This document shows positions 1-64,000 of a DNA stretch of 64,000 bases, one piece after another. Within the stretch, counting starts at the first letter, position 1, and every line of letters begins with the position of its first letter. The notes under the pieces are model-generated. The model ran no database searches. It saw only the letters and a program-made list of their open reading frames with translations, and was not told the DNA's origin. The stretch spans positions 1 through 64,000 of the forward strand of contig NZ_FUWJ01000003.1 in NCBI RefSeq assembly GCF_900167455.1, given 5' to 3'. The DNA is from Enhydrobacter aerosaccus (lineage in GTDB: Bacteria; Pseudomonadota; Alphaproteobacteria; Reyranellales; Reyranellaceae). A program made the position numbers and the translations under genes.

Positions 1-369
1 GTCGGCTACGACTTCGACGTCGCCCAGTTCACCTTCGGCGTCCACTACAGCCCCAACTTCTTCGCCAATTCCGGCACCGCCTGGTACAAGCAGCTGCTCG
101 CAACCGTGCCGCTGCCCTTCATCAAGCTCCACGAAGACATCGCCTTCAAGCTGTTCGGCTCGATCGGCAACCAGTATGTCGCCAACAACGTCAACTACGG
201 CATCAGCAGCAACAACTACTGGGACTGGCAGGTCGGCCTCACCATGACCGCCTTCACCGTCGACTTCTCCGTCTCCTATGTCGGAACAAGCGTCAACGCT
301 TACGAAAACTGCGGAAACACCATGAACTGCGCCTCGCGTGCCCTCTTCATGGTCAGCAAGACATTCTGA
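1..369 (+). CDS. TorF-like outer-membrane porin, C-terminal part
   Basis: Only the last 122 codons are present; the reading frame is open from the first base of the window and ends at TGA 367-369. The protein has alternating polar and aromatic residues typical of outer-membrane beta strands, including a YWDWQVGLT stretch, and it ends in Phe (SKTF), the usual terminal residue of beta-barrel proteins. Two cysteines (NCGNTMNC) lie in a predicted late loop. The pattern resembles the TorF/TIGR02001 family of putative porins, whose substrate is mostly unknown. The family call rests on general resemblance. The signal peptide, if any, lies upstream of the window. Confidence 0.65.
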   Translation, partial: VGYDFDVAQFTFGVHYSPNFFANSGTAWYKQLLATVPLPFIKLHEDIAFKLFGSIGNQYVANNVNYGISSNNYWDWQVGLTMTAFTVDFSVSYVGTSVNAYENCGNTMNCASRALFMVSKTF

Positions 370-430
370 GAATCGTTCGAAGGGGCTGGCGCACCTTGCC
401 GCCAGCCCCGTCGGCTGCCATTACACGCCC

Positions 431-1690
431 ATGGATAGCGAACGGTTTGACCTCGCCATCGTGGGTGCCGGCCTCAACGGCAGCCTTCTTGCCCTTGCCG
501 CTGGCCAGGCCGGGCTCAAGATAGCCCTCATCGATCGGTTGCCACTGAAATCGATGACCGAGGCGGGCTTCGATGGTCGCACGATGGCGATCTCCTACAC
601 GAGCCAGCGTCTCTTCAAGGCTTTGGGCGTATGGGACGACGTCGCCAATGTCGCCGAGCCGATTCTCGACATCCGCATTTCCGATGCAGGCCACGACGGG
701 CAGGCGAGTCCGCTGTTCCTGCACTTCGACCACCGCGAAGCCGGCGTGGACGACAATCCCGATGCGCCCATGGGCTGGATCGTCGAGAACCGCTTCCTGC
801 GCGCGGCGATGCTGCGGCGACTCATCGACTGCGCCAATGTGGAGCTCATCGCGCCCGACGACGCCGTTGAAACCAAGCGCGATGCCGACAAGGTCGAGAT
901 CAGCCTGAAGAGCGGCCGTGTCATCACCGCCAGGCTGGTCGCGTCCGCCGAAGGTCGCTTCGGCACGATGCGCGAAGAAGCGGGCATCGGTGCTCGCTCC
1001 TGGTCCTACAATCAGACCGCGATCGTGCTGGTCGCGCGTCATGAGCGGCCGCATCGCGGCATCGCGCAGGAGAAGTTCCTGCCCGGCGGCCCCTTCGCCA
1101 TCCTGCCGATGTGCGACTCCGAGACGGGAGAGCATCTCTCTTCGATCGTCTGGACCGAGCGCACCGCGATCGCCAAGCGCCTGCTCGAACTCGACGCGGC
1201 GCGGTTCCAGGCCGAGTTCGCGCGCCGGTTTGGCGATTTCCTGGGCAAGGTGGATACGATCGGACCACGCTGGTGGTATCCGCTGCATCTTGTACACGCA
1301 GAGCGATATATCGAGCAGAGGCTGGTGCTGGTGGGAGACGCCGCCCATGGCATGCACCCGATCGCCGGTCAGGGCTACAATCTCGGCATCAGAGACATCG
1401 CCGCCCTGGTCGAGGTCCTGGTCGACGCCAAGCGGCTCGGTCTCGATGTCGGCAGCGCCGATACGCTCGAGCGCTATGCCCAATGGCGGCGCGCCGACAA
1501 CTTCGCCATGATCGCCGCGACCGATCTTCTCAACCGGCTGTTCTCCAACGACATCAAGCCGCTGCGGCTGGCCCGCGATCTCGGGCTCGGCGCCGTCAAC
1601 CGCATCCCGCCGCTGCGACGCTTCTTCATCCGCCATGCCATGGGCATGGTCGGCGATCTCCCGAAGCTGATCCGCGGCGAGCGGCTTTAG
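431..1690 (+). CDS. UbiH/UbiF/COQ6-type FAD monooxygenase
   Basis: FAD-dependent aromatic hydroxylase of the ubiquinone-biosynthesis family, 419 residues. It has an N-terminal dinucleotide-binding motif (IVGAGLNGS, about residues 9-17) and the second FAD motif GDAAHGMHPIAGQGYNLGI near residues 302-320, which is diagnostic of the UbiH/VisC/COQ6 family. I chose ATG 431 because it starts directly before the Rossmann motif; the frame is open back to 338 but that extension is not family-like. Members hydroxylate the ubiquinone ring with NAD(P)H and O2. Which ring position this one modifies cannot be told from sequence alone. The small membrane gene 1710-1943 follows and may be cotranscribed. Confidence 0.9.
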   Translation: MDSERFDLAIVGAGLNGSLLALAAGQAGLKIALIDRLPLKSMTEAGFDGRTMAISYTSQRLFKALGVWDDVANVAEPILDIRISDAGHDGQASPLFLHFDHREAGVDDNPDAPMGWIVENRFLRAAMLRRLIDCANVELIAPDDAVETKRDADKVEISLKSGRVITARLVASAEGRFGTMREEAGIGARSWSYNQTAIVLVARHERPHRGIAQEKFLPGGPFAILPMCDSETGEHLSSIVWTERTAIAKRLLELDAARFQAEFARRFGDFLGKVDTIGPRWWYPLHLVHAERYIEQRLVLVGDAAHGMHPIAGQGYNLGIRDIAALVEVLVDAKRLGLDVGSADTLERYAQWRRADNFAMIAATDLLNRLFSNDIKPLRLARDLGLGAVNRIPPLRRFFIRHAMGMVGDLPKLIRGERL

Positions 1691-1709
1691 GCGGGCGTAG
1701 GAGGACAAC

Positions 1710-1943
1710 TTGGATGGCCTGACCGCGTTCGGGCTGCTCGCCGTTACCGCGATGCTCCTTTGTTACGCCCTGGAGAACCGTAGCCACCTCTTCATCCTCT
1801 GCTTTGCCGGCGCCTGCCTGCTCGGATCGGCCTATGGCTTCCTGCAAGGCGCCTGGCCCTTCGGCGTGGTGGAAGCCATCTGGGCGGGAGTGGCCTTCCG
1901 GCGCTGGTGGTCCGCCCGCAACCGCTCGGCACGCGCGCCCTAG
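1710..1943 (+). CDS. small membrane protein, TTG start
   Basis: A 77-residue protein with two or three hydrophobic segments (FGLLAVTAMLLCYAL; LFILCFAGACLLGSAYGFL; WPFGVVEAIWAGVAF) and a basic C-terminus. No ATG lies in frame. The TTG at 1710 is preceded by a strong Shine-Dalgarno-like AGGAGGA at 1699-1705, which decides the start. It resembles the short YgjV-like or hypothetical membrane proteins often seen in alphaproteobacteria, but I do not recognise a function. It follows the UbiH-type gene by 19 bases on the same strand. Confidence 0.7.
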   Translation: MDGLTAFGLLAVTAMLLCYALENRSHLFILCFAGACLLGSAYGFLQGAWPFGVVEAIWAGVAFRRWWSARNRSARAP

Positions 1944-1994
1944 ACTCCGCGCTTCGGCCACCCTATTTCAAGGGCCAATCTCAAGGGAAAACCC

Positions 1995-2972
1995 ATGGCG
2001 ACTCCCCAGACATCGGCACAAGTGCCCGTGACGGTGCTGACCGGCTATCTCGGCGCCGGCAAGACAACCCTGCTGAACCGTATCCTGAGCGAGCAGCACG
2101 GGAAGAAATACGCCGTGATCGTCAACGAGTTCGGCGAGCTCGGCGTCGACAACGACCTCGTGGTGAATGCCGACGAGGAAGTGTTCGAGATGAACAACGG
2201 CTGCATCTGCTGCACGGTGCGCGGCGATCTGATCCGCATTATCGAAGGGCTGATGAAGCGCAAGGACAAGTTCGACGGCATTCTGGTGGAGACCACCGGC
2301 CTGGCCGATCCCGGCCCTGTCGCGCAGACCTTCTTCACCGACGAGGAGGTGAAGGCCAGGACCCGGCTCGATGCGATCGTAACCGTGGTCGATGCCAAGC
2401 ATTTCCTCGGCCAGCTCGAGCAGGGTGACGAAGCCGAGGAGCAGGTGGCCTTTGCCGACGTGATCCTGCTGAACAAGACCGATCTCGTGAGTCCCGAGGA
2501 GCTGAAGAAGGTCGAGGACCGGATCCGGTCGATCAATCCCTATGCCCGCCTCCACCGTACCGAGAAGAGCAAGGTCGAGCTCGACGCCATCCTCGACAAG
2601 GGCGCGTTCGACCTCAACCGCATCCTGGAATTCGAACCGGACTTCCTTGAACACGGCCACGACCACGATCACGAGGACGAGGTCACCAGCCTCAGCATCA
2701 CCGCCGACCGTCCGGTCGATCCCGACAAGTTCCAGAAGTGGATGGGCGCGGTCCTGCAGATCAAGGGCCCCGACATCTTCCGTAGCAAGGGCATCCTGGC
2801 CATCGATGGCGCGCCCCGCCGCTACGTCTATCAAGGCGTGCACATGATGATGGACGCCGACTGGGGCCAGCCGTGGAAGGAAGGCGAGCCACGCACCAGC
2901 AAGCTCGTCTTCATCGGCCGCAATCTCGACGGCGACAATCTCGAGCGCGGCTTCCAGGACTGCCTGAAGTAG
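1995..2972 (+). CDS. CobW/COG0523-family metal-chaperone GTPase
   Basis: G3E-family GTPase, 325 residues, thought to deliver metal (often zinc or cobalt) to client proteins. The P-loop GYLGAGKTT lies at about residues 16-24, the metal-binding CICC motif at about 70-73 (NGCICCTVRGDL), the guanine-specificity motif NKTD near 162, and a histidine/acid-rich HGHDHDHEDE stretch near 219-228. The C-terminal CobW_C domain ends before the stop. The WD40 gene begins 4 bases after the stop, so the two form an operon. I saw no Zur-like box in the 51 bases upstream, so zinc control is not supported here. Confidence 0.93.
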   Translation: MATPQTSAQVPVTVLTGYLGAGKTTLLNRILSEQHGKKYAVIVNEFGELGVDNDLVVNADEEVFEMNNGCICCTVRGDLIRIIEGLMKRKDKFDGILVETTGLADPGPVAQTFFTDEEVKARTRLDAIVTVVDAKHFLGQLEQGDEAEEQVAFADVILLNKTDLVSPEELKKVEDRIRSINPYARLHRTEKSKVELDAILDKGAFDLNRILEFEPDFLEHGHDHDHEDEVTSLSITADRPVDPDKFQKWMGAVLQIKGPDIFRSKGILAIDGAPRRYVYQGVHMMMDADWGQPWKEGEPRTSKLVFIGRNLDGDNLERGFQDCLK

Positions 2973-2976
2973 ATCC

Positions 2977-4020
2977 GTGAAGCTCGATCTCGCTGATCCG
3001 ACGTGGCAGATCGACCTGCCACGCCACCGCTCCGTGGCCGGCGATGCGCCGGTCGCCGGCTGTGCTTTCAGCCGCGACGGCACCGTTGCGGCCTTTGCCT
3101 TGGGCGATGGCGCCGTGCGCTTTCTGCCCGCCGATCTGTCCGCCGCCGTCCCGGCCGGCGCCGCGCCGGTTCACAAAGGCGCGGTGCTGGCCCTGGCGGC
3201 CGATCCCGCCGGAACCGGGTTCGTCAGCGGCGGCGACGATGGGCGGCTTCTGCGCCTGGCGCTCGATGGCTCGGTCAGCGAAGTGGCCAACCAGAAGGGC
3301 AAATGGATCGAGCATATCGCCACGCACAGGGCGACCGGCACCGTGGCGGCCTCTGCCGGCAAGATGGCGCTGGTGGCAAAGGACGGCGAGGTGCGGGAGT
3401 TCGGGCCGCATCAGAGCACCGTCGCCGATCTCGATTTCAGCAAGGATGGCGGCCGGCTGGCCTGCGCGCATTATGGCGGCGTCACGGTGTGGAGCATCGG
3501 CCAGGTCACCCTGCCGCCGCGGCGCTTCGCCTGGGCGGGCAGCCACGTCGCCATGAAGTGGAGTCCGGATGGCAAGTTCATCGCCACCGGCACGCAGGAG
3601 AACGACATCCATGTCTGGCGGGTGGCGCAGGCCGCCGACATGCGCATGCAGGGATATCCGGCCAAGGTGCGGTCGCTCTCATGGTCGGCCGATGCACGCT
3701 GGCTCTACACCTCCGCACAGCCGGTCTTCACGGCCTGGTCGTTCGCGGGCAAGGGCCCCGAGGGCAAGCCGCCGCTGCAGTTCGGCCAGGAAGGCGCCGG
3801 CCTGATCACCGTCGTTGCCGCCCATCCGACGGCCGAATTCGTGCTGGGCGGCTACGACACCGGCGAGGTGCAGCTCGGCGACATCAAGTCCCGGCGCTCG
3901 ATCGTGATCAGGATCGCGGACGGCTCGCCGATCACGGGTCTCGCCTGGGCTCCCGACGGCTTCCGCCTTGCTCTCGGCAACGAGCGCGGCGACCTGGTGG
4001 TGATCGATCTGCGGCGCTGA
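2977..4020 (+). CDS. WD40 repeat protein
   Basis: Predicted beta-propeller of 347 residues without a signal peptide, so cytoplasmic. Recurring WD40-like units can be seen (for example AVFALGDGAVRF-type, GGDDGRLLRLAL, WSPDGKFIATGTQENDIHVWRV, WAPDGFRLALGNERGDLVVIDL). The start is GTG at 2977, 4 bases after the CobW stop, so translation is probably coupled. Pairing of a WD40 gene with a CobW GTPase recurs in alphaproteobacteria as far as I recall. A scaffold or adaptor role for the GTPase is inference only. Confidence 0.85.
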   Translation: MKLDLADPTWQIDLPRHRSVAGDAPVAGCAFSRDGTVAAFALGDGAVRFLPADLSAAVPAGAAPVHKGAVLALAADPAGTGFVSGGDDGRLLRLALDGSVSEVANQKGKWIEHIATHRATGTVAASAGKMALVAKDGEVREFGPHQSTVADLDFSKDGGRLACAHYGGVTVWSIGQVTLPPRRFAWAGSHVAMKWSPDGKFIATGTQENDIHVWRVAQAADMRMQGYPAKVRSLSWSADARWLYTSAQPVFTAWSFAGKGPEGKPPLQFGQEGAGLITVVAAHPTAEFVLGGYDTGEVQLGDIKSRRSIVIRIADGSPITGLAWAPDGFRLALGNERGDLVVIDLRR

Positions 4021-4083
4021 GGCTGAGTCCCGAGCGCTCGACGGGCGAACGGGCTTGAGACGAAGCCGCGACGACGAGGTCGC

Positions 4084-4635
4084 TCAGGACGTGGCCGCCA
4101 CGTGCTCCGCCAATGCTGCCCGCAAGGCCTTTTCGGTCGCCGCGTCGAACGATGTCCTCACCACCCTGCCGCCGACGCCGGCAAGATCGGCCAGCACCCT
4201 GTCGGCCGTCATCTTGCGGATGAGCAGGAACAATCCGGCCTCGCCGGGCTTCAAGGCCCGGGCCTGCTCCCTCATCTCGGCGTCCGGGATGCCGACATCG
4301 GCCAGCAGCCCGTGAACGGCCCCGGCTGTCGCGGCAACCCCGGGAAGGGCGGCCGCAGCCAGTTCGACGGCACCGACTGCCGCCCCCGCCGCCACACCCA
4401 CCGCAGGCATCGCGAAGAGGGCGCCGGTAATGAGGCCCCACATCGCACCGTTGCTGGCGCCGCTCCCGGTCAGGCTGACCATCTGGTTGAGCTTCACATG
4501 GCCCTTCGCGTCGCGCACGGCGATCACCGCGTCACCAACCTCGATCAAGTATTTTTTCTGCAGGGCGAGGATCCGTGTCCGCACTTCCTCGGCCTGGGCC
4601 TCGGATGGAAAGGCGATCAATACCAGGTCGTTCAT
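4084..4635 (-). CDS. DUF1269-type membrane-associated protein
   Basis: Protein of 183 residues starting at ATG 4635 (MNDLVLIAF). The beginning forms an alpha/beta segment that reads like DUF1269: LVLIAFPSEAQAEEV, followed by a central glycine/alanine-rich hydrophobic hairpin (MWGLITGALFAMPAVGVAAGAAVGAVELA) that resembles a glycine zipper. The C-terminal half is soluble (LFLLIRKMTADRVLADLAG). The family has no established activity and is often stress-linked. The frame stays open upstream to 4677, but those extra residues look non-coding. Confidence 0.8.
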   Translation of the reverse strand: MNDLVLIAFPSEAQAEEVRTRILALQKKYLIEVGDAVIAVRDAKGHVKLNQMVSLTGSGASNGAMWGLITGALFAMPAVGVAAGAAVGAVELAAAALPGVAATAGAVHGLLADVGIPDAEMREQARALKPGEAGLFLLIRKMTADRVLADLAGVGGRVVRTSFDAATEKALRAALAEHVAATS

Positions 4636-4854
4636 CCCGGCCTCCGGCCCGTTGCTGCGATGCCAGTCTTGTCTCATCCCGACGTTACAGCTTTAGTCAC
4701 GTGCCTGGGCGGCGCCGGGCGTAGGTGACCATAATCGTCGTCCGGGGCCGGTCAGTCGTAAGATCGGCCGATGACAACTGAAGAATGGACATCGTCCCGG
4801 GACCGTTTCCGTTTTTTTCCCGTTTCTTTAACGGCAACGGCCGTCTCGCGATGC

Positions 4855-6090
4855 CTATCCGTTACGGGGCACCAGCAGCCGGTTCGACACGAAGCAGAGC
4901 AGCCCGGCAATTCCCATCGCGGTCGTCATGGGCGCGATGGTGCCGTCCAGCGCCTGGCCGACCACGGCGCCGAACACCGCACCAAGGCCGAACTGCATCA
5001 CGCCCATCAGCGACGAGGCGGTGCCGGCCATGTGGGGATAGCGCTGCAGGGCGACCGCGGTGGCATTGGGCGCGATCATGCTGAGCGCGGCGATCTGCGG
5101 CGCGAAGCAGAAGAAGAACGGCCACATGCCGATGGTGCCGTAGCGCGCTTCGATCAGCCCCAGCACCAGGGCCGCAGGACCAGTGATCGCGGGAATGAGC
5201 ACGGCATAGCGCAGGATCTTGCTGGCTCCGAAGACCGGCGCCAGCTTGGCGTTCACGAGGCTGCCGACGGTCATGAACAGGACAATGCCGCCGAAGATCA
5301 CGCCGTAGAGCCGCGGCGCGACGCCGTAGCGTTCGATGAAGACGAACGGTGAGCCGGACAGGAAGGAGAGCAGCGCTGCGAACTGGAAGGAGCTGGTGAA
5401 GGCGTAGCCCATGAATGCCTTGTGCCGGAACAGCTCGCCAAAGCGCTTCAGGATCGCCGACAGGACCAGCGGCTGGCGGTATTCCGGCCGCAGCGTCTCG
5501 GGCAGATAGAGAAAGCTCGTCAGCCAGGCGAACAGGCCGACGCCCGCCAGAATGAGGAAGATCGCGTGCCAGCCGAGAAACCACAGGATCTGACCGCCGA
5601 TCAGGGGCGCCATCATCGGTGCGATCGAGGTGCAGGCCAGCATGAGCGACATCACGCGCGCCGCCTGGTCGCGCTCGGCGAGGTCGCGCACCATGGTCCG
5701 CGACAACACCACGCTGCCGCAGGCGGCAAGGCCCTGCAGCAGGCGCAACAGGATGAGCTGCTCGGCGGCCGCCGCAACGGCGCAGCCGAGGCTGGCGATC
5801 ACATAGATGCCCAGCGCGCCCAGGATGATGCGCCGGCGACCGAAGCGATCGCCCGCCGGCCCGTAGAAGATCTGGCCAAGCCCGAAGGACAGCATGAACG
5901 CCGACAGGGTGAGCTGGATATCGGCCGTCGTGCTGTGCAGATCGATGGCGATCACCGGCAGCGCCGGCAGATACATGTCGATCGAGAGCGGGGTGAAAGC
6001 CGAGAGAAGCGCGAGGACCGCGACCAGCAGCGGCGTCAGCTTGGGGCGCGCGGCGACGCCAGCCGCTTGGGACTCGATGACGGTACTCAT
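4855..6090 (-). CDS. Bcr/CflA-family drug-resistance transporter (MFS)
   Basis: Major facilitator transporter of 411 residues with about 12 hydrophobic segments. The first helix region contains LSIDMYLPALPVI, typical of the Bcr/CflA drug:proton antiporter group, and the cytoplasmic loop 2-3 carries the MFS motif A variant GPAGDRFGRRRIIL. The Arg/Asp residues in helix 1 are as in the family. Family members export bicyclomycin, chloramphenicol or other small molecules; the substrate here is unknown. ATG 6090 was chosen over the longer frame to 6129. It is transcribed divergently from the MoeB-like gene, 53 bases away. Confidence 0.9.
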   Translation of the reverse strand: MSTVIESQAAGVAARPKLTPLLVAVLALLSAFTPLSIDMYLPALPVIAIDLHSTTADIQLTLSAFMLSFGLGQIFYGPAGDRFGRRRIILGALGIYVIASLGCAVAAAAEQLILLRLLQGLAACGSVVLSRTMVRDLAERDQAARVMSLMLACTSIAPMMAPLIGGQILWFLGWHAIFLILAGVGLFAWLTSFLYLPETLRPEYRQPLVLSAILKRFGELFRHKAFMGYAFTSSFQFAALLSFLSGSPFVFIERYGVAPRLYGVIFGGIVLFMTVGSLVNAKLAPVFGASKILRYAVLIPAITGPAALVLGLIEARYGTIGMWPFFFCFAPQIAALSMIAPNATAVALQRYPHMAGTASSLMGVMQFGLGAVFGAVVGQALDGTIAPMTTAMGIAGLLCFVSNRLLVPRNG

Positions 6091-6143
6091 TCCAGCTCGC
6101 TCTAGCAGCCAATGTGTCCGCCGCGCCATGCTATAAGCGGACC

Positions 6144-6917
6144 ATGACGGTGCTACCCGATATGACCGAGACGCAGATCAGGCGCTACGCGCGGCATATC
6201 GTGCTGCCCGAGATCGGCGGCATCGGCCAATCGCGCCTGATCGCGGCGAAGGTCCTCGTGATCGGCGCCGGCGGCCTCGGCGCACCCGCCCTGCAGTATC
6301 TCGCCGCCGCCGGCATCGGCACGCTGGGGGTGATCGACGACGACACGGTCGACCTGTCGAACCTGCAACGTCAGATCATCCATCGCACCGCCGATATCGG
6401 CGCGGCCAAGACGGACAGCGCCCGTCGCGCCCTGACCGAGATCAATCCCGAAGTCACCGTCCAGCCCCACCAGGAGCGGCTGACAGTCGCCAATGCCGAG
6501 CGGATCATCGCCGGCTACGATGTCGTGGCCGACGGCAGCGACAACTTCGCCACACGGTACCTGCTCAACGACACCTGCTATCGCCTCAGGAAGACCCTGG
6601 TTTCCGCGGCGATCCTTCGTTTCGACGGTCAGATCTCGACCTACAAGCCCTGGCTCGGTGCCGCCCATCCCTGCCTGCGCTGCATCTTCCCGGCCGCCCC
6701 TTCCGAGGACGCGGTCCCGAGCTGCGCCCAGGCCGGCGTGCTGGGCGCCCTGGCCGGCACCTTGGGCGCCCTCCAGGCAACGGAAGTGGTGAAGGAGATC
6801 CTGGGCATCGGCCGATCCCTGTCCGGTCGCCTGCTCACGTACGACGCGCTCGACGCCTCGTTCGAGGAGATGGCGATCACCAAGCGTGCCGATTGTCCGA
6901 CCTGCGGGGCCGCATGA
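6144..6917 (+). CDS. moeB: MoeB/ThiF/HesA-family adenylyltransferase
   Basis: E1-like enzyme of 257 residues that adenylates the C-terminal glycine of a sulfur-carrier protein (MoaD or ThiS). It has the ATP-binding GAGGLGAP motif at 41-48, DDDTVDLSNLQRQ at 65-77, two zinc CXXC pairs (C177/C180 and C251/C254) and the conserved cysteine C194 in PSCAQAG. It has no C-terminal rhodanese domain, so sulfur must come from another protein. The stop overlaps the next start as ATGA, so it is coupled to a DsrE-like protein. The choice between molybdopterin and thiazole pathways is not settled by sequence alone. Confidence 0.9.
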   Translation: MTVLPDMTETQIRRYARHIVLPEIGGIGQSRLIAAKVLVIGAGGLGAPALQYLAAAGIGTLGVIDDDTVDLSNLQRQIIHRTADIGAAKTDSARRALTEINPEVTVQPHQERLTVANAERIIAGYDVVADGSDNFATRYLLNDTCYRLRKTLVSAAILRFDGQISTYKPWLGAAHPCLRCIFPAAPSEDAVPSCAQAGVLGALAGTLGALQATEVVKEILGIGRSLSGRLLTYDALDASFEEMAITKRADCPTCGAA

Positions 6918-7309
6918 AGGGTCCCGAAGGCGGCCTGTCGCTGATCGTGCGATCGGGCGACTATGAGAGCGTGCACTACGCCCTGGCCCTCGCCAGTGCG
7001 GCGCTCGCCATCAACCGGCCCGCCATCCTGTTCTTCACCCTCGGCGGGATCCGCGCCCTGCTGGGACCGCCTGCCACACTCGACGATTGGGATCGCGACG
7101 AACTGATGCGCCAGCGCGGCATCGGCGATTTCGAGACCCTGCTGCAGGCCTGCGTCGAGCTCGGTGCCCGCTTCATCGTGTGCGAGATGGGGCTTCGTGC
7201 ACTGGGCATCGATCGCGCCCAGCTGCGGCGCGACGTCCCCTTCACGGTCGCCGGGATCGTGACCTTGCTGGACGAAACCAAACCCGGCATGCATCTGCTG
7301 ACGCTTTAA
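6914..7309 (+). CDS. DsrE/DsrF-like sulfur-relay protein
   Basis: Small alpha/beta protein of 131 residues that resembles the DsrE/peroxiredoxin-like family: SLIVRSGDYESVHYALALASAAL at the beginning, then ILFFTLGGIRAL, and a cysteine in the typical late position (RFIVCEMGLRALGI). The ATG at 6914 overlaps the TGA of the adenylyltransferase (ATGA), so translation is coupled. Family members carry persulfide sulfur or modulate it. The pairing suggests a sulfur donor or acceptor for the adenylated carrier, which is inference. Confidence 0.8.
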   Translation: MKGPEGGLSLIVRSGDYESVHYALALASAALAINRPAILFFTLGGIRALLGPPATLDDWDRDELMRQRGIGDFETLLQACVELGARFIVCEMGLRALGIDRAQLRRDVPFTVAGIVTLLDETKPGMHLLTL

Positions 7310-7337
7310 CGGTCAAACTGTCGATAATGGAGACCTC

Positions 7338-8315
7338 ATGACATCCGCTGCCTTCGACGTGCTGGGAATCGGCAACGCCATTGTCGACGTGATCAGCCAT
7401 GCCGACGATGCCTTCCTCTCCCGGCACAAGCTCGCCAAGGGCAGCATGATGCTGATCGACGAGGCCCGCGCCGACGCGCTCTATGCCGATATGGGGCCGG
7501 GTATCGAGGTCTCGGGCGGCTCGTGCGGCAACACCATGGCCGGCGTCGCCTCGTTCGGCGGCAAGGGTGCCTATATCGGCAAGGTGCGCAACGATCAGCT
7601 CGGCACCGTCTTCGCGCATGATCTGCGGTCCATCGGCGTGGCTTTCGACACGCCGCAGGCGCAATCGGGGCCCGCCACCGCGCGCTGCCTGATCTTGGTG
7701 ACACCCGACGCGCAACGCACCATGAACACCTTCCTGGGCGCCTGTACTGGCCTCGGCCCGAACGACATCGACCCCAAGCTGGTGGGCGGAGCGCAGGTCA
7801 CCTACGTCGAGGGCTATCTCTGGGACGCGCCCGAGGCCAAGAAGGCGGTGCTGAAGGCGTTCGACGCGGCGCATGCCGCCGGCCGGCTGGTGTCGATCAC
7901 GCTGTCCGATGCGTTCTGCGTCGATCGCTATCGCGACGAGTTCCGCGCCCTGATCCGCGACAAGGTCGACATCCTGTTCGGCAACGAGAGCGAGATCAAA
8001 TCCCTGTACCAGGTCGACAGCTTTGAAGCCGCGCTGGAAGCGACACGCAAGGAAGCGAAGATCGCCGCCCTGACACGCAGCGAGAAAGGCTCCATCGTCG
8101 TGAAGGGCAACGAGACGCACGCCGTTCCGGCCGCTCCGGTTGCCAAGGTGGTCGACACGACTGGCGCCGGCGATCTCTATGCCGCTGGCTTCCTCTACGG
8201 CTTCACCCACGGCAAGCCGCTGGCCGAATGCGCGCGGCTGGGCGGCATCGCGGCCGCCGAGATCATCTCCCATGTCGGCGCACGCCCCGAGACGCCGCTC
8301 AAGGGCCTGATGTGA
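7338..8315 (+). CDS. adenosine kinase, PfkB/ribokinase family
   Basis: PfkB-type sugar kinase of 325 residues. The C-terminal signature VDTTGAGDLYAAGFLYG contains the anion hole and catalytic Asp (GAGD), and the N-terminal GGSCGNTMAGVASFGG motif is the substrate-binding signature of the family. The best fit is the alphaproteobacterial adenosine kinase branch (AMP from adenosine and ATP, purine salvage). ATG 7338 has GGAG 8 bases upstream. Its TGA overlaps the GTG start of the next gene (GTGA), so the permease is coupled to it. Confidence 0.9.
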   Translation: MTSAAFDVLGIGNAIVDVISHADDAFLSRHKLAKGSMMLIDEARADALYADMGPGIEVSGGSCGNTMAGVASFGGKGAYIGKVRNDQLGTVFAHDLRSIGVAFDTPQAQSGPATARCLILVTPDAQRTMNTFLGACTGLGPNDIDPKLVGGAQVTYVEGYLWDAPEAKKAVLKAFDAAHAAGRLVSITLSDAFCVDRYRDEFRALIRDKVDILFGNESEIKSLYQVDSFEAALEATRKEAKIAALTRSEKGSIVVKGNETHAVPAAPVAKVVDTTGAGDLYAAGFLYGFTHGKPLAECARLGGIAAAEIISHVGARPETPLKGLM

Positions 8316-9727
8316 GCGATACGGCCAAGCTGGACGACAAGCGGGATTGGCGCGCGACCTTCGCGACCTACAGCCACCCGCGGGTCATCCAGTTCCTGTT
8401 TCTGGGCTTCTCGGCGGGCCTGCCTTTCCTGCTGGTCTTCTCGACCCTGTCGGCGTGGCTGCGCGAGTTCGGCATCAGCCGCACGGCGATCGGCTTCATC
8501 AGCTGGATCGGCATCACCTACTCCTTCAAGTTCGTGTGGTCGCCGGTCGTCGATCGCGTACCGCTGCCGCTGCTGACGCGCTGGCTCGGCCGCCGGCGCG
8601 CCTGGATGCTGCTGGCGCAGAGCGGCATCGCTGGTGGCCTGCTCGCCATGTCGTTCTGCGACCCGCGAACGGACCTTTGGCATCTGGTGATGTTCGCGCT
8701 GGTCGTCGCCTTCTCCTCGGCGACGCAGGACATCGCCATGGATGCCATGCGCATCGAGGCGACCGACGAGAGCCTGCAGGGCGCCACGGCGGCCACCTAT
8801 CAGCTCGGCTACCGCATCGCCGTGCTCGCGGCGAGCGCCGGAGCGCTGTACATCGCGCAGTTCGGTTCCTGGCCGATCGCCTACCAGACCATGGCGGCGT
8901 TGGGGCTGGTGGGCCTCCTGACCACGCTCAGCATCGCCGAACCGGAGCGGCGAGAAGCCAGCGGCACGGCCGAGCGCGAGGGCAAGGTCGCCGACTTCGC
9001 GGCCGGGCTCGGTCCCCTGCCGCGCTGGCTGCGCGAGAGCCTGATCTTCCTCTACGGCGCCATCGTCTGCCCGTTTGTCGACTTCTTCATCCGCTATGGC
9101 TGGATGGCGCTGGTGCTGCTCGCCTTCATCGGCCTGTTCCGCCTCGCCGACATCGCCATGGGCGTGATGGCGAACCCCTTCTACATCGACATGGGCTTCA
9201 CGCTGGCCCAGATCGCCAATGTCAGCAAGATTTTCGGCTTCGTGATGTCGATCGTGGGGGCGCTGACGGGCGGCGCGCTGGTGTTCCGGATCGGCGCAGC
9301 GCGGCTCCTGGTACCCGCGGTGATCGCGATGTCGCTTGCGAACCTCACCTTCGCCGCCATCGCCTGGATCGGCGAGCCGAACACGCTGTTGCTGGCGGGA
9401 GTCATCAGCATCGACAATCTGGTCACCGGCATGGCGGGCTCGGTGTTCATCGCCTTCCTGTCGAGCCTGACCAACGCTGCCTATACGGCGACGCAGTACG
9501 CGCTCTTCACCTCGATCATGACGCTGCCCGGCAAGATCATTGCGGGCTATTCGGGCTGGATCGTCGACACGCTGCAGGCCAGCCACACCTTCGGCCACAA
9601 GTTCGGCGGCTATGCGCTCTTCTTCTGCTATACCGCGCTGCTCGGCCTGCCGGCGCTGATCCTGGCGCTGGTCGTGCGCCGGCAGTTTGAAAAAGAAACC
9701 CCTCCTCCGTTGCCGAAGGAGGGGTAG
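8312..9727 (+). CDS. AmpG-like MFS permease
   Basis: Membrane transporter of 471 residues with about 12 to 14 hydrophobic segments. The order and sequence of the early segments (LFLGFSAGLPFLLVFSTL, then WIGITYSFKFVWSPVVDR) match the AmpG muropeptide permease family, which imports anhydro-muropeptides for cell-wall recycling. The GTG at 8312 sits in the GTGA overlap with the adenosine kinase gene; the frame is open further upstream but that region is the kinase. The last codons (PPPLPKEG) coincide with a hairpin that serves the opposite strand. True substrate is unproven. Confidence 0.85.
   Translation: MSDTAKLDDKRDWRATFATYSHPRVIQFLFLGFSAGLPFLLVFSTLSAWLREFGISRTAIGFISWIGITYSFKFVWSPVVDRVPLPLLTRWLGRRRAWMLLAQSGIAGGLLAMSFCDPRTDLWHLVMFALVVAFSSATQDIAMDAMRIEATDESLQGATAATYQLGYRIAVLAASAGALYIAQFGSWPIAYQTMAALGLVGLLTTLSIAEPERREASGTAEREGKVADFAAGLGPLPRWLRESLIFLYGAIVCPFVDFFIRYGWMALVLLAFIGLFRLADIAMGVMANPFYIDMGFTLAQIANVSKIFGFVMSIVGALTGGALVFRIGAARLLVPAVIAMSLANLTFAAIAWIGEPNTLLLAGVISIDNLVTGMAGSVFIAFLSSLTNAAYTATQYALFTSIMTLPGKIIAGYSGWIVDTLQASHTFGHKFGGYALFFCYTALLGLPALILALVVRRQFEKETPPPLPKEG
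9690..9725 (-). terminator. intrinsic terminator for the phoB-end transcript, inside the permease gene
   Basis: Reading the minus strand, a 9-bp perfect stem (ACCCCTCCT, 9725-9717, with AGGAGGGGT, 9706-9698) encloses a 10-base loop and is followed at once by TTTCTTTTT (9698-9690). That is a standard Rho-independent terminator for the leftward pho transcript, 142 bases past the phoB stop. On the plus strand the hairpin has no T-run, so it should not stop the permease transcript. It overlaps the last permease codons. Confidence 0.75.
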
Positions 9728-9867
9728 TACGGTCGGCGACGGGGTGTCATCCGTGCCGGGGAACCAACCTGTTCCGATGCGGGGCGTGGGGTCTGCCGAC
9801 GCGGAACGGGCAAGCGTCAGTTAAAGGGACAAGGCTACAAAACCATTAAGCCGCTTGTGGAAAACGC

Positions 9868-10608
9868 CTATCCCTGCGAATCGAGCGCATAACCGGCCGC
9901 GCGCACGGTACGGATCAGGTCCGTGTCATTCTCGCCGTTGAGGGCGATGCGCAGGCGACGGATATGCACGTCCACGGTGCGCGCCTCGACATAGACATCC
10001 TTGCCCCACACCGCATCGAGCAGCTGCTCGCGCGAGAAGACGCGGCCGGGATGTTCCATGAAGTGCCGTAACAGGCGGAACTCGGTCGGGCCGAGATGGA
10101 CCGGCTTGCCGCCCCGCGTCACGCGGTGAGCGACCAGGTCCATGACGATGTCGGCATAGTTGAGCGCCTCGTCGGCCAGCGCCGGCCGGATGCGCCGCAG
10201 CACCGCCCGGATGCGCGCCACCAGCTCGGTCGGCGAGAACGGCTTGGACACGTAATCGTCGGCGCCAGCATCGAGCCCGCGCACGCGATCGCCTTCCTCG
10301 CCACGCGCCGTCAGCATGATGATCGGCAGGTTGGCGGTCGAGGTCTGGCGCCGCAGCTGACGGCAGACCTCGATGCCGGACATCAACGGCAACATCCAGT
10401 CGAGCAGGATCAGGTCCGGCGTATCCTCCTGCACCGAGGCTAGCGCCTCCTCGCCATCGTAGGCGACGGAGACGCTGAAGCCGGCCTGCTCGAGGTTGTA
10501 GCGCAGCAGCTCCACCAGCGCGCTTTCGTCCTCGACGATGAGGACGCGCGGCTTCACCGAGGCGCCTTGCGATTCGCGACGAGAGGGAACCGTGGCGGTC
10601 ATGCTCAT
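9868..10608 (-). CDS. phoB: phosphate-regulon response regulator PhoB
   Basis: OmpR-class response regulator of 246 residues. The receiver domain starts at about residue 19 (PRVLIVEDE) with phospho-acceptor D70 (LILLDWMLP), T100 and K122 (SKPF). The C-terminal winged-helix DNA-binding domain spans about 150-243 (GPTEFRLLRHFMEHPGRVFSREQLLDAVWG). Its ATG overlaps the phoU stop as ATGA. It is the last gene of the phosphate operon. It should bind the repeats upstream of pstS when PhoR phosphorylates it under phosphate limitation. An alternative start is ATG 10602, two codons later. Confidence 0.97.
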   Translation of the reverse strand: MSMTATVPSRRESQGASVKPRVLIVEDESALVELLRYNLEQAGFSVSVAYDGEEALASVQEDTPDLILLDWMLPLMSGIEVCRQLRRQTSTANLPIIMLTARGEEGDRVRGLDAGADDYVSKPFSPTELVARIRAVLRRIRPALADEALNYADIVMDLVAHRVTRGGKPVHLGPTEFRLLRHFMEHPGRVFSREQLLDAVWGKDVYVEARTVDVHIRRLRIALNGENDTDLIRTVRAAGYALDSQG

Positions 10609-11318
10609 GGTGCGGTATCCGTGGTGTAGAGGGCGCCGCTGCCCTTGCGACGGGCCTCGGCGAAGTTCTGGCCGGTGTTCCGGAAACTCACCAGCTCGGC
10701 GATGTTGGTCACGTGGTCGCCGGCACGCTCGATGTTCTTGGCCATGAACAGAAGATGCGTGCAGGCGGTGATGGTGCGCGGATCCTCCATCATGTAGGTC
10801 AGGAGCTCGCGGAACAGGCCCGTGTAGACCTGATCGATCTCCTCGTCGCGATCCCACACGTCGCGGGCCTTTGCGACGTCGTCGTCGGCGAAGGCGTCGA
10901 GCACGTCCTTGAGCGCCGCGCGCACCAGGCGGCCGAGCCGGTCGATGCCGGCCACCGCCGATGGCGGCGCCGAGCCCTGGGCGAGGACGATGCTGCGCTT
11001 GGCCGTGTTCTTGGCATAGTCGGCGATGCGCTCGAGCGCCGCCGCGATCTTGATCGAGGACAGGACCACGCGCAGGTCGACCGCCATGGGCTGGCGCAGG
11101 GCCAGCATCTTGACGGTTTGTTCCTGCACCACGACGTCGAGTGCGTCGACCCGTGCATCGTCGGCGATCACCTCTTCGGCGATGGCCGTGTCGCGGTCGC
11201 GCACGGCCTGGAGTGCCTTGGCGAACTGGGCCTCGGTCAGGCCGCCCATCTCGTTGATGGTGGCATTGAGCCGTTCCAGCTCCTCATCGAAGCGCTTGAG
11301 AATGTGGTCGTTGGCCAT
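10605..11318 (-). CDS. phoU: phosphate-signalling regulator PhoU
   Basis: All-helical protein of 237 residues with two PhoU repeats. Characteristic segments are EIDQVYTGLFRELLTYMMEDP and HLLFMAKNIERAGDHVTNIAE near the end, which carry the metal-binding E/D-xxxD pattern. It links the Pst transporter to PhoR and keeps PhoB inactive when phosphate is ample. It lies between pstB (27-base gap) and phoB (4-base ATGA overlap). Confidence 0.97.
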   Translation of the reverse strand: MANDHILKRFDEELERLNATINEMGGLTEAQFAKALQAVRDRDTAIAEEVIADDARVDALDVVVQEQTVKMLALRQPMAVDLRVVLSSIKIAAALERIADYAKNTAKRSIVLAQGSAPPSAVAGIDRLGRLVRAALKDVLDAFADDDVAKARDVWDRDEEIDQVYTGLFRELLTYMMEDPRTITACTHLLFMAKNIERAGDHVTNIAELVSFRNTGQNFAEARRKGSGALYTTDTAP

Positions 11319-11345
11319 ATCGGGTTCCTTCTAGGATGCGCCGTG

Positions 11346-12176
11346 TCAGCCGAAGCGGCCGGTGATGTAGGCCTGGGTGCGCGAGTCCGTGGGGGCGGTG
11401 AAGATCTTCTCGGTCACGTCGAACTCGACCAGCTCGCCGAGATACATGAACGTCGTGAAGTCCGAGACGCGGGCTGCCTGCTGCATGTTGTGGGTCACGA
11501 TCACGATCGTGTAGTCCTGCTTCAGCTCGTCGATCAGTTCCTCGATCTTGGCGGTCGAGATCGGATCGAGCGCCGAGCAGGGTTCGTCGAACAGGATGAC
11601 CTCGGGCTTCACCGCGACCGTGCGGGCGATGCACAGGCGTTGCTGCTGACCGCCCGACAGGCCGAGGCCCGAAGCATCCAGCTTGTCCTTGACCTCGTCC
11701 CACAGCGCGGCACGACGCAGGGCCGATTCCACCCGGGCATCGACCTCCGCGCGGGGCAGGCGCTCATAGAGCCGGATACCGAAAGCGATGTTCTCGTAGA
11801 TCGACATGGGGAACGGCGTCGGCTTCTGGAACACCATGCCGATGCGCGCCCTCAGGAGATTGATGTCGACTCCGGAGTCCAGGAGGTTCTGCCCGTCGAA
11901 CATCACCTCGCCGGTGGCACGCTGTCCGGGATAGAGGTCGTACATGCGGTTCAGGACCCGCAGCAAGGTCGACTTGCCGCAGCCCGACGGGCCGATGAAG
12001 GCGGTGGTCTTGTTGGCGTAGAGCGCCAGGTTGATGTTCTTCAGGGCCCGCGAGTCGCCGTAGAAGAACTCGAGATTGCGGATCGAAACCTTCTCCGCGA
12101 GCCCGGCCGTGCTGACAGCGGCATGAGTGGCGACAGGCACGGCGAAAGCAGATGCATTGGTCGAGGCCATGGTCAT
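11346..12176 (-). CDS. pstB: phosphate ABC transporter ATPase PstB
   Basis: ATPase subunit of 276 residues. Walker A is GPSGCGKS at 62-69, the signature LSGGQ at about 173-177, Walker B VILFDEP at 193-199, and the H-loop is THNM later. The N-terminal 25 residues, rich in Ala/Thr/Val, extend beyond the usual PstB start. ATG 12176 overlaps the pstA stop by one base (TAATG), so translation is coupled. It energises phosphate uptake with PstA and PstC. Confidence 0.97.
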
Positions 12177-13024
12177 TACTTTCTCGCTGTGAGAGTGCGG
12201 GCGAAGATGCTGAGCGCCAGCACCGTGACGGTGATCAGGAGGGCGCCGGTCCAGGCAAGGCTCTGCCATTCCTCGTAGGGTGACAGGGCGAACTGGAAGA
12301 TGACCACCGGCAGGCTAGGCATCGGCGCGTTCATGTTGAGGCTCCAGAACTGGTTGTTCAGGGCCGTGAACAGCAACGGCGCGGTCTCGCCGCTGATGCG
12401 GGCGATGGCAAGCAGGATGCCGGTGACGATGCCTGCGCGCGCCGCGCGATAGGCGATGCGCACGATCATGTGCGAGCGCGGCAAGCCGATCGAGGCAGCC
12501 GCTTCGCGCAGCGTGTCCGGCACCAGCCGCAACATGTCCTCTGTCGTCCGCACGACGACGGGGATCACGATCACCGCCAGCGCCACGGCGCCGGCATAGC
12601 CCGAGAAATGACCCATCGGCGCGACCATCACCTCGTAGATGAAGAGGCCGATCACGATCGAGGGCGCGCTGAGCAGGATGTCGTTGATGAAGCGCACGAT
12701 GCTGGCGAGCTTGTCGTGCCGGCCGTACTCCGCCAGGTATGTCCCGGCGAGGATGCCGATCGGCGTGCCGATCACGACCGCAAGGACGGTCATCACGATG
12801 CTGCCTGCGATGGCGTTGAGCAGGCCGCCGGCCGAGCCCGGCGGCGGCGTGTTCTCAGTGAAGACCGAGAGCGACAGGCCGCCGAAGCCGTGCAGCAGCA
12901 GGACGCCCAGGATCAACACCAGCCATCCCAGGCCGAAGGCGGTTGCGCCATAGGCCAGGGAGGTGGCCACCGTATTGCGCAGCCGGCGCGCGGCGTAGAG
13001 CGTATTCCTGCGGGAGTCGGCCAT
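12176..13024 (-). CDS. pstA: phosphate ABC transporter permease PstA
   Basis: Inner-membrane permease of 282 residues with about six hydrophobic segments, including [21 protein letters not shown] and a C-terminal [15 protein letters not shown]. The binding-protein-dependent transport (EAA) loop is visible as [20 protein letters not shown]. The start ATG 13024 lies 2 bases after the pstC stop; the frame stays open far upstream, but that part is the shadow of pstC. It forms the membrane channel with PstC. Confidence 0.96.
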
Positions 13025-13026
13025 CG

Positions 13027-14019
13027 TCAGCGTCCCTTCTGCTGCAGGCGGAGCAGCATGTATCGGGCGATCGCGAGCACGATGAAGGTGATCACGAACA
13101 GGATCAGGCCCAGCGCGATCAGCGACGAGGTATAGAGATCGCCGACCGCCTCCGTGAATTCGTTGGCGATCGAGGCCGAGATCGTCGTGCCGGGCGCCAG
13201 GATCGAGCTGGAAACCGTGTGGGCGTTGCCGATGACGAAGGTTACCGCCATCGTCTCGCCGAGGGCGCGGCCCAACCCTAACATGACGCCGCCGATCACG
13301 CCGACGCGCGTGAAGGGCAGAACGACATGCTTGAACACTTCCCAAGTCGTGCAGCCAAGGCCGTAAGCCGCTTCCTTGAGCACCGGCGGCACCGCCTCGA
13401 ATACGTCGCGCGAGATCGCGGTGATGAAGGGCAGGACCATGATCGCCAGGATGAAGCCCGCGGTCAGCATGCCGATGCCGTAAGGCGGTCCGGCGAACAG
13501 GGACGACAGACCAGGCACACCGTCGAAGGTGTCGATCAGGAATGGCTGGACATACTTCTGCAGGAAGGGCGCGAAGACGAACAGACCCCAGATGCCGTAG
13601 ATGATGCTGGGAATACCGGCCAGCAGTTCGATCGCGATGGCGATCGGCCGGCGCAGCCACAGCGGACAGAGCGCCGTAAGGAAGAAGGCGATCAGGAGCC
13701 CGACCGGCACCGCGATCACCATGGCGATCGCCGACGTCACCAGTGTACCGTAGATGGGCGCCAGAGCGCCGAAATTCTCCGTAACCGGGTTCCAGACCTC
13801 GGTCACCACGAACGACAGGCCGAAGGCCTTGAGTGCCGGGACCGATCCGATGACCAGCGCCAGGATCACGCCGCTCAGCAAGGCCAGAACCGCGTAAACC
13901 GCGATCCGCGTCAGTTCGCGGAAGGCGATATCGCTGAGCCGCAACCGGTTCAGCGCCGTCGCACGGGCAGCCGCTGCGCCCGTTGTTTCAGCTACTCCGT
14001 TCAATGCCACCTCGGACAT
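13027..14019 (-). CDS. pstC: phosphate ABC transporter permease PstC
   Basis: Inner-membrane permease of 330 residues with about six membrane segments. It carries the EAA-type loop ([23 protein letters not shown]) and the family-typical [23 protein letters not shown] periplasmic segment. The N-terminal 25 residues ([15 protein letters not shown]-like) are a cytoplasmic extension. The stem-loop at 14047-14072 separates it from pstS upstream. It pairs with PstA. Confidence 0.96.
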
Positions 14020-14040
14020 GCTACGCCCTCTCGCAACCGG

Positions 14041-14072
14041 TTAAAGGTCCCCCGGCCTCGCGGCCAGGGGAC
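14041..14072 (-). terminator. pstS-pstC intercistronic stem-loop
   Basis: On the minus strand GUCCCCUGGCC (14072-14062) pairs with GGCCGGGGGAC (14057-14047), 11 pairs with one U-G wobble, closing on GCGA, a GNRA tetraloop. It starts 12 bases past the pstS stop and is followed by CUUUAA, a weak U-run. Such elements after the binding-protein gene usually stabilise or partly terminate the transcript so that more binding protein than permease is made. Position and structure are seen; the effect is inferred. Confidence 0.7.
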
Positions 14073-14084
14073 TCGACATTGCGA

Positions 14085-15131
14085 TCAATGCGTCAGCGAG
14101 AAGATCGGCTTGCCGCTGCTGTCCTTGATCTCGGAGGTCCAGGTCTTTTCGATGTCGGTGACGACATTGGCCGGCATCGGCACGTAGTCCAGCTCCTTCG
14201 CCATGTTCTGGCCCTTGGCGTAGGACCAGGCGAAGAACTTGAGCGCCTCGCCGGTCGCGGCAGCGTCGGACGGCTGCTTGTAGACCAGGATCCAGGTCGC
14301 CGCGGTCATCGGCCAGGAGGCGTCACCCGGCTGGTTGGCGAGGATCACGCCATAGCCCGGCTGGCTCTTCCAGTCGGCATTGGCGGCCGCAGCCTGGAAG
14401 GCCTCGGCGGTCGGCGACACGGTCTTGCCCGCCTTGTTCACCATCTTGGTGAAGGTGAGCTTGTTCTGCTTGGCGTAGGCATATTCAACATAGCCGATCG
14501 AGCCCTTGGTCTGACCGACATTGTTGGCGACGCCTTCGTTGCCCTTGGCACCGATGCCAGCCGGCCACTGCACGGCCGTGTTGGTGCCGACCTTGGTCTT
14601 CCACTCCGGGCTCACGTCCGAGAGATAATAGGTGAAGTTATAGGTCGTGCCCGATCCGTCCGAACGATGCACCAGGGCGATCGCATTCGAAGGAAGCTTG
14701 ACGCCGGGATTGAGCTTGGCGATCGCAGGATCGTCCCACTTCTTGATGTCGCCGAGATAGATCTTGGCCAGCGTCGGGCCGTCGATCACCAGATCGCCCG
14801 GCTTCACGCCGTCGAGATTGACCACCGGCACGATGCCGCCCATGACCATCGGGAACTGCGCGAGACCGGCGTCGTCGAGCTCCTTGCCCGGGAGCGGAGC
14901 GTCGGACGCGCCGAAGGTCACCGTCTTGGCCTTGATCTGCTTGATGCCGCCGCCCGAGCCGATCGACTGATAGTTCAAGCCGATGTTGGTTTCCTTCTTG
15001 TAGGCATCGGCCCACTTGGCATAGATCGGGTACGGAAAAGTGGCGCCCGCGCCGGAAATGTCGGCAGCGAAAGCCGACCACGACGTGGCAATCAATGCCG
15101 CCGCAGTCAGGGCAATCTTGGTGATCTTCAC
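14085..15131 (-). CDS. pstS: periplasmic phosphate-binding protein PstS
   Basis: Secreted phosphate receptor of 348 residues. A Sec signal peptide of about 22 residues ends at SAFA before [13 protein letters not shown], the typical mature start. Phosphate-contact motifs are present: [29 protein letters not shown] and [17 protein letters not shown] chose GTG 15131 because GGAGAGA lies just upstream; the frame continues to an ATG at 15170 but that part would precede the signal peptide. It is the first gene controlled by the Pho boxes at 15194-15222 and delivers phosphate to PstCAB. Confidence 0.96.
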
Positions 15132-15193
15132 GAGTCTCTCTCCTTTGGTTCGGATCGAACGGGAGTGCACTAGGGCTGTTACGTCTCGTCTCT

Positions 15194-15222
15194 ATTACAG
15201 AATTGTTACCGTTGGATGACAG
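15194..15222 (-). promoter_or_regulatory. triple Pho-box repeat upstream of pstS
   Basis: Reading the minus strand, three 7-mers follow each other at an exact 11-base pitch: CTGTCAT (15222-15216), CGGTAAC (15211-15205) and CTGTAAT (15200-15194), with 4-base spacers. PhoB binds 7-bp direct repeats related to CTGTCAT with 4-base spacers, so the array gives two overlapping Pho boxes. It ends 63 bases before the pstS start and 37 bases from the phoR coding end. I saw no convincing sigma70 -35, which fits PhoB-dependent activation. Confidence 0.8.
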
Positions 15223-15258
15223 TCGTTTCCCCGCATGGGGGTAGATCAAAGACAAACG

Positions 15259-16650
15259 CTATTTTTGGGAGATGGCAGCCGGAAGGGTCACCGTGAAAAC
15301 CGACCCCTTGCCCGGCGTGCTCTGGATCTCGAGCCGGCCCCGATGACGGTTCACCACATGCTTGACGATGGCCAATCCCAACCCGGTCCCGCCCAGCTGG
15401 CGCGACCGCGCCGTATCCACTCGGTAGAAACGCTCCGTCAGCCGCGGCAGATGCGCCGCCGGGATCCCGTCGCTTTCGTCCGCCACGGCGACCGAGACGC
15501 GATCCTCGCCGGCCGGCCGGGCGGTCACCCGCACCGTCGTCGCCGGCTTGGCATACTTGATGGCATTGTCGATCAGGTTCTGGAAGACGATCGTGAGTTC
15601 GTCGTAGTCGCCCACGGCGGCCGGCAAGGTCGGCTCCACCGCCAGCTCGAGTGTCACCTTCCGCGACGAGGCCTTGAGCTGCAACAGATCCCCGACGCCT
15701 GCCAGGACGCGGCCGAGGTCGACTGCGGCATCCGGTCGGGCATGCTCGTGCTGTTCGATGCGCGACAGCATCAGAAGATCGTCCACCAGCCGCCGCATGC
15801 GATCAGCCTGCTCCGCCATGATGCCCAGGAAGCGCTCCCGGGCCGCCGCGTCGTCACGGGCCGGCCCGCGCAGCGTCTCGATGAAGCCGAGCAGTCCTGC
15901 GATCGGCGTCTTGAGCTCGTGACTGGCATTGGCCACGAAATCGGCGCGCATGCGTTCTGCGCGCCGCAAGGCGGTCGTGTCGTGGAGGACGATCAAGGCC
16001 AGCGAGCCGTCGGCTGCCGCACGCGGCAAGCGTTGGGCATGAGCAATGACGTCGAGCTCCGGCGGTCCCGGCAGCATGAGATCGACGGCGACGTGGTCCG
16101 GACCGTGGAAGTTGCCATCCGTCACCGACAGCAGCGTATCGATCGCCGACAGCAGCGCGGGATAGCGCAGCACCGTCGACAGGTCGCGGAAGGCGACGAC
16201 AGGTCCAAGCAACGCCACGGCGGCCCGATTGGAGCGCACGATGCGGCGCTGCCGATCGACCGCGATCAGGGGATCCGGCAGGCCGTCGACGATCGCCTGG
16301 GCCGAGGCCGCCAGATTGTCGATGGAGGCGCGCTGCCGGCGCCAGCCGGAAGCGAGGATCGCGGCCGCGACGGCGAGTTCCTCCGTTGCTGGAGCGAACT
16401 TGAGGCGCGGCATCACGGGCTCCTGGTCTCCCGACAGCTCGCTGACGAAGCGCGCGAAGCGTCCCAGAGCCCCGAGATAGCGCTGGAGCAGCAGGATCGT
16501 GACCACCCCGATGCCTGCAGCCGCAATCAGGGCCGGGCGCAAGGCCAGGTCGCCATGCCACCAGAGACCGGCCAGCCCGACAAAGGGAGGGGCCAGCACC
16601 ACGGCATTGGTGGCGAGATAACGGCGAAGCGGAAGCGCCTGATGAGCCAT
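15259..16650 (-). CDS. phoR: phosphate-regulon sensor histidine kinase PhoR
   Basis: Membrane histidine kinase of 463 residues. Two N-terminal membrane segments lie at about 12-30 and 40-58, then a PAS-like region (DGLPDPLIAVDRQRRIVRSN, 122-142), the dimerisation/phosphoacceptor H244 (NASHELKTP), the N-box NLIDNAIKY (358-366) and the G2 box GGTGLGLAI (420-428). The G1 box reads DESDGIP, with Ser in place of the usual first Gly. It has no large periplasmic domain, as in PhoR, which senses phosphate via PstSCAB and PhoU. It lies first in the cluster, ahead of pstS. Confidence 0.92.
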   Translation of the reverse strand: MAHQALPLRRYLATNAVVLAPPFVGLAGLWWHGDLALRPALIAAAGIGVVTILLLQRYLGALGRFARFVSELSGDQEPVMPRLKFAPATEELAVAAAILASGWRRQRASIDNLAASAQAIVDGLPDPLIAVDRQRRIVRSNRAAVALLGPVVAFRDLSTVLRYPALLSAIDTLLSVTDGNFHGPDHVAVDLMLPGPPELDVIAHAQRLPRAAADGSLALIVLHDTTALRRAERMRADFVANASHELKTPIAGLLGFIETLRGPARDDAAARERFLGIMAEQADRMRRLVDDLLMLSRIEQHEHARPDAAVDLGRVLAGVGDLLQLKASSRKVTLELAVEPTLPAAVGDYDELTIVFQNLIDNAIKYAKPATTVRVTARPAGEDRVSVAVADESDGIPAAHLPRLTERFYRVDTARSRQLGGTGLGLAIVKHVVNRHRGRLEIQSTPGKGSVFTVTLPAAISQK

Positions 16651-16744
16651 GGCGGCGACTATAGACCGGACTTCGACCGATCAATGTGACGAAGCCGTTT
16701 CAGCCCGAACATTCAGACCGCCATCGACGCCGGCGGCCGCGCGC

Positions 16745-17407
16745 CTAGACCGTCTGGTTGGGTGCCATGAACAGGCGCAGGGCGGCGAGGCCGAAGATGA
16801 AGCCACCGATATGCGCAGTCCAGGCCACCGGCGCGCCACCGGCCCCAGGGGTCAGGTCGAAGACACCGAAGAAGACATTCATGGCGATCCAGATACCCGC
16901 CACCGGAAGGAGCGATGGCATGCGGCCGAGGCGCCACAACAGGAAGAGAACGGCGCCGAACACGCCACTCACCGATCCGGAAGCGCCGACGACAGGGTCG
17001 GCGGAATTGGGAAAGGACAGAATATGGATCAGCCCCGCCACCAGGCCGGCAGAGAGATAGAACAGGATGAAGCGCCGGAATCCGAGGAACCGTTCGACCG
17101 GCGCGCCGAACGCCGCCAGGCTGAGCATGTTGACGCCGAGATGGACCCAGCCGGCATGCAGGAACTGATAGACGAACGGAGCGCCGATGATGGACAGCCA
17201 GTCGCCGCCGAGTTCGCCCGTATAGGCGATCGGCACCAGGCCGAACTGCAGCACCAATTGTTCGTCCGTCGCCGGGGGCAGGAACTCGCGCACGAGCTGA
17301 ACGGCAACGTTGAGGCCGATGATCCAGAGGATCGCCGGCGGCAGGTTGATCGCTCTTTCATGCGCGCCGCGTTCCGGCCCGGGGCGTCGGATGTCGTCGA
17401 AAGGCAT
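16745..17407 (-). CDS. rhomboid-family intramembrane serine protease
   Basis: Six or seven membrane segments in 220 residues. The catalytic Ser is S143 in the GASGSVSG motif (141-148) and the partner His is H199 in AWTAHIGGF. The HAGWVHLGVNML segment (84-95) supplies the conserved H and N of the rhomboid fold, with the oxyanion-type Asn at about 93. Rhomboids cut single-pass membrane proteins. The substrate is unknown. The gene lies between argG and phoR, on the same strand, without obvious coupling. Confidence 0.93.
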   Translation of the reverse strand: MPFDDIRRPGPERGAHERAINLPPAILWIIGLNVAVQLVREFLPPATDEQLVLQFGLVPIAYTGELGGDWLSIIGAPFVYQFLHAGWVHLGVNMLSLAAFGAPVERFLGFRRFILFYLSAGLVAGLIHILSFPNSADPVVGASGSVSGVFGAVLFLLWRLGRMPSLLPVAGIWIAMNVFFGVFDLTPGAGGAPVAWTAHIGGFIFGLAALRLFMAPNQTV

Positions 17408-17434
17408 CGAAAACTCCGTTGACCGGAGGGATTA

Positions 17435-18691
17435 TCAGCTCTTCGGTCCGCCTTGTCCCAACGCGCGAAGCCGCAGACGCAAGGCGTTCAGCTTGATGAA
17501 GCCTTCGGCATCGCGCTGGTTGTAGGCACCCTGGTCTTCCTCGAACGTCACATGCTGCATCGAGTAGAGGGACTTGGGCGACTTGCGGCCGACCACGGTG
17601 GTGTTGCCCTTGTAGAGCTTGAGCCGCACCGTGCCGGTCACGTTCTCCTGACTCTTGTCGATCAGCGCCTGCAGCATCTCGCGCTCGGGCGAGAACCAGA
17701 AGCCGTAGTAGACCAGTTCGGCATACTTCGGCATCAGCTCGTCCTTGAGATGGCCGGCGCCGCGATCGAGCGTGATCGACTCGATGCCGCGATGGGCGGC
17801 ATAGAGGATGGTGCCGCCGGGCGTCTCGTAGATGCCGCGGCTCTTCATGCCGACGAAGCGGTTCTCGACCAGGTCGAGTCGGCCGATGCCGTTGGCCTTG
17901 CCGAGTTCGTTGAGCTTGGTGAGCAGGGTCGCCGGCGACATCGCCACGCCGTCGATGGCGACGGCATCGCCCTTCTCGAAGTCGATGGTGATGTAGGTCG
18001 CCTTGTCGGGCGCGGCCTCCGGCGAGATGGTGCGCTGGTAGACCATCTCGTCGGCCTCCTGCCAGGGATCCTCCAGGATCTTGCCCTCACTGGACGAGTG
18101 CAGCAGGTTGGCATCGACCGAGAACGGCGCTTCGCCGCGCTTGTCCTTGGCGATCGGAATCTGGTGCTTCTCGGCAAACTCGAGCAGCTTGGTGCGCGAG
18201 GAGAGATCCCATTCGCGCCACGGCGCGATCACCTTGATATCGGGCTTGAGCGCGTAATAGGAGAGCTCGAAGCGGACCTGGTCGTTGCCCTTGCCGGTGG
18301 CGCCATGCGCCACGGCATCGGCACCGGTCGCACGTGCGATCTCGATCTGGCGCTTGGCGATCAGCGGGCGGGCAATCGACGTGCCGAGCAGATACTGGCC
18401 CTCATAGAGCGCGTTGGCACGGAACATCGGAAAGACGAAGTCGCGCACGAACTCCTCGCGCACGTCGTCCATGTAGATGTTCTCTGGCTTGATGCCCAGC
18501 ATCTCCGCCTTCTTGCGCGCCGGGGACAGCTCCTCGCCCTGGCCGAGATCCGCGGTGAAGGTGATGACCTCGCAGCCATAGGCGGTCTGCAGCCACTTGA
18601 GGATGACGGAGGTATCCAGGCCGCCGGAGTAGGCCAGCACGACCTTCTTGATCTCCCCCTTCTTGTAGGGGCCGGTATAATTAATGCTCAT
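17435..18691 (-). CDS. argG: argininosuccinate synthase
   Basis: ATP-dependent ligase of 418 residues that joins citrulline and aspartate in arginine synthesis. The N-terminal ATP-pyrophosphatase motif [10 protein letters not shown] (19-28) is intact, followed by [15 protein letters not shown] and the substrate region [13 protein letters not shown]. Length agrees with the usual 400 to 420. It starts with ATG 18691. No other arginine genes are nearby. It is transcribed divergently from the methyltransferase gene at 18788. Confidence 0.97.
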
Positions 18692-18787
18692 GGCTGCCTC
18701 GGCGGCTCGTCAGTTCGGTGAAAGCGCGCGAATATAGCCGCCGACCCTCGCCCCGCAAGCCGCTATAATGGCGTCAAGACCGCGAAA

Positions 18788-19825
18788 ATGGCCTCTCCGC
18801 TCGATCGCCTGTCCTATGCTGCCCGCCAGGCCGCCCGCGTGACCTGGTATGCCGGCCATTACGCAGCCGGGCTGCGGCTGATGAAGCCCATGCCCAAACC
18901 GGATTTTGCCATTGGACCGACCCCGAACCGGGCGGAAATGACGGCCGATATCCGCTCCCTGTTCGCAAGAGAGTGGCAGGATATCGCGGCCGGCCTGTTC
19001 CCGGCGCCACTGATACTGGCGCCCGATCCAGCCCGGCTGCTGCAGCGCAGCCTCCTCTATTTTCGCGACCTGCCCAAGGTCGATGCCCGCCGCCATGGCC
19101 GGCTCGACGACGAGCTGCGGCCCGGCCAGCAGGATGCCGGCCTGCCCGAGTACTATCGGCAGAACTTCCACTTCCAGAGCGGTGGCTGGCTCAGCGACGA
19201 ATCGGCGACGCTCTACGACACGCAGGTCGAGGTTCTGTTCACGGGGGCGGCCGACGTGATGCGCCGGCGGGCGCTGAAGCCGATCGCCGAATGGATGGCC
19301 GGCCGCAACCAGCGCACCCTGCGCGGGCTCGATGTCGGATGCGGAACGGGCCGGCTGCTGGCCTTCCTGCATGCGGCATGGCCCGGCGTCCGCTTCACGG
19401 GCCTCGATCTCAGCGCCCCCTATCTCGAGGAAGCGCGCCGCATCATCGGGCGCACGGCGCGGGCGAAGCTGATCGAGGGTGCGGCGGAGACGTTGCCCTT
19501 CGACGATGCGAGCCTCGACCTCGTCGTCTCGTCGTACCTGCTGCACGAACTCCCGGCCGAGGTGCGCCTCAAGGCGCTCGCGGAGATGGCGCGTGTCGCG
19601 AAGCCGGACGGCTTGATCGTGATCGTCGAGTCGATTCAGAAGGGCGATCGCCCCGAGTGGGACGGCCTGCTCGACCTCTTCCCGCACTATTTCCACGAGC
19701 CCTACTACGCCGACTACGTCGGCAGCCGCCTCGACCACTGTGCCGCCGAAGCCGGCCTCACACCGATCGCATCTGAGCAGGCCTTCCTGTCGAAGGTCAC
19801 GGCATTGAAGAAGGATCGTACATAA
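18788..19825 (+). CDS. class I SAM-dependent methyltransferase
   Basis: Protein of 345 residues. The SAM motif I is LDVGCGTGRLLAFL at about residues 180-193, motif II-like FTGLDLSAPYLEEARR follows, and the post-motif SYLLHELP with MARVAKPDGLIVIVES corresponds to motifs of methyltransferase domain 11. The N-terminal 170 residues are not part of the core and contain YAARQAARVTWYAGHY at the beginning. The substrate is unknown. Start ATG 18788 was taken because it is the first Met before a conserved reading frame. Confidence 0.85.
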   Translation: MASPLDRLSYAARQAARVTWYAGHYAAGLRLMKPMPKPDFAIGPTPNRAEMTADIRSLFAREWQDIAAGLFPAPLILAPDPARLLQRSLLYFRDLPKVDARRHGRLDDELRPGQQDAGLPEYYRQNFHFQSGGWLSDESATLYDTQVEVLFTGAADVMRRRALKPIAEWMAGRNQRTLRGLDVGCGTGRLLAFLHAAWPGVRFTGLDLSAPYLEEARRIIGRTARAKLIEGAAETLPFDDASLDLVVSSYLLHELPAEVRLKALAEMARVAKPDGLIVIVESIQKGDRPEWDGLLDLFPHYFHEPYYADYVGSRLDHCAAEAGLTPIASEQAFLSKVTALKKDRT

Positions 19826-19839
19826 TCGTCGTCCCGACC

Positions 19840-20094
19840 ATGGGCCGAAGGCCCGCACTTTACATCGATGTTACGTCGGACTTAGGACGCAGGCTTGAAG
19901 AACATCGGCGCGGCCTATCCCAGCACACGTCCCGCTACAACATCACCAAGCCTACCTATATCGAAGCGCACGAAACGGCGCCGAATGCCATCGAACGGGA
20001 GAAACAACTCAAGCGGTGGCGACGTGAAAAGAAGATCGCTTTGATCGACGCCGCCAATCCCGAGTGGCAGGATCTTTCGGGAGAGATCTTGTAG
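19840..20094 (+). CDS. GIY-YIG domain protein, probably damaged
   Basis: The 84-residue product matches the last three quarters of the short single-domain GIY-YIG proteins: LYIDVTSDLGRRLEEHR (YIG position altered to YID), then YEIxxH-type core and the conserved EREKQLKRWRREKKIALIDAANPEWQDL tail. The first strand (GIY) is missing from the ATG. In-frame codons upstream read SYIIVVPTMGRRPA, which looks like the lost first strand, but no start codon precedes it and it overlaps the methyltransferase end. I suspect an eroded gene. An alternative is a start at a rare codon such as ATT near 19804. Confidence 0.55.
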   Translation: MGRRPALYIDVTSDLGRRLEEHRRGLSQHTSRYNITKPTYIEAHETAPNAIEREKQLKRWRREKKIALIDAANPEWQDLSGEIL

Positions 20095-20161
20095 GTGCCG
20101 ACAATGTCTCTCCACTCCACCTCGCTGCGCTCGGTTTCGGTCGAGACGACGGATATAGCGA

Positions 20162-21298
20162 CTACAGCAACACCTTCTGCCCCTTGCTGCGGGCGCTGGC
20201 GCTCTTGAGCTGGCCGCAGGCGGCATGGATGTCGCGGCCGCGCGGGGTGCGGATGGGGGCGCTGAGTCCGCCCTCGTTCACGATCTCGGCGAAGCGATGG
20301 ATGCGGTTGTTGGAGCTGCACTCATAAGGCGCGCCGGGCCAGGGATTGAACGGGATCAGGTTCACCTTGGCATGGATCGGCGTCAGGAGGCGTACCAGCT
20401 CGCGGGCATCGGCATCGCTGTCGTTGATGCCCTTCAGCATGGCGTATTCGAAGGTGATGCGCCGGCTGTTCTTGGCGCCGGGATAGGCGGCGCAGGCCGC
20501 CAGCAGCTCGGCTATCGGCCACTTGCGGTTAATCGGCACCAGCGTGTTGCGGATGTCGTCGTTCACCGCATGCAGCGACACGGCCAGATTGACATCCAGC
20601 ACATCGCCCACCTTGGCGATCATCGGTACCACACCGGACGTCGAGAGCGTGATGCGGCGGCGGCTGAGCGCAATGCCCTGCTCGTCCATGACGATCCTGA
20701 GCGCGGTCGCCACGTTGTCGAAATTATAGAGCGGCTCGCCCATCCCCATCATGACGATGTTGGACAGCATGCGCGTCGTCTCGGTGGGTGTCGGCCATTC
20801 GCCGTAGCTGTCGCGCGCCACCATGAACTGGCCGACGATCTCTGCCGGTGTCAGGTTGCGGACCAGCGGCTGGGTGCCGGTATGGCAGAAGGTGCAGGTG
20901 AGCGTGCAGCCGACCTGGCTCGAAACGCAGACCGAGCCGCGATCCGCCTCTGGGATATTGACCGTCTCGGCCTCGTTACCGTCGGCGAAGCGCAGCAGCC
21001 ACTTGCGGGTGCCGTCGACCGAACGCTGCTCGGTGACGATGCCGGGGCGCTCGATCACGAACAGGTCGGCCAGCCGCTGTTGCGTCTTCTTCGCGATATT
21101 GGACATGCGGCCGAAGTCGGTGACGCCATGCCAGTAGATCCACTGCCAGACCTGGCGGGCCCGGAACGGCTCCAGCCCGGCCTCGACCAGGGTCGCCTGC
21201 AGCGCCTCGCGCGACAGGCCGACCAGGTTGGGGCGCGTGTCGTTGCGGCCGCTGAACGGCTCGGTGATCTGCAACGGTTCGGTGGGCAAAAGGGTCAT
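20162..21298 (-). CDS. rlmN: 23S rRNA (adenine2503-C2)-methyltransferase RlmN
   Basis: Radical-SAM enzyme of 378 residues that methylates A2503 of 23S rRNA and A37 of some tRNAs. The Cx3Cx2C cluster is C131, C135 and C138 (CTLTCTFC), and the two catalytic cysteines are C124 ([10 protein letters not shown]) and C361 (HAACGQLKS). The N-terminal domain is typical ([31 protein letters not shown]). It ends shortly before the GIY-YIG remnant, on the opposite strand. Confidence 0.97.
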
Positions 21299-21364
21299 GG
21301 ATCCGGGCTGAGATAGTGCATCGACCTCGCGGGCGCCAGAGCGGCCCCCGATCCCGGCGCCAGA

Positions 21365-21925
21365 TTATTGTTTTGCCTGCGCTTTTTGCCGGAGCCGCTG
21401 GCGCCGCTTGTACAGGGGCTCGCCGAACACCGGGACGGGCGCCGTCTCGGTCGGCCCGCCCTCGCCCACCGGGCGCGGCGCGTGACGGCCGAGTGTCAGC
21501 AGCCGGTCGTACATGACCAGGGCGCCCGCCACCCCGAGATTGACCGAGAAGCGGGTCGGGATCTTGACCACGTAATCGCAGAGAGACTGCACGTCGGTCG
21601 AAAGCCCCTCCCGCTCGGAACCCAGGATGTAGGCGGCCTGTCGCGGATGGCGGAAGCTCGGCAGCTCGATGGCCTCGTCCGAGATCTCGATGCCGACCAG
21701 TCGGCAGCCCGCGGGCAGCCGGAATGTGGACAAGTCGGCGAAGTGATAGGTCGGGACCGAGCGTGGCGTGTCCGAGGTATCGCTGTGCCCGCCCTCGCGC
21801 CGGTTATACTGCGCCCGCAAGGTGAAGACGAAGGACGCTCCGAAGGCATGGGCGGTGCGGAACAGGGTTCCGACGTTCATCGCCTTGCTGACGCCTTCGA
21901 CACCGATGCCGAAATAGCCTTTCAT
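21365..21925 (-). CDS. TrmH/SpoU-family RNA methyltransferase
   Basis: SPOUT methyltransferase of 186 residues. Motif 1 includes NVGTLFRTAHAFG, motif 2 YILGSEREGLS and motif 3 SVNLGVAGALVMYDRL, giving the trefoil-knot SAM site. The domain occupies nearly the whole protein, with a basic C-terminal tail (KRRQRLRQKAQ) that may bind RNA. The start ATG 21925 sits at the beginning of MKGYFGIGVEG. It lies 67 bases after rlmN's start region on the same strand, but with no clear coupling. RNA target is unknown. Confidence 0.85.
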   Translation of the reverse strand: MKGYFGIGVEGVSKAMNVGTLFRTAHAFGASFVFTLRAQYNRREGGHSDTSDTPRSVPTYHFADLSTFRLPAGCRLVGIEISDEAIELPSFRHPRQAAYILGSEREGLSTDVQSLCDYVVKIPTRFSVNLGVAGALVMYDRLLTLGRHAPRPVGEGGPTETAPVPVFGEPLYKRRQRLRQKAQAKQ

Positions 21926-22011
21926 GGCCGCGTATTTTGTTGCAGTAATCGGTGCGCGGGCGCTCCCATGGGGTTGGGGTAGCTGTCCGCGCGTCCGGAA
22001 ACAAGGCCATA

Positions 22012-23262
22012 ATGACCGTTCCTTCGTCGTTGGAAAATCTTCGCGTTCAGTACGAAGCGTTGCCTTACCCGCCACGCGATCCGCGCGAGGAGCAGGTCCG
22101 GCTGATCACTGGCACGCCGAGCCACATTCTCGAGATCAACCACTACCTGTTCGCCGGCCGGCTGAACCTGAACCGCCCGTTTCGCGCCCTGATTGCCGGC
22201 GGCGGGACGGGCGATGCCTGCATCATGCTGGCCCAGCAGCTCGTCGACCGGCGCTGCCCGGCAGAGGTCGTCTATCTCGATCTCTCGTCGGCCTCGCGCA
22301 AGGTCTGCGAAGCGCGCGCCAAGGCCCGGGGCCTGCGCAACATCAACTTCATCACCGGCTCGCTGCTCGACCTGCCGGCGATGAATATCGGCACCTTCGA
22401 CTACATCGACTGCACCGGCGTCCTGCATCACCTGCCCGATCCGACGGCGGGCATGCAGGCGTTGGCGAGCGTCCTGGAGCCCGAGGGCGGCATCGGCGTG
22501 ATGCTCTACGGCCAGTATGGCCGCACCGGCGTCTACCCCCTGCAGGAGATGCTGCGCACGCTCGCCCCGCCGTCGATGGCGATCGAGGACCGCATCGCCA
22601 TGGCCAAGCGGCTGATCCGCTTCCTGCCGACCACCAACCTGTTCCGGCGCAACCCCTATCTCAACGACCACGTCACCGGTGGCGACGCCGGCCTGTACGA
22701 CCTGCTGCTGCACAGCTGCGATCGCGCCTACACGGTGCCGGAGATCGGCAAGCTGGCGGGCGATGCCGGGTTGCGGGTCGTCGCCTTCCTCGAGCCGGTG
22801 CGCTACGAGCCCTCGACCTACATGAGCGATCCGGTGATCGCGCGGCAGGCCAGCTCGCTGCCATTGCTCGAGCGGGCGGCCTTTGCCGAGAGGCTGGCCG
22901 GCAATCTCCGCACCCATGTCTTCTATGCCACACGCGCCGGCTACGACACCGTGGCCCGTCCCGAGGATACGCAGGCGATTCCGGTGCTGCGCGAGATGGA
23001 TCCGCACAAGCTGGCGGCCGGGCTGCAGCCGGGCCAGCCGCTGATCGCCAATCTCGACGGCTTCCCGTGGCGGGCGCAGCTGCCGCCCCTCGCACCTCGC
23101 ATCATTTCGCTGATCGACGGACGGCGCAGCGTGGCCGAGCTCTACACCGCGCTCGGCGCGCAGGGAGGCTTGCCGCAATGGGAAGACTTCTACGCGCAGT
23201 TCGAGGATCTCTACGTCAAGCTGAACGGCGTGAACCACCTCCTGCTGCGCTTCAGGACCTGA
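22012..23262 (+). CDS. SAM methyltransferase with C-terminal winged-helix-like region
   Basis: Protein of 416 residues. After an N-terminal block (QYEALPYPPRDPREEQ) the SAM core is clear: ALIAGGGTGDACIMLA, VYLDLSSAS, FDYIDCTGVLHHLPDP. The C-terminal section, ISLIDGRRSVAELYTALG near residues 357-375, resembles the winged-helix used in PqqD-like or HPr-rel proteins. I do not recognise a specific function. ATG 22012 was chosen over the earlier Met at 21952 because the early part looks non-coding. It ends inside the convergent sigma gene by 11 bases. Confidence 0.8.
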   Translation: MTVPSSLENLRVQYEALPYPPRDPREEQVRLITGTPSHILEINHYLFAGRLNLNRPFRALIAGGGTGDACIMLAQQLVDRRCPAEVVYLDLSSASRKVCEARAKARGLRNINFITGSLLDLPAMNIGTFDYIDCTGVLHHLPDPTAGMQALASVLEPEGGIGVMLYGQYGRTGVYPLQEMLRTLAPPSMAIEDRIAMAKRLIRFLPTTNLFRRNPYLNDHVTGGDAGLYDLLLHSCDRAYTVPEIGKLAGDAGLRVVAFLEPVRYEPSTYMSDPVIARQASSLPLLERAAFAERLAGNLRTHVFYATRAGYDTVARPEDTQAIPVLREMDPHKLAAGLQPGQPLIANLDGFPWRAQLPPLAPRIISLIDGRRSVAELYTALGAQGGLPQWEDFYAQFEDLYVKLNGVNHLLLRFRT

Positions 23263-24475
23263 GCCGCCGCTCCATCAATCGCCGCTCGGGCTCGGTCCGC
23301 GCCAGTGCCTTTGCCAGCGCAAAGTGGCAACGCGCTTCGTCGAGCCGGCCGAGTTCCGCGAGAAAGACGCCCTGCGCCGCTTCGCCGTACGGATTGCCGT
23401 CGACCAGCGGCAGTGCGGCCAATCCGGCCGCCGGCCCGTGGGCACGCCCAACCGCAATCGCGCGCGCCAGCTCGACCACGGGCGAGGCATCGATCTCCCG
23501 CAGTTGATCGTAGATCGACACGATGCGGCACCAGTCGGTCGTCGCAGCGCTCGTCGCCGTGACATGCAACGCCGCGATTTCCGCCCGCAAGTGCCAGACG
23601 GTCAGTTCGTCGCCGTGCGCCGAGCGCTCGAGATAGGCGAGGCCCAGAGCGATCAGGTTCCGGTCCCATCGGTCGCGCGGCTGATCCTCGAGCAGCTGCG
23701 CCACCCCGTCGAGCCCGACGCGGGTCGGCAGGCGTGCCGCGGTCAGCGCCAACAGCGCCGCCAGGGCATCGCTGGCCGGTGCCGCGGTCATCGGATGATG
23801 CGCCAGGGCGCGCGCCAGCCGGACCGCCTCGACACAGAATTCAGGCTGCACCAGCACCTCGCCGGACGAGGCCGAATAGCCCTCGTTGAACATGAGATAG
23901 AGCGCGGTGCGCACGGACTCGGCGCGATCCGCCAGCATGTCCGGCGGCGGCGCCTCGATCGCGACATTGGACGCTTCGAGCTGGCGGCGGGCGCGGACCA
24001 GCCGCTGGGCGATGGTGGCGGGGTCGCTCAGCAGGCCCGACGCGATCTGCGCGACGGTGAGACCGCACACTGTCTTGAGGGCGAAGGTCACGCGCATCTC
24101 CGGCGACAGCGCCGGATGGCAGACCGCGAACAGGAGCGCGAGCTCGTCGTCATTGAGCTCGCGATCGAAGCGCCCCTCGCTTTCCGACTCCGATCGCGTC
24201 AGCGGCACCAGCTCGTCGGCCAAGGTCACGCCGCGCGACTCCGAGCGCAAAAGATCGAGAGCGCGATTCTTTGCCACGACCGCGAGCCACGCTTCCGGCT
24301 TGTCCGGCACTCCCTTGAACGGCCAGGCCGACAAGGCCTGCAGAAGAGCGTGCTGGACGGCATCCTCGGCAATGGCGATGCGGCCGGCCCCCAGGCGCCG
24401 CGCCAGGGCGGCGACCAGGCGGCTCGCCGAATCGCGTGCCAGCGAGTCGACGAGCCGATGGACCTCGAACGGCAT
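23252..24475 (-). CDS. ECF42-like sigma factor with C-terminal extension
   Basis: Extracytoplasmic-function sigma factor of 407 residues: sigma region 2 includes ALLQALSAWP...WLAVVAKNRALDLLR, region 4 lies in DDELALLFAVCHPALSPEMRVTFALKTVCGLTVAQIA. The remaining 200 residues form a helical TPR-like extension (DUF6596 type) that is characteristic of ECF42. The gene is 6 bases after a YCII/DGPF gene, the classic ECF42 partner, and the promoter upstream of that gene carries the ECF42-like motif. It should control its own operon. Its convergent neighbour overlaps by 11 bases. Confidence 0.85.
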   Translation of the reverse strand: MPFEVHRLVDSLARDSASRLVAALARRLGAGRIAIAEDAVQHALLQALSAWPFKGVPDKPEAWLAVVAKNRALDLLRSESRGVTLADELVPLTRSESESEGRFDRELNDDELALLFAVCHPALSPEMRVTFALKTVCGLTVAQIASGLLSDPATIAQRLVRARRQLEASNVAIEAPPPDMLADRAESVRTALYLMFNEGYSASSGEVLVQPEFCVEAVRLARALAHHPMTAAPASDALAALLALTAARLPTRVGLDGVAQLLEDQPRDRWDRNLIALGLAYLERSAHGDELTVWHLRAEIAALHVTATSAATTDWCRIVSIYDQLREIDASPVVELARAIAVGRAHGPAAGLAALPLVDGNPYGEAAQGVFLAELGRLDEARCHFALAKALARTEPERRLMERRLRS

Positions 24476-24481
24476 GGGGGC

Positions 24482-24868
24482 TCAATCCGCCGCTGCAGCC
24501 TTGCGCACGGCTTCCATGTCGTCGACTGGCCGGATCTCGACCCAGTTGCTCGGCCCCAGGCCCAGATGCGGGCAATCCTGCGCGATCGCTTCGGCCTCGG
24601 TGGCGTTACGGGCCTCGATGAGGAAATAGCCGCCGATCACGTCCTTCGCCTCGGCATAGGGGCCGTCGCTCACGACCGCCTTGCCGTCCTTGACGCGGAT
24701 GTGGCGCACGCCGCCGGCGGCCAGCTTCTCGCCGCCGACCAGCTTGCCCTTCTGGCGCTGCAGATCGGCCCAGCCCATGTAGCGCCGGGTCATCTCCATC
24801 ATCTTCTCGCGCGGCAGGTCGATGTTGTAGTTGGGCGTGTGGTGCAGCAGCAGCAGATATTGCGACAT
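24482..24868 (-). CDS. YCII-related DGPF-type protein
   Basis: Small alpha/beta protein of 128 residues. The family motif DGPYAEAKDVIGGYFLIEA (DGPF-like, here DGPY) is present. The start MSQYLLLLHHTPN at ATG 24868 has an SD GGAGAT upstream, so the longer frame to 24898 was not used. Family proteins accompany ECF41/ECF42 sigma factors and their role is not known. It lies directly upstream of the sigma gene (6 bases), so the pair is an operon controlled from 24911-24939. Confidence 0.9.
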   Translation of the reverse strand: MSQYLLLLHHTPNYNIDLPREKMMEMTRRYMGWADLQRQKGKLVGGEKLAAGGVRHIRVKDGKAVVSDGPYAEAKDVIGGYFLIEARNATEAEAIAQDCPHLGLGPSNWVEIRPVDDMEAVRKAAAAD

Positions 24869-24910
24869 GTCGATCTCCTTGGCTCGATGACGGCTCATCC
24901 CGTCATCTCA

Positions 24911-24939
24911 TCGACGCTCGGCCGGGAATGGAATCGACA
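24911..24939 (-). promoter_or_regulatory. ECF42-type autoregulatory promoter
   Basis: On the minus strand TGTCGA (24939-24934) is followed after 17 bases by CGTCGA (24916-24911). The ECF42 consensus described for Streptomyces venezuelae has TGTCGA at -35 and CGA/TC-type bases at -10, from memory. Transcription would start near 24905, giving a leader of about 37 bases before the YCII gene. This supports the sigma factor controlling its own operon. Confidence 0.7.
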
Positions 24940-25067
24940 TCGCTCGTCGATTTTTCTTTCCCCGGGCTTCACCCCTCGGATCGCCGAAAAATATCTGTTT
25001 TCGGGAATTGCCGCCTCTGCCGCGAAAAGCCTTGAGTCTCAATCACTTGCGCCGTCCGACCTGGAGG

Positions 25068-25099
25068 ATTCGGGAAATTTCCCGAATTCCCGAATTCGG
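25068..25099. repeat. perfect 20-base palindrome and adjacent partial copies
   Basis: ATTCGGGAAATTTCCCGAAT reads the same on both strands (25068-25087). It is followed at once by GAATTCCCGAATTCGG, which reuses the CCCGAATTC half. The TTCGGGAA half also occurs at 25000-25007. This fits a dimeric regulator binding site for a nearby promoter or a stable hairpin in RNA. The only gene it could serve in the right direction is the YCII-sigma operon, 200 bases away, or the 3' end of the dehydrogenase transcript. Confidence 0.6.
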
Positions 25100-25277
25100 C
25101 GGACCGTCTACTTGCCGAGGAAAGGTCGCTGCCGTGGAGAACGACGAAGGGAGAATGAAGGAAGCGAGCATGACAGCACCGAACGGGCGGAGAGCGAGAC
25201 TGCCATCCTAACCCCGTGCAGGCGGCGGCCGCATTATGGTCTCCAACGCCGCCGCCTCTCGACGCGTCTTTCGGAAG

Positions 25278-26273
25278 TTAACCCTTCTTGAGCGCCTCGG
25301 GGTTGATGACATTGATCGGCTTGCCGTCGAGCCAGGCTTCGATGTTGGTGACCGTGCCTTCGTGGAAGTGGCGATAGCTCTCCTCGACGACGTAGCCCAG
25401 ATGCGGAACGAGCGTCACGTTGTCGAGCTTGGTCAGGGCGTGACCGGCCGGCAGCGGCTCGCGGTCGTACACGTCGAGACCGGCATGGGCGATGGTGCCG
25501 TTCTTCAGCGCGGCGATCAGGGCTGCCTCGTCGACGATCGGACCGCGCGAGGTGTTGATCAGCATCGCGCTCTTTTTCATCTTCGCGAGGTCGCTGGCCC
25601 CGATCAGTCCGCGCGTGCGGTCGGACAGAACCAGATGAATGGTGATGAAGTCGGACGTCGCCAGCAGCTCGTCCTTCGTCACGAGCTTTGCGCCGCCCTG
25701 GGCGGCCTTCTCTTCGGTAAGGTTCTGGCTCCAGGCCACCACCTCCATGCCGAATGCCTTGGCATAACCGGCGACGCGCGCGCCGAGCTTGCCGAGACCG
25801 ATCACGCCCAGCCGCTTGCCCTCGAGCACGACCATGTTCCTGATGCCATCGTGCCAGCCACCGGCACGCACCAGGCGATCCGCCTTGGCGAGATCGCGCG
25901 CGCACGCCATCAGCAGCGCCCAGCACAGCTCGGCGGTGGAGGCGTTGGAGCCGCCGCCCGGCGTGTTGGAGATCGGAATGCCGCGCGCCGTCGCCGCCTT
26001 GTCGTCGAGGCTCATGGCCCGCGCGCCGGTAAGGGCCAGGAACTTGAGGTTGGGCAGCTTCTCGATCAGGGAGCGCGGGAAGGCCGTGCGCTCACGCAGC
26101 ATCTGTACGATCTGGAACGGCGCGAGCTTCTGCGCCGCATCGTCGATCGAGGCGAAGGGCTGGTTGAAGACCGTGATCTCCACGCCCCGCTTGCGCAACC
26201 GCTCCCAGTCGGCCATTCGCAGAGCGACATTCTGATAGTCGTCGAGCAGGGCGAGCTTGATCGTTTGCGACAT
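25278..26273 (-). CDS. D-2-hydroxyacid dehydrogenase family protein
   Basis: NAD(P)-dependent oxidoreductase of 331 residues. The Rossmann motif is VIGLGKLGARVAGYAKAFGMEV (about 153-174), and catalytic residues of the D-hydroxyacid group are visible: Arg in INTSRGPIVDE, Glu in DREPLPAG and His in PHLGYV. The N-terminal part is DDYQNVALRMADWERL-like. Family enzymes reduce 2-oxoacids; phosphoglycerate or other hydroxyacids cannot be distinguished by sequence alone. It is divergent from the TauD gene, 70 bases apart. Confidence 0.9.
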   Translation of the reverse strand: MSQTIKLALLDDYQNVALRMADWERLRKRGVEITVFNQPFASIDDAAQKLAPFQIVQMLRERTAFPRSLIEKLPNLKFLALTGARAMSLDDKAATARGIPISNTPGGGSNASTAELCWALLMACARDLAKADRLVRAGGWHDGIRNMVVLEGKRLGVIGLGKLGARVAGYAKAFGMEVVAWSQNLTEEKAAQGGAKLVTKDELLATSDFITIHLVLSDRTRGLIGASDLAKMKKSAMLINTSRGPIVDEAALIAALKNGTIAHAGLDVYDREPLPAGHALTKLDNVTLVPHLGYVVEESYRHFHEGTVTNIEAWLDGKPINVINPEALKKG

Positions 26274-26343
26274 GGCGTTTCCTGGCGGAGAATGGATGGG
26301 AACCCGAACGGGTCACGTGCCACTATAACCGCAGGAGGCGGTC

Positions 26344-27228
26344 GTGAGCATCACCATCACTCCCACTCATCCCGACTTCGTCGCTGAAATTTCCGCGATC
26401 GATCTCGCGCAGCCGCTGCGGCCCGAGGATCGCGATGCGATCGAGGCGGCCATCAACCGCTATGCCGTCGTGGTCTTTCGCGACCAACGCCTCACCGACG
26501 AGCAGCAGATCGACTTTGCCCGCCACTTCGGGCCGATCCACTCCTCGGCGCAGCGGGCGCGGCATCAGAGCATCAAGCATCGGCTGACCTCCGACGAGAT
26601 CGCCGACATTTCCAATCTCGACGGCGACGGCAAGGTGATGGACCAGACCGCGCGCCGGCGTCTCGATTGGCTGGCCAACCGGCTGTGGCACACGGACGCC
26701 TCGTTCCGCGCCGTGCCCGGGGCCTTGTCGCTGCTCTATGCGCATGTCGTGCCCGACGAGGGCGGCGAAACGGAGTTCGCTGACATGCGCGCCGCCTACG
26801 ATGCGCTTCCGGAGGCGAAGAAGAAGGAGATCGAGGGCTTGGTCGCGGAGCACTCGATCTGGCATTCGCGCAGTCAGCTCGACGTCCGCACCTACTCACC
26901 GGAGGAGCTGGCGAGCCTGCCGCCCGTGCCGCAGCGCGTGGTGCGCACCCATCCCGGCTCGCATCGCAAGACGCTCTATATTGCCAGCCACGCCTCGCAC
27001 ATCATCGGCATGCCGGTGCCGGACGGCCGACTATTGCTCCTCGACCTGATCGAGCACGCAACGCAGCCCCAATTCGTCCATGCCCATCGCTGGCGCGCCG
27101 GCGATCTGGTGGTATGGGACAATCGCTGCACCATGCATCGCGCCCGGCCCTTCGACACAGGCAAGGTGCGCGACCTGCGCCGTGTCACCACGCGCGACGT
27201 CGCCTCGACGCTCGAGCAAGCAGCCTGA
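26344..27228 (+). CDS. TauD/TfdA-family 2-oxoglutarate dioxygenase
   Basis: Fe(II)/2-oxoglutarate oxygenase of 294 residues. The iron triad is H116 and D118 (LWHTDASF) and H265 (CTMHRARP); the 2-oxoglutarate Arg is one of R276-R280 (KVRDLRRVT). N-terminal segment ITITPTHPDFVAEISAIDL is typical of the TauD fold. GTG 26344 follows a purine-rich GGAGG at 26334-26338. Substrates in the family include taurine, alkylsulfonates and herbicide acids; this one is unknown. A second, distantly related copy lies at 43289. Confidence 0.9.
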   Translation: MSITITPTHPDFVAEISAIDLAQPLRPEDRDAIEAAINRYAVVVFRDQRLTDEQQIDFARHFGPIHSSAQRARHQSIKHRLTSDEIADISNLDGDGKVMDQTARRRLDWLANRLWHTDASFRAVPGALSLLYAHVVPDEGGETEFADMRAAYDALPEAKKKEIEGLVAEHSIWHSRSQLDVRTYSPEELASLPPVPQRVVRTHPGSHRKTLYIASHASHIIGMPVPDGRLLLLDLIEHATQPQFVHAHRWRAGDLVVWDNRCTMHRARPFDTGKVRDLRRVTTRDVASTLEQAA

Positions 27229-27241
27229 CCGACGGCCGCAG

Positions 27242-27970
27242 CTATTGCTGCGGCACCACCTTGACGAGATGGTTCGGCCTCCAGCCGGGCACGAGCTCCA
27301 TGCGCTTCTGCCACCAGCGCGGCAGGCCGCTCGGATCGGTCTTGCGTTGCAGGTAGTAGCCCTGGAGCGGCTGGACGAATTCCCAGATGCGGCGCAGCTC
27401 CTTGACCGGCGTGTCGTGCACGTCGACACGAAGATCGACCAGCGGCACCGGCTCGCTGCCATGGACGAGCAGCGCGGCCGAGGTCAGCCCCTCGGGCTGA
27501 CCATTGGAGCGGGCGCCGGCCTCCAGCGCCCGGACTAGACGCTCCGCCAGCGGCAGGTCGCTGCCCTGCGTGCTGCTGAATTCCCGCCAAGTATCTTCGA
27601 GACAGATCTCAGTGAGCACATTGCCGGCGACAGCAAAACCGTCGCCGAGCTTGTGTCCGCAATGCGCCGGCGCGTTCGCACCGGTGAAGCCGGCGACGCC
27701 GCCGAACATGTCGACCAGCGTCACCTGGCGGCTTTGCCAATAGGGATCCTTGGCGGCGAGTTCGGCCAGGGTGCCCGCGGCGGAGGCACCGGTGGCCAGC
27801 AGCTGGCCCGCCATCGCCCGATGGATCGGCGAGGCCACCACCTGATAGGCGACGGCGCCGCGCCCGCTCACCACCAGTGGCACTGCCGCGCCGACCATCG
27901 GTGAATAGGTAGCGACCGCGACACCGTATTGTCCTGTGCGGGGGCAGCGCGCGACGATGGAATAGGTCAT
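27242..27970 (-). CDS. DUF1028 family protein (Ntn-hydrolase-like)
   Basis: Protein of 242 residues starting MTYSIVARCPRTGQYGVAVATYS, the characteristic beginning of DUF1028. Further landmarks are GRGAVAYQVVASP and GFTGANAPAHCGHKLGDGFAVAGN. The family fold is Ntn-hydrolase-like but its activity is unknown. It follows the Bug binding protein gene by 21 bases and a divergent LysR gene lies further on, suggesting one regulated group with a hydrolase-like enzyme and a carboxylate uptake protein. Confidence 0.9.
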   Translation of the reverse strand: MTYSIVARCPRTGQYGVAVATYSPMVGAAVPLVVSGRGAVAYQVVASPIHRAMAGQLLATGASAAGTLAELAAKDPYWQSRQVTLVDMFGGVAGFTGANAPAHCGHKLGDGFAVAGNVLTEICLEDTWREFSSTQGSDLPLAERLVRALEAGARSNGQPEGLTSAALLVHGSEPVPLVDLRVDVHDTPVKELRRIWEFVQPLQGYYLQRKTDPSGLPRWWQKRMELVPGWRPNHLVKVVPQQ

Positions 27971-27991
27971 GAGTCGTCTCCTCGGGAAAGA

Positions 27992-28945
27992 TCAGTGTTT
28001 CAAGCTCGCCTGCACGCGGTCCCAATCGCGCTGGAAGAGAGCGCGAAGCGACTCGACGTCCGACGGCCCCAGCAGAAAGCCGAGCGCCTCGATACGCGCC
28101 CGCACCTCCGGCTCGGCGAGGACGGCGGCGATCTCCTTGTTCAGGCGCGCCACCGTCTCGGGCGGCGTGCCCGCCGGCGCAAAGATCGCGTTGCTCGCCA
28201 GCGCATCGTAGGGAACGCCCGCTTCGATCAAGGTCGGTACCTCGGGCATATCGGGAACGCGATGCGCCATGGCCGTGGCCAGGACCCGCAACTTGCCTTC
28301 GCGCACCAGCGGCATCTGCACGGCGGCCGACCCGACATTCACCTGGATCACGCCGGCCAGCAGATCCAGATCGAGCGGCGGCAGACCGCGATAGGTGAGG
28401 TGTTCCATCTTGCCGCCGGCCGCCTTCTCGATGGCCGTGCAGGCTTGGTCGTCACCGCCGCCCTCGCCGAGGATGCCGCAGTTCAGCTTGCCCGGGTTGG
28501 CGCGCAGATAGGCCATGAACTCGGCAATGTTGTTGGCCGGAACAGAGGGATGGACGACGAGGACTGCCGGCAGGCCCGCGACGAACGCGACTGGTTCCAG
28601 TGCCTTCATCGGATCGAAGTTCAGATCCTTCAGGTTGGCAGCGACAGGCAGGATGGCGCTGCTGTGCATCAGCAGCGTCTGGCCGTCGGGCTTGGCGCGG
28701 GCCACAGTCTGCGCCCCAATGACACCGCCCGCACCGCCGCGATTGTCGACGACGACCGGGACGCCGAGACGCGGGCCGAGCCGTTCGGCGAGGATGCGCG
28801 CCAGGGTGTCGGTGGCACCGCCCGCAGCGTATGGCACGACGATTGTCACCGATGTGGTGGACGATGCAGGCTTCTGCGCCGCGGCCGGCAACGCCGTCGA
28901 AAGCGTGAACGCGACAAGGACGAGAAGCCAACGGGCGAACGTCAT
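27992..28945 (-). CDS. Bug-family tripartite tricarboxylate transporter receptor
   Basis: Periplasmic binding protein of 317 residues with signal peptide (MTFARWLLVLVAFTLSTALPAAAQ). The Bug family signature is IVVPYAAGGATDTLARIL near residues 31-48, with VVDNRGGAGGVIGA following. The usual TctA/TctB membrane partners are not nearby. The shorter ATG 28945 was chosen, directly ahead of the signal peptide. It is cotranscribed with the DUF1028 gene downstream. Ligand unknown; carboxylates are usual. Confidence 0.9.
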   Translation of the reverse strand: MTFARWLLVLVAFTLSTALPAAAQKPASSTTSVTIVVPYAAGGATDTLARILAERLGPRLGVPVVVDNRGGAGGVIGAQTVARAKPDGQTLLMHSSAILPVAANLKDLNFDPMKALEPVAFVAGLPAVLVVHPSVPANNIAEFMAYLRANPGKLNCGILGEGGGDDQACTAIEKAAGGKMEHLTYRGLPPLDLDLLAGVIQVNVGSAAVQMPLVREGKLRVLATAMAHRVPDMPEVPTLIEAGVPYDALASNAIFAPAGTPPETVARLNKEIAAVLAEPEVRARIEALGFLLGPSDVESLRALFQRDWDRVQASLKH

Positions 28946-29056
28946 GACGGCCTCCTGAGCGACCGTCAGAACATTTACACACGCGCCAGCAACCTGACGT
29001 TGGCAAAAGGACAAACCCTGACTTCACCGATTTTGCAGACTCGGCGCAGCTCGTCC

Positions 29057-29986
29057 TCAAGGTGCTCCGGGCTCGAGCAGGAAACTGCCGTCCGCTGCCA
29101 TGGCCCGCACATCGTCCTCGAGACTGCCAGCCAGGAGCTGGGCCGCCCGCGTCGGCGTGCGCGAGCGCGACCGGCCCAGCACCAGGGTTCGTGTGATGAT
29201 TGGCTTCTGAATCGGTGCCGCCGTCAGCAACCCGACATCGAGATCTGCCCGCACGGCGTGCAGCGACGCGAATATGTGAGCGAGGCCGTTCATCGCCAGC
29301 GCGCGCAACGCCTGCAGGGCGCCAACCTCGAAGCGGACGTCCAGGGAGAATTTGCGCTCGCGCGCCACTGCTTCCAGATGGGCACGAAACGGCTCCTCCC
29401 TCTCCGGCAGGGCCAGCGGCACCTTGGCGAGATGCGCGAACGGCAGAGGCCGGTCGAGCCGATAGCCGCATGAACGGCCGCCGACCAGCAGCATCCGCTC
29501 CGAGAACAGCGGCGTGACCGAGGGATCGGAAGCGGGATCGATATCGAAGTACAGGGCGATGTCGAGATCGCCCGCCTGCAGCATGCGCCGAAGCTGGTTG
29601 GAGATGCCCCCCACCAGTCGAATGTTGACCGCGGGATAGCGTGGGATGAAGCCCGTTGCCAGCCGCGCGCTCAGCGCATCCAGAAGCAGCCACGGAAGGC
29701 CGACCGCGACCTTGCCCGCGACGGCATTGCGCCGCGATTGCATCTCCGCCTTGAGCTGCTCGAGGTCCGCCAGGATGGGACGCGCGCGTTCGATCATGCG
29801 TCGGCCGGCATCGGTCGGCGTCAGCCCCCGGCCGTGCCGCTCGAACAAAGGGGTCCGCAGTTCCTCCTCCAGCAGCCTGATCTGCCGGCTGAGGGCCGTC
29901 TCGACGATACGCAGCCGCAGCGACGCCTTCTTCAGGCTGCCCACTTCGGCCACCACGAGCAGCGTCTGCAACTGGCGCAAGTCCAT
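29057..29986 (-). CDS. LysR-family transcriptional regulator
   Basis: Regulator of 309 residues. The N-terminal winged helix-turn-helix lies at MDLRQLQTLLVVAEVGSLKKAS...TALSRQIRLLEEELRTPLF. The rest is the effector-binding domain (VRLVGGISNQLRRMLQAGDLDIALY). It lies upstream of and on the same strand as the Bug/DUF1028 genes, 111 bases from the Bug start. It probably controls them, inferred from proximity. ATG 29986 begins the conserved segment; a longer frame to 30040 exists. Confidence 0.9.
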   Translation of the reverse strand: MDLRQLQTLLVVAEVGSLKKASLRLRIVETALSRQIRLLEEELRTPLFERHGRGLTPTDAGRRMIERARPILADLEQLKAEMQSRRNAVAGKVAVGLPWLLLDALSARLATGFIPRYPAVNIRLVGGISNQLRRMLQAGDLDIALYFDIDPASDPSVTPLFSERMLLVGGRSCGYRLDRPLPFAHLAKVPLALPEREEPFRAHLEAVARERKFSLDVRFEVGALQALRALAMNGLAHIFASLHAVRADLDVGLLTAAPIQKPIITRTLVLGRSRSRTPTRAAQLLAGSLEDDVRAMAADGSFLLEPGAP

Positions 29987-30111
29987 GACAGTCCGTTCGA
30001 TCGCGTTATCCGCATCGATGCCTAGCACGAGTCCTGCCACACGCCCATTTGCCGGTGGAACGGAAGCCCGCGGATACCTAAATAGGGCTTCCTTCCTTTC
30101 GGGACATTCTC

Positions 30112-31365
30112 GTGGCCAGACGATCCGGAAGCGCCGATCTGCCTTTGCATACGGGCCGTGTGCCGGCCTGGCTCGGCCAGCGCATGGCGCGGCTGGGGGC
30201 GGTGATTGCCGAGACCATCGTCCATCACTATGGGCGCGAGGAATTCCTGCGCCGGATGGCCCATCCCTTCTGGTTCCAGTCCTTCGGGGCGGTCATGGGC
30301 ATGGACTGGCATTCCTCCGGCATCACGACCAGCGTCATCGGCGCCCTGAAACGCGGGCTGGCGCCACGCGCCGGCGAGCTCGGCCTGCATGTCTGTGGCG
30401 GCCGCGGCAGCCATTCGCGCCAGACGCCGCACGAGCTGGCGTCGATTGGCGACAAGGTCGGGTTCGATGGCCACGCCCTCGCCCGGGCCAGCCGTCTCGT
30501 CGCCAAGGTCGACAGCGCCGCCGTGCAGGACGGTTTCGATCTTTATCTGCACGGCTTCATCGTCGCCGACGACGGCAAGTGGGTCGTGGTTCAGCAGGGC
30601 ATGAATGGCGAAAGCCGATTGGCGCGCCGCTATCACTGGCTGTCGGAAGATCTGAAGAGCTTCGTCGATGCGCCGCATACGGCCATCGACGGTCAGAACC
30701 AGGGCGAGATCGTCAACCTGACCGATCGCCGAGCCGCCGCGTCTCGGCAGGGCCAGCTCGAACTATTGTCCGACTTCGGTCCCGACCGCATCGTGCGCGA
30801 GGTTGCCGCGCTGGAAGGCCGGAGCGCCGAACCGGCCCTGCCGGAACTGCCTTTGCTGCCTCATCTCGTCATGCCGGCGCATCACGACGTGCGGCCGAAG
30901 GATGTGATCCTGCGGCGTCTGCATGGAGCGCTGGCAGCAGCAGCGGACAGCGGCCCGACCGACTTCGCCGATCTGCTGCTGGTGCCGGGCGTCGGCGCAC
31001 GCACGGTGCATTCCCTGGCCATGGTGGCCGAGGTCGTGCACGGCGCCCCTTGCCGTTTCGCCGATCCGGCGCGCTTCTCGCTCGCACACGGTGGCAAGGA
31101 CCGGCATCCCTATCCGGTGCCGGTCAAGGTCCTCGACGAGACCATCGCCGCGCTGAAGTCGGCGCTCAACAGCGCCAAGCTCGGCAACGACGAAAAGCTG
31201 GGCGCCATCCAGCGGCTGGACCGACAGGCGCGCCAGCTCGAGCGTGACGCCAGCGGCCCGAGTTTCGAGGCCTTCACCGCCGAGGAACGGCGGCGCTCGC
31301 CGGACTATGGCGGCCGCAGCGTCTTCGGCTGGGAACGTCATCCGCCCAAGGCCGGGCTCAAGTAG
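30112..31365 (+). CDS. DUF763 domain protein
   Basis: Protein of 417 residues. It opens with ADLPLHTGRVPAWLGQRMARLG, the conserved start of DUF763, and contains HVCGGRGSHSRQTPHEL and an EDLKSFVDAPHTAI segment. The family is known from archaea and some bacteria and is suspected to act on nucleic acid, but nothing is proven. The region PGVGARTVHSLAMV resembles a helix-hairpin-helix. GTG 30112 is preceded by a weak SD. It converges on the DUF2867 gene, overlapping by 8 bases. Confidence 0.85.
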   Translation: MARRSGSADLPLHTGRVPAWLGQRMARLGAVIAETIVHHYGREEFLRRMAHPFWFQSFGAVMGMDWHSSGITTSVIGALKRGLAPRAGELGLHVCGGRGSHSRQTPHELASIGDKVGFDGHALARASRLVAKVDSAAVQDGFDLYLHGFIVADDGKWVVVQQGMNGESRLARRYHWLSEDLKSFVDAPHTAIDGQNQGEIVNLTDRRAAASRQGQLELLSDFGPDRIVREVAALEGRSAEPALPELPLLPHLVMPAHHDVRPKDVILRRLHGALAAAADSGPTDFADLLLVPGVGARTVHSLAMVAEVVHGAPCRFADPARFSLAHGGKDRHPYPVPVKVLDETIAALKSALNSAKLGNDEKLGAIQRLDRQARQLERDASGPSFEAFTAEERRRSPDYGGRSVFGWERHPPKAGLK

Positions 31366-31894
31366 GATCGGACGGCCAGCCTCGCCGCGACGCCCGACTC
31401 AGCATGGATCGCACGACCAGACGATGGAACGGCAGGATCACCGCAAGATAGATCCGTCCCAGAAGGTTGTGACAATGAACGACGGTCGTGGCGACGAACT
31501 CGTCCGGTCCGTCGGCGTGCCTCTTCCCCAAACGCACGGAGAGGCGGAAATCGAGATGGCGGTCGTCCTCGCCGAGGATCAGCTCGTCGTCGTGGACAGC
31601 GAGCAGCGGGAAGAAGTCGATACGCCGCGCAGTATCGACCGAGCCGCGCAGGCTCGACGTCGTCTTGACGCCGAACGGGCGCATGATGGCATCGCGGATC
31701 GCCAGCAGGACCCTGAACCACGCCGGCGGATCGGACAGCATGAAGCGCGTGAGCCGCTCCATGTCGCGCGATGCCGACGGCGGCAGGGCGACAGCGAAAG
31801 CATCGGCGAGATCGGCGCCGGCATAAAGAGCGGCCAGCCGGCTGCCCGCGGGCACGGACACCTCACGAACGGACGCTTCGCCGACAGACGACAT
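31358..31894 (-). CDS. DUF2867 family protein
   Basis: Protein of 178 residues with the DUF2867 features DAFAVALPPSASRDMERLTRFMLSDPPAWFRVLLAIRDAIM and a late DEFVATTVVHCHNLLGRIYLAVILPFH. It has one membrane-prone segment near the end. Its role is unknown. The start lies one base from the panC stop, so it is likely read in the panC transcript. It overlaps the DUF763 end by 8 bases on the opposite strand. Confidence 0.8.
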   Translation of the reverse strand: MSSVGEASVREVSVPAGSRLAALYAGADLADAFAVALPPSASRDMERLTRFMLSDPPAWFRVLLAIRDAIMRPFGVKTTSSLRGSVDTARRIDFFPLLAVHDDELILGEDDRHLDFRLSVRLGKRHADGPDEFVATTVVHCHNLLGRIYLAVILPFHRLVVRSMLSRASRRGWPSDPT

Positions 31895-31895
31895 G

Positions 31896-32747
31896 TTACA
31901 CGGCGATGTTGTCGATCAGGCGGGTACGGCCAAGCCTCGCCGCGGCGGCGATGCGGGCGGGTCCGGTCACCTTCGCGAGCGGCGCCAGCGTGTTGGCATC
32001 GACGACGCTGAAATACTCCACCTTGTCGAAGCCGGCCTTCAGCAGCGATTGCGTCGCCTCCGCCTCGGCTGTCGCGCAGGCGGTCCGGCCATCGCGCACC
32101 GCATTGGCCGCCGTCACCAGCGCACGATACATCGCCAGCGCCCGCTGCCGTTCTTCCGCCGACAGGTAGCGGTTGCGCGACGACATCGCGAGCCCGTCGG
32201 GTTCGCGAATGGTCGGCATGCCGACGATCTCGACCGGCAGGTTGAGATCGCGCGCCATGCGCTTCAGCACCTGGAGCTGCTGGTAGTCCTTCTCGCCGAA
32301 ATAACCGCGATCCGGTGTCGCCATCATCAGGAGCTTGCACACGACGGTGGCGACACCTTGGAAATGGCCGGGGCGGAACGGGCCGCACAGCCCTTCGGTG
32401 ATGCTGCCACCGACCGTCACGGTCGTGAGTTGCGGACCGGGATACATCTCCTCGACGCTCGGCGCGAAAACGATACGGCAGTGGGCGGCTTCGAGCTTCG
32501 CGAAATCATCGGCTTCGCCGCGCGGATAGGCGGAAAAATCCTCGTTCGGGCCGAACTGCGTCGGGTTGACGAAGATCGAGGCGACCGGAACGTCGCCGCG
32601 ATCGAGCGCCCCCTTCACCAGACTGACATGACCTTCGTGTAGGGCGCCCATCGTCGGCACCATGCCGATCGTACGGCCGGCGGCGCGATACTCGGCCACG
32701 GCGCGGCGCAGGTCGGAGACGGTTCGAACGATCGCAAGCGAGGTCAT
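31896..32747 (-). CDS. panC: pantothenate synthetase
   Basis: Enzyme of 283 residues that joins pantoate and beta-alanine using ATP. The ATP-binding HxGH-type motif is HEGH (H37/H40) following GMVPTMGALHEGH. Other family segments are ASIFVNPTQFGPNEDFSAYPR and SSRNRYLSAEERQRAL. The start ATG 32747 matches MTSLAIVRTVSDLR; a longer frame upstream is not family-like. panB and panD are not in the window. Confidence 0.96.
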   Translation of the reverse strand: MTSLAIVRTVSDLRRAVAEYRAAGRTIGMVPTMGALHEGHVSLVKGALDRGDVPVASIFVNPTQFGPNEDFSAYPRGEADDFAKLEAAHCRIVFAPSVEEMYPGPQLTTVTVGGSITEGLCGPFRPGHFQGVATVVCKLLMMATPDRGYFGEKDYQQLQVLKRMARDLNLPVEIVGMPTIREPDGLAMSSRNRYLSAEERQRALAMYRALVTAANAVRDGRTACATAEAEATQSLLKAGFDKVEYFSVVDANTLAPLAKVTGPARIAAAARLGRTRLIDNIAV

Positions 32748-32885
32748 GGTGCGTCCCAGGTTGCAGGGCGCGCAGGGAACACCGCGCGCTCCCGCCTGAC
32801 AAGCACCGAATTGCGGCCGATTTCGCGCCCGGAGCATCGCTGGCCGCACGGCACTCCGGGAAAGAAAGGCGCAGAAAGGCACGGC

Positions 32886-32908
32886 CGACAGGATAGCTCC
32901 ACCTGTCG
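32886..32908. promoter_or_regulatory. perfect inverted repeat between panC and the TPR gene
   Basis: CGACAGG (32886-32892) and CCTGTCG (32902-32908) form 7-base arms with a 9-base spacer in the 221-base divergent gap. It lies 60 bases before the TPR gene start. It may be an operator or chance; no known regulator is matched. Confidence 0.4.
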
Positions 32909-32968
32909 TTGTATCGATCCATCGTCGCGCGCTAAGGTTGAAGCGGGGATGACGGCAGAGAGAGCGGA

Positions 32969-33721
32969 ATGCGAGCTTTGATGATCGGCCTGATGGTGGC
33001 GGCCGGCTGGACCACCGCAGCCTCGGGGCAGGCTGGATCGACGACCGACGATGGCGCGTTCTTCGACGATCGCGCCAGCCATAATCAGGAATCCGAAGAG
33101 GACAGGAAACTCGGTGAGTTGCTGATAAAGGGCGCGAAGCTCTCAATGTCAGGACGCCAGTCCGAGGCGATCTTCATGTATTTCGACCGCGTCGCCTCCG
33201 TGTACGAGGCGCGCTACAAGGACAAGAACGTCGACTATTTCTGCGCCCGGCATATGGCCGAGCAACTTTTCTATCTGGTGCACCGGGCCAACTCGGGCAC
33301 CAAGAGGCCGGCTGTCATGGCGCCGATCAACTGGGCGCTCAGCTACTACCTGAAGGCCCACGCCCTGGTGGATCTTGGCCGCCCCTCGGAGGCGAAGGCG
33401 CCTCTGGAGCGGGCGCTGGCCCTGGCCCCGCAAAATGCGCTGTTCCTGTCCGAGCGCGGATATCTCTATCAGATGCAAAAGGACTGGCCGGCATCTCTGG
33501 AAACCTACAAACAGGCCGAAGCGGCCGCCCAGCAATTCTCGCCAAACGAGACCCGGAATACCGAACTGGCTCGTGCCTGGCGGGGGCAGGCCTACACGCT
33601 GATCGAGACCAATCACCTCAGTGAGGCGGAAGCTCTCTACAGGAAGTGTCTCGATCTCGATCCCAACGACGCAAAGGCGAAGCGCGAGCTGCAATACATT
33701 GCGCAGCTCAGGCGACGATAG
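32969..33721 (+). CDS. secreted TPR-repeat protein
   Basis: Protein of 250 residues with a short signal peptide (MRALMIGLMVAAGWTTAASGQA). The rest contains tetratricopeptide units: LKAHALVDLGRPSEAKAPLERALALAPQNALF, RGYLYQMQKDWPASLETYKQ and LIETNHLSEAEALYRKCLDLDPNDAKAKREL. The N-terminal mature region has two cysteines at most (one in DYFCARH). It probably forms a periplasmic scaffold. Partners unknown. Confidence 0.8.
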   Translation: MRALMIGLMVAAGWTTAASGQAGSTTDDGAFFDDRASHNQESEEDRKLGELLIKGAKLSMSGRQSEAIFMYFDRVASVYEARYKDKNVDYFCARHMAEQLFYLVHRANSGTKRPAVMAPINWALSYYLKAHALVDLGRPSEAKAPLERALALAPQNALFLSERGYLYQMQKDWPASLETYKQAEAAAQQFSPNETRNTELARAWRGQAYTLIETNHLSEAEALYRKCLDLDPNDAKAKRELQYIAQLRRR

Positions 33722-33742
33722 CGTTCGAAGCGCGCGCGGCGG

Positions 33743-34804
33743 TCATCCTTTCAGGAAATCCGCCGCCGCCGCGATCAGGCGCTCGGTGTCCTCAGCCGTC
33801 CCGACGGTGATGCGCATATAGGGCGCCGTGCGCGGCTTGTTGAAATGGCGCACCAGCACCGCCCGCTGGCGCAGCGCAGCCGCAAACGCGGCTCCGTCCC
33901 GCGCCGGATGGCGGGCAAAGACGAAGTTCGCGCTCGAGGGCAGCACGTCCAGCCCCAGTCGCGTCAACTCGCGCGTCATCACCTCGCGTCCGGCCACGAC
34001 CCGGGCGCAGCTCTGACGGAAATAGGCGTCGTCATGCACCGACGCCGTTGCGCCGGCGAGCGCGATGCGGCCGAGCGGATAGGAATTGAAGCTGTCCTTG
34101 ACTCGGACGAGCGCCTCGATCAGCCCGGCATCGCCCAGCGCATAGCCGACGCGCAGCCCAGCGAGCGCGCGCGACTTCGACATCGTCTGCACCACGAGCA
34201 GGTTGGGATGGTCGGCGATCAGCGGCACCGCGCTCTCGCCACCGAAATCGACATAGGCCTCGTCGATCAGCACCGGGATGTCGGCATGCTCCTCGAGTAG
34301 CCGGGCGATCTCCGCCCGCGACAGCGCGATGCCGGTCGGCGCATTGGGATTGGCGAGCACGATCGCGCCCGCCTCGCGCCGGTAGTCCTCGATCCGTACC
34401 CGCAGGCCGTCGTCGAGCGGCACCGTCTCGCAACTGAGGCCGAACAGCTGCGCCCACACGGGATAGAAGCTGTAGGTGACGTCGGGATAGAGCAGCGGCC
34501 GCGGCTGCTTCAGCAGCGCCACGAAGGCATGGGCCAGCACCTCGTCCGAGCCGTTGCCGACGAACACCTGCGCGGGCGTCACGCCATGATGGGCCGCCAG
34601 CGCCTCGCGCAATTCGGTCGCCTCGGGATCGGGATAGAGCCGCATCGTGTCGGCGGCGGCGGCCCGCATCGCCTCCAGCGCCAGCGGCGAGGGACCGAAC
34701 GGGCTCTCGTTGGTGTTGAGCTTGACCAGATTGGCGATCCGCGGCTGCTCACCCGGCACATAGGGCGAAAGCTCGCGGGTGACCTGGCTCCAGAAGGCGT
34801 TCAT
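33743..34804 (-). CDS. hisC: histidinol-phosphate aminotransferase
   Basis: PLP-dependent transaminase of 353 residues. N-terminal NTNESPFGPSP and the PLP-lysine segment SKSRALAGLRVGYALG are present, with PNAPTG (substrate loop) and VDEAYVDFGG-like core. It converts imidazole-acetol phosphate to histidinol phosphate in histidine synthesis; aromatic transamination is an alternative. The start ATG 34804 gives the family-like beginning MNAFWSQVTRELSPYVPGE. It converges with the TPR gene, 21 bases apart. Confidence 0.93.
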   Translation of the reverse strand: MNAFWSQVTRELSPYVPGEQPRIANLVKLNTNESPFGPSPLALEAMRAAAADTMRLYPDPEATELREALAAHHGVTPAQVFVGNGSDEVLAHAFVALLKQPRPLLYPDVTYSFYPVWAQLFGLSCETVPLDDGLRVRIEDYRREAGAIVLANPNAPTGIALSRAEIARLLEEHADIPVLIDEAYVDFGGESAVPLIADHPNLLVVQTMSKSRALAGLRVGYALGDAGLIEALVRVKDSFNSYPLGRIALAGATASVHDDAYFRQSCARVVAGREVMTRELTRLGLDVLPSSANFVFARHPARDGAAFAAALRQRAVLVRHFNKPRTAPYMRITVGTAEDTERLIAAAADFLKG

Positions 34805-34997
34805 CGGTGTATCCGGTTGGGGCGCGATGGCGGGCTTATGCCATCGCGCGACCGGCCGTGCCACCCGAGCCTCGACGCAAGGCGAGCCGCAACTGGCAGA
34901 CCGCCCGGCCGCGTGCTCATATCCCGTTCCCGGGTGTGATGGCATGGGCGGCGCGGGCGTGCAGGCAGGCGCGAGCGAAGCCGTGGGGAGACCTATT

Positions 34998-35786
34998 GTG
35001 TCGGGACAACAATTCCGCTTCGACGATGGCGCCGTCTATGAGCGCATGATGGGCATCTGGAGCAGGCTCGCGGGAGAACAGTTCCTCGATTGGCTTGCTC
35101 CTGCATCCGGATTGACGTGGGTCGATGTCGGCTGCGGCAACGGGGCCTTCACCCAGCTCCTTGTCGAGCGCTGCGCGCCCGCGGCGATCGAGGCGATCGA
35201 TCCGGTGGAAGGCCAGATCGCCTATGCCCGGGCCAGAATCCCCGACCCGCCGGCGCGGTTCCAGCAGGGCAACGCGATGGCGCTGCCCTTCGCCGACCGC
35301 CAGTTCGACGCCGCCGTCATGGCCCTCGTCATCTTCTTCGTGCCCGATCCCGCCAAGGGCGTTGCAGAGATGGTCCGGGTCGTGAAACCCGGCGGCTGGG
35401 TATCGGCCTATGCCTGGGATATCCCCGGCAACGGCTTGCCCATGGGTCCGATTCGGGCCGAGTTGCGCGCCATGGGCTTGGAACCGCCGTTGCCGCCGAA
35501 CCAGCAGGTATCCAGTCTGAAGGGCTTGGCGGATCTCTGGACGCGCGCCGGCCTCGATGCCGTGGAAACCCGGGAGATCATCGTTCCAAGGAGCTTCGCG
35601 GACTTCGACGACTACTGGACGACATCCATTCTGGCGCCCGGACTTTCGACGATGATCGCGGCGCTGCACAAGCCGACCCTCGAGCAGCTCAGGCACAAGG
35701 TGCGGGCGCGCATGCAATCAGGACCGGACCGCAAGGTGCAGGAGACGTCGCGGGCAAACGCCGTGAAGGGAGTGGTGCGCCGCTAG
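34998..35786 (+). CDS. class I SAM-dependent methyltransferase
   Basis: Methyltransferase of 262 residues of the UbiE/MenG-like type. SAM motif I is WVDVGCGNGAFTQLL (about residues 38-52), then IEAIDPVEGQIAYAR, and later VVKPGGWVSAYAWDIPG. The GTG at 34998 is preceded by GGGGAG at 34985-34990, so the longer frame upstream was not used. Substrate unknown. It lies divergent to hisC. Confidence 0.85.
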   Translation: MSGQQFRFDDGAVYERMMGIWSRLAGEQFLDWLAPASGLTWVDVGCGNGAFTQLLVERCAPAAIEAIDPVEGQIAYARARIPDPPARFQQGNAMALPFADRQFDAAVMALVIFFVPDPAKGVAEMVRVVKPGGWVSAYAWDIPGNGLPMGPIRAELRAMGLEPPLPPNQQVSSLKGLADLWTRAGLDAVETREIIVPRSFADFDDYWTTSILAPGLSTMIAALHKPTLEQLRHKVRARMQSGPDRKVQETSRANAVKGVVRR

Positions 35787-35840
35787 ACTAGACCGGCGCA
35801 GAGAGACAACTACTCGCGCCTGCGACGCTCAGGGGAGGAC

Positions 35841-36092
35841 CTATATCATAGCGTCGTAGTCGGCATGCGAGCCGATCCAGAACCAGAGCAGCCCGTCTTC
35901 GACTTCAACGGACAGCGCCCGATATCGGCTCCCAACGCGGACCGACCAGAACCGGCCGACCTTTTTCAATTGCAGGGATGGATGGCGCGGATTCTCTTTG
36001 AGTAGCGCGTAATTCTTGTCGGCCAAGGTTCGGATATTCTCAGGCAGTCCTTCGTAGAGCTGCCAGAATGCCGGGCTTGCGAGATGTCTCAC
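35841..36092 (-). CDS. RelE/ParE-like toxin of a type II pair
   Basis: Toxin of 83 residues. The family pattern is clear: LYEGLPENIRTLADKNYALLKENPRHPSLQLKKVG, then WSVRVGSRYRAL and WFWIGSHADYDAMI. It would act as an mRNA interferase or similar translational inhibitor. The GTG at 36092 overlaps the antitoxin stop (GTGA), so translation is coupled. The order antitoxin then toxin is as expected. Autoregulation by the antitoxin-toxin complex is typical. Confidence 0.85.
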   Translation of the reverse strand: MRHLASPAFWQLYEGLPENIRTLADKNYALLKENPRHPSLQLKKVGRFWSVRVGSRYRALSVEVEDGLLWFWIGSHADYDAMI

Positions 36093-36292
36093 AAATCTCG
36101 CGCGCGACCGGCACGGAAATCCGAAAGTGCCTGGTCGGCCAGACGGTCTAGTCGACCGGCGGCGGCATCCCGTTCGATCTTCTGGTCGAAGCGAGTCGCC
36201 TCGAATTCTTCGAACCAAACTCGGAAGCGTGCGAGCTGATCGACGGGCAATTCGGCTACAGCCTTTTCAATGTCTTCGAGGTTCGCAGACAT
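36089..36292 (-). CDS. cognate antitoxin
   Basis: Antitoxin of 67 residues with acidic/basic helical character: IEKAVAELPVDQLARFRVWFEEFEATRFD and DRLADQALSDFRAGRARDL. It belongs to the short antitoxins that accompany this RelE-like toxin family, as I recall. ATG 36292 was taken; the frame opens further upstream across tRNA-Gly, which is not coding. It is 21 bases from the tRNA 3' end. Confidence 0.82.
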   Translation of the reverse strand: MSANLEDIEKAVAELPVDQLARFRVWFEEFEATRFDQKIERDAAAGRLDRLADQALSDFRAGRARDL

Positions 36293-36313
36293 AGGCTTCC
36301 GCAGTAGAAAAAT

Positions 36314-36388
<75 letters not shown>

Positions 36389-36465
36389 GCTCCGTGTTCC
36401 GACCGGGTAGGTGCCGGAAGGCGGTCCTGATAGGGGTTTTTCTTCGCCTTGGCAAGTCCGGCGAA

Positions 36466-37332
36466 TCAGCCCCGGGCCGCCAGCCGCTGCAGATATTTGC
36501 CGTACTCGCTTTCGCGGATCGGCTCGATCAGGCGGGCGAAGGCGGCATCGTCGATATAGCCCTTGCGCCAGGCCACTTCCTCGGGGCTGCCGATCTGCAG
36601 GCCCTGGCGATCCTCGACGGTCTCGACGAACTGCGCCGCCCGCAGCAGGCTCGACGGCGTGCCGGTATCGAGCCAGGCATAGCCGCGGCCGAGCTTCTCG
36701 ACCGTGAGCCGGCCCTGCTTCAGATAGTGCATGTTGACGTCGGTGATCTCGAGCTCGCCGCGCGCCGAGCGCGGGATCGAGGCGGCGACGTCGCACACGT
36801 CGGCATCGTAGAAATAGAGGCCGGTCACGGCCCAGTTCGAGCGCGGCGCCTTGGGCTTTTCCACGATCGCGACCGGCCGATCCGCGGCGTCGAACTCGAT
36901 CACGCCATAGGCCGACGGATCGCTCACCCAGTAGGCATAGATCACGGCGCCGGTCCCGCGCGCGCCGCGTTCGGCCATGGCCGGCAGCGAATCGCCATAG
37001 AACAGGTTGTCGCCCAGGATCAGGCCTATGCGATCCCCGGCGATGAAGTCGCGCCCGACCAGGAAAGCCTCGGCGATGCCGCCCGCCGTCGGCTGCACCG
37101 CATATTCGAGGCGCAGGCCCCATTGGCTGCCATCGCCGAACAGGCGGCGATAGGCCTGCTCGTCCTGCGGATTGACCACCAGCAGGATCTCGCGGCACCC
37201 CGCCAGCATCAGCGTGGTGAGCGGATAATAGACCATCGGCTTGTTGTAGACGGGCAGGAGCTGCTTGTTGGCGGCCCGGGTCATCGGGTAAAGCCGCGTG
37301 CCGCTGCCGCCGGACAGAACGATGCCTTTCAT
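36466..37332 (-). CDS. rfbA: glucose-1-phosphate thymidylyltransferase
   Basis: Nucleotidyltransferase of 288 residues that makes dTDP-glucose, the first step to dTDP-rhamnose. The N-terminal nucleotide-binding signature GIVLSGGSGTRLYPMT is intact, with KQLLPVYNKPMVYYPL and LGDNLFYG and the downstream EKP motif VEKPKAPRSN. The size matches the RmlA/RfbA family. The start is ATG 37332. Other rml genes are not present nearby. Confidence 0.95.
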   Translation of the reverse strand: MKGIVLSGGSGTRLYPMTRAANKQLLPVYNKPMVYYPLTTLMLAGCREILLVVNPQDEQAYRRLFGDGSQWGLRLEYAVQPTAGGIAEAFLVGRDFIAGDRIGLILGDNLFYGDSLPAMAERGARGTGAVIYAYWVSDPSAYGVIEFDAADRPVAIVEKPKAPRSNWAVTGLYFYDADVCDVAASIPRSARGELEITDVNMHYLKQGRLTVEKLGRGYAWLDTGTPSSLLRAAQFVETVEDRQGLQIGSPEEVAWRKGYIDDAAFARLIEPIRESEYGKYLQRLAARG

Positions 37333-37354
37333 CCCGCCACTGTAGCCCGTCCCG

Positions 37355-37846
37355 ATGCTGAACCCACAACAACTATTCGCCCGCCTCGACGCCCTGGGCC
37401 TCGGCCACCGGACGGTCGAGCACCCGCCGGTCTTCACGGTCGAGGAGGCCAAGGCCCATCGCGGCGACCTGCCCGGCCATCACATCAAGAACCTGTTCCT
37501 GCGCAACAAGAAGGAGGAGATGTGGCTGGTGGTGGCGCTGGAGGACCGCGTCGTCGACCTGAAACGGCTGGGCGAGGCGCTGGGCGCCGGCCGGCTGTCC
37601 TTCGGCAGCCCCGACCGCCTACGCCGCACGCTGGGGGTCGAACCGGGCTCGGTGACGCCTTTTGCCGTGATAAACGACACCGACCGACGCGTCACCCTGG
37701 TGCTCGACAGCGGCCTCAGGGAACGCGGTCCAATCAATGCCCATCCGCTCACCAACACCATGACCACGGCCATCGCCGTGGCCGACCTGCAACGCTTCTT
37801 CGAGGCAACCGGTCACACGCCGCGCTGGCTCGACTTTCCGCTCTGA
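37355..37846 (+). CDS. YbaK/ProX-like aminoacyl-tRNA deacylase
   Basis: Protein of 163 residues of the prolyl-tRNA editing superfamily. The catalytic-type Lys lies in HHIKNLFLRNKKE, and the late GGINAHPLT-type segment (GPINAHPLTNTMTTAI) is characteristic. Members clear mischarged Ala-tRNAPro (ProXp-ala) or Cys-tRNAPro (YbaK). The ProXp-ala subtype is the more likely here because of the LPGHHIKNLFLRNKK region. It lies divergent to rfbA, 22 bases apart. Confidence 0.88.
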   Translation: MLNPQQLFARLDALGLGHRTVEHPPVFTVEEAKAHRGDLPGHHIKNLFLRNKKEEMWLVVALEDRVVDLKRLGEALGAGRLSFGSPDRLRRTLGVEPGSVTPFAVINDTDRRVTLVLDSGLRERGPINAHPLTNTMTTAIAVADLQRFFEATGHTPRWLDFPL

Positions 37847-37898
37847 ATCGCCTGGCCGCCCTGGCATGCCGGTCGATGCGTGACAGGGCGTCGGCAAA

Positions 37899-37913
37899 TG
37901 TTATGTTGTAACA
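37899..37913 (+). promoter_or_regulatory. Zur-like palindrome at the start of the metal-binding protein gene
   Basis: TGTTAT-GTT-GTAACA is a near-perfect palindrome (5 of 6 arm pairs) ending 2 bases before the ATG at 37916. It resembles the alphaproteobacterial Zur box TGTTATnnnATAACA, from memory. No Shine-Dalgarno is visible, so the transcript may start close to or at the start codon. Mur/Fur-type sites are an alternative. Confidence 0.6.
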
Positions 37914-37915
37914 AA

Positions 37916-38767
37916 ATGCGCGCGTTCCTGTTCGTCCTGCTTGTCCTCGCGGCCCTGCCCGCTTCGGCCCAGCCAAAGCTGAAGGTGATCTCGACCTTCT
38001 CCATCCTCGGCGACTTCGTGGCCCAGGTCGGCGGCGATCGGGTCGAGGACGGCGTGATCGTCGGCCCGGACACCGACGTGCACACCTACCAGCCGACGCC
38101 GATCGATGCGCGCCGGCTGGCGGCGGCGCAGGTGCTGGTGAGCAACGGCCTCGGCTTCGAGGGATGGCTCGATCGCCTGGCCGAGGCCGCGTCCTTCAAG
38201 GGCCGGCGCATCATCGCCTCGCAGGGTACGACGACCACGCTCGACCCGCATTGCTGGCAGGATGTCGGCTGTGCCCGTCGCTACGTCGCCAACATCACCG
38301 AGGGCCTGACCGCGGCCGATCCGGCGAATGCCGCCTTCTATCGCGCCCACGCCGCCGATTACGACCAGCGGCTGGCAGCGCTCGATACCTGGATCCGCAG
38401 CGAGATCGCCAAGGTGCCGCCAGAGCGCCGCAAGGTCATCACCGGCCACAACGCCTTCCAGTATTTCGCCCGCGCCTATGGCGTGCGGTTCGAGGCAGCG
38501 CGCGGCTACAACACCGACAGCGAGCCGACGGCGCGCGACATCGCCGGCCTGATCCGCGACGTGCGGGCCCAGCACATCAAGGCGCTGTTCGTCGAGAACC
38601 TCACCAATCCGGCCCTCATCGACCAGGTCGCGCACGATGCCGGCGTCCATGTCGGGCCGGCGCTCTACAGCGATGCGCTTTCCCGGCCCGACGGCCCGGC
38701 GCCGACCTACGAGGCGATGATGCGTTACAACGTCACCGCCCTCGTGGTGGGCATGATGAAGAACTGA
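37916..38767 (+). CDS. metal (zinc-type) ABC transporter binding protein
   Basis: Secreted receptor of 283 residues with signal peptide (MRAFLFVLLVLAALPASA). The metal ligands are visible as H56 (DVHTYQP), H112 (DPHCW), H178 (TGHNAF) and D253 (LYSDALS), matching the TroA pattern of three His and one Asp, which suits zinc or manganese. No permease or ATPase gene lies next to it. The Zur-like box at its start suggests zinc control. The start at 37916 is the first ATG of the signal peptide; the upstream frame has an earlier Met at 37880. Confidence 0.9.
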   Translation: MRAFLFVLLVLAALPASAQPKLKVISTFSILGDFVAQVGGDRVEDGVIVGPDTDVHTYQPTPIDARRLAAAQVLVSNGLGFEGWLDRLAEAASFKGRRIIASQGTTTTLDPHCWQDVGCARRYVANITEGLTAADPANAAFYRAHAADYDQRLAALDTWIRSEIAKVPPERRKVITGHNAFQYFARAYGVRFEAARGYNTDSEPTARDIAGLIRDVRAQHIKALFVENLTNPALIDQVAHDAGVHVGPALYSDALSRPDGPAPTYEAMMRYNVTALVVGMMKN

Positions 38768-38770
38768 CCG

Positions 38771-39673
38771 TCACACCGCCACGAACGGCAGGCCGGCCTT
38801 GCGCCGCGCCGCCTGCAGCGTGTTGTACATCAGGCACGCCACCGTCATCGGGCCGACGCCGCCGGGGACCGGCGTGATGCGGCCGGCGATGGGCAGAACC
38901 TCGGCGAAGGCGACATCGCCCACCAGCCTGGTCTTGCCGTCGGCCGCCGGCACCCGGTTGATGCCGACATCGATGACCGTCGCGCCCGGCTTGATCCAGT
39001 CGCCGCGCACGAACTCGGGCTTGCCGATCGCCACGACGGCGATGTCGGCGGTACGGCACAGCGCCGGCAGGTCGCGCGTGCGCGAATGGGCGATGGTGAC
39101 GGTGCAATCGGCCCGCAGCAGCAACTGCGCCACCGGCCGACCGACCAGATTGGAGCGGCCGACCACGACCGCATGTAGGCCTGCGAGCGAGCCCAGCGCA
39201 TCGGCCAGCAGCATCGAGCAGCCGAGCGGCGTGCACGGCACCGGGAAATCGAGCGGCGCGCCGGAGGCGATGGAGCCCAGCCGGCCGACATTGATGGGAT
39301 GGAAGCCATCGACATCCTTGTCGGGATCGATCGCCAGCAGCACGCGCGCCGTGTCGATATGCTTGGGCAGCGGCAGCTGGACCAGGATGCCGTTCACGGC
39401 CGGATCGATGTTGAGCTGGGCGATCAGCGTCAGCAGTTCCTGCTCGGTGGTCTCGGCCGGCAGGCGATGATCGAAGCTCGCCATGCCGAGCTCGGCTGCC
39501 GTCTTGCCCTTGCTGCGGACATAGACCTGGCTCGCCGGATCGGCTCCCACCAGGACCGTCGCCAGGCCTGGCTTCAGCCCCTTTTCCTTCTTGAGCGCGG
39601 CCACCCCTTCGCCCACGCGCTCCCGCAATCCGGCAGCGAATGCCTTGCCGTCGATCACCTTCGCTTCAGCCAT
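38771..39673 (-). CDS. folD: methylenetetrahydrofolate dehydrogenase/cyclohydrolase FolD
   Basis: Bifunctional one-carbon enzyme of 300 residues. Catalytic Lys lies in [14 protein letters not shown], the QLPLPKHID motif and the [11 protein letters not shown] segment are complete, and the NADP-binding region is [17 protein letters not shown] with the [13 protein letters not shown] end. It is complete and starts at ATG 39673. It overlaps the DUF167 gene by 8 bases on the same strand. One-carbon and purine synthesis are its roles. Confidence 0.97.
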
Positions 39674-39974
39674 GCCCCTTCACCCACACTCCAATTCGCT
39701 CCGCCAGCGAGGCCGGATCCCCGGCCACGCCGATGGTCTTGTTTCGTCCCGTCGCGCCCTTGATCACCGTGAAGGCCGACTTCGGCAGCCGCCACGCCTC
39801 CGCCAGCAGGGCGATCACGGCGGCATTCGCCTTGCCGTCTTCCGGCGGCGTGGTCACCGCCGCCTTGAGCACCGCCTCCGACAGCTCGAGCGCGGTGCGA
39901 CGGGCGCGCGGCTGCACGCGCAACTCCACGGTCACACCCGAGGGACCACGACGCAGGAACGACGGATCGCTCAG
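39666..39974 (-). CDS. DUF167 (YggU-like) protein
   Basis: Small protein of 102 residues with the DUF167 core [17 protein letters not shown] and [41 protein letters not shown]. The function of the family is unknown. The start is uncertain: no ATG is in frame. A CTG at 39974 overlaps the YggT stop as CTGA, and a GTG at 39935 is the first ordinary start within the conserved part. I give the CTG because residues between them resemble the family N-terminus. It is coupled to YggT and overlaps folD by 8 bases. Confidence 0.75.
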
Positions 39975-40264
39975 CGGACCAGGGCCGGCCAGACGTATTC
40001 CCACAGCAGGCTGCGGATAAAGAACAGGCCCAGCAGCAGGATCACGGGCGAGATATCGACGCCGCCGAGATTGGGCAGCACACGCCGGATCGGCCGCAGC
40101 ACGGGCTCGGTGATGCGATAGAGGAACTCGACCAGCCAATTGATGAACTGGTTGCGGGTATTGACCACACCGAATGCCACAAGCCAGCTCATGATCGCGC
40201 TCGCGATCACGATCCACGTGTAGATGTCGATGATTTTGTCGATCAGCAACGCCAGCGACAGCAT
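39971..40264 (-). CDS. YggT-family membrane protein
   Basis: Membrane protein of 97 residues with two hydrophobic segments ([25 protein letters not shown] and [17 protein letters not shown]). The family segment [27 protein letters not shown] is diagnostic. YggT proteins are linked to cell-shape or osmotic functions but no reaction is known. Its TGA overlaps the proposed DUF167 start. Confidence 0.93.
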
Positions 40265-40353
40265 CGGCTCCCCGCCTTTATTTCCGGCACGCCGCCGGCG
40301 GGGCGCACCCTACTCGGCGGGGATTGCCGATCCAAGCCAATTTCCGGGCCAAT

Positions 40354-41022
40354 TCAGGGCCGGGACAGCGTCAACTCGACGGTTCCCACACGCAGGGTGC
40401 GCACACTGGTGATATCCCGCGGCCCGTGTTCGGGCAGCAGCCGCGCACCGTCGATATAGGTACCGCCGGGGCTGCCCAGATCGGCGAGGCCCAGTCGGGC
40501 ACCCGCGACCATCAGCCGGGCATGGGGCTGGCCGACGGAGGGATCGGGAACGGAAAGCTCGGTCGGCTGGCCCGCCGGCGCGCCGGTCAGGATCCAGGCC
40601 GGCGCCGAGGCATCGACGGAAAGGGCGACCGCCTGCCCGTCCGGCAGCTTGCCGGTCAGTAGCCAGCGCCGGGCGTCCGGGATCGCCTTGGGCGGCGGCG
40701 GCAGCGCCGTCGGTCGTGCGGTGGCCGTGTTTCCCGGCGGCGGCGGCGGTGAACCCGTCGGAACGGGACCGGCCGAGGCGGCAAAAGGAACGGCCGTGTC
40801 ACGCGGCCAGCGCATGAAGGCGAACACCCAGAGCAGGACCAGCGGCACGATGGTGCCCACCGCCGTCAGGGTCAGCAGGATCGCCCCCATTCCCGTCCAG
40901 CCCGGCAGGCCGGCCTTCTCGACGATGCGCCACGCCATCCAGGCCGCCAGCACGAGGCTGACCAGCGCGAAGGCGCTGCTGAGGCCGGCGAGACCCATGA
41001 GCGCCACCACTTCGGTGCCCAT
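40354..41022 (-). CDS. membrane protein with C-terminal FHA domain
   Basis: Protein of 222 residues. Two membrane segments occupy about residues 5-70, a proline-rich linker follows (TGSPPPPPGN), then a forkhead-associated domain: LTGAPAGQPTELSVPDPSVGQPHARLMV, LADLGSPGGTYIDGARL. FHA domains bind phosphothreonine. No kinase gene is adjacent. The downstream small membrane gene lies 2 bases upstream, forming a likely operon with RidA. Confidence 0.85.
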   Translation of the reverse strand: MGTEVVALMGLAGLSSAFALVSLVLAAWMAWRIVEKAGLPGWTGMGAILLTLTAVGTIVPLVLLWVFAFMRWPRDTAVPFAASAGPVPTGSPPPPPGNTATARPTALPPPPKAIPDARRWLLTGKLPDGQAVALSVDASAPAWILTGAPAGQPTELSVPDPSVGQPHARLMVAGARLGLADLGSPGGTYIDGARLLPEHGPRDITSVRTLRVGTVELTLSRP

Positions 41023-41024
41023 GA

Positions 41025-41279
41025 TCAGCGCGCCTCGGCCGTTGCCTCGCCATTCGGCCAGTCACCGAAGGCGAGGATGGCCATGACGACGAACGAGCCG
41101 ATCACCGGCACCAGGTGCAGAAGCGACCACGCGCCGGCGAATCCGGCGCGCTCGCAGATCCGCCAGGTCGGGATGATCAGCACCAGTGACACCAGCAGAT
41201 GCCCGATGAGCACCATCAGCATCACGAAGGAGCCGATCCCCAGGAACCAGGACAGCAGGTAGTAGAAAGTATCAGGCAA
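41025..41279 (-). CDS. small membrane protein
   Basis: Protein of 84 residues with two hydrophobic segments (SFVMLMVLIGHLLVSLVLIIP and SLLHLVPVIGSFVVMAILAF) and a polar C-terminus. It resembles the N-terminal membrane part of the neighbouring FHA protein (WRICERAGFAGAW vs WRIVEKAGLPGWT), so the two may be related by duplication. Function unknown. It starts within the RidA stop region (8-base overlap). Confidence 0.7.
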   Translation of the reverse strand: MPDTFYYLLSWFLGIGSFVMLMVLIGHLLVSLVLIIPTWRICERAGFAGAWSLLHLVPVIGSFVVMAILAFGDWPNGEATAEAR

Positions 41280-41664
41280 GCGCCACCACTTCGATCTCGA
41301 CCATCACGTCGCGCGGCAACCGCGCCACTTCGACCGTCGAGCGTGCCGGAGGATTGGGGCCAAAATATTCCGGCCGCCCGTAGACTTCGTTCATGGCGGT
41401 GAAATTGTTCATGTCCTTGATGAAGACCGTGGTCTTGACCGCCCGCGTCAAGTCCGAACCGGCCGCCTTCAGCACCGCGCGCAGATTCTCCAGCACCTGG
41501 CGCGTCTGCTCGGCGATGCCGCCGGACACGATGTTGCCGGTCGCCGGGTCGAGAGGGATCTGGCCGGCACAGTACACCATGCCTCCGGCCACGATGGCCT
41601 GGGCGTAGGGGCCGAGTGCCTTGGGCGCCGCATCGGTCTGGACGGTTTTCTTGTCGGTTGCCAC
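41272..41664 (-). CDS. RidA-family enamine/imine deaminase
   Basis: Small trimeric-type protein of 130 residues with the RidA features KALGPYAQAIVAGGMVYCAGQIPLDP and R108 in NPPARSTVEVARLP, the substrate-carboxylate Arg, plus E124. It hydrolyses reactive 2-aminoacrylate-like intermediates of PLP enzymes. It is first in a probable operon with the small membrane protein and FHA gene. Confidence 0.93.
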   Translation of the reverse strand: MATDKKTVQTDAAPKALGPYAQAIVAGGMVYCAGQIPLDPATGNIVSGGIAEQTRQVLENLRAVLKAAGSDLTRAVKTTVFIKDMNNFTAMNEVYGRPEYFGPNPPARSTVEVARLPRDVMVEIEVVALA

Positions 41665-41767
41665 AGCTTGATACTCCGTTGGGGATTGGCCGCGGACGCT
41701 ACCATAGGGCCGTTTGCTTGACAGGTGGGCTCGCAGGCATTATCCGCGCGGTCTTCGGAGAGAGTGG

Positions 41768-41843
41768 GGGGCTGTAGCTCAGCTGGGAGAGCGCCTCGTT
41801 CGCAATGAGGAGGTCAGGGGTTCGATCCCCCTCAGCTCCACCA
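41768..41843 (+). tRNA. tRNA-Ala (anticodon CGC)
   Basis: 76 bases including encoded CCA. It begins GGGGCTGTAGCTCAGCTGGG, has the anticodon loop TTCGCAA (CGC) on a CCTCG/TGAGG stem, and ends with GGTTCGATCCCCCTCAGCTCCACCA-type T-arm and acceptor. CGC reads GCG alanine codons, suitable for the high GC content. Confidence 0.96.
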
Positions 41844-41944
41844 ATCTCCGGTCATGACCGAGGCCCCGTGGGGCCTTCCGCGATACAGGCAGGCGTGCCG
41901 CCCGAGATGGCAATGGACTCGATTGCGCGGCAGACTGGCCGACG

Positions 41945-42604
41945 ATGCGCCTGACCAAGCCGACAGTGGCCCAACTGGGCCTGACGCCAGAAGAAGGGCG
42001 TATTCTGCGCACATTGCGCACGCCCGAACGCATCCAGCAGTTCGTGGTCGATCTGCACGCCAATTTCGAGGAGGACGGCGACAGCCTGCGGTCGGTGCGC
42101 GGCGTGCTGCGCCATCGCAAGGCGCACTGCATCGAGGCGGCCTTCATCGCCGCTTGCGCCCTGTGGCTGCAGGGCGAGCGTCCCCTGCTCATGGACATGA
42201 CGGCGCAGGGCGACTCCGATCACGTGGTTGCCCTGTTCAAGCGCGACGGCTGCTGGGGCGCGATCTCCAAGAGCAACCATGTGTGGCTGCGCTGGCGCGA
42301 TCCCGTCTATCGCAGCCTGCGCGAGCTGGCGATCTCGTATCTGCACGAATATTCCGATGGCGACCGCAAGACGCTACGCGGCTACTCGGTGCCGTTCGAT
42401 CTGCGGCGCTTCTCGACCGACCTGTGGGTGACCAATGAGGATCACTGCTGGGATGTCGGCGCGGCCCTCGACGACGTGCGTCACTATCGCCTCATCACCC
42501 CAAAGCAGGCGCGGCGTTTGATGCCACGGGACGCAACTGAACTGCGCGCCAACGATCTGGTACAGTACGAAAGCGTCGATCGCGTCACAGCCCGGAAATA
42601 TTGA
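41945..42604 (+). CDS. uncharacterised protein, transglutaminase-like Cys/His motif
   Basis: Soluble protein of 219 residues. I do not recognise a family with certainty. A possible catalytic dyad is Cys in KAHCIEAAFIAACALW (residues about 59-74) and His in SDHVVALFKR (about 90-99), with a following Asp/Asn region. The spacing resembles transglutaminase-like/papain-like enzymes. The stop (TGA 42602-42604) overlaps the next ATG, so it is coupled to the secreted protein. Function unproven. Confidence 0.6.
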   Translation: MRLTKPTVAQLGLTPEEGRILRTLRTPERIQQFVVDLHANFEEDGDSLRSVRGVLRHRKAHCIEAAFIAACALWLQGERPLLMDMTAQGDSDHVVALFKRDGCWGAISKSNHVWLRWRDPVYRSLRELAISYLHEYSDGDRKTLRGYSVPFDLRRFSTDLWVTNEDHCWDVGAALDDVRHYRLITPKQARRLMPRDATELRANDLVQYESVDRVTARKY

Positions 42605-43263
42605 TGGCCATGGTCTGCCTCGTCCTCGCGCTGCTGATCACCCTGATCTCTCCCGCCGCGCAGGCGCAGATTCCGCCGGAGTGGCAGGCGGCGGCCCACG
42701 CCGTGATCGGCGATCTCGAACGCGGCACCCCGCAGGCCGACAAGCCGTGGGGCCGCGAATTGCACGATGGCTGGCGGCTGGCGCGCGCCTGGCGCAAGCA
42801 CAACAACGGCAATATCGAGATCATCCTGGCGGAATACCTGACCTTCACCCTGCTCTGCCGTGAAGCGGGCTGCGAGGAGGAGACCATCGAGGGCAAGCCC
42901 TATCGGGACGTGGCCGCCGAAGTGAAGGCGCTGCGTGCCGAGCAGGGCAATTCCTATGCGCTGGTCGGCAATGCCCATGCCTGGCTGGCGCGGCTGTCCG
43001 ATCCGACCGGGGCGGCGGCCAAGGATGCCGCGCTGTGGAGCAAGGATCCCGATGTGGTCGCCGCCGACTTCGCGACGTCGAACCTGTACGGTCTGGCCTG
43101 GCTCCTGGGTCGTGCCCGGGCGACTGCCGCCGGACAGGCGGAGACCTTCACCCGTCTCGGCCTCTTCGTTCACGGCACGGGTTGGGTTGGTCCGCGCTGC
43201 CTCGATATCTCGCGCGTCGCGACGACGATCGATGCGCCGCCCGAGGTCGAGAATTGCAAATGA
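42604..43263 (+). CDS. secreted protein of unknown function
   Basis: Protein of 219 residues with a signal peptide (MAMVCLVLALLITLISPAAQAQ). The mature part is helical, with four cysteines (LLCREAGCEEE, PRCLDIS, ENCK) that could form disulfides, and GRELHDGWRLARAWRKHNNGN near the beginning. I do not recognise the family. It overlaps the stop of the preceding gene by one base (TGATG), so both are likely expressed together. Confidence 0.6.
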   Translation: MAMVCLVLALLITLISPAAQAQIPPEWQAAAHAVIGDLERGTPQADKPWGRELHDGWRLARAWRKHNNGNIEIILAEYLTFTLLCREAGCEEETIEGKPYRDVAAEVKALRAEQGNSYALVGNAHAWLARLSDPTGAAAKDAALWSKDPDVVAADFATSNLYGLAWLLGRARATAAGQAETFTRLGLFVHGTGWVGPRCLDISRVATTIDAPPEVENCK

Positions 43264-43288
43264 CGGCGGGCCGGCGGATCATCCGCCC

Positions 43289-44107
43289 ATGGCCTACGAA
43301 ACCATCCAGATCCGCAAGCTGACGCCCGCGATCGGGGCGGAGGTATCCGGCATCGATCTCGGCGGTCCGCTGTCCAACCGCCAGGTCAGCGACCTGCACG
43401 ACGCCTTGATGACGCATCAGACCCTGTTCTTCCGCGACCAGCAGATGACGGTCGAGCAGCATAAGGCGCTGGGCCGCCTGTTCGGCGAGTTGCTGGTCCA
43501 TCCCGCCGCCAAGGCCGAGCTGGAGGGCCACCCCGAGATCCGCGTCGTCCATGCCGACGACAAGACCGAAACCGCAACCGGCGAGGTCTGGCACTCCGAC
43601 ATGTCGTGCGAGCCCGAGCCGCCGATGGGTTCGATCCTCTACATGCACGAGACGCCGGAGACGGGCGGCGACACGGCCTTTGCCAACATGTATCTCGCCT
43701 ACGAGACCCTGTCGGAGCCGATCAAACGGCTGTGCGAGGGACTGACGGCACTGCATACCAGCGCCCATGTCTATTCGCGCAATGCCTATGGGCGCGCCGA
43801 CAAGAAATTTCCAGAGGCAGTGCATCCTGTCGTGCGCACTCATCCGGAGACGGGCCGCAAGAGCCTGTTCGTCAATCGCGGCTTCACCACGCGCATCGTC
43901 GAACTGCGCAAGGCCGAGAGCGATGCCCTGCTCGAGATGCTGCTGCGCCACGCCGAGACGCCGGAGTTTCAGTGCCGCTTCCGCTGGCAGCGCCATTCCG
44001 TTGCCTTCTGGGACAATCGCTGCGCGCTGCACCGCGCCATCTTCGACTATCACCCGCACGTGCGGCACGCCCATCGCGTCACGATCAGAGGCGATAAACC
44101 CCGCTGA
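43289..44107 (+). CDS. TauD/TfdA-family 2-oxoglutarate dioxygenase
   Basis: Oxygenase of 272 residues. Iron ligands are H102 and D104 (VWHSDMS) and H248 (CALHRAI), and the 2-oxoglutarate Arg is R263 (HAHRVTIRG). The beginning IRKLTPAIGAEVSGIDLGGPL is the usual TauD start. It is closer to taurine/alkylsulfonate oxygenases than the copy at 26344. Substrate unknown. The start ATG 43289 begins at the conserved segment. The next gene is convergent. Confidence 0.92.
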   Translation: MAYETIQIRKLTPAIGAEVSGIDLGGPLSNRQVSDLHDALMTHQTLFFRDQQMTVEQHKALGRLFGELLVHPAAKAELEGHPEIRVVHADDKTETATGEVWHSDMSCEPEPPMGSILYMHETPETGGDTAFANMYLAYETLSEPIKRLCEGLTALHTSAHVYSRNAYGRADKKFPEAVHPVVRTHPETGRKSLFVNRGFTTRIVELRKAESDALLEMLLRHAETPEFQCRFRWQRHSVAFWDNRCALHRAIFDYHPHVRHAHRVTIRGDKPR

Positions 44108-44116
44108 GCGCTCCGC

Positions 44117-45253
44117 TCAGAGGCCGAGGCTGCGGGCGATCAGATTGCGCTGAATTTCCGACGTCCCTTCCCCGATCACGTAGACCAGCGCATCGCGATG
44201 GATCCGGCCGACCGGATAGTCGCGCATGATCCCGGCACCGCCATGGATGCGGATCGCCGCTTCCGAGACACGCACCGCGCATTCCGAGGCCACCAGCTTG
44301 ACCTTGGCGGCGGTCGCGGCATCGAGCGTGCCCTGGTCGACGCGCCAGGCACCGTAATAGACCAGCCAGCGGGCCGCTTCGATGTCGGCCGCCATGTCGG
44401 CCAGCTTGTGGGCGATCGCCTGATACTGGCCGATCGTCTTGCCGCGCACCTTGCGGACCCTGGCATATTCGAGAGCCGCCTCGAGTGCAGCCTGAGCCAT
44501 GCCGAGTGCGTTGGCGGCGACGCCGACGCGATTTTCCGACAGGCTGTCGAGGATGATCGGATAGGTTCCGGTGCGACCTCCCAGCAGGCAATCATCGGCG
44601 ACGAAGGCATCGCTGATGTGCACCAGGCCCGTGTCCGACGCCCGGATGCCCTCCTTCTTCAGGCTCGTGACGACAATGCCCGGATTGGGCAGCTCGACGA
44701 GGAACAGACTGATGGAGGAAGGCGCGAGTTGCGGATCGGTGCGGGCGGCCAGGGTGAGGAAGCCCGCGATCGGCGCGTTGGTGATATAGAGCTTCGAGCC
44801 ATTGAGCTTCCAGCCGCCGGAGACCTTCTCGGCCTTCGTGCGCAGCGCCCGAATGTCGGATCCGCCGTCCGGCTCCGACAAGGCGAAGCCGGCGATACGC
44901 TCGCCTGCCAGCGCCGGACGGAAAAACCGCTCCTTCTGCGCGTCGGTGCCGGCGCGCCAGATCGGCCAGATGCCGAGATGACTATGGGCCGACCACGACG
45001 AAGAAAAGGACTGGCAGACGCGCGACATCTCCTCGCGCACGATGCAGTCCGACACCTTGTCGAAACCCGAACCGCCGTCGGCCGCGGGATAGCGCACGCC
45101 GACCAGCCCGAGCTCACCGAAGCGGCGGAACAGCTGGCGCGGAAAGGTCTCGCTTTCCTCCGCCTCGCGCACCAGCGGCGCGAGTTCGCTGTCGGCAAAC
45201 CGGCGCACCGTGCGCCGCAGCTCTTCCTGCTCGGGGGTGAAGGTGAAATCCAT
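44117..45253 (-). CDS. acyl-CoA dehydrogenase
   Basis: Flavoenzyme of 378 residues. N-terminal [27 protein letters not shown] region [15 protein letters not shown] and the catalytic Glu in [15 protein letters not shown] (about E362) mark the family. The NTGIRASDT segment and [20 protein letters not shown] complete it. Chain length or branched substrate cannot be read. The start ATG 45253 is chosen; the frame begins earlier at a TTG (45259). Confidence 0.95.
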
Positions 45254-45366
45254 TGCCAATCACCGCTCGTTGCCCATGGAGCGCCAGAATGGCCAAAGGG
45301 CGGCGACAAATCGAGGACACAAAGAAGGGGCGCGTGGCGCCCCTTCTTCCGTTCATGCGATCGCAC

Positions 45367-46434
45367 CTACTCGGCGGCGATGGCGTTCTCGACGAACTTC
45401 TTGGCGTCGAAATCCTCGGCGACCTTCATGTCGTTGCCAATCAGCTTCTCGACGTCGATCTTGGCATATTCCAGCACGCCCATGTCGCCCAGCGCCTTCT
45501 GGACCTTGGGTCCGAACAGGCCGATTTCCTTGAGGATCGGGACGATGCGGGTGAACAGGCGGGTCCGGAAAGCCTGCATGGCGCCCGACTCGTAGGCGTA
45601 CTTCATCAGTTCGTCGACCGGCAGGCCGGACCTTTCCCAGACCTCGGCCTGATTGAAGCGATCGCGCATGAAGTAGAGCGCCTCGACCGTGAACTCCTCG
45701 CGCTCGCCGCGCTCGTGATCGGACAGCTGCGGATAGTATTCACGCAGCGCCATACGGCCGAACGTGACGTGTCTCGCTTCGTCCTGCATCACATAGGCGT
45801 TCACCGAAGCGGCGAGATTGTTCTTCGCGGTGTCGCGGATGCGCTGGAAGGCAGCGAGCGCCAACCCCTCGATCATCACCTGCATGCCGAGATAGGTCAT
45901 GTCCCAGCGCCGATCGGTCAGCGTCTGCTCGAGCAGCGTCTGCAGCGACTTGGTGATCGGATAGGCCGACTTGAACTTCTCGTGGATCAGCCGCTTGTAG
46001 GCCTCGACATGTCGGGCCTCGTCCATCACCTGGGTCGCGGCATAGAACTTGGCGTTCATGTCCGGCACGGTGGCCACGATCTTGGAGGTCGCGATGAGCG
46101 CGCCCTGCTCGCCGTGCATGAACTGGCAGATCGAATGGCATTGCAGGTTGAAACGCAGCCAGCTGCGTTCCTTCTCGGTCATCTTCTCCCAGACCGGGGA
46201 CCCGAAGATGGGGATGGACTCGTCGGCCATGCCCATCGGGTTGTCCTCGAACAGCTCCTGGCTCCAGTCGATGCGCGTGCTCGCATCCCACTGCTGCTGC
46301 TTGCCCTTTTCGTACAGGTTCAGGAGATCGGCCGAACCGTCATCATATTCCCAGTTGAACATGATCTCGCTGGCGCCGTCGAACTTCCACTCCGTGATGT
46401 CGACGGGGAGCTGATAGAGTTTTTTCGTCGTCAT
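45367..46434 (-). CDS. ferritin-like diiron oxygenase, paralogue 1
   Basis: Helical protein of 355 residues with two matched pairs of metal-type ligands: E109 (MHGEQG) with E139/H142 (DEARH), and E189 (MIEGLA) with E219/H222 (DEARH). Each pair is 30 residues apart, as in bacterial diiron carboxylate monooxygenases. It is about 71% identical, by hand count and without gaps, to the product of 48858-49958. The reductase at 46584 is divergent and probably supplies electrons. Reaction and substrate are unknown. Ribonucleotide reductase R2 or R2-like ligand oxidase are less likely since their usual residues are not seen. Confidence 0.85.
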   Translation of the reverse strand: MTTKKLYQLPVDITEWKFDGASEIMFNWEYDDGSADLLNLYEKGKQQQWDASTRIDWSQELFEDNPMGMADESIPIFGSPVWEKMTEKERSWLRFNLQCHSICQFMHGEQGALIATSKIVATVPDMNAKFYAATQVMDEARHVEAYKRLIHEKFKSAYPITKSLQTLLEQTLTDRRWDMTYLGMQVMIEGLALAAFQRIRDTAKNNLAASVNAYVMQDEARHVTFGRMALREYYPQLSDHERGEREEFTVEALYFMRDRFNQAEVWERSGLPVDELMKYAYESGAMQAFRTRLFTRIVPILKEIGLFGPKVQKALGDMGVLEYAKIDVEKLIGNDMKVAEDFDAKKFVENAIAAE

Positions 46435-46478
46435 GGGCTCTTGCCTCCTGAGCTTGAACCTTGTCCCATCCCGTTCCA

Positions 46479-46501
46479 GGAGTGTCTGAAAGTGACACTC
46501 C
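46479..46501. promoter_or_regulatory. perfect 8-base inverted repeat in divergent promoter region
   Basis: GGAGTGTC (46479-46486) and GACACTCC (46494-46501) are separated by 7 bases. It lies between diiron gene 1 (start 46434) and the reductase gene (start 46584), so it could control both. The shape fits a TetR- or FadR-like dimeric repressor. Another repeat, ACTCT-6-AGAGT, lies at 46529-46544. No regulator gene is adjacent. Confidence 0.6.
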
Positions 46502-46583
46502 GTTCATTTTTCTCGGCGAGGCTAGCACACTCTGCTAGGAGAGTCGTCCGGAAATAGACGTTGGGGCAAACGACGGATTTTCA

Positions 46584-47603
46584 ATGGCTTATCATCAATT
46601 GCGTATCGCCAAGATCGTTCAGGAGACGCCCGATGCGCGCTCCTTCGTCCTCGAAGTGCCGGTCGACCTGGCGGACAAGTTCACCTATCGCGCCGGGCAG
46701 TTCCTCACCTTCCGCGTGCCGCATGGAGAGGGACCCTTCAATCGCTGCTATTCGCTGTCGAGCGCACCGGAGAGCGACCGCCACCTCAAGGTGACGGTGA
46801 AGCGCGTCACGGGCGGCAAGGGCTCCAACTGGTTCAACGATGCGCTCGCGGAAGGCGGCGTGCTCGATGTCATGCCGCCGGCCGGACGCTTCGTGCTGAA
46901 CGAGGGCGAGCATCCGCTGCTGCTGTTCGGCGGCGGCAGCGGCATCACGCCGATGATGTCCCTGATCAAGAGCGCGCTGAAATCGGGCACGCGCCGCATC
47001 CGGCTGTTCTACGCCAACCGCGACAAGCCCTCGATCATCTTCGACGCCGAACTCCTTCAGCTCATGGCCGAGCATCCGAGCAGGCTCGAGGTGATCCATC
47101 ATCTCGATGCCGAGCAGGGCCTGACCAAACCCGAGGAAGTCGTGGCGACGTTGAAGGGCTTCGAGGGTGCGGAAGCCTATCTCTGCGGCCCGGGTCCGTT
47201 CATGGACATGGTCGAACGCACATTGCTGGATGCCGGCATGCCGCGCGAGCGCGTGCGGCTCGAGCGCTTCGAGGCGTCGGGCAACGACGCCGTGCCGATC
47301 GAGCAGGAAGAAGGGGACGTGATCCCGAGCGAGATCACGATCCACTTCGAGAACAAGACGCACAAGGTTCCCTACAAGAAGGGGCAGACGGTGCTCGAGG
47401 CGGCGCGGGCGGCCGGTCTGAACCCGCTCTCCTCCTGCGAGGAAGGGTTCTGCGCCTCGTGCGCCGCCAAGCGGGTCAAGGGCAAGATCGTTCTCGCCAA
47501 GAACGACATCTACACCGAGGATGACCTCGCCAATAACTGGATCCTGACCTGCCAGGCCCATTGCTTCGGACCCGAGGTCGAGATCACCTACGACGTGGTG
47601 TGA
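46584..47603 (+). CDS. PaaE/KshB-like NAD(P)H reductase with 2Fe-2S domain
   Basis: Oxygenase reductase of 339 residues. N-terminal flavin domain (RCYSLSS, about 54-60), NAD(P)-binding LLLFGGGSGITPMMSLIK (about 112-129) with the end YLCGPGPFMD, and a C-terminal plant-type 2Fe-2S ferredoxin with CEEGFCASC and a final Cys in TCQAHC. Domain order matches PaaE and ketosteroid hydroxylase reductases that feed diiron or Rieske oxygenases. It lies between the two diiron genes, the likely partners. ATG 46584 is the start. Confidence 0.93.
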   Translation: MAYHQLRIAKIVQETPDARSFVLEVPVDLADKFTYRAGQFLTFRVPHGEGPFNRCYSLSSAPESDRHLKVTVKRVTGGKGSNWFNDALAEGGVLDVMPPAGRFVLNEGEHPLLLFGGGSGITPMMSLIKSALKSGTRRIRLFYANRDKPSIIFDAELLQLMAEHPSRLEVIHHLDAEQGLTKPEEVVATLKGFEGAEAYLCGPGPFMDMVERTLLDAGMPRERVRLERFEASGNDAVPIEQEEGDVIPSEITIHFENKTHKVPYKKGQTVLEAARAAGLNPLSSCEEGFCASCAAKRVKGKIVLAKNDIYTEDDLANNWILTCQAHCFGPEVEITYDVV

Positions 47604-47617
47604 GCGAAGGAGGCGAG

Positions 47618-47926
47618 ATGAGCCTGTCCCTGATCCTGCGTCTCGCCGTTCTCGGCACCGTTGGAGGATTGGCGGCGGGCTGTGTCTCGCCCTGCACCGC
47701 GACTCCCGAGAAGCTTTCCGCCTTGCGACGCGGCATGAGCTACGCCGAGACGGCACAGGTCATGGGATGCGAAGGCTCCCAGGTATCACCGGCGTCGGTC
47801 GCATCGGGCGGCCTCGCCACCATGGCGTGGGGCGGGCCGGGCCGCCCGCTCTCCACGCATACGCTGATCGAATTCGAGAACGGCCACCTGCTGTCCTTCA
47901 CGACCGGCCAGCGGTACGGGCTCTAA
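47618..47926 (+). CDS. small lipoprotein
   Basis: Protein of 102 residues with signal peptide and lipobox (GGLAAGCVSPC, lipidated Cys about residue 24). The mature region, RRGMSYAETAQVMGCEGSQVS, is typical of the SmpA/BamE-like or TadE-associated small lipoproteins, which assist outer-membrane complexes. Start ATG 47618 with AAGGAGG upstream was chosen over 47561. It follows the reductase by 14 bases. Role unknown. Confidence 0.75.
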   Translation: MSLSLILRLAVLGTVGGLAAGCVSPCTATPEKLSALRRGMSYAETAQVMGCEGSQVSPASVASGGLATMAWGGPGRPLSTHTLIEFENGHLLSFTTGQRYGL

Positions 47927-47935
47927 GCACCCCCG

Positions 47936-48580
47936 ATGCGGCCAGCCCTCCAGGCAACGACCCTCACTCTGGTCGCCGGCATCGCCGACGCCGTAGGCTA
48001 TCTCACGATGGGCGGCATCTTCGCCGCCAACATGACCGGCAATACCGTCCTCGCCGGCATCGCGCTGGCCCAGGGCGACTATGGTCACGCCCTTTATCAG
48101 TTCGCCGCTTTGGCCGCCTTCGTCGTCGGCGCCGTCCTGTCCCATTTCCTGCTGCGACTCACGGCCAGGCCGACCGCTGGCTTGCTGGCGGAAGCCGTGC
48201 TGATCGCGGGCATCGGCTTCCTGCCGATCCAGCCGGAATTGCAGGCAATGATTGTGGCAGCGGCGATGGGACTGCAGGCATCCGCCATCACCCAGTTCGG
48301 CGGCGTCTCGATCAGCACCGTGGTGATCACCAGCACGCTGGCGCGGATCGCCGACTCCCTGCTCGACCGATTCCGGCCGGTCGACGCGAAATCAGAACGA
48401 AGCGCGGCCCTCAACCTGCACCTCCTGCCGCTGAGCTGGGCCGGCTACCTGGCGGGCGCTTTCGCCGGAACGCTTATGATCGCGATCCTGCCATGGCCGC
48501 TGCTCGCGGCTGCGGTCCTGCTGCTCCTGATGCTGGTCTTCTGTTCCGGCGATACGACCGAGCCCAAGTCTCAGTCGTAG
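47936..48580 (+). CDS. DUF1275 (YoaK-like) membrane protein
   Basis: Membrane protein of 214 residues with about six hydrophobic segments. Family landmarks are VAGIADAVGYLTMGGIFAANMTGNTVL and GLQASAITQFGGVSISTVVITSTL. Family members have no known substrate. It starts 9 bases after the lipoprotein stop and ends inside the convergent zinc-ribbon gene by 10 bases. Confidence 0.9.
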   Translation: MRPALQATTLTLVAGIADAVGYLTMGGIFAANMTGNTVLAGIALAQGDYGHALYQFAALAAFVVGAVLSHFLLRLTARPTAGLLAEAVLIAGIGFLPIQPELQAMIVAAAMGLQASAITQFGGVSISTVVITSTLARIADSLLDRFRPVDAKSERSAALNLHLLPLSWAGYLAGAFAGTLMIAILPWPLLAAAVLLLLMLVFCSGDTTEPKSQS

Positions 48581-48861
48581 AACTCGCGATCGCAGTGGGC
48601 GCAGGTCTTGGGAATGTAGAACAGCGCCAGCCAACGCCGGGAGAAGGCACGGGCATGGCAGTGCGGGCACTTGAGGCCAGTCGCATAGACGAACAGGCCG
48701 ATACCCACCGCAATCGCGGCGGCGAGCACGAAGCCCTTATGGGCACCTACGAACGAAATAAGCTGTACCGCCGCCACAAACAGCACGATCGCCGCCGCAT
48801 AGGCGATCACCATCTTCTTCCGGACCGTCATCTCTCCCACGAGATTCGTCATCACGCTCAT
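48571..48861 (-). CDS. membrane mini-protein with four-cysteine zinc ribbon
   Basis: Protein of 96 residues. Two membrane segments (MVIAYAAAIVLFVAAVQLISF and GFVLAAAIAVGIGLFVYA) are followed by CPHCH and CAHCD, four cysteines in two CxxC pairs that could bind zinc. I do not recognise the family. Its ATG overlaps the TGA of diiron gene 2 (ATGA), so both are made together. Role in metal delivery or membrane attachment is speculation. Confidence 0.75.
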   Translation of the reverse strand: MSVMTNLVGEMTVRKKMVIAYAAAIVLFVAAVQLISFVGAHKGFVLAAAIAVGIGLFVYATGLKCPHCHARAFSRRWLALFYIPKTCAHCDREFYD

Positions 48862-49958
48862 CCGACGGCGATCGCCCGATCGACGAACATCTTCTTGTCG
48901 AAGTCGTCGGCAACCCGTCCGTCATTGGCGAGCTGCTCGACGACATCCACCTTGGCGTAGTCCATCACGCCCATTTCGGCAAAGGCCTTCTGGACCCTTG
49001 GCCCCCACAGGCCGATATCCTTCACGGTCGGCACGATGCGGCTGAACAGCCGACCGCGGAACGAGTTCATCTGCTTCGAATTGTAGTGGATCTCGTCGAG
49101 CATCTTGGCGGGCAGTCCGAGCCGCTCCCACACTTCCGACTGATTGAAGCGGTCGCGCATGAAGATCAGCGCCTCGACGACGAACTCCTCGCGCTCGTCA
49201 CGCTCGGCGTCGGACAGATGAGGATAGTAGTCGCGCAACGCCAACCGTCCGAACGAGACATGGCGCGCCTCGTCTTGCATCACGTAGGCGTTCACCGCAC
49301 CGGCCAGCGTGTTGCCGGCCTTGTCGCGGATCGACTGGAACGCCGCCAGTGCCAACCCTTCGATCAGCACCTGCATGCCGAGATAGGTCATGTCCCAGCG
49401 CCGGTCCGTCAATGTCTGCTCGAGCAGCGTCTTCAGCGCCTTGTTGATCGGATAGGCGAGCTGGAACTTGTCATGCAGCAGGCGCTTGTAGGCTTCGACA
49501 TGGCGCGCCTCGTCCATCACCTGCGTCGCCGCATAGAACTTCGCGTTCATGTCGGGAACGGTGGAGACGATCTTGGCTGTAGCGATCAGCGCACCCTGCT
49601 CGCCATGCATGAACTGGCTGATCGAATTGGCCTGGAGATGGCGACGCAGCCACGACTTCTCCGTCTCGGTCATCTTGTTCCAATGATCGGTGCCGTAGAT
49701 GGAGATGGCTTCGTCCTTGAGCTCCATCGGATTGTCGGGATTGAGCTCGAGCGACCAATCGAGCCGCTTGCTCGAATCCCATTGCTGCTTCTTGCCCTTG
49801 TCGTAGAGATCGAGCAGCGCCGGGGAGCCGTCGTCGTACTCCCAGTTGAACATCACTTCGGTGGCGCCATCGAAATGCCATTGCGTGATGTCGACAGGCA
49901 GCGCGTAGAGACGCTGCGTCCCTTTTTCCGTTTTGTGTTTGCCCATGTCGAAACTCAT
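48858..49958 (-). CDS. ferritin-like diiron oxygenase, paralogue 2
   Basis: Helical protein of 366 residues with the same ligand set as paralogue 1: E120 with E150/H153, and E200 with E230/H233, pairs 30 residues apart. It is offset by an 11-residue N-terminal extension. The conserved core, including FYAATQVMDEARHVEAY and NAYVMQDEARHV, is nearly identical in both. It is followed by a coupled zinc-ribbon membrane protein. The reductase 46584 is the nearest electron source. Substrate unknown. Confidence 0.85.
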   Translation of the reverse strand: MSFDMGKHKTEKGTQRLYALPVDITQWHFDGATEVMFNWEYDDGSPALLDLYDKGKKQQWDSSKRLDWSLELNPDNPMELKDEAISIYGTDHWNKMTETEKSWLRRHLQANSISQFMHGEQGALIATAKIVSTVPDMNAKFYAATQVMDEARHVEAYKRLLHDKFQLAYPINKALKTLLEQTLTDRRWDMTYLGMQVLIEGLALAAFQSIRDKAGNTLAGAVNAYVMQDEARHVSFGRLALRDYYPHLSDAERDEREEFVVEALIFMRDRFNQSEVWERLGLPAKMLDEIHYNSKQMNSFRGRLFSRIVPTVKDIGLWGPRVQKAFAEMGVMDYAKVDVVEQLANDGRVADDFDKKMFVDRAIAVG

Positions 49959-49980
49959 GGCGCGCCTCCCGGCGATTTGA

Positions 49981-50021
49981 TCTTGCCAAAAGGATGACGC
50001 CCCCGTCGCGATGTGGCAAGA
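49981..50021. promoter_or_regulatory. wide inverted repeat between diiron gene 2 and the OYE gene
   Basis: TCTTGCCA (49981-49988) and TGGCAAGA (50014-50021) are perfect 8-base arms separated by 25 bases, in the divergent gap of 71 bases. The right arm ends 8 bases before the ATG at 50030. It may be an operator or a stem in RNA. No match to the repeat at 46479. Confidence 0.4.
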
Positions 50022-50029
50022 GCGAGGCC

Positions 50030-51106
50030 ATGCTTACACTCCTTGATCCCATACAGATGGGCGATTTTCGCCTTCCCAACCGTGTCGTCATGGCGCCACT
50101 CACTCGCAGTCGCGCCACCGACAGTCGAATCCCGAACGAACTGATGGCGCGCTACTATCTTCAGCGTGCATCGGCTGGACTGATCATCAGCGAAGCGACA
50201 TCGGTGACACCGATGGGCATCGGCTATGCCGCGACGCCGGGCATCTGGTCGGCCGCACAAGTTGAAGGATGGAAACTGACGACCGATGCCGTGCATCGCG
50301 GCGGCGGTCGTATCGTGCTGCAGCTCTGGCACGTCGGTCGCATTTCCGATCCCATGTTTCTCGACGGTGCCTTGCCGGTCTCCGCGAGTGCGATCGCGCC
50401 CGAAGGCTTCGTCAGCCTGGTGCGACCCAAGAAGGCCTTCGTCACGCCGCGCGCGCTGGAACTCGACGAAATCGCCGGCGTCGTCGAGGCCTATCGGCAG
50501 GGCGCGGCCAACGCCAAGGCGGCCGGTTTCGACGGCGTCGAGATCCACGGCGCCAACGGCTATCTGCTCGACCAGTTCCTGCAGGACCGTTCCAACAAGC
50601 GCACCGATCGCTATGGCGGCTCGATCGAGAACCGCGCGCGGCTGATGCTTGAAGTCACCGACGCGGTGATCTCTGTCTGGGGCGCCGCCAAGGTCGGCAT
50701 GCATCTGGCGCCGCGCGGCGACAGCCATTCGATGGGCGACTCCGATGCCGCCAAGACCTTTGGCTATATCGCGAGCGAGCTTGGCCGGCGTCGCATCGCC
50801 TTCATCTGCGCGCGCGAGTACGAAGGTCCCGACAGCCTCGGGCCGACGCTCAGGAAAACCTTTGGCGGCGCCTGGATCGCCAACGAGAAATTCACCAAGG
50901 AGTCGGCTCAGGCGGCACTCGATGCCGGCCGTGCCGACGCCGTTGCGTTCGGCAAGGACTACATCGCGAATCCGGACCTGGTCGAGCGCTTCAAGGTCAA
51001 TGCGCCCTTGAACAAGTGGAACATGGAGACGTTCTACTCGCCGGGACCGGTCGGCTACACGGACTATCCCGCGCTCGCCCCGGACCAGGCCGAGGCTGCC
51101 GGCTGA
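50030..51106 (+). CDS. Old Yellow Enzyme-family NADH:flavin oxidoreductase
   Basis: FMN enzyme of 358 residues in a TIM barrel. Landmarks are RVVMAPLTRSRA, QLWHVGR, the H/N substrate pair in VEIHGANGYLLDQFLQ and RTDRYGGSIENR with the active Tyr region. Members reduce alkenes conjugated to carbonyl, nitro or nitrile groups (NemA-like). The start ATG 50030 is followed by a typical beginning MLTLLDPIQMG. Divergent from diiron gene 2. Confidence 0.94.
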   Translation: MLTLLDPIQMGDFRLPNRVVMAPLTRSRATDSRIPNELMARYYLQRASAGLIISEATSVTPMGIGYAATPGIWSAAQVEGWKLTTDAVHRGGGRIVLQLWHVGRISDPMFLDGALPVSASAIAPEGFVSLVRPKKAFVTPRALELDEIAGVVEAYRQGAANAKAAGFDGVEIHGANGYLLDQFLQDRSNKRTDRYGGSIENRARLMLEVTDAVISVWGAAKVGMHLAPRGDSHSMGDSDAAKTFGYIASELGRRRIAFICAREYEGPDSLGPTLRKTFGGAWIANEKFTKESAQAALDAGRADAVAFGKDYIANPDLVERFKVNAPLNKWNMETFYSPGPVGYTDYPALAPDQAEAAG

Positions 51107-51109
51107 CGC

Positions 51110-51826
51110 CTAGGGCTGCAGACGATAACCGCCGCGATCCGTGATCAGGATCGCGGCGCTGGTCGGATCCTTCTCGATCTTCTGCCGCAGTCGATAGATG
51201 TGCGTCTCGAGCGTGTGCGTCGTGACGCCGGCGTTGTACCCCCACACCTCGTTCAGCAGCACGTCGCGCGCGACCGGCCGATCGCCGGCCCGGAACAGGA
51301 ACTTGAGGATCGAGGCTTCCTTGTCGGTCAGCCGGATCTTCCGCTTCCCGCCCTTTTCCATGAGCAGCTTGCCGGCCGGATGGAACTCGTACGGTCCGAT
51401 CGTCATGACCGCGTCCTCGCTACGCTCGTGCTGACGCAGATGGGCGCGCAGCCGGGCGAGCAGCACATTGATGCGGAACGGCTTGGTGACATAGTCGTTC
51501 GCGCCGGATTCGAGACCGAGGATGGTATCGGCGTCGGAGTCGGCCGCCGTGAGCATGATGACCGGCGCCCTGACGCCCTGCCGACGCATCAGCTTGCAGA
51601 GCTCGCGCCCGTCCATGTCGGGCAAGCCGATATCGAGCAGCACCGCGTCGTAATGGGCGAGCTTGGCCTTCTCCAGGCCTTCGGCCGCGGTGCCCACCTG
51701 GATCGTGGTGAAGCCGTCATAGAGATCCAGTTGCTCGGCCAGCACCGTGCGCAGCGCCTGATCGTCATCGACCAGCAAGATCTTCTTGCCGCGACTGTTC
51801 GGAGGAAGAGAGCTGCTTGTTTCCAT
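51110..51826 (-). CDS. OmpR-class response regulator, no adjacent kinase
   Basis: Regulator of 238 residues. Receiver with D65 (AVLLDIGLP), T93 and K115 (VTKPF) from VLLVDDD-like start, and a C-terminal winged helix (LTDKEASILKFLFRAGDRPVARDVLLNEVWGY). Neighbours are an OYE gene and ribA, with no sensor kinase nearby, so it is an orphan regulator. It ends 3 bases before the OYE stop, on opposite strands. Confidence 0.93.
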   Translation of the reverse strand: METSSSLPPNSRGKKILLVDDDQALRTVLAEQLDLYDGFTTIQVGTAAEGLEKAKLAHYDAVLLDIGLPDMDGRELCKLMRRQGVRAPVIMLTAADSDADTILGLESGANDYVTKPFRINVLLARLRAHLRQHERSEDAVMTIGPYEFHPAGKLLMEKGGKRKIRLTDKEASILKFLFRAGDRPVARDVLLNEVWGYNAGVTTHTLETHIYRLRQKIEKDPTSAAILITDRGGYRLQP

Positions 51827-51932
51827 GGCCGGCAGTCTATCTGGGTCGCCCGCCCTGCAAAAGCGGCCGGCCTCGGCAAAAAGGCCGCGCTGCCGGTGCC
51901 CAGACCGCTATAGTACATCCTATATTAGCGTC

Positions 51933-53099
51933 ATGATCCCGGCCCAGATCCAATCCCGCACCGCCGCCTCTCTCGCTGCCGTCGAACGCGCCCTGGCGGA
52001 GCTTCGCCGCGGCGGAATCGTCGTGCTGCGTGACGAAAACGGCGCCGCTGGGCTGGTGGTGGCCGCCGAATGCTGCGGTCCAGTGGCTTTCCAGCGGCTG
52101 CAGGGCCTGGCCCAGAACGCGCCCGTCCTGGTCACGACCCGCCGCCGGGCCGAGGCCATCGGCATGGAGATTCCCCCTCATATCGCCGGGGGTATGGGCG
52201 ACACCAACAAGCCGATCACGCTCGACCTGCCGGCCGGCGTGCCGGTCGATATCATCCTGCGGCCCCATGAACAGGGCACCGACCAGGCGCGCCATGTCGC
52301 TTTGCGGCACCTGTCGCGTCCGGTCGCCAGCCACGCGCCGCGCATAGCCGAAACCGCCATTGAGCTGGCCAAGCTTGCCCGCCTGCTGCCCGCCGTGGTG
52401 CTGGGGCCGCTGACACGCGATCCCGGCAACAAGCGCCGGGACTGGGCTCGCGATCAGGATCTCGTCTATGTCGACGCGGCCGACGTACTCTCCTACGACG
52501 ACACCGCCGCACGCAACCTGCAGCAAGTGGCGCAGGCCAACGTGCCGCTCGAGGGTGCCGAGAACGCCCGCATCCTCGCCTGGCGCCCGAGTGACGGCGG
52601 CAAGGAACATCTCGCCATCGTCGTGGGCGAGATCGATCCCACCGAGCCCGTCCTCATCCGCCTCCATTCCGAGTGCTTCACCGGCGACCTGCTCGGCTCG
52701 CTGCGCTGCGACTGCGGCGTGCAGCTTCGCGGCGCCATCGCGCAGATCGCCAAGGAAGGCTCGGGCGTCCTGCTCTATCTCGCCCAGGAAGGGCGCGGCA
52801 TCGGCCTGGTCAACAAGCTGCGCGCCTATGAGCTGCAGGACGACGGCTTCGACACGATCGATGCCAACGAGCAGCTCGGTTTCGATGCCGACGAGCGCGT
52901 CTACGCCCCGGCCGCCACCATGCTGACGCGCATGGGCATCAAGCGCGTGCGGTTGATGACCAACAATCCCGAGAAGATCGCCCAGCTCTCCCGTTACGGC
53001 ATCGAGGTCGTGGAGCGGGTCGCCCACTCCTTCCCGGCCAACGGTCACAACGAGAACTATCTTCGCACCAAGGCACTGCGCGCGGGACATCTGCTCTAG
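51933..53099 (+). CDS. ribA: GTP cyclohydrolase II with degenerate RibB-like half
   Basis: Protein of 388 residues. The C-terminal half is GTP cyclohydrolase II with zinc cysteines C248, C259 and C261 (SECFTGDLLGSLRCDCG) and QEGRGIGLVNKLRAY. The N-terminal half resembles DHBP synthase (RALAELRRGGIVVL) but reads RDENGAAGLVVAAE where RibB has EDREnEGDL, so its catalytic acids are missing. It starts riboflavin synthesis by opening GTP. ATG 51933 is chosen from the family-like beginning. No FMN riboswitch was seen. Confidence 0.92.
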   Translation: MIPAQIQSRTAASLAAVERALAELRRGGIVVLRDENGAAGLVVAAECCGPVAFQRLQGLAQNAPVLVTTRRRAEAIGMEIPPHIAGGMGDTNKPITLDLPAGVPVDIILRPHEQGTDQARHVALRHLSRPVASHAPRIAETAIELAKLARLLPAVVLGPLTRDPGNKRRDWARDQDLVYVDAADVLSYDDTAARNLQQVAQANVPLEGAENARILAWRPSDGGKEHLAIVVGEIDPTEPVLIRLHSECFTGDLLGSLRCDCGVQLRGAIAQIAKEGSGVLLYLAQEGRGIGLVNKLRAYELQDDGFDTIDANEQLGFDADERVYAPAATMLTRMGIKRVRLMTNNPEKIAQLSRYGIEVVERVAHSFPANGHNENYLRTKALRAGHLL

Positions 53100-53172
53100 C
53101 GGCTCCTTGATCCAGATCAGGCCAGGGTGATCGATCGCGCCTAGACTTGCCGTGCTCAAGGAGGGTCGAGCC

Positions 53173-54285
53173 ATGCATGTCGGCGTTCCCAAGGAGATCA
53201 AGAACCACGAATACCGCGTCGGCCTCGTGCCTTCATCGGTCGCCGAGCTGGTGCGGCACGGTCACGTCGTCACGGTCGAGCGCGGTGCGGGAGTCGGCGC
53301 CGGACTGGAGGACGAACTCTATCTCGCCGCCGGTGCCCGGCTCGCTGCGACGGCCGACGAGATCTTTGTCACCGCCGACATGATCGTGAAGGTGAAGGAG
53401 CCGCTGGAGGCCGAACGGCGCAAGCTTCGCCGCGGCCAGGTCCTGTTCACCTACCTGCATCTCGCGCCCGATCCGGATCAGACCAAGGCCCTGCTGCAGA
53501 GCGGCGTCACGGCCATCGCCTACGAGACCGTGACGTCGCCATCGGGTGCGCTGCCGCTGCTGACACCGATGTCGGAAATCGCCGGCCGCCTCGCGCCGCA
53601 GGTTGGCGCTCGCTATCTCGAACGCGAGGAAGGCGGGCGCGGCGTCCTGCTGGGCGGCGTGCCGGGCGTGCCGCCGGCCGAGGTGGTCGTGCTGGGCGCC
53701 GGCGTCTCCGGCACCCATGCCGCCACCATTGCCCTCGGCATGGGGGCGACCGTCACCATCGTCGACCGCTCCGGCGACGCCCTTCGCCGTATCGCGGTCC
53801 AGTTGCCGGGCGCGCGCACCCTCTTCTCGACCCACGATGCGCTGGTGCAGATCGTCCGCCGGGCCGACCTGCTGGTCGGCGCCGTGCTCGTGCCCGGTGC
53901 CGCCGCGCCCAAGATCGTGACGCGCGAGATGGTAAAGACGATGAAGAACGGCAGTGTGATCGTCGACATTGCCATCGACCAGGGCGGCTGTTGCGAAACC
54001 TCGCGGCCGACCACGCATTCCAATCCCACCTATGTCGAGGAAGGGGTGATTCACTACTGCGTCACCAACATGCCGGGTTCGGTGGCCCGGACCTCGACCT
54101 TCGCGCTCAACAACGCCACGCTGCCGTTCGTGCTGGCGCTGGCCGACAAGGGCTGGCGCCGCGCCATTGCAGAGGATCCGCATCTGCGCAACGGCCTCAA
54201 TGTCCATGACGGCCGGCTGACCTGCCGGCCGGTGGCCGAAGCCCAGAACCTTCCCTACACCGCGCCGGACCAGCTCGCGGCATGA
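53173..54285 (+). CDS. ald: alanine dehydrogenase
   Basis: NAD-dependent enzyme of 370 residues interconverting alanine and pyruvate plus ammonia. N-terminal [18 protein letters not shown], the catalytic-type Lys in VKVKEPL and His in YLHLAPD, and the NAD motif [20 protein letters not shown] are present. It ends in ATGA overlap with the exonuclease gene. Start ATG 53173 begins the family-typical segment. Confidence 0.97.
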
Positions 54286-54989
54286 GCGACGACATCGTCC
54301 TGGTCTTCGATCTCGAGACGGTGCCCGATGTCGAAGCCTTCGCCGCCGCCGAGGGGCTGGAGAACCATCCGGTGTGGTCGGTGCGGCGGCAGATGGGCGA
54401 GAAGGTCGCGCGGCAGGTGTTCCAGCGGATCGTCTGCATCGGCTCGCTCCGGGCCGGGCGCGACCAGGCCGGCGTGTGGAGACCGCAGGCAATCGACTCG
54501 CCCTCTCTCGGCCAGATGCCCGAGCCGCAGCTGATCCAGCAGTTCGTGGATCAGCTTGCCCAGCACAGGCCCCTGCTGGTCAGCTTCAACGGCCATACCT
54601 TCGACCTGCCGGTGCTGCGCTATCGCGCCATGATGCATCGGATCAGCGCCCCGGGACTGGCCGCCCGCGCCTACTTCGACCGCAGCGGCAGCGACATGGT
54701 CGATCTGTGCGATCTCCTGTCGGCACAGGAACGACATGCGCGCGTCAGTCTTCAGGAGCTGGCGCGCGTGCTCGACCTGCCGGGCAAGCCGCCGGGCATC
54801 GATGGTGCCCATGTCGAGACCATGATGCAGGAAGGCCGCGTTGCGGAAGTGGCCAGCTATTGCCGCAGCGATGTCGTGAACACCTATCGCGCCTGGCTGC
54901 GCTACGAACTGTTCTGCGGAAGGCTGGAGCGGAAAAGCTTCGAGACGAGCGAAAAGGCACTCGCGGACTTCCTCGCGCCGCAATCCTGA
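54282..54989 (+). CDS. predicted 3'-5' exonuclease, DEDD type
   Basis: Protein of 235 residues of the PolB-like exonuclease group. ExoI is FDLETVPD (about 9-16), ExoII SFNGHTFDLPVLRYR, a middle DMVDL and ExoIII YCRSDVVNTY, in which the Tyr-x3-Asp pattern is that of DEDDy enzymes. The substrate, DNA or RNA, is unknown. The start overlaps the ald stop by 4 bases, which suggests coupled translation, though no functional link is known. Confidence 0.85.
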   Translation: MSDDIVLVFDLETVPDVEAFAAAEGLENHPVWSVRRQMGEKVARQVFQRIVCIGSLRAGRDQAGVWRPQAIDSPSLGQMPEPQLIQQFVDQLAQHRPLLVSFNGHTFDLPVLRYRAMMHRISAPGLAARAYFDRSGSDMVDLCDLLSAQERHARVSLQELARVLDLPGKPPGIDGAHVETMMQEGRVAEVASYCRSDVVNTYRAWLRYELFCGRLERKSFETSEKALADFLAPQS

Positions 54990-55043
54990 GCGACAATTCT
55001 CCGTAACGACCTCGGTCAACGAGGCGTTCACCGGAGGAAACAC

Positions 55044-56279
55044 ATGTCGAAGATCCGTCGCCGGGCGCTCGTCGCCTCGGCCGCCGCTTTCACTCTTGCA
55101 CCCTACATCGTGCGTGCCGACGCCAAGAAGTACGATCACGGCGTCACCGACAAGGAAATCAAGCTCGGCCACACCAATCCCTATTCGGGCCCGCTTTCGG
55201 CCTACGGCACGATCGGCAAGGCGATCGGCGCTTACTGGCAGATGGTCAACGACAATGGCGGCATCAACGGCCGCAAGGTCACCTTCATCACCTACGATGA
55301 CGGCTTCGTGCCCTCGAAGACCGTGGAGATGGTGCGCAAGCTGGTCGAGGACGATCAGGTCTTCGCCATCTTCCAGTTGCTGGGCACGCCCACCAATACG
55401 GTGGTGCAGAAGTACCTGAACCAGAAGAAGGTGCCTCAGCTCTTCGTCGCCACCGGTGCCTCCAAGTGGGGCATGCCCAAGGAATTCCCGTGGACCATGG
55501 GCTGGCAGCCCGACTACTTCACCGAAGGGGCGATCTACGCCAAGCACGTTCTCTCTACGCACAAGGACAATCTCAAGGATGTGCGCATCGGCATCCTGTA
55601 CCAGAACGATGACTCGGGTAAGGACTACAGTGGCGGCTTCCTCGCTGGCCTCGGCAAGGAGCACCAGGATCTGGTCTCGGCCAAGGTGAGCTACGAGGTC
55701 ACCGATCCCACCGTCGACAGCCAGATCATCCAGATCAAGAACTCGGGTGCCAACGTCTTCTTCAACGACGGCGCGCCGAAGGCGGCCGCGCAGGCGATCC
55801 GCAAGGTGGCCGATCTCGGCTGGAAGCCGGAGCAGTACCTGGCCAATGTCTCGGCCTCGGTGGCCGCGGTGCTGAAGCCGGCCGGCTTCGACAACAGCAC
55901 CGGAGTCATGACGGCGGCCTACCTGAAAGACGCGACCGACCCGCAATGGGCCAATGACGCGGACTTCAAGGAATGGCAGGCCTGGATGAAGAAATACCTG
56001 CCGGACGCCAACCCGGCCGACTCGGGCAACACCTATGCCTATGCCGTGTCGGCGACCATGCACGATTGCCTGAAGCGGTGCGGCGACACTCTCACCCGCG
56101 CCAACCTGATGAAGATGGCCGCGAGCATGCATAATCTCGAAGTGCCGCTGCTGCTGCCGGGCATCAAGATCAACACCAGCCCGACGGACTTCTATCCCAT
56201 CCAGTCCGTGCGGCTGGCCTCTTTCGACGGCGAGAAGTGGAAACTGTTCGGCGACGTTCTGTCGAACGAAAGCACCTGA
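55044..56279 (+). CDS. branched-chain amino-acid-type ABC binding protein
   Basis: Secreted binding protein of 411 residues with a Tat/Sec-like signal (MSKIRRRALVASAAAFTLAPYIVRADA). The mature start GVTDKEIKLGHTNPYSGPLSAYG matches the LivJ/type I periplasmic-binding family. No permease or ATPase gene is beside it. Ligand may be an amino acid, amide or aromatic acid. ATG 55044 has GGAGG 8 bases upstream. Confidence 0.92.
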   Translation: MSKIRRRALVASAAAFTLAPYIVRADAKKYDHGVTDKEIKLGHTNPYSGPLSAYGTIGKAIGAYWQMVNDNGGINGRKVTFITYDDGFVPSKTVEMVRKLVEDDQVFAIFQLLGTPTNTVVQKYLNQKKVPQLFVATGASKWGMPKEFPWTMGWQPDYFTEGAIYAKHVLSTHKDNLKDVRIGILYQNDDSGKDYSGGFLAGLGKEHQDLVSAKVSYEVTDPTVDSQIIQIKNSGANVFFNDGAPKAAAQAIRKVADLGWKPEQYLANVSASVAAVLKPAGFDNSTGVMTAAYLKDATDPQWANDADFKEWQAWMKKYLPDANPADSGNTYAYAVSATMHDCLKRCGDTLTRANLMKMAASMHNLEVPLLLPGIKINTSPTDFYPIQSVRLASFDGEKWKLFGDVLSNEST

Positions 56280-56382
56280 GGCCTTTTCGCGGACATCGCT
56301 GCAGGCAGGCGCCTGCGGCGATGACCGACGGGCTCGAGGAAGACGCTCGCAGTCACGCCATCGCGCCTCTATCATCGCCGCC

Positions 56383-57306
56383 GTGGCGATCATCCTGTCC
56401 GAGAACTTCCGGGCGCTCTTCTATGCGCCGTTCTATGCCGCCGAAGCGACCGGGGCCTTCAAGGCCGCCGGCGTCGAGGTGGTGCTGAAGCCCTCGCCTG
56501 AGCCGGGCGCCGCCGTGGCGGCGCTGAAGTCGGGCGAAGTCGATGTCATGTGGGGCGGCCCGCTGCGCGTCATGCTCTCCCATCAGGCCGATCCGGCCTG
56601 CGACCTCGTCTGCTTCTGCGATGTCGTGGCGCGCGATCCCTTCTTCGTGATCGGCAACCGTCCGCGACCCGACTTTTCCCTGACCGATCTCGCCACGATC
56701 CGGTTCGCGACCGTGTCCGAAGTGCCGACGCCGTGGATCTGCCTGCAGCAGGATATCCGCCGTGCCGGCCTCGATCCCGACACGCTGGAGCGCGTCACCG
56801 ATCGCAGCATGGCCGAGAACGAGGCCGCTCTCGCCGCCGGGACGATCGAGGCGGTTCAGCTCTTCCAGCCCTATGCCGAACGGCTGATCCGCTCCGGCGC
56901 CGGCCATGTCTGGTATGCCGCGGCCAATCGTGGACGGACCGCCTATACGACCCTGGTCACGCGGCGCGGCGTGCTGGAGGATCGGGCCGACGAGATTGCC
57001 CGCATGGTGCAGGCCTTCCATCGTACCCTGGGCTGGTTCGCCGGCGCGCCGGCCCTCGAGATCGCGCGGACGCTGTCGCGCTACTTCCCCGAGCTCGCCG
57101 TACCGCTCTTCGCCCAATGCATCGAGCGCTATCGCGACCTCAAACTGTGGGCCACCGATCCCGTGGTGCGGCGCGAGGGGTACGACCGGCTGCATACGGC
57201 GATGCGTTCCGCCGGCGCGCTGACGCGGGATATTCCGTTCGAGGCGGTCGTGGATACGAGCGTGGCGGAAGCCACGGTCCGGAATATGCAACACGAAAGG
57301 TCATGA
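56383..57306 (+). CDS. NMT1/THI5-like binding protein without signal peptide
   Basis: Protein of 307 residues that opens with ILSENFRALFYAPFYAAEATGAF and contains DVMWGGPLRVMLSHQ, the fold of NMT1/THI5-like substrate-binding proteins. It lacks a visible signal peptide: GTG 56383 is the only sensible start. It might be cytoplasmic, an enzyme-like member, or have lost its leader. Its stop overlaps the next ATG (ATGA). Ligand unknown. Confidence 0.8.
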   Translation: MAIILSENFRALFYAPFYAAEATGAFKAAGVEVVLKPSPEPGAAVAALKSGEVDVMWGGPLRVMLSHQADPACDLVCFCDVVARDPFFVIGNRPRPDFSLTDLATIRFATVSEVPTPWICLQQDIRRAGLDPDTLERVTDRSMAENEAALAAGTIEAVQLFQPYAERLIRSGAGHVWYAAANRGRTAYTTLVTRRGVLEDRADEIARMVQAFHRTLGWFAGAPALEIARTLSRYFPELAVPLFAQCIERYRDLKLWATDPVVRREGYDRLHTAMRSAGALTRDIPFEAVVDTSVAEATVRNMQHERS

Positions 57307-58280
57307 CCGCTCTCACCCGCCGCCGCGCCCTGCTGGGCGCCCTTGCTCTTCCTGTTACCGCCGCAACCGCCCGCGCCGACAGCTGGCCAAGCCATCCGCT
57401 GCGCGTGATCGTGCCGTTCGCGGCCGGCGCCGGTGTCCTCGACATCATGGCCCGCCTGGTCAGCGCTCCGCTGGGAGAACGGCTGGGTCAGCAGATCGTG
57501 GTCGACAACAAGCCGGGCGCGGGCGGCAATGTCGGCGCCGCCGCCGCCGCGCAGGCTGCACCCGACGGCTATACGCTGCTGGTGGCGAACACGGCGATGG
57601 TGGTGAGCCCGTTCCTCTATGCCCATCCCGGCTTCGATCCGCTGACCGACTTCGCCCCGATCTCGATGCTGAATGCCGCTCCCTTGATGCTGCTGGTGCA
57701 TCCGTCGCTGCCGGTTCATTCAGTCACGGAGTTCATTGCCTATGCCAAGGCCAATCCTGGCAAGCTCTACTACGGCTCGGGTGGCATCGGCTCGACGCCG
57801 TTCCTGGCGGTCGAGCTCCTGAAGGCGCAGGCCGGCTTCGACGCCGTGCATGTGCCCTACAAGGGCGGCGCACCGGCGCTCGCCGACCTGATGGCGGGCC
57901 AGGTCCAGTTCATGATCGAGAACGTACCGGGCACCCTGCCGTTCGTGAAGGACGGCAAGCTGCGCGCGCTCGCCATCACCAGCACCACCCGCTCGGCGCT
58001 GGTGCCGGACCTGCCGACCATGCAGGAAGCTGGCGTGAAGAACTACGAGATGATCGGCTGGAACGGCCTGTTCGCGCCGAAGGCGACGCCAGCGGAGATC
58101 CTGGCCCGGATCGGCAGCGAATTGAGAACGGTGCTGGCGGGGCCGGAAATCAAGCAGCAGATGGCCAAGCTCGGCGCCGATCCCGGCGGCGACAGCCCCG
58201 AGCACTTCGCCGCCTTCGTCAAGGCCGAATCGGATCGCTGGGGCAAGATCATCCGCGACAAGGGCATCAAGCCAGAATAG
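57303..58280 (+). CDS. Bug-family tripartite tricarboxylate receptor
   Basis: Secreted protein of 325 residues with a signal peptide containing twin Arg (MTALTRRRALLGALALPVTAATARA). The Bug signature is VIVPFAAGAGVLDIMARLV with VVDNKPGAGGNVGAAAAAQ. It is coupled to the NMT1-like gene by ATGA. TctA/TctB subunits are not nearby. Ligand unknown. Confidence 0.9.
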   Translation: MTALTRRRALLGALALPVTAATARADSWPSHPLRVIVPFAAGAGVLDIMARLVSAPLGERLGQQIVVDNKPGAGGNVGAAAAAQAAPDGYTLLVANTAMVVSPFLYAHPGFDPLTDFAPISMLNAAPLMLLVHPSLPVHSVTEFIAYAKANPGKLYYGSGGIGSTPFLAVELLKAQAGFDAVHVPYKGGAPALADLMAGQVQFMIENVPGTLPFVKDGKLRALAITSTTRSALVPDLPTMQEAGVKNYEMIGWNGLFAPKATPAEILARIGSELRTVLAGPEIKQQMAKLGADPGGDSPEHFAAFVKAESDRWGKIIRDKGIKPE

Positions 58281-58350
58281 CGACCGCGGGCAGGAGCGGA
58301 ACAGCCTGGGCTGCGGGACGTTCGGCTCGCCTGAGCTGCGGCGAGGCACG

Positions 58351-58911
58351 ATGATCCCGGGACAGCTGATCGGCCAGATTCTGCTCTATGCGATCCTGCC
58401 GCTGTGGCTGGCGACGGGCTTCGCCGATTATCTCTGTCATCGCGCCAGCGCCATCGAGCGGACCAGCGGACCGCGCGAGTCGCTGATGCATCTGCTGCAA
58501 TTCTCCGAAGTGGGATTCGCCCTCCTGGTGGTGCTGTTCCTCGAGATCAATGCTGCGGCGCTCCTGGTCACGATCGCCTGCGTCGCCGTGCACGAGGCGA
58601 CGGCGATCTGGGACGTGCGCTACGCCAATGCCACCCGGACGGTCCTGCCCGTCGAGCAGCATGTGCATGGGCTGCTCGAGAACCTGCCCTTCGCCGGCCT
58701 GCTGCTGATCGCATTGCTGCACTGGCCGTCGGTGGTGCAGATGGTCCACGGGACGGGCTGGTTCGATTATCGTCTCAAGGCGGAACCGATGCCCATCCGG
58801 GTCGTGGCGGTCGTGCTGGGTGGAGCGATCGTGTTCGGCGTCATCCCTTATCTCGAAGAACTGTTCCGCACCCTGCGCGCGACGCGACGGTCCGCGAGCG
58901 CTGTCTCGTAA
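58351..58911 (+). CDS. conserved membrane protein of unknown function
   Basis: Protein of 186 residues with about four membrane segments and conserved-looking polar groups: FADYLCHRASAIERTSGPRES near the start, VHEATAIWDVRYA and VEQHVHGLLENLPFAG with HxH. Similar alphaproteobacterial hypothetical proteins exist as far as I recall. The histidines inside the membrane-border segments could bind a metal. Function unknown. Confidence 0.75.
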   Translation: MIPGQLIGQILLYAILPLWLATGFADYLCHRASAIERTSGPRESLMHLLQFSEVGFALLVVLFLEINAAALLVTIACVAVHEATAIWDVRYANATRTVLPVEQHVHGLLENLPFAGLLLIALLHWPSVVQMVHGTGWFDYRLKAEPMPIRVVAVVLGGAIVFGVIPYLEELFRTLRATRRSASAVS

Positions 58912-58938
58912 CGGTGCAAGCATGACGGTGCCGGCGTG

Positions 58939-59529
58939 ATGATGCAGGTGGATCTTTTTGGCGGTGGCAACGCTGCCGGGCCGGAGGGCTTCCGCTACCG
59001 GCCGGACGTTCTCTCGCCGAGCGAAGAGGCGAGCCTCGTCAAACGCTTCGCCGCCCTGCCCTTCGCGCCGTTCGAGTTCCACGGCTTCCTCGGCAAGCGC
59101 CGCATCGTCTCCTACGGCTGGCGGTACGATTACGCGGCCGAGAAGGCGCGGCCGACCGATCCGATCCCGGATTTCCTGCTGCCGCTGCGCCGGCGCGCCG
59201 CGCAGACAGTCAGCCTTCCTCTCGACTCGCTGCAGCAGGCCCTGATCACCGAATATGCGCCCGGGGCCGCCATTGGCTGGCATCGCGACAAGCCGATGTT
59301 CCAGGACGTGATCGCGCTTTCCTTCCTCTCGCCCTGCCGTCTGCGCTTGCGACGTCGCAAGGCCCAGGGTTGGGAGCGATGGGCAATCGAGGTGCAGCCC
59401 CGCTCCCTTTATCTTCTGCGCGGTGTCGCTCGGCATGAATGGGAGCACAGCATTCCGGCCCTGGAGGCGCTGCGCTATTCCGTGACCTTCCGCACGGTGC
59501 GCGACCGACCGGGCCCGATCGCCCTCTGA
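58939..59529 (+). CDS. AlkB-like 2-oxoglutarate dioxygenase
   Basis: Protein of 196 residues. Iron ligands are H115 and D117 (GWHRDKP) and H170 (WEHSIP), with Arg in RYSVTFRTVR (about R185) for 2-oxoglutarate. FRYRPDVLSPSEEASLVKRF and ITEYAPGAAIGWH are typical of the AlkB fold. It may repair alkylated nucleic acid or act on protein. Start choices are GTG 58936 and ATG 58939; no strong SD is visible. Confidence 0.9.
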   Translation: MMQVDLFGGGNAAGPEGFRYRPDVLSPSEEASLVKRFAALPFAPFEFHGFLGKRRIVSYGWRYDYAAEKARPTDPIPDFLLPLRRRAAQTVSLPLDSLQQALITEYAPGAAIGWHRDKPMFQDVIALSFLSPCRLRLRRRKAQGWERWAIEVQPRSLYLLRGVARHEWEHSIPALEALRYSVTFRTVRDRPGPIAL

Positions 59530-59582
59530 GCAACTTGGCGCCGCCACGGGACGTTGACCGTACAACGACCGTGGAGAGCGAC

Positions 59583-60023
59583 ATGCCCGACCAAACGGCC
59601 CCCGACCAAATGGCTGACACCGCGAGCGGAACGACAACCGGCAACGGACACGCTCCAGGCCTTGGACCGGTCTTGCGCGAACAGGCGGCCCGGCTCGCCG
59701 ATCGCTCGAAGGAGGTCGGCGTCGATACGGCCGAGGCGGTCGGCAAGGCGGCCGAAAGCGCCGCTCATGAGCTCGAACAAGCGGCGCCCGAACTGGCGAG
59801 CTATGTCCGCAACGCCGCCAGCTATACCCACAAGCTCGCCGACGATCTGCGCGACCGCAAGGCGAGCGACCTGCTGTCCGATGCCATCGCCTGGGGCCGC
59901 CAGCAGCCGCTGATGGCCCTGGCCGGCGCCGCGGTGCTGGGCTTCGCCCTGGCGCGGGTGGTGAAGAGCGGCCTGCCGGGTCAGGACGACGGCCAAGGGG
60001 ACCGCCAAGGGGACGTGTCATGA
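59583..60023 (+). CDS. membrane-anchored helical protein
   Basis: Protein of 146 residues. A long charged helical stretch (EAVGKAAESAAHELEQAAPEL) precedes one C-terminal membrane segment (PLMALAGAAVLGFALARVV). It resembles DUF883-like stress proteins. The last bases overlap the holin-like gene by ATGA. ATG 59583 follows GGAGAG. An inverted repeat CGTTG/CAACG precedes it at 59552-59567. Confidence 0.75.
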   Translation: MPDQTAPDQMADTASGTTTGNGHAPGLGPVLREQAARLADRSKEVGVDTAEAVGKAAESAAHELEQAAPELASYVRNAASYTHKLADDLRDRKASDLLSDAIAWGRQQPLMALAGAAVLGFALARVVKSGLPGQDDGQGDRQGDVS

Positions 60024-60415
60024 ACGCCGCCAATCCCATCCGCAATGTGGTCGATCTTGCATCGGACGCCATGGGCAAGGCAGCCGACCTGGTGCAACTC
60101 GAATTCCGACTCGCCCGCGCCGAGATCGCCGAGAAGCTGGAAGCATGGCGAGCCGGCCTCGCCCTGGTCCTGGTCGGCGCCATCTTCGCGACGGCGGCTC
60201 TCTTCCTGCTGCTGCAGGCGGCTGTGGTCGCCCTGGTCGAGCGCGGCCTGAAACCCTCGGCCGCGACACTGATCGTCGCCATCGCCAGCCTGATCGTGGC
60301 CGCCATCCTCATGGGCATCGGCCGTAGCCGGCTGGGTGCGCAAGCGCTCAAACCCGAGCGCACCATCGACCAGCTCTCGCGCGACCGGATCCTGGTGAAG
60401 GAGAAACTCACATGA
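60020..60415 (+). CDS. phage-holin-family 3_6 (DUF1469-like) membrane protein
   Basis: Protein of 131 residues with two membrane segments (LALVLVGAIFATAALFLLLQAAVVAL and TLIVAIASLIVAAILMGIG) after a helical N-terminus (LVQLEFRLARAEIAEKLEAW). In genomes this family is usually a cellular membrane protein despite its name. It overlaps both neighbours by ATGA, so the three genes form one unit. Confidence 0.85.
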   Translation: MNAANPIRNVVDLASDAMGKAADLVQLEFRLARAEIAEKLEAWRAGLALVLVGAIFATAALFLLLQAAVVALVERGLKPSAATLIVAIASLIVAAILMGIGRSRLGAQALKPERTIDQLSRDRILVKEKLT

Positions 60416-61290
60416 GCATGACCGAGTCCCTGGAGCGCCAGGCCGAGACCGTGCGGTCCGACCTGTCTGTGACCCTGGAGGCGCTGCGCGGCAGCATGAC
60501 CCGCACCGCGTTGACCAGCGGCGCGACGGCTCTTGCCAAGGAAGGCGGCGCTACCGTTGCGCGCGCCGCGGTACGGCGGGCCAGCGACAATCCCTTCGCC
60601 GCCCTGCTGATCGGCGCCGGGATGCTGATGCTGCTCACGGGCAAGCCCAACGGCAGCGCCGGCGCCGGACAGATCGTGACGCGGGCCACGAAGGCGGTGA
60701 AGGGCGCGGTCTCCAAGGTCACCGGTGCCACGGCCGATGCCGCGGATACCGTCGGCAACACCGTCTCCAATGCTCGTACCAGCGCGGCCGGCACCGCCAG
60801 CCAAAGCGTAGCAGCCGCCGCGGACTGGACGGCCACCAAGACCGGCGATGCCGTCGCCGGGGTCAGCAGCACCGCCGCCACCGTGACCGCCGCGGCCCAG
60901 GCGAAACTGGACAAGGCAGCCGATGCGTTGGCGCAGGGCCGTGACCGTCTGGCGCAGACGGTTCACGACGTCGAGGACAATGCCGACGCGCTTGGCACAC
61001 GCCTGAGCCAGTTCGCGCAGGAACAGCCCGTCCTCGTGGCGGCGCTGGCCATTGCAGCCGGCGCCGCGCTGGGCGCGGCCTTGCCCATGACGGACGCCGA
61101 GCGGCGCTATCTCGGTCCGTCGGGCGCACGCGTCGCCGAGAAGGGCCGCGCGGTGGCCGGTCATGTCGCGGACGCCGCGGCCGGCAAGGCGCAGGAAGCG
61201 GCCGCCGCTGCCGCCGATACGCTGGCATCGGACGTGCTCGGAGATGGTGCCGGGCCCAACGGCAGGTCCCAGCAGGAGCAGAGCGACTGA
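60412..61290 (+). CDS. DUF3618 family protein
   Basis: Protein of 292 residues. The DUF3618 N-terminus reads LERQAETVRSDLSVTLEALRGSM. One hydrophobic segment is FAALLIGAGMLMLLTG (about 64-79), and a second late one is AALAIAAGAALGAALPM. Between them lies a long alanine/threonine-rich helical region. It completes the three-gene envelope operon. Role unknown. Confidence 0.8.
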   Translation: MSMTESLERQAETVRSDLSVTLEALRGSMTRTALTSGATALAKEGGATVARAAVRRASDNPFAALLIGAGMLMLLTGKPNGSAGAGQIVTRATKAVKGAVSKVTGATADAADTVGNTVSNARTSAAGTASQSVAAAADWTATKTGDAVAGVSSTAATVTAAAQAKLDKAADALAQGRDRLAQTVHDVEDNADALGTRLSQFAQEQPVLVAALAIAAGAALGAALPMTDAERRYLGPSGARVAEKGRAVAGHVADAAAGKAQEAAAAAADTLASDVLGDGAGPNGRSQQEQSD

Positions 61291-61364
61291 CGAGTCCATC
61301 GCCGCCGACGATACCGCCGAACCGCTCCACCCGCCGATTCCGGTCGTCACTGGAGGAGAGGACG

Positions 61365-61778
61365 ATGACCACGCCCGTCGAACACATGTATTTCGCCTGG
61401 AACGATGCGCTGTCGCGCAACGATGCCGAAGGCTTGCTGAAGCTCTATGCCGAGGATGCGCACTTCGAGAGCCCGTTGGTGCCGCACCTGCTGGGTGGCG
61501 ACAACGGCACGCTGCGCGGCCGCCGGGAGCTGAAGCGGCTGTTCGACCTGCTCGCCGAACGCAAGCCACCGGTCCGCCAGTACTACCGGTCCGGTTATCT
61601 CACCGACGGCAAGCGCCTGATCTTCGAGTATCCACGCCAGGCACCGCACGGCGAGCAGATGGACTTCACCGAAGTGATGGAGCTCAACGAGGAGGGCCTG
61701 ATCCAGCGCCACTGCGTCTACTGGGGCTGGTACGGCGTCCGCGTCCTGCAGCGCGATCAATATCGGCGCGCGGCATAG
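61365..61778 (+). CDS. SnoaL/NTF2-like protein
   Basis: Protein of 137 residues in the NTF2-like fold: YFAWNDALSRNDAEGLLKLYAEDAHFESPL, then GRRELKRLFDLLAERKPPVRQYY and MELNEEGLIQRHCVYWGWYG. Such small domains act as isomerases, hydrolases or binding proteins. Substrate unknown. ATG 61365 has GGAG upstream. It is convergent with the PrpF-like gene. Confidence 0.85.
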   Translation: MTTPVEHMYFAWNDALSRNDAEGLLKLYAEDAHFESPLVPHLLGGDNGTLRGRRELKRLFDLLAERKPPVRQYYRSGYLTDGKRLIFEYPRQAPHGEQMDFTEVMELNEEGLIQRHCVYWGWYGVRVLQRDQYRRAA

Positions 61779-61789
61779 AGACCCTCGTT

Positions 61790-62947
61790 TCATCGAGGCG
61801 GCACACGCACCCATCCTTCCATCAGCCGCCGCGCGGTGCGACTCAGCAGGACTTTCTTCACGGTCCATTCGCCGTTCTGTTCCGACGCCTCGGCGCCGAC
61901 GCTCAGTACTCCGGACGGATGACCGAAGCGCACCCGGCCGTCGGCGCCCACCGGCGCGATGCGGCTGACCACTGTGCCAGGAATGGCCGCCGCGGCCGCG
62001 ATCGCCACCGCCCCGGTACCGGTCATGGCGTGGTGCAGCACCCCCATCGAGAAGATGCGCGCCAGCAGGTCGATCGATCCGGCTTCGACGCTGCGACCGT
62101 CGGAGGCGGTATAGGGCGCGGGCCGAGCGACGAAGGCGAGCTTGGGCGTGTGCTGCCGCTTTGCCGCCTCGTCGAGACTCTTGATCAGCCCCATCGCCAG
62201 CGCGCCCTGCGCTCGTATCGTCTCTGCCCGCGCCAGCAGCTCGGCCTTGCCGTTGATGTCGCCCTGCAGCTCGGTGCCCTTCAGCCCGAGGCAGGCAGCG
62301 TCGATGAAGATGGTGGGATTGCCGGCGGTGATCAGCGTCGCCTCGATCACCCCGATGCCCGGGACATCGAGCGTATCGACGCGGCGACCGGTCGGGAACA
62401 TCGCCCCGCCACCGCCTTCGTCGTCCTCCGCCGCGGGATCGAGGAACTCGAGCTTCACCTCGGCGGCGGGAAAGGTCACGCCGTCGAGCTCGAAGGCCCC
62501 CAGTTCCACCACCTCGCCATCCTGCATCGATACATGGCTGACGATCTTCTTGGCGATGTTGGCCTGCCAGATGCGGACCGTCGCCGTGCCGTCCTTGGGA
62601 CCTTGCACCAGCCCCGTCTCGAGGGCGAAGGGACCGACGGCCGTGGTGAGATTGCCGCAATTGCCCGACCAGTCGATCATCGGCTTGTCGATCGCGACCT
62701 GGCCGAACAGATAGTCGACGTCGCAATCGGGCCGCGTCGATTTCGACAGGATGACGATCTTGCTGGTGCTCGAGGTCGCGCCGCCCATGCCGTCGATCTG
62801 CTTGCCGTAGCGATCGGGGCTGCCGATCACGCGCAGCAGCACCCGCTCGCGCTCGGCCCGATCGGACGGCAGGTCGTCGGCCAGGAAGAACACGCCCTTG
62901 CTGGTGCCGCCGCGCATATAGACAGCGGGAATGCGGAGTTGTGTCAT
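61790..62947 (-). CDS. PrpF-family isomerase
   Basis: Protein of 385 residues of the PrpF/4-oxalomesaconate tautomerase family. YMRGGTSKGVFF near the start, GGATSSTSKIVIL, DWSGNCGNLTTAVGPFAL and HHAMTGTGAVAIAAAA are typical of the diaminopimelate-epimerase-like fold. It could be 2-methylaconitate isomerase or an oxalomesaconate tautomerase. prpB/C/D are not nearby. Confidence 0.9.
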   Translation of the reverse strand: MTQLRIPAVYMRGGTSKGVFFLADDLPSDRAERERVLLRVIGSPDRYGKQIDGMGGATSSTSKIVILSKSTRPDCDVDYLFGQVAIDKPMIDWSGNCGNLTTAVGPFALETGLVQGPKDGTATVRIWQANIAKKIVSHVSMQDGEVVELGAFELDGVTFPAAEVKLEFLDPAAEDDEGGGGAMFPTGRRVDTLDVPGIGVIEATLITAGNPTIFIDAACLGLKGTELQGDINGKAELLARAETIRAQGALAMGLIKSLDEAAKRQHTPKLAFVARPAPYTASDGRSVEAGSIDLLARIFSMGVLHHAMTGTGAVAIAAAAAIPGTVVSRIAPVGADGRVRFGHPSGVLSVGAEASEQNGEWTVKKVLLSRTARRLMEGWVRVPPR

Positions 62948-63009
62948 TGCGGTAGCCTAGTCCTTTCCGACGGCGTTCTCACCTTGGCCGAGGCGGCGGC
63001 GATTGCTAG

Positions 63010-64000
<991 letters not shown>

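Follow-up and report, generated by a model that had tools for sequence, protein, structure and literature searches.

DiiA and DiiB, two paralogous diiron proteins encoded around a single reductase gene, Red, are best read as alternative soluble diiron oxygenases, probably homodimeric and both served by Red. The two proteins carry a complete six-ligand site, DiiA and Red are transcribed head-to-head across a bacterial family, and DiiB is dispensable in part of that family, where one reductase is still kept. A palindromic box upstream of DiiA recurs before most DiiB genes and before many distant relatives.

Two paralogous diiron proteins of the AurF superfamily

The window analyzed here is a stretch of 64,000 nucleotides from Enhydrobacter aerosaccus, a soil-type bacterium. 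DiiA (45367..46434, minus strand; 355 aa) and DiiB (48858..49958, minus strand; 366 aa), the latter convergent with Red, are ferritin-like diiron proteins. The first-pass annotation had described two paralogous ferritin-like genes around one reductase, and the open reading frames bear this out; its count of 253 identical residues was also correct, over 351 aligned positions rather than 355 (72%, gap-free in BLASTP). Each of the ligand candidates that it had named, E109, E139, H142, E189, E219 and H222, is invariant in an alignment of 167 distinct full-length homologues, and DiiB keeps all six. The broad pattern of ferritin-like diiron oxygenases is thus present, with E, ExxH, E and ExxH in 167/167 sequences and a four-helix bundle in the predicted model and the fold search. 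A near-invariant HGEQGA motif surrounds the first ligand, E109.

AurF had been listed among the families not recognizable in these proteins, a statement that does not hold: both score well above the gathering score of PF11583 (AurF), with 64.7 bits for DiiA and 65.9 for DiiB against 29.6. Five of eight more distant relatives lie above this score and three below it. The position of the seventh histidine of AurF is V215 in DiiA, at the start of VMQDEARH (215-222; the preceding motif, DEARH, spans 138-142), and is occupied by V, I or A in all 167 homologues and by His in none. Placement of both proteins in a characterized R2 or ferritin family had been named as evidence against the first-pass reading; the profiles do place both in the AurF superfamily, yet the ligand that defines the N-oxygenases is missing. 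No curated NCBIfam cut-off was reached by any of ten branch members tested. DiiA and DiiB stay below the cut-offs of the R2lox model NF006200 (19.8 and 27.3 bits; cut-off 194), of PF00268 for ribonucleotide reductase R2 (26.6 and 27.7; 33.6), of PF02332 for bacterial multicomponent monooxygenases (16.3 and 20.9; 24.4) and of PF11266. Neither matched PF05138 (PaaA/PaaC) up to an E value of 10, in a search whose filters remove the majority of hits with E values beyond about 0.1. A sequence search of the PDB returned nothing significant for DiiA, alone or as a profile. Among the matches listed from open-licence full text, no paper was tied to the HGEQGA branch, which is weak evidence of absence, and spellings of the motif gave no match there. 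Judged by their sequences, DiiA and DiiB form an uncharacterized six-ligand branch of the AurF superfamily with an HGEQGA signature.

The predicted model of DiiA (pLDDT 76.8, pTM 0.78) matches AurF best (2jcd, Z 20.6 over 286 residues), followed by CmlI (5hyh, Z 19.4) and by R2lox and RNR R2 (Z 19.3-19.4), so that AurF and R2-like folds are not told apart by structural Z. The top Foldseek hits also include aldehyde-deformylating oxygenases.

Of 289 genomes sampled in the class, 44 have relatives with E values of 1e-10 or better; for the phylum the count is 10 of 299. An origin of DiiB within the genera that carry it is rejected as a tree by the AU test (p-AU 0.005); the group tested was named after inspection of a first, quick tree with long branches. 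Values of dN/dS for DiiA, DiiB and Red range from 0.05 to 0.21 (14 pairwise comparisons with five loci, Nei-Gojobori script), and by this measure all three genes are under purifying selection. Because selection of this kind acts on all three and a whole bacterial family retains their arrangement, the locus is more than a chance assembly.

One reductase and its probable diiron partners

Red (46584..47603, plus strand; 339 aa) is an NAD(P)H/FAD reductase with a C-terminal [2Fe-2S] ferredoxin, as first annotated; the Pfam domains FAD_binding_6, NAD_binding_1 and C-terminal Fer2 are each above cut-off, making up a complete FAD/NAD/[2Fe-2S] protein. The earlier label "PaaE-like" also stands, since PaaE (TIGR02160) is the top NCBIfam match. 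Its 210.9 bits, however, fall below the cut-off of 420.8, and Red is not PaaE by this model. Occurrence likewise excludes that identity: PF05138 proteins above cut-off are found in only 43 of 67 genomes and Red in 64. The single PF05138 protein above cut-off in this genome has a BenC/MmoC-type reductase of its own nearby, with an N-terminal ferredoxin.

These 67 genomes are taken as Reyranellaceae, as judged from their loci. Red is present in single copy in each of its 64 genomes and stands head-to-head with DiiA in 60 of them, across a gap of 95-281 bp. Both proposals made at first pass, that reductase and diiron protein form one system and that more than one hydroxylase may share a reductase, are supported by this distribution within the family. 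When matches are told apart by identity to DiiB (at least 79% counted as DiiB), DiiA and DiiB are both present in 53 of 58 genomes of the main genus. DiiB lies no more than 3.8 kb from Red in 48 of the 49 genomes that carry both on one contig, and 489 kb away in G066. Outside the main genus, 8 of 9 genomes have DiiA and Red without DiiB, and one of the DiiB-less genomes (G661) has two DiiA. Two DiiA matches together with a single Red also occur in six main-genus genomes (G612, G621, G632, G636, G637 and G639; G637 is scored without DiiB, and G280 was left out as likely one gene split between contigs). A DiiB match without DiiA or Red is seen in two main-genus assemblies, G625 (8% contaminated) and G638 (81% complete).

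The remaining neighbors vary. Downstream of Red are a small protein, lipoprotein-like by eye, that only few relatives have (47618..47926, plus strand) and a DUF1275 (PF06912) protein (47936..48580, plus strand) whose cluster occurs in 37 of 74 relative loci. An acyl-CoA dehydrogenase gene lies behind DiiA on the same strand (44117..45259, minus strand); it has no match in the 74 loci (L006-L079), and weaker relatives (26-36%) lie near some outside homologues. An Old-yellow-enzyme reductase gene (49994..51106, plus strand) diverges from DiiB and has a counterpart next to DiiB in a single other locus, L078. Because neither enzyme is conserved in the corresponding loci, both were rejected as partners and are probably not parts of the system.

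A palindromic box upstream of the diiron genes

DiiA and Red share a divergent promoter region of 149 bp (46435..46583). Within it lies the box TGAACGGAGTGTCA (TGA-N8-TCA; 46493..46506, minus strand), which is kept in relatives and is followed by an arm that gives an 8-bp inverted repeat (GGAGTGTC/GACACTCC). Upstream of DiiB, the box CGACGGGGGCGTCA (49995..50008, minus strand) is one mismatch from TGACG-N4-CGTCA. Both boxes gain significance only by comparison: the window alone holds five matches to the palindrome with at most one mismatch against 3.31 expected, and two of the DiiA form against 1.49 expected, neither being significant. Across relatives, all 58 of the regions extracted between DiiA and Red contain TGA-N8-TCA, and 51 of these regions are distinct over the 38 nt compared. 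The palindrome TGACG-N4-CGTCA or degenerate forms of it stand upstream of DiiA, of additional DiiA copies, of most DiiB (39 of 52 leaders, the box missing in 13) and of many distantly related genes. Exact sites number 26 in 1.86 Mb of retrieved locus DNA, with about 2 expected; 22 of them lie before a diiron gene and another 2 before its ferredoxin gene. Since the 1.86 Mb includes overlapping loci, in which sites were de-duplicated and bases were not, the number expected by chance is more likely over- than underestimated. The 1369 control regions, drawn from the same loci by a simple GC3-weighted ORF picker, are approximate. In the nearest outside group, TGAC-N6-GTCA occurs in 0/10 and TGA-N8-TCA in 1/10.

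The inverted-repeat arms 3′ of the DiiA box covary by inspection in many relatives, with a register that slips between genomes, and the repeat may form an RNA hairpin. No such arm was seen in the DiiB leaders compared. Rfam gave no match at gathering threshold in 44000-51500. The box itself is a putative operator, presumably read by one regulator. A TetR gene lies beside the boxed ferredoxin gene of two distant loci, L095 and L096 (Pfam TetR_N for L096), and a plasmid search with that gene gave no regulator lead.

Possible electron donors outside the family

The first-pass annotation took absence of the reductase from most neighborhoods of homologues as a point against its reading. Inside Reyranellaceae the reductase is nearly always present, while outside the family it is mostly absent: Red adjoins only 1 of 22 proteobacterial loci with homologues at 56-69% identity. 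Of six outside genomes searched (G197, G082, G093, G067, G187 and G044), G044 alone has a close Red (55%); three of the others have matches at 32-38%, and the remaining two gave no match at E 1e-30. Since close Red homologues are this few, either the diiron proteins there must rely on other donors or the link lacks generality. One further branch has a [2Fe-2S] ferredoxin gene directly 5′ of the diiron gene; this ferredoxin gene, too, has the box, exact in L095 and L096 and with one mismatch in L098 and L099 (ferredoxin identity from Pfam Fer2 for L095 and by eye for the other three).

Acyl-related genes occur among the neighbors: an acyl-CoA ligase gene follows Red in L132, L124 and L125 have enoyl-CoA hydratases next to them, and a Streptomyces cluster (L145) contains ACP and AMP ligases. 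These are common genes and vary from locus to locus.

Comparison with known systems and alternative explanations

Enzymes described in the AurF superfamily include N-oxygenases, a hydroxylamine oxidase, a hydrazone oxidase and halogenases. An N-oxygenase role like that of AurF, CmlI or DnfA, oxidizing an amine or hydroxylamine, would fit PF11583 membership and the place of AurF and CmlI among the best structural matches. DiiA and DiiB also share with AurF and CmlI the six ligands and the second-sphere Asp residues D138 and D218 of both DExxH motifs. The Dirammox pair DnfA-DnfB offers a further parallel, as the AurF homologue DnfA is described as being encoded together with DnfB, an FNR-like protein that also carries [2Fe-2S] (PMC9478400), and a FAD/[2Fe-2S] reductase gene likewise adjoins the diiron gene in the Red-bearing genomes. 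Identity to AurF and CmlI is 15% by structure, and the DiiA/DiiB branch differs in its HGEQGA motif around E109 and, in Reyranellaceae, in the reductase gene alongside. A 3-His/4-carboxylate site is reported for AurF, CmlI and DnfA (PMC9478400, PMC13061610), its seventh His being given as characteristic of the FDO N-oxygenases (PMC13061610), whereas DiiA has V215 there; most diiron hydroxylases are described as having a 2-His/4-carboxylate motif (PMC12101540). No DnfC-like glutamine amidotransferase was found among the window neighbors scanned. The absent histidine makes N-oxygenation quite improbable. The CylC-type dimetal halogenases share the AurF-like fold, but their signature is given as QExxH and HxxDExxH, in contrast to DExxH and VxxDExxH in DiiA; NocO, of this family, is described as acting on an ACP-bound acyl chain (PMC12101540).

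A single alpha/beta-type hydroxylase built from DiiA and DiiB, like PaaA/PaaC or MmoX/MmoY and fed by Red, would account for the co-occurrence of the two genes in the main genus, the closeness of DiiB to Red and the box common to DiiA and most DiiB leaders. Red does resemble PaaE of the phenylacetyl-CoA epoxidase PaaABCDE, a reductase with a diiron partner, although it falls far under the PaaE cut-off and DiiA and DiiB lack a PF05138 match. In hetero-oligomers of this kind one subunit commonly loses its metal site, whereas every ligand is kept in both paralogues. Because 8 of the 9 genomes outside the main genus have DiiA and Red without DiiB, an obligate hetero-oligomer is unlikely; the second DiiA of G661 and the distant DiiB of G066 also speak against it. 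Since DiiB keeps all ligands at 72% identity, heterodimers may nevertheless form beside homodimers. Somewhat less improbable, though still unlikely, is an oxidase or redox sensor of the R2lox-like or ferritin-like kind, in which the diiron site would react with O2 but with no organic substrate, or an enzyme of the aldehyde-deformylating type. Z scores to R2lox and RNR R2 within about 1.3 of that to AurF, and the aldehyde-deformylating oxygenases among the Foldseek matches, are in line with it; the sub-threshold scores for NF006200, PF00268 and PF11266 are not, and a dedicated reductase would argue for repeated reductive turnover. The multicomponent oxygenase proposed at first pass is therefore best kept as alternative hydroxylases with one reductase, its obligate hetero-oligomeric form being at odds with the DiiB-less genomes.

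Proposed mechanism and implications

As alternative oxygenases sharing Red, DiiA and DiiB would be hydroxylases or desaturases. Electrons would pass from NAD(P)H to the FAD of Red, then to the [2Fe-2S] ferredoxin at its C terminus and on to the diiron site (E109, E139/H142, E189, E219/H222) of either protein. The diferrous site would then activate O2 and oxidize a C-H bond, rather than a nitrogen, of an adjacent substrate. The leading guess for the substrate is an acyl thioester or a lipid-like compound, for which the neighborhoods give weak evidence. One control region would drive DiiA and Red head-to-head, and the palindromic operator would link DiiA with most DiiB, with additional DiiA copies and with many of the more distant relatives.

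More tentatively, the HGEQGA branch could be a separate class of six-ligand C-H oxygenases or desaturases with lipid-like or acyl substrates, found in Alphaproteobacteria and also in Actinomycetota and Burkholderia. A TGACG-N4-CGTCA regulon would then join the diiron gene to the donor of each lineage, a PaaE-like reductase in Reyranellaceae and a [2Fe-2S] ferredoxin elsewhere. The finding draws attention to an AurF-superfamily branch that lacks the N-oxygenase ligand and of which none of the ten members tested reaches a curated NCBIfam cut-off, and DiiA-Red offers a compact two-component pair for reconstitution. The conserved putative operator provides a handle free of any guess about the substrate, leading from DNA box to regulator, from regulator to inducer, and from inducer to pathway.

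The diiron paralogues and their family

The paralogous ferritin-like diiron proteins DiiA (45367-46434, minus strand) and DiiB (48858-49958, minus strand) and the reductase Red (46584-47603, plus strand), which has FAD, NAD and C-terminal [2Fe-2S] domains, are all encoded by real open reading frames in a 6.77-Mb genome whose close relatives are for the most part Reyranella and allied alphaproteobacteria. The interval from Red to DiiB encodes two further proteins, one small and one of the DUF1275 family. The first-pass annotation had described two diiron paralogues around one reductase, and its reading frames, its count of 253 identities (over 351 aligned residues, not the 355 it gave) and its Red domains check out. 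All three genes evolve under purifying selection, with dN/dS of 0.05-0.21 in 14 comparisons. In many Reyranella loci DiiB is accompanied by a response-regulator gene and a RibA gene, the latter found here at 51786-53099 (GTP cyclohydrolase II over the cut-off, DHBP synthase domain match only below it).

The earlier statement that no known family, AurF included, is recognised was wrong, as PF11583 (AurF) scores 64.7 bits for DiiA and 65.9 for DiiB against a cut-off of 29.6. Models for R2, methane/phenol hydroxylase and aldehyde decarbonylase stay below cut-off for both proteins, and neither protein attains the cut-off of any NCBIfam model. Among eight more distant relatives, five score over the PF11583 cut-off and three (L113, L143, L148) under it. 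The predicted structure, built with 40 input sequences (pLDDT 76.8, pTM 0.78), has CmlI as its top Foldseek match (E 3.9e-4), followed by aldehyde-deformylating oxygenase and AurF, and VIA-align places AurF first (Z 20.6, 286 residues, 15% identity). Since CmlI, R2lox and RNR R2 lie close behind at Z 19.3-19.4, structure assigns the superfamily, not the subfamily.

Six residues, E109, E139, H142, E189, E219 and H222, are invariant in 167/167 distinct full-length homologues, the aligned relatives reaching down to 24% identity. This 2-His/4-carboxylate set is the same as that of most diiron hydroxylases, as described in passages of PMC12101540. AurF-type N-oxygenases, in contrast, have a seventh ligand, the His of HxxDExxH (excerpts of PMC12101540, PMC9478400 and PMC13061610); the corresponding position is V215 here, and every one of the 167 homologues has V, I or A there. 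In place of the QExxH and HxxDExxH motifs reported for dimetal halogenases in part of PMC12101540, the motifs here are DExxH and VxxDExxH. The branch thus lies within the AurF superfamily but lacks the ligand signatures of N-oxygenases and halogenases. Its near-invariant marker is HGEQGA around E109 (H107 in 166/167; variants HSEQAA in L145 and HTEQGA in L146). As far as the literature searches reach, the six-ligand HGEQGA branch and its putative operator are undescribed.

The source genome has another, unassigned oxygenase system (contig C17:477415-479736, locus L181). It comprises one PaaA-like diiron protein, which scores 99.4 bits with PF05138 but 92.5 bits with the PaaA model (cut-off 280), together with an SDR and a BenC/MmoC-type reductase of its own.

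Pairing with an electron donor

Among 67 genomes of family f1 (taken as Reyranellaceae; completeness at least 80%), DiiA or DiiB occurs in 66 and Red, always as a single match, in 64. Red and DiiA lie head-to-head across a gap of 95-281 bp in 60 of the 64 Red-bearing genomes. Of the remaining four, in G616 and G630, whose coordinates are those of loci L076 and L078, a DiiA fragment lies past Red at a contig end; a contig end cuts Red in G623; and DiiA and Red of G600 are on separate contigs, the matching locus L068 having no Red near DiiA. No Red match was found in three of the 67 genomes, G645 (also without any diiron match), G625 and G638 (both DiiB only), for which contamination is 8% or 7%, or completeness 81%.

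Outside f1 the comparison took in 22 proteobacterial loci with 56-69% identity, a set that includes paired copies of one genome and orthologues of one genus, with flanks of ~1 to 10 kb; Red adjoins the diiron gene only in L132. The L132 Red is 54% identical, and an acyl-CoA ligase gene comes next. Near more distant relatives, a Red-like gene is found in L136 and L141 (30-31% identity), and a [2Fe-2S] ferredoxin gene adjoins the diiron gene in L095/L139. Donor pairing recurs, and the kind of donor varies. The component kinds are already known, and the pairing of an AurF-type protein with a reductase has a precedent in DnfA-DnfB (a portion of PMC9478400).

Two probable hydroxylases, one reductase

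The first-pass annotation had offered two options, a hetero-oligomeric hydroxylase of both paralogues or two alternative hydroxylases sharing Red. DiiB is matched in 56/58 main-genus genomes, the exceptions being G645 and G637; in the latter a piece of DiiB is cut off where the contig ends (L059). Outside the main genus, eight of nine genomes have DiiA and Red without DiiB (the ninth, G659, has both paralogues), which argues against an obligate hetero-oligomer. Six main-genus genomes (G612, G621, G632, G636, G637, G639) hold two DiiA matches and one Red. A careful tree resolves DiiA and DiiB as sister clades, with supports of 100/98 and 98/97; an origin of DiiB inside the DiiB-bearing genera, a group chosen after viewing a first tree, is rejected (p-AU 0.005). 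These two results point to duplication at or before the family base with later loss, or to acquisition of DiiB from a relative. Between 54 DiiA and 52 DiiB proteins, 31 positions are fixed differently (at least 90% per side), including C99/A, H100/N and C103/S, which fall in the helix predicted to carry E109. We conclude against an obligate hetero-oligomer; judged from sequence comparison, DiiA and DiiB are probably alternative hydroxylases sharing one reductase, the better of the two options.

A putative operator

A TGA-N8-TCA box, read as a putative operator, is present in 58/58 extracted DiiA/Red intergenic regions, mostly as TGANCGGAGCGTCA and, in most, 74-81 nt from the Red start. Most DiiB genes also have it upstream, as do DiiA copies without an adjacent Red (L009, L033, L045, L056, L057), differing from the consensus at 0 to 3 positions, and in distant relatives it is often a clean palindrome. 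The window boxes, at 46493-46506 (DiiA) and 49995-50008 (DiiB, one mismatch), are not significant when the window is taken alone. After identical upstream regions were dropped, TGA-N8-TCA preceded 62/64 DiiA genes, 39/52 DiiB genes, 8/15 relatives at 36-50% identity, 13/21 below 36% and only 1/10 at 50-72%, with 109/1369 for control genes. The corresponding counts for the stricter TGAC-N6-GTCA are 8/64, 19/52, 8/15, 13/21, 0/10 and 11/1369. Those 11 controls include five Red genes (region common with DiiA), two L139 genes (TetR and ferredoxin), and the gene running divergently from the source genome's third homologue. This homologue (C24:26590-27132; L003, L143; 28-31% identical) has an exact TGACG-N4-CGTCA palindrome upstream (L003:1236), in a region common with the divergent gene, which resembles purC by eye.

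The exact palindrome occurs 26 times in 1.86 Mb of fetched DNA, with 2.06 sites expected from composition. Twenty-two sites lie at -14 to 137 nt relative to the start of a diiron gene; two separate a TetR gene from the ferredoxin gene that precedes a diiron gene (L095, L096), and two are elsewhere. The 22 come from no fewer than 10 GTDB family codes and from Tistrella and are partly dependent, several being pairs from one genus. Across 60 half-site permutations, the real one included, the median is one site, and two others reach 23 and 18. Because the fetched loci were selected for holding diiron genes, nothing follows on other regulon members. Absence of the box from the nearest outside group (50-72%) speaks against a universal role; there, members of a single TetR-type cluster occur next to the diiron gene in 5/22 loci (TetR_N by Pfam for L125). 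In L095 (the place of L139) and L096, TetR and ferredoxin genes diverge from one exact palindrome and the diiron gene comes next, with a second; this TetR protein is a candidate regulator.

Within 46435-46583, an arm downstream of the DiiA box is complementary to it (GGAGTGTC/GACACTCC). Box and arm seem to vary together in many relatives (L006, L060 and L081 among the leaders viewed), as CGGAGCG/CGCTCCG in L006 and TGAACGGA/TCCGTTCA in L060. The arm may form a hairpin in the DiiA leader or serve as the second half of an operator.

Proposed function

On a Streptomyces sp. NBC_00536 plasmid (L145), a 43% identical homologue lies in an apparent natural-product cluster with genes for ACPs, AMP ligases, acyl-CoA dehydrogenase, DAHP synthase and anthranilate synthase. 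The ACP and AMP ligase genes of this cluster, together with enoyl-CoA hydratase, acyl-CoA dehydrogenase and acyl-CoA ligase neighbours, which vary from lineage to lineage, suggest that the substrate may be acyl or lipid-like. Judging by the domain make-up and by the chemistry established for sites of this type, Red would take electrons from NAD(P)H and deliver them through its FAD and [2Fe-2S] centers to the diiron site, which would activate O2 and drive oxidation of a C-H bond.
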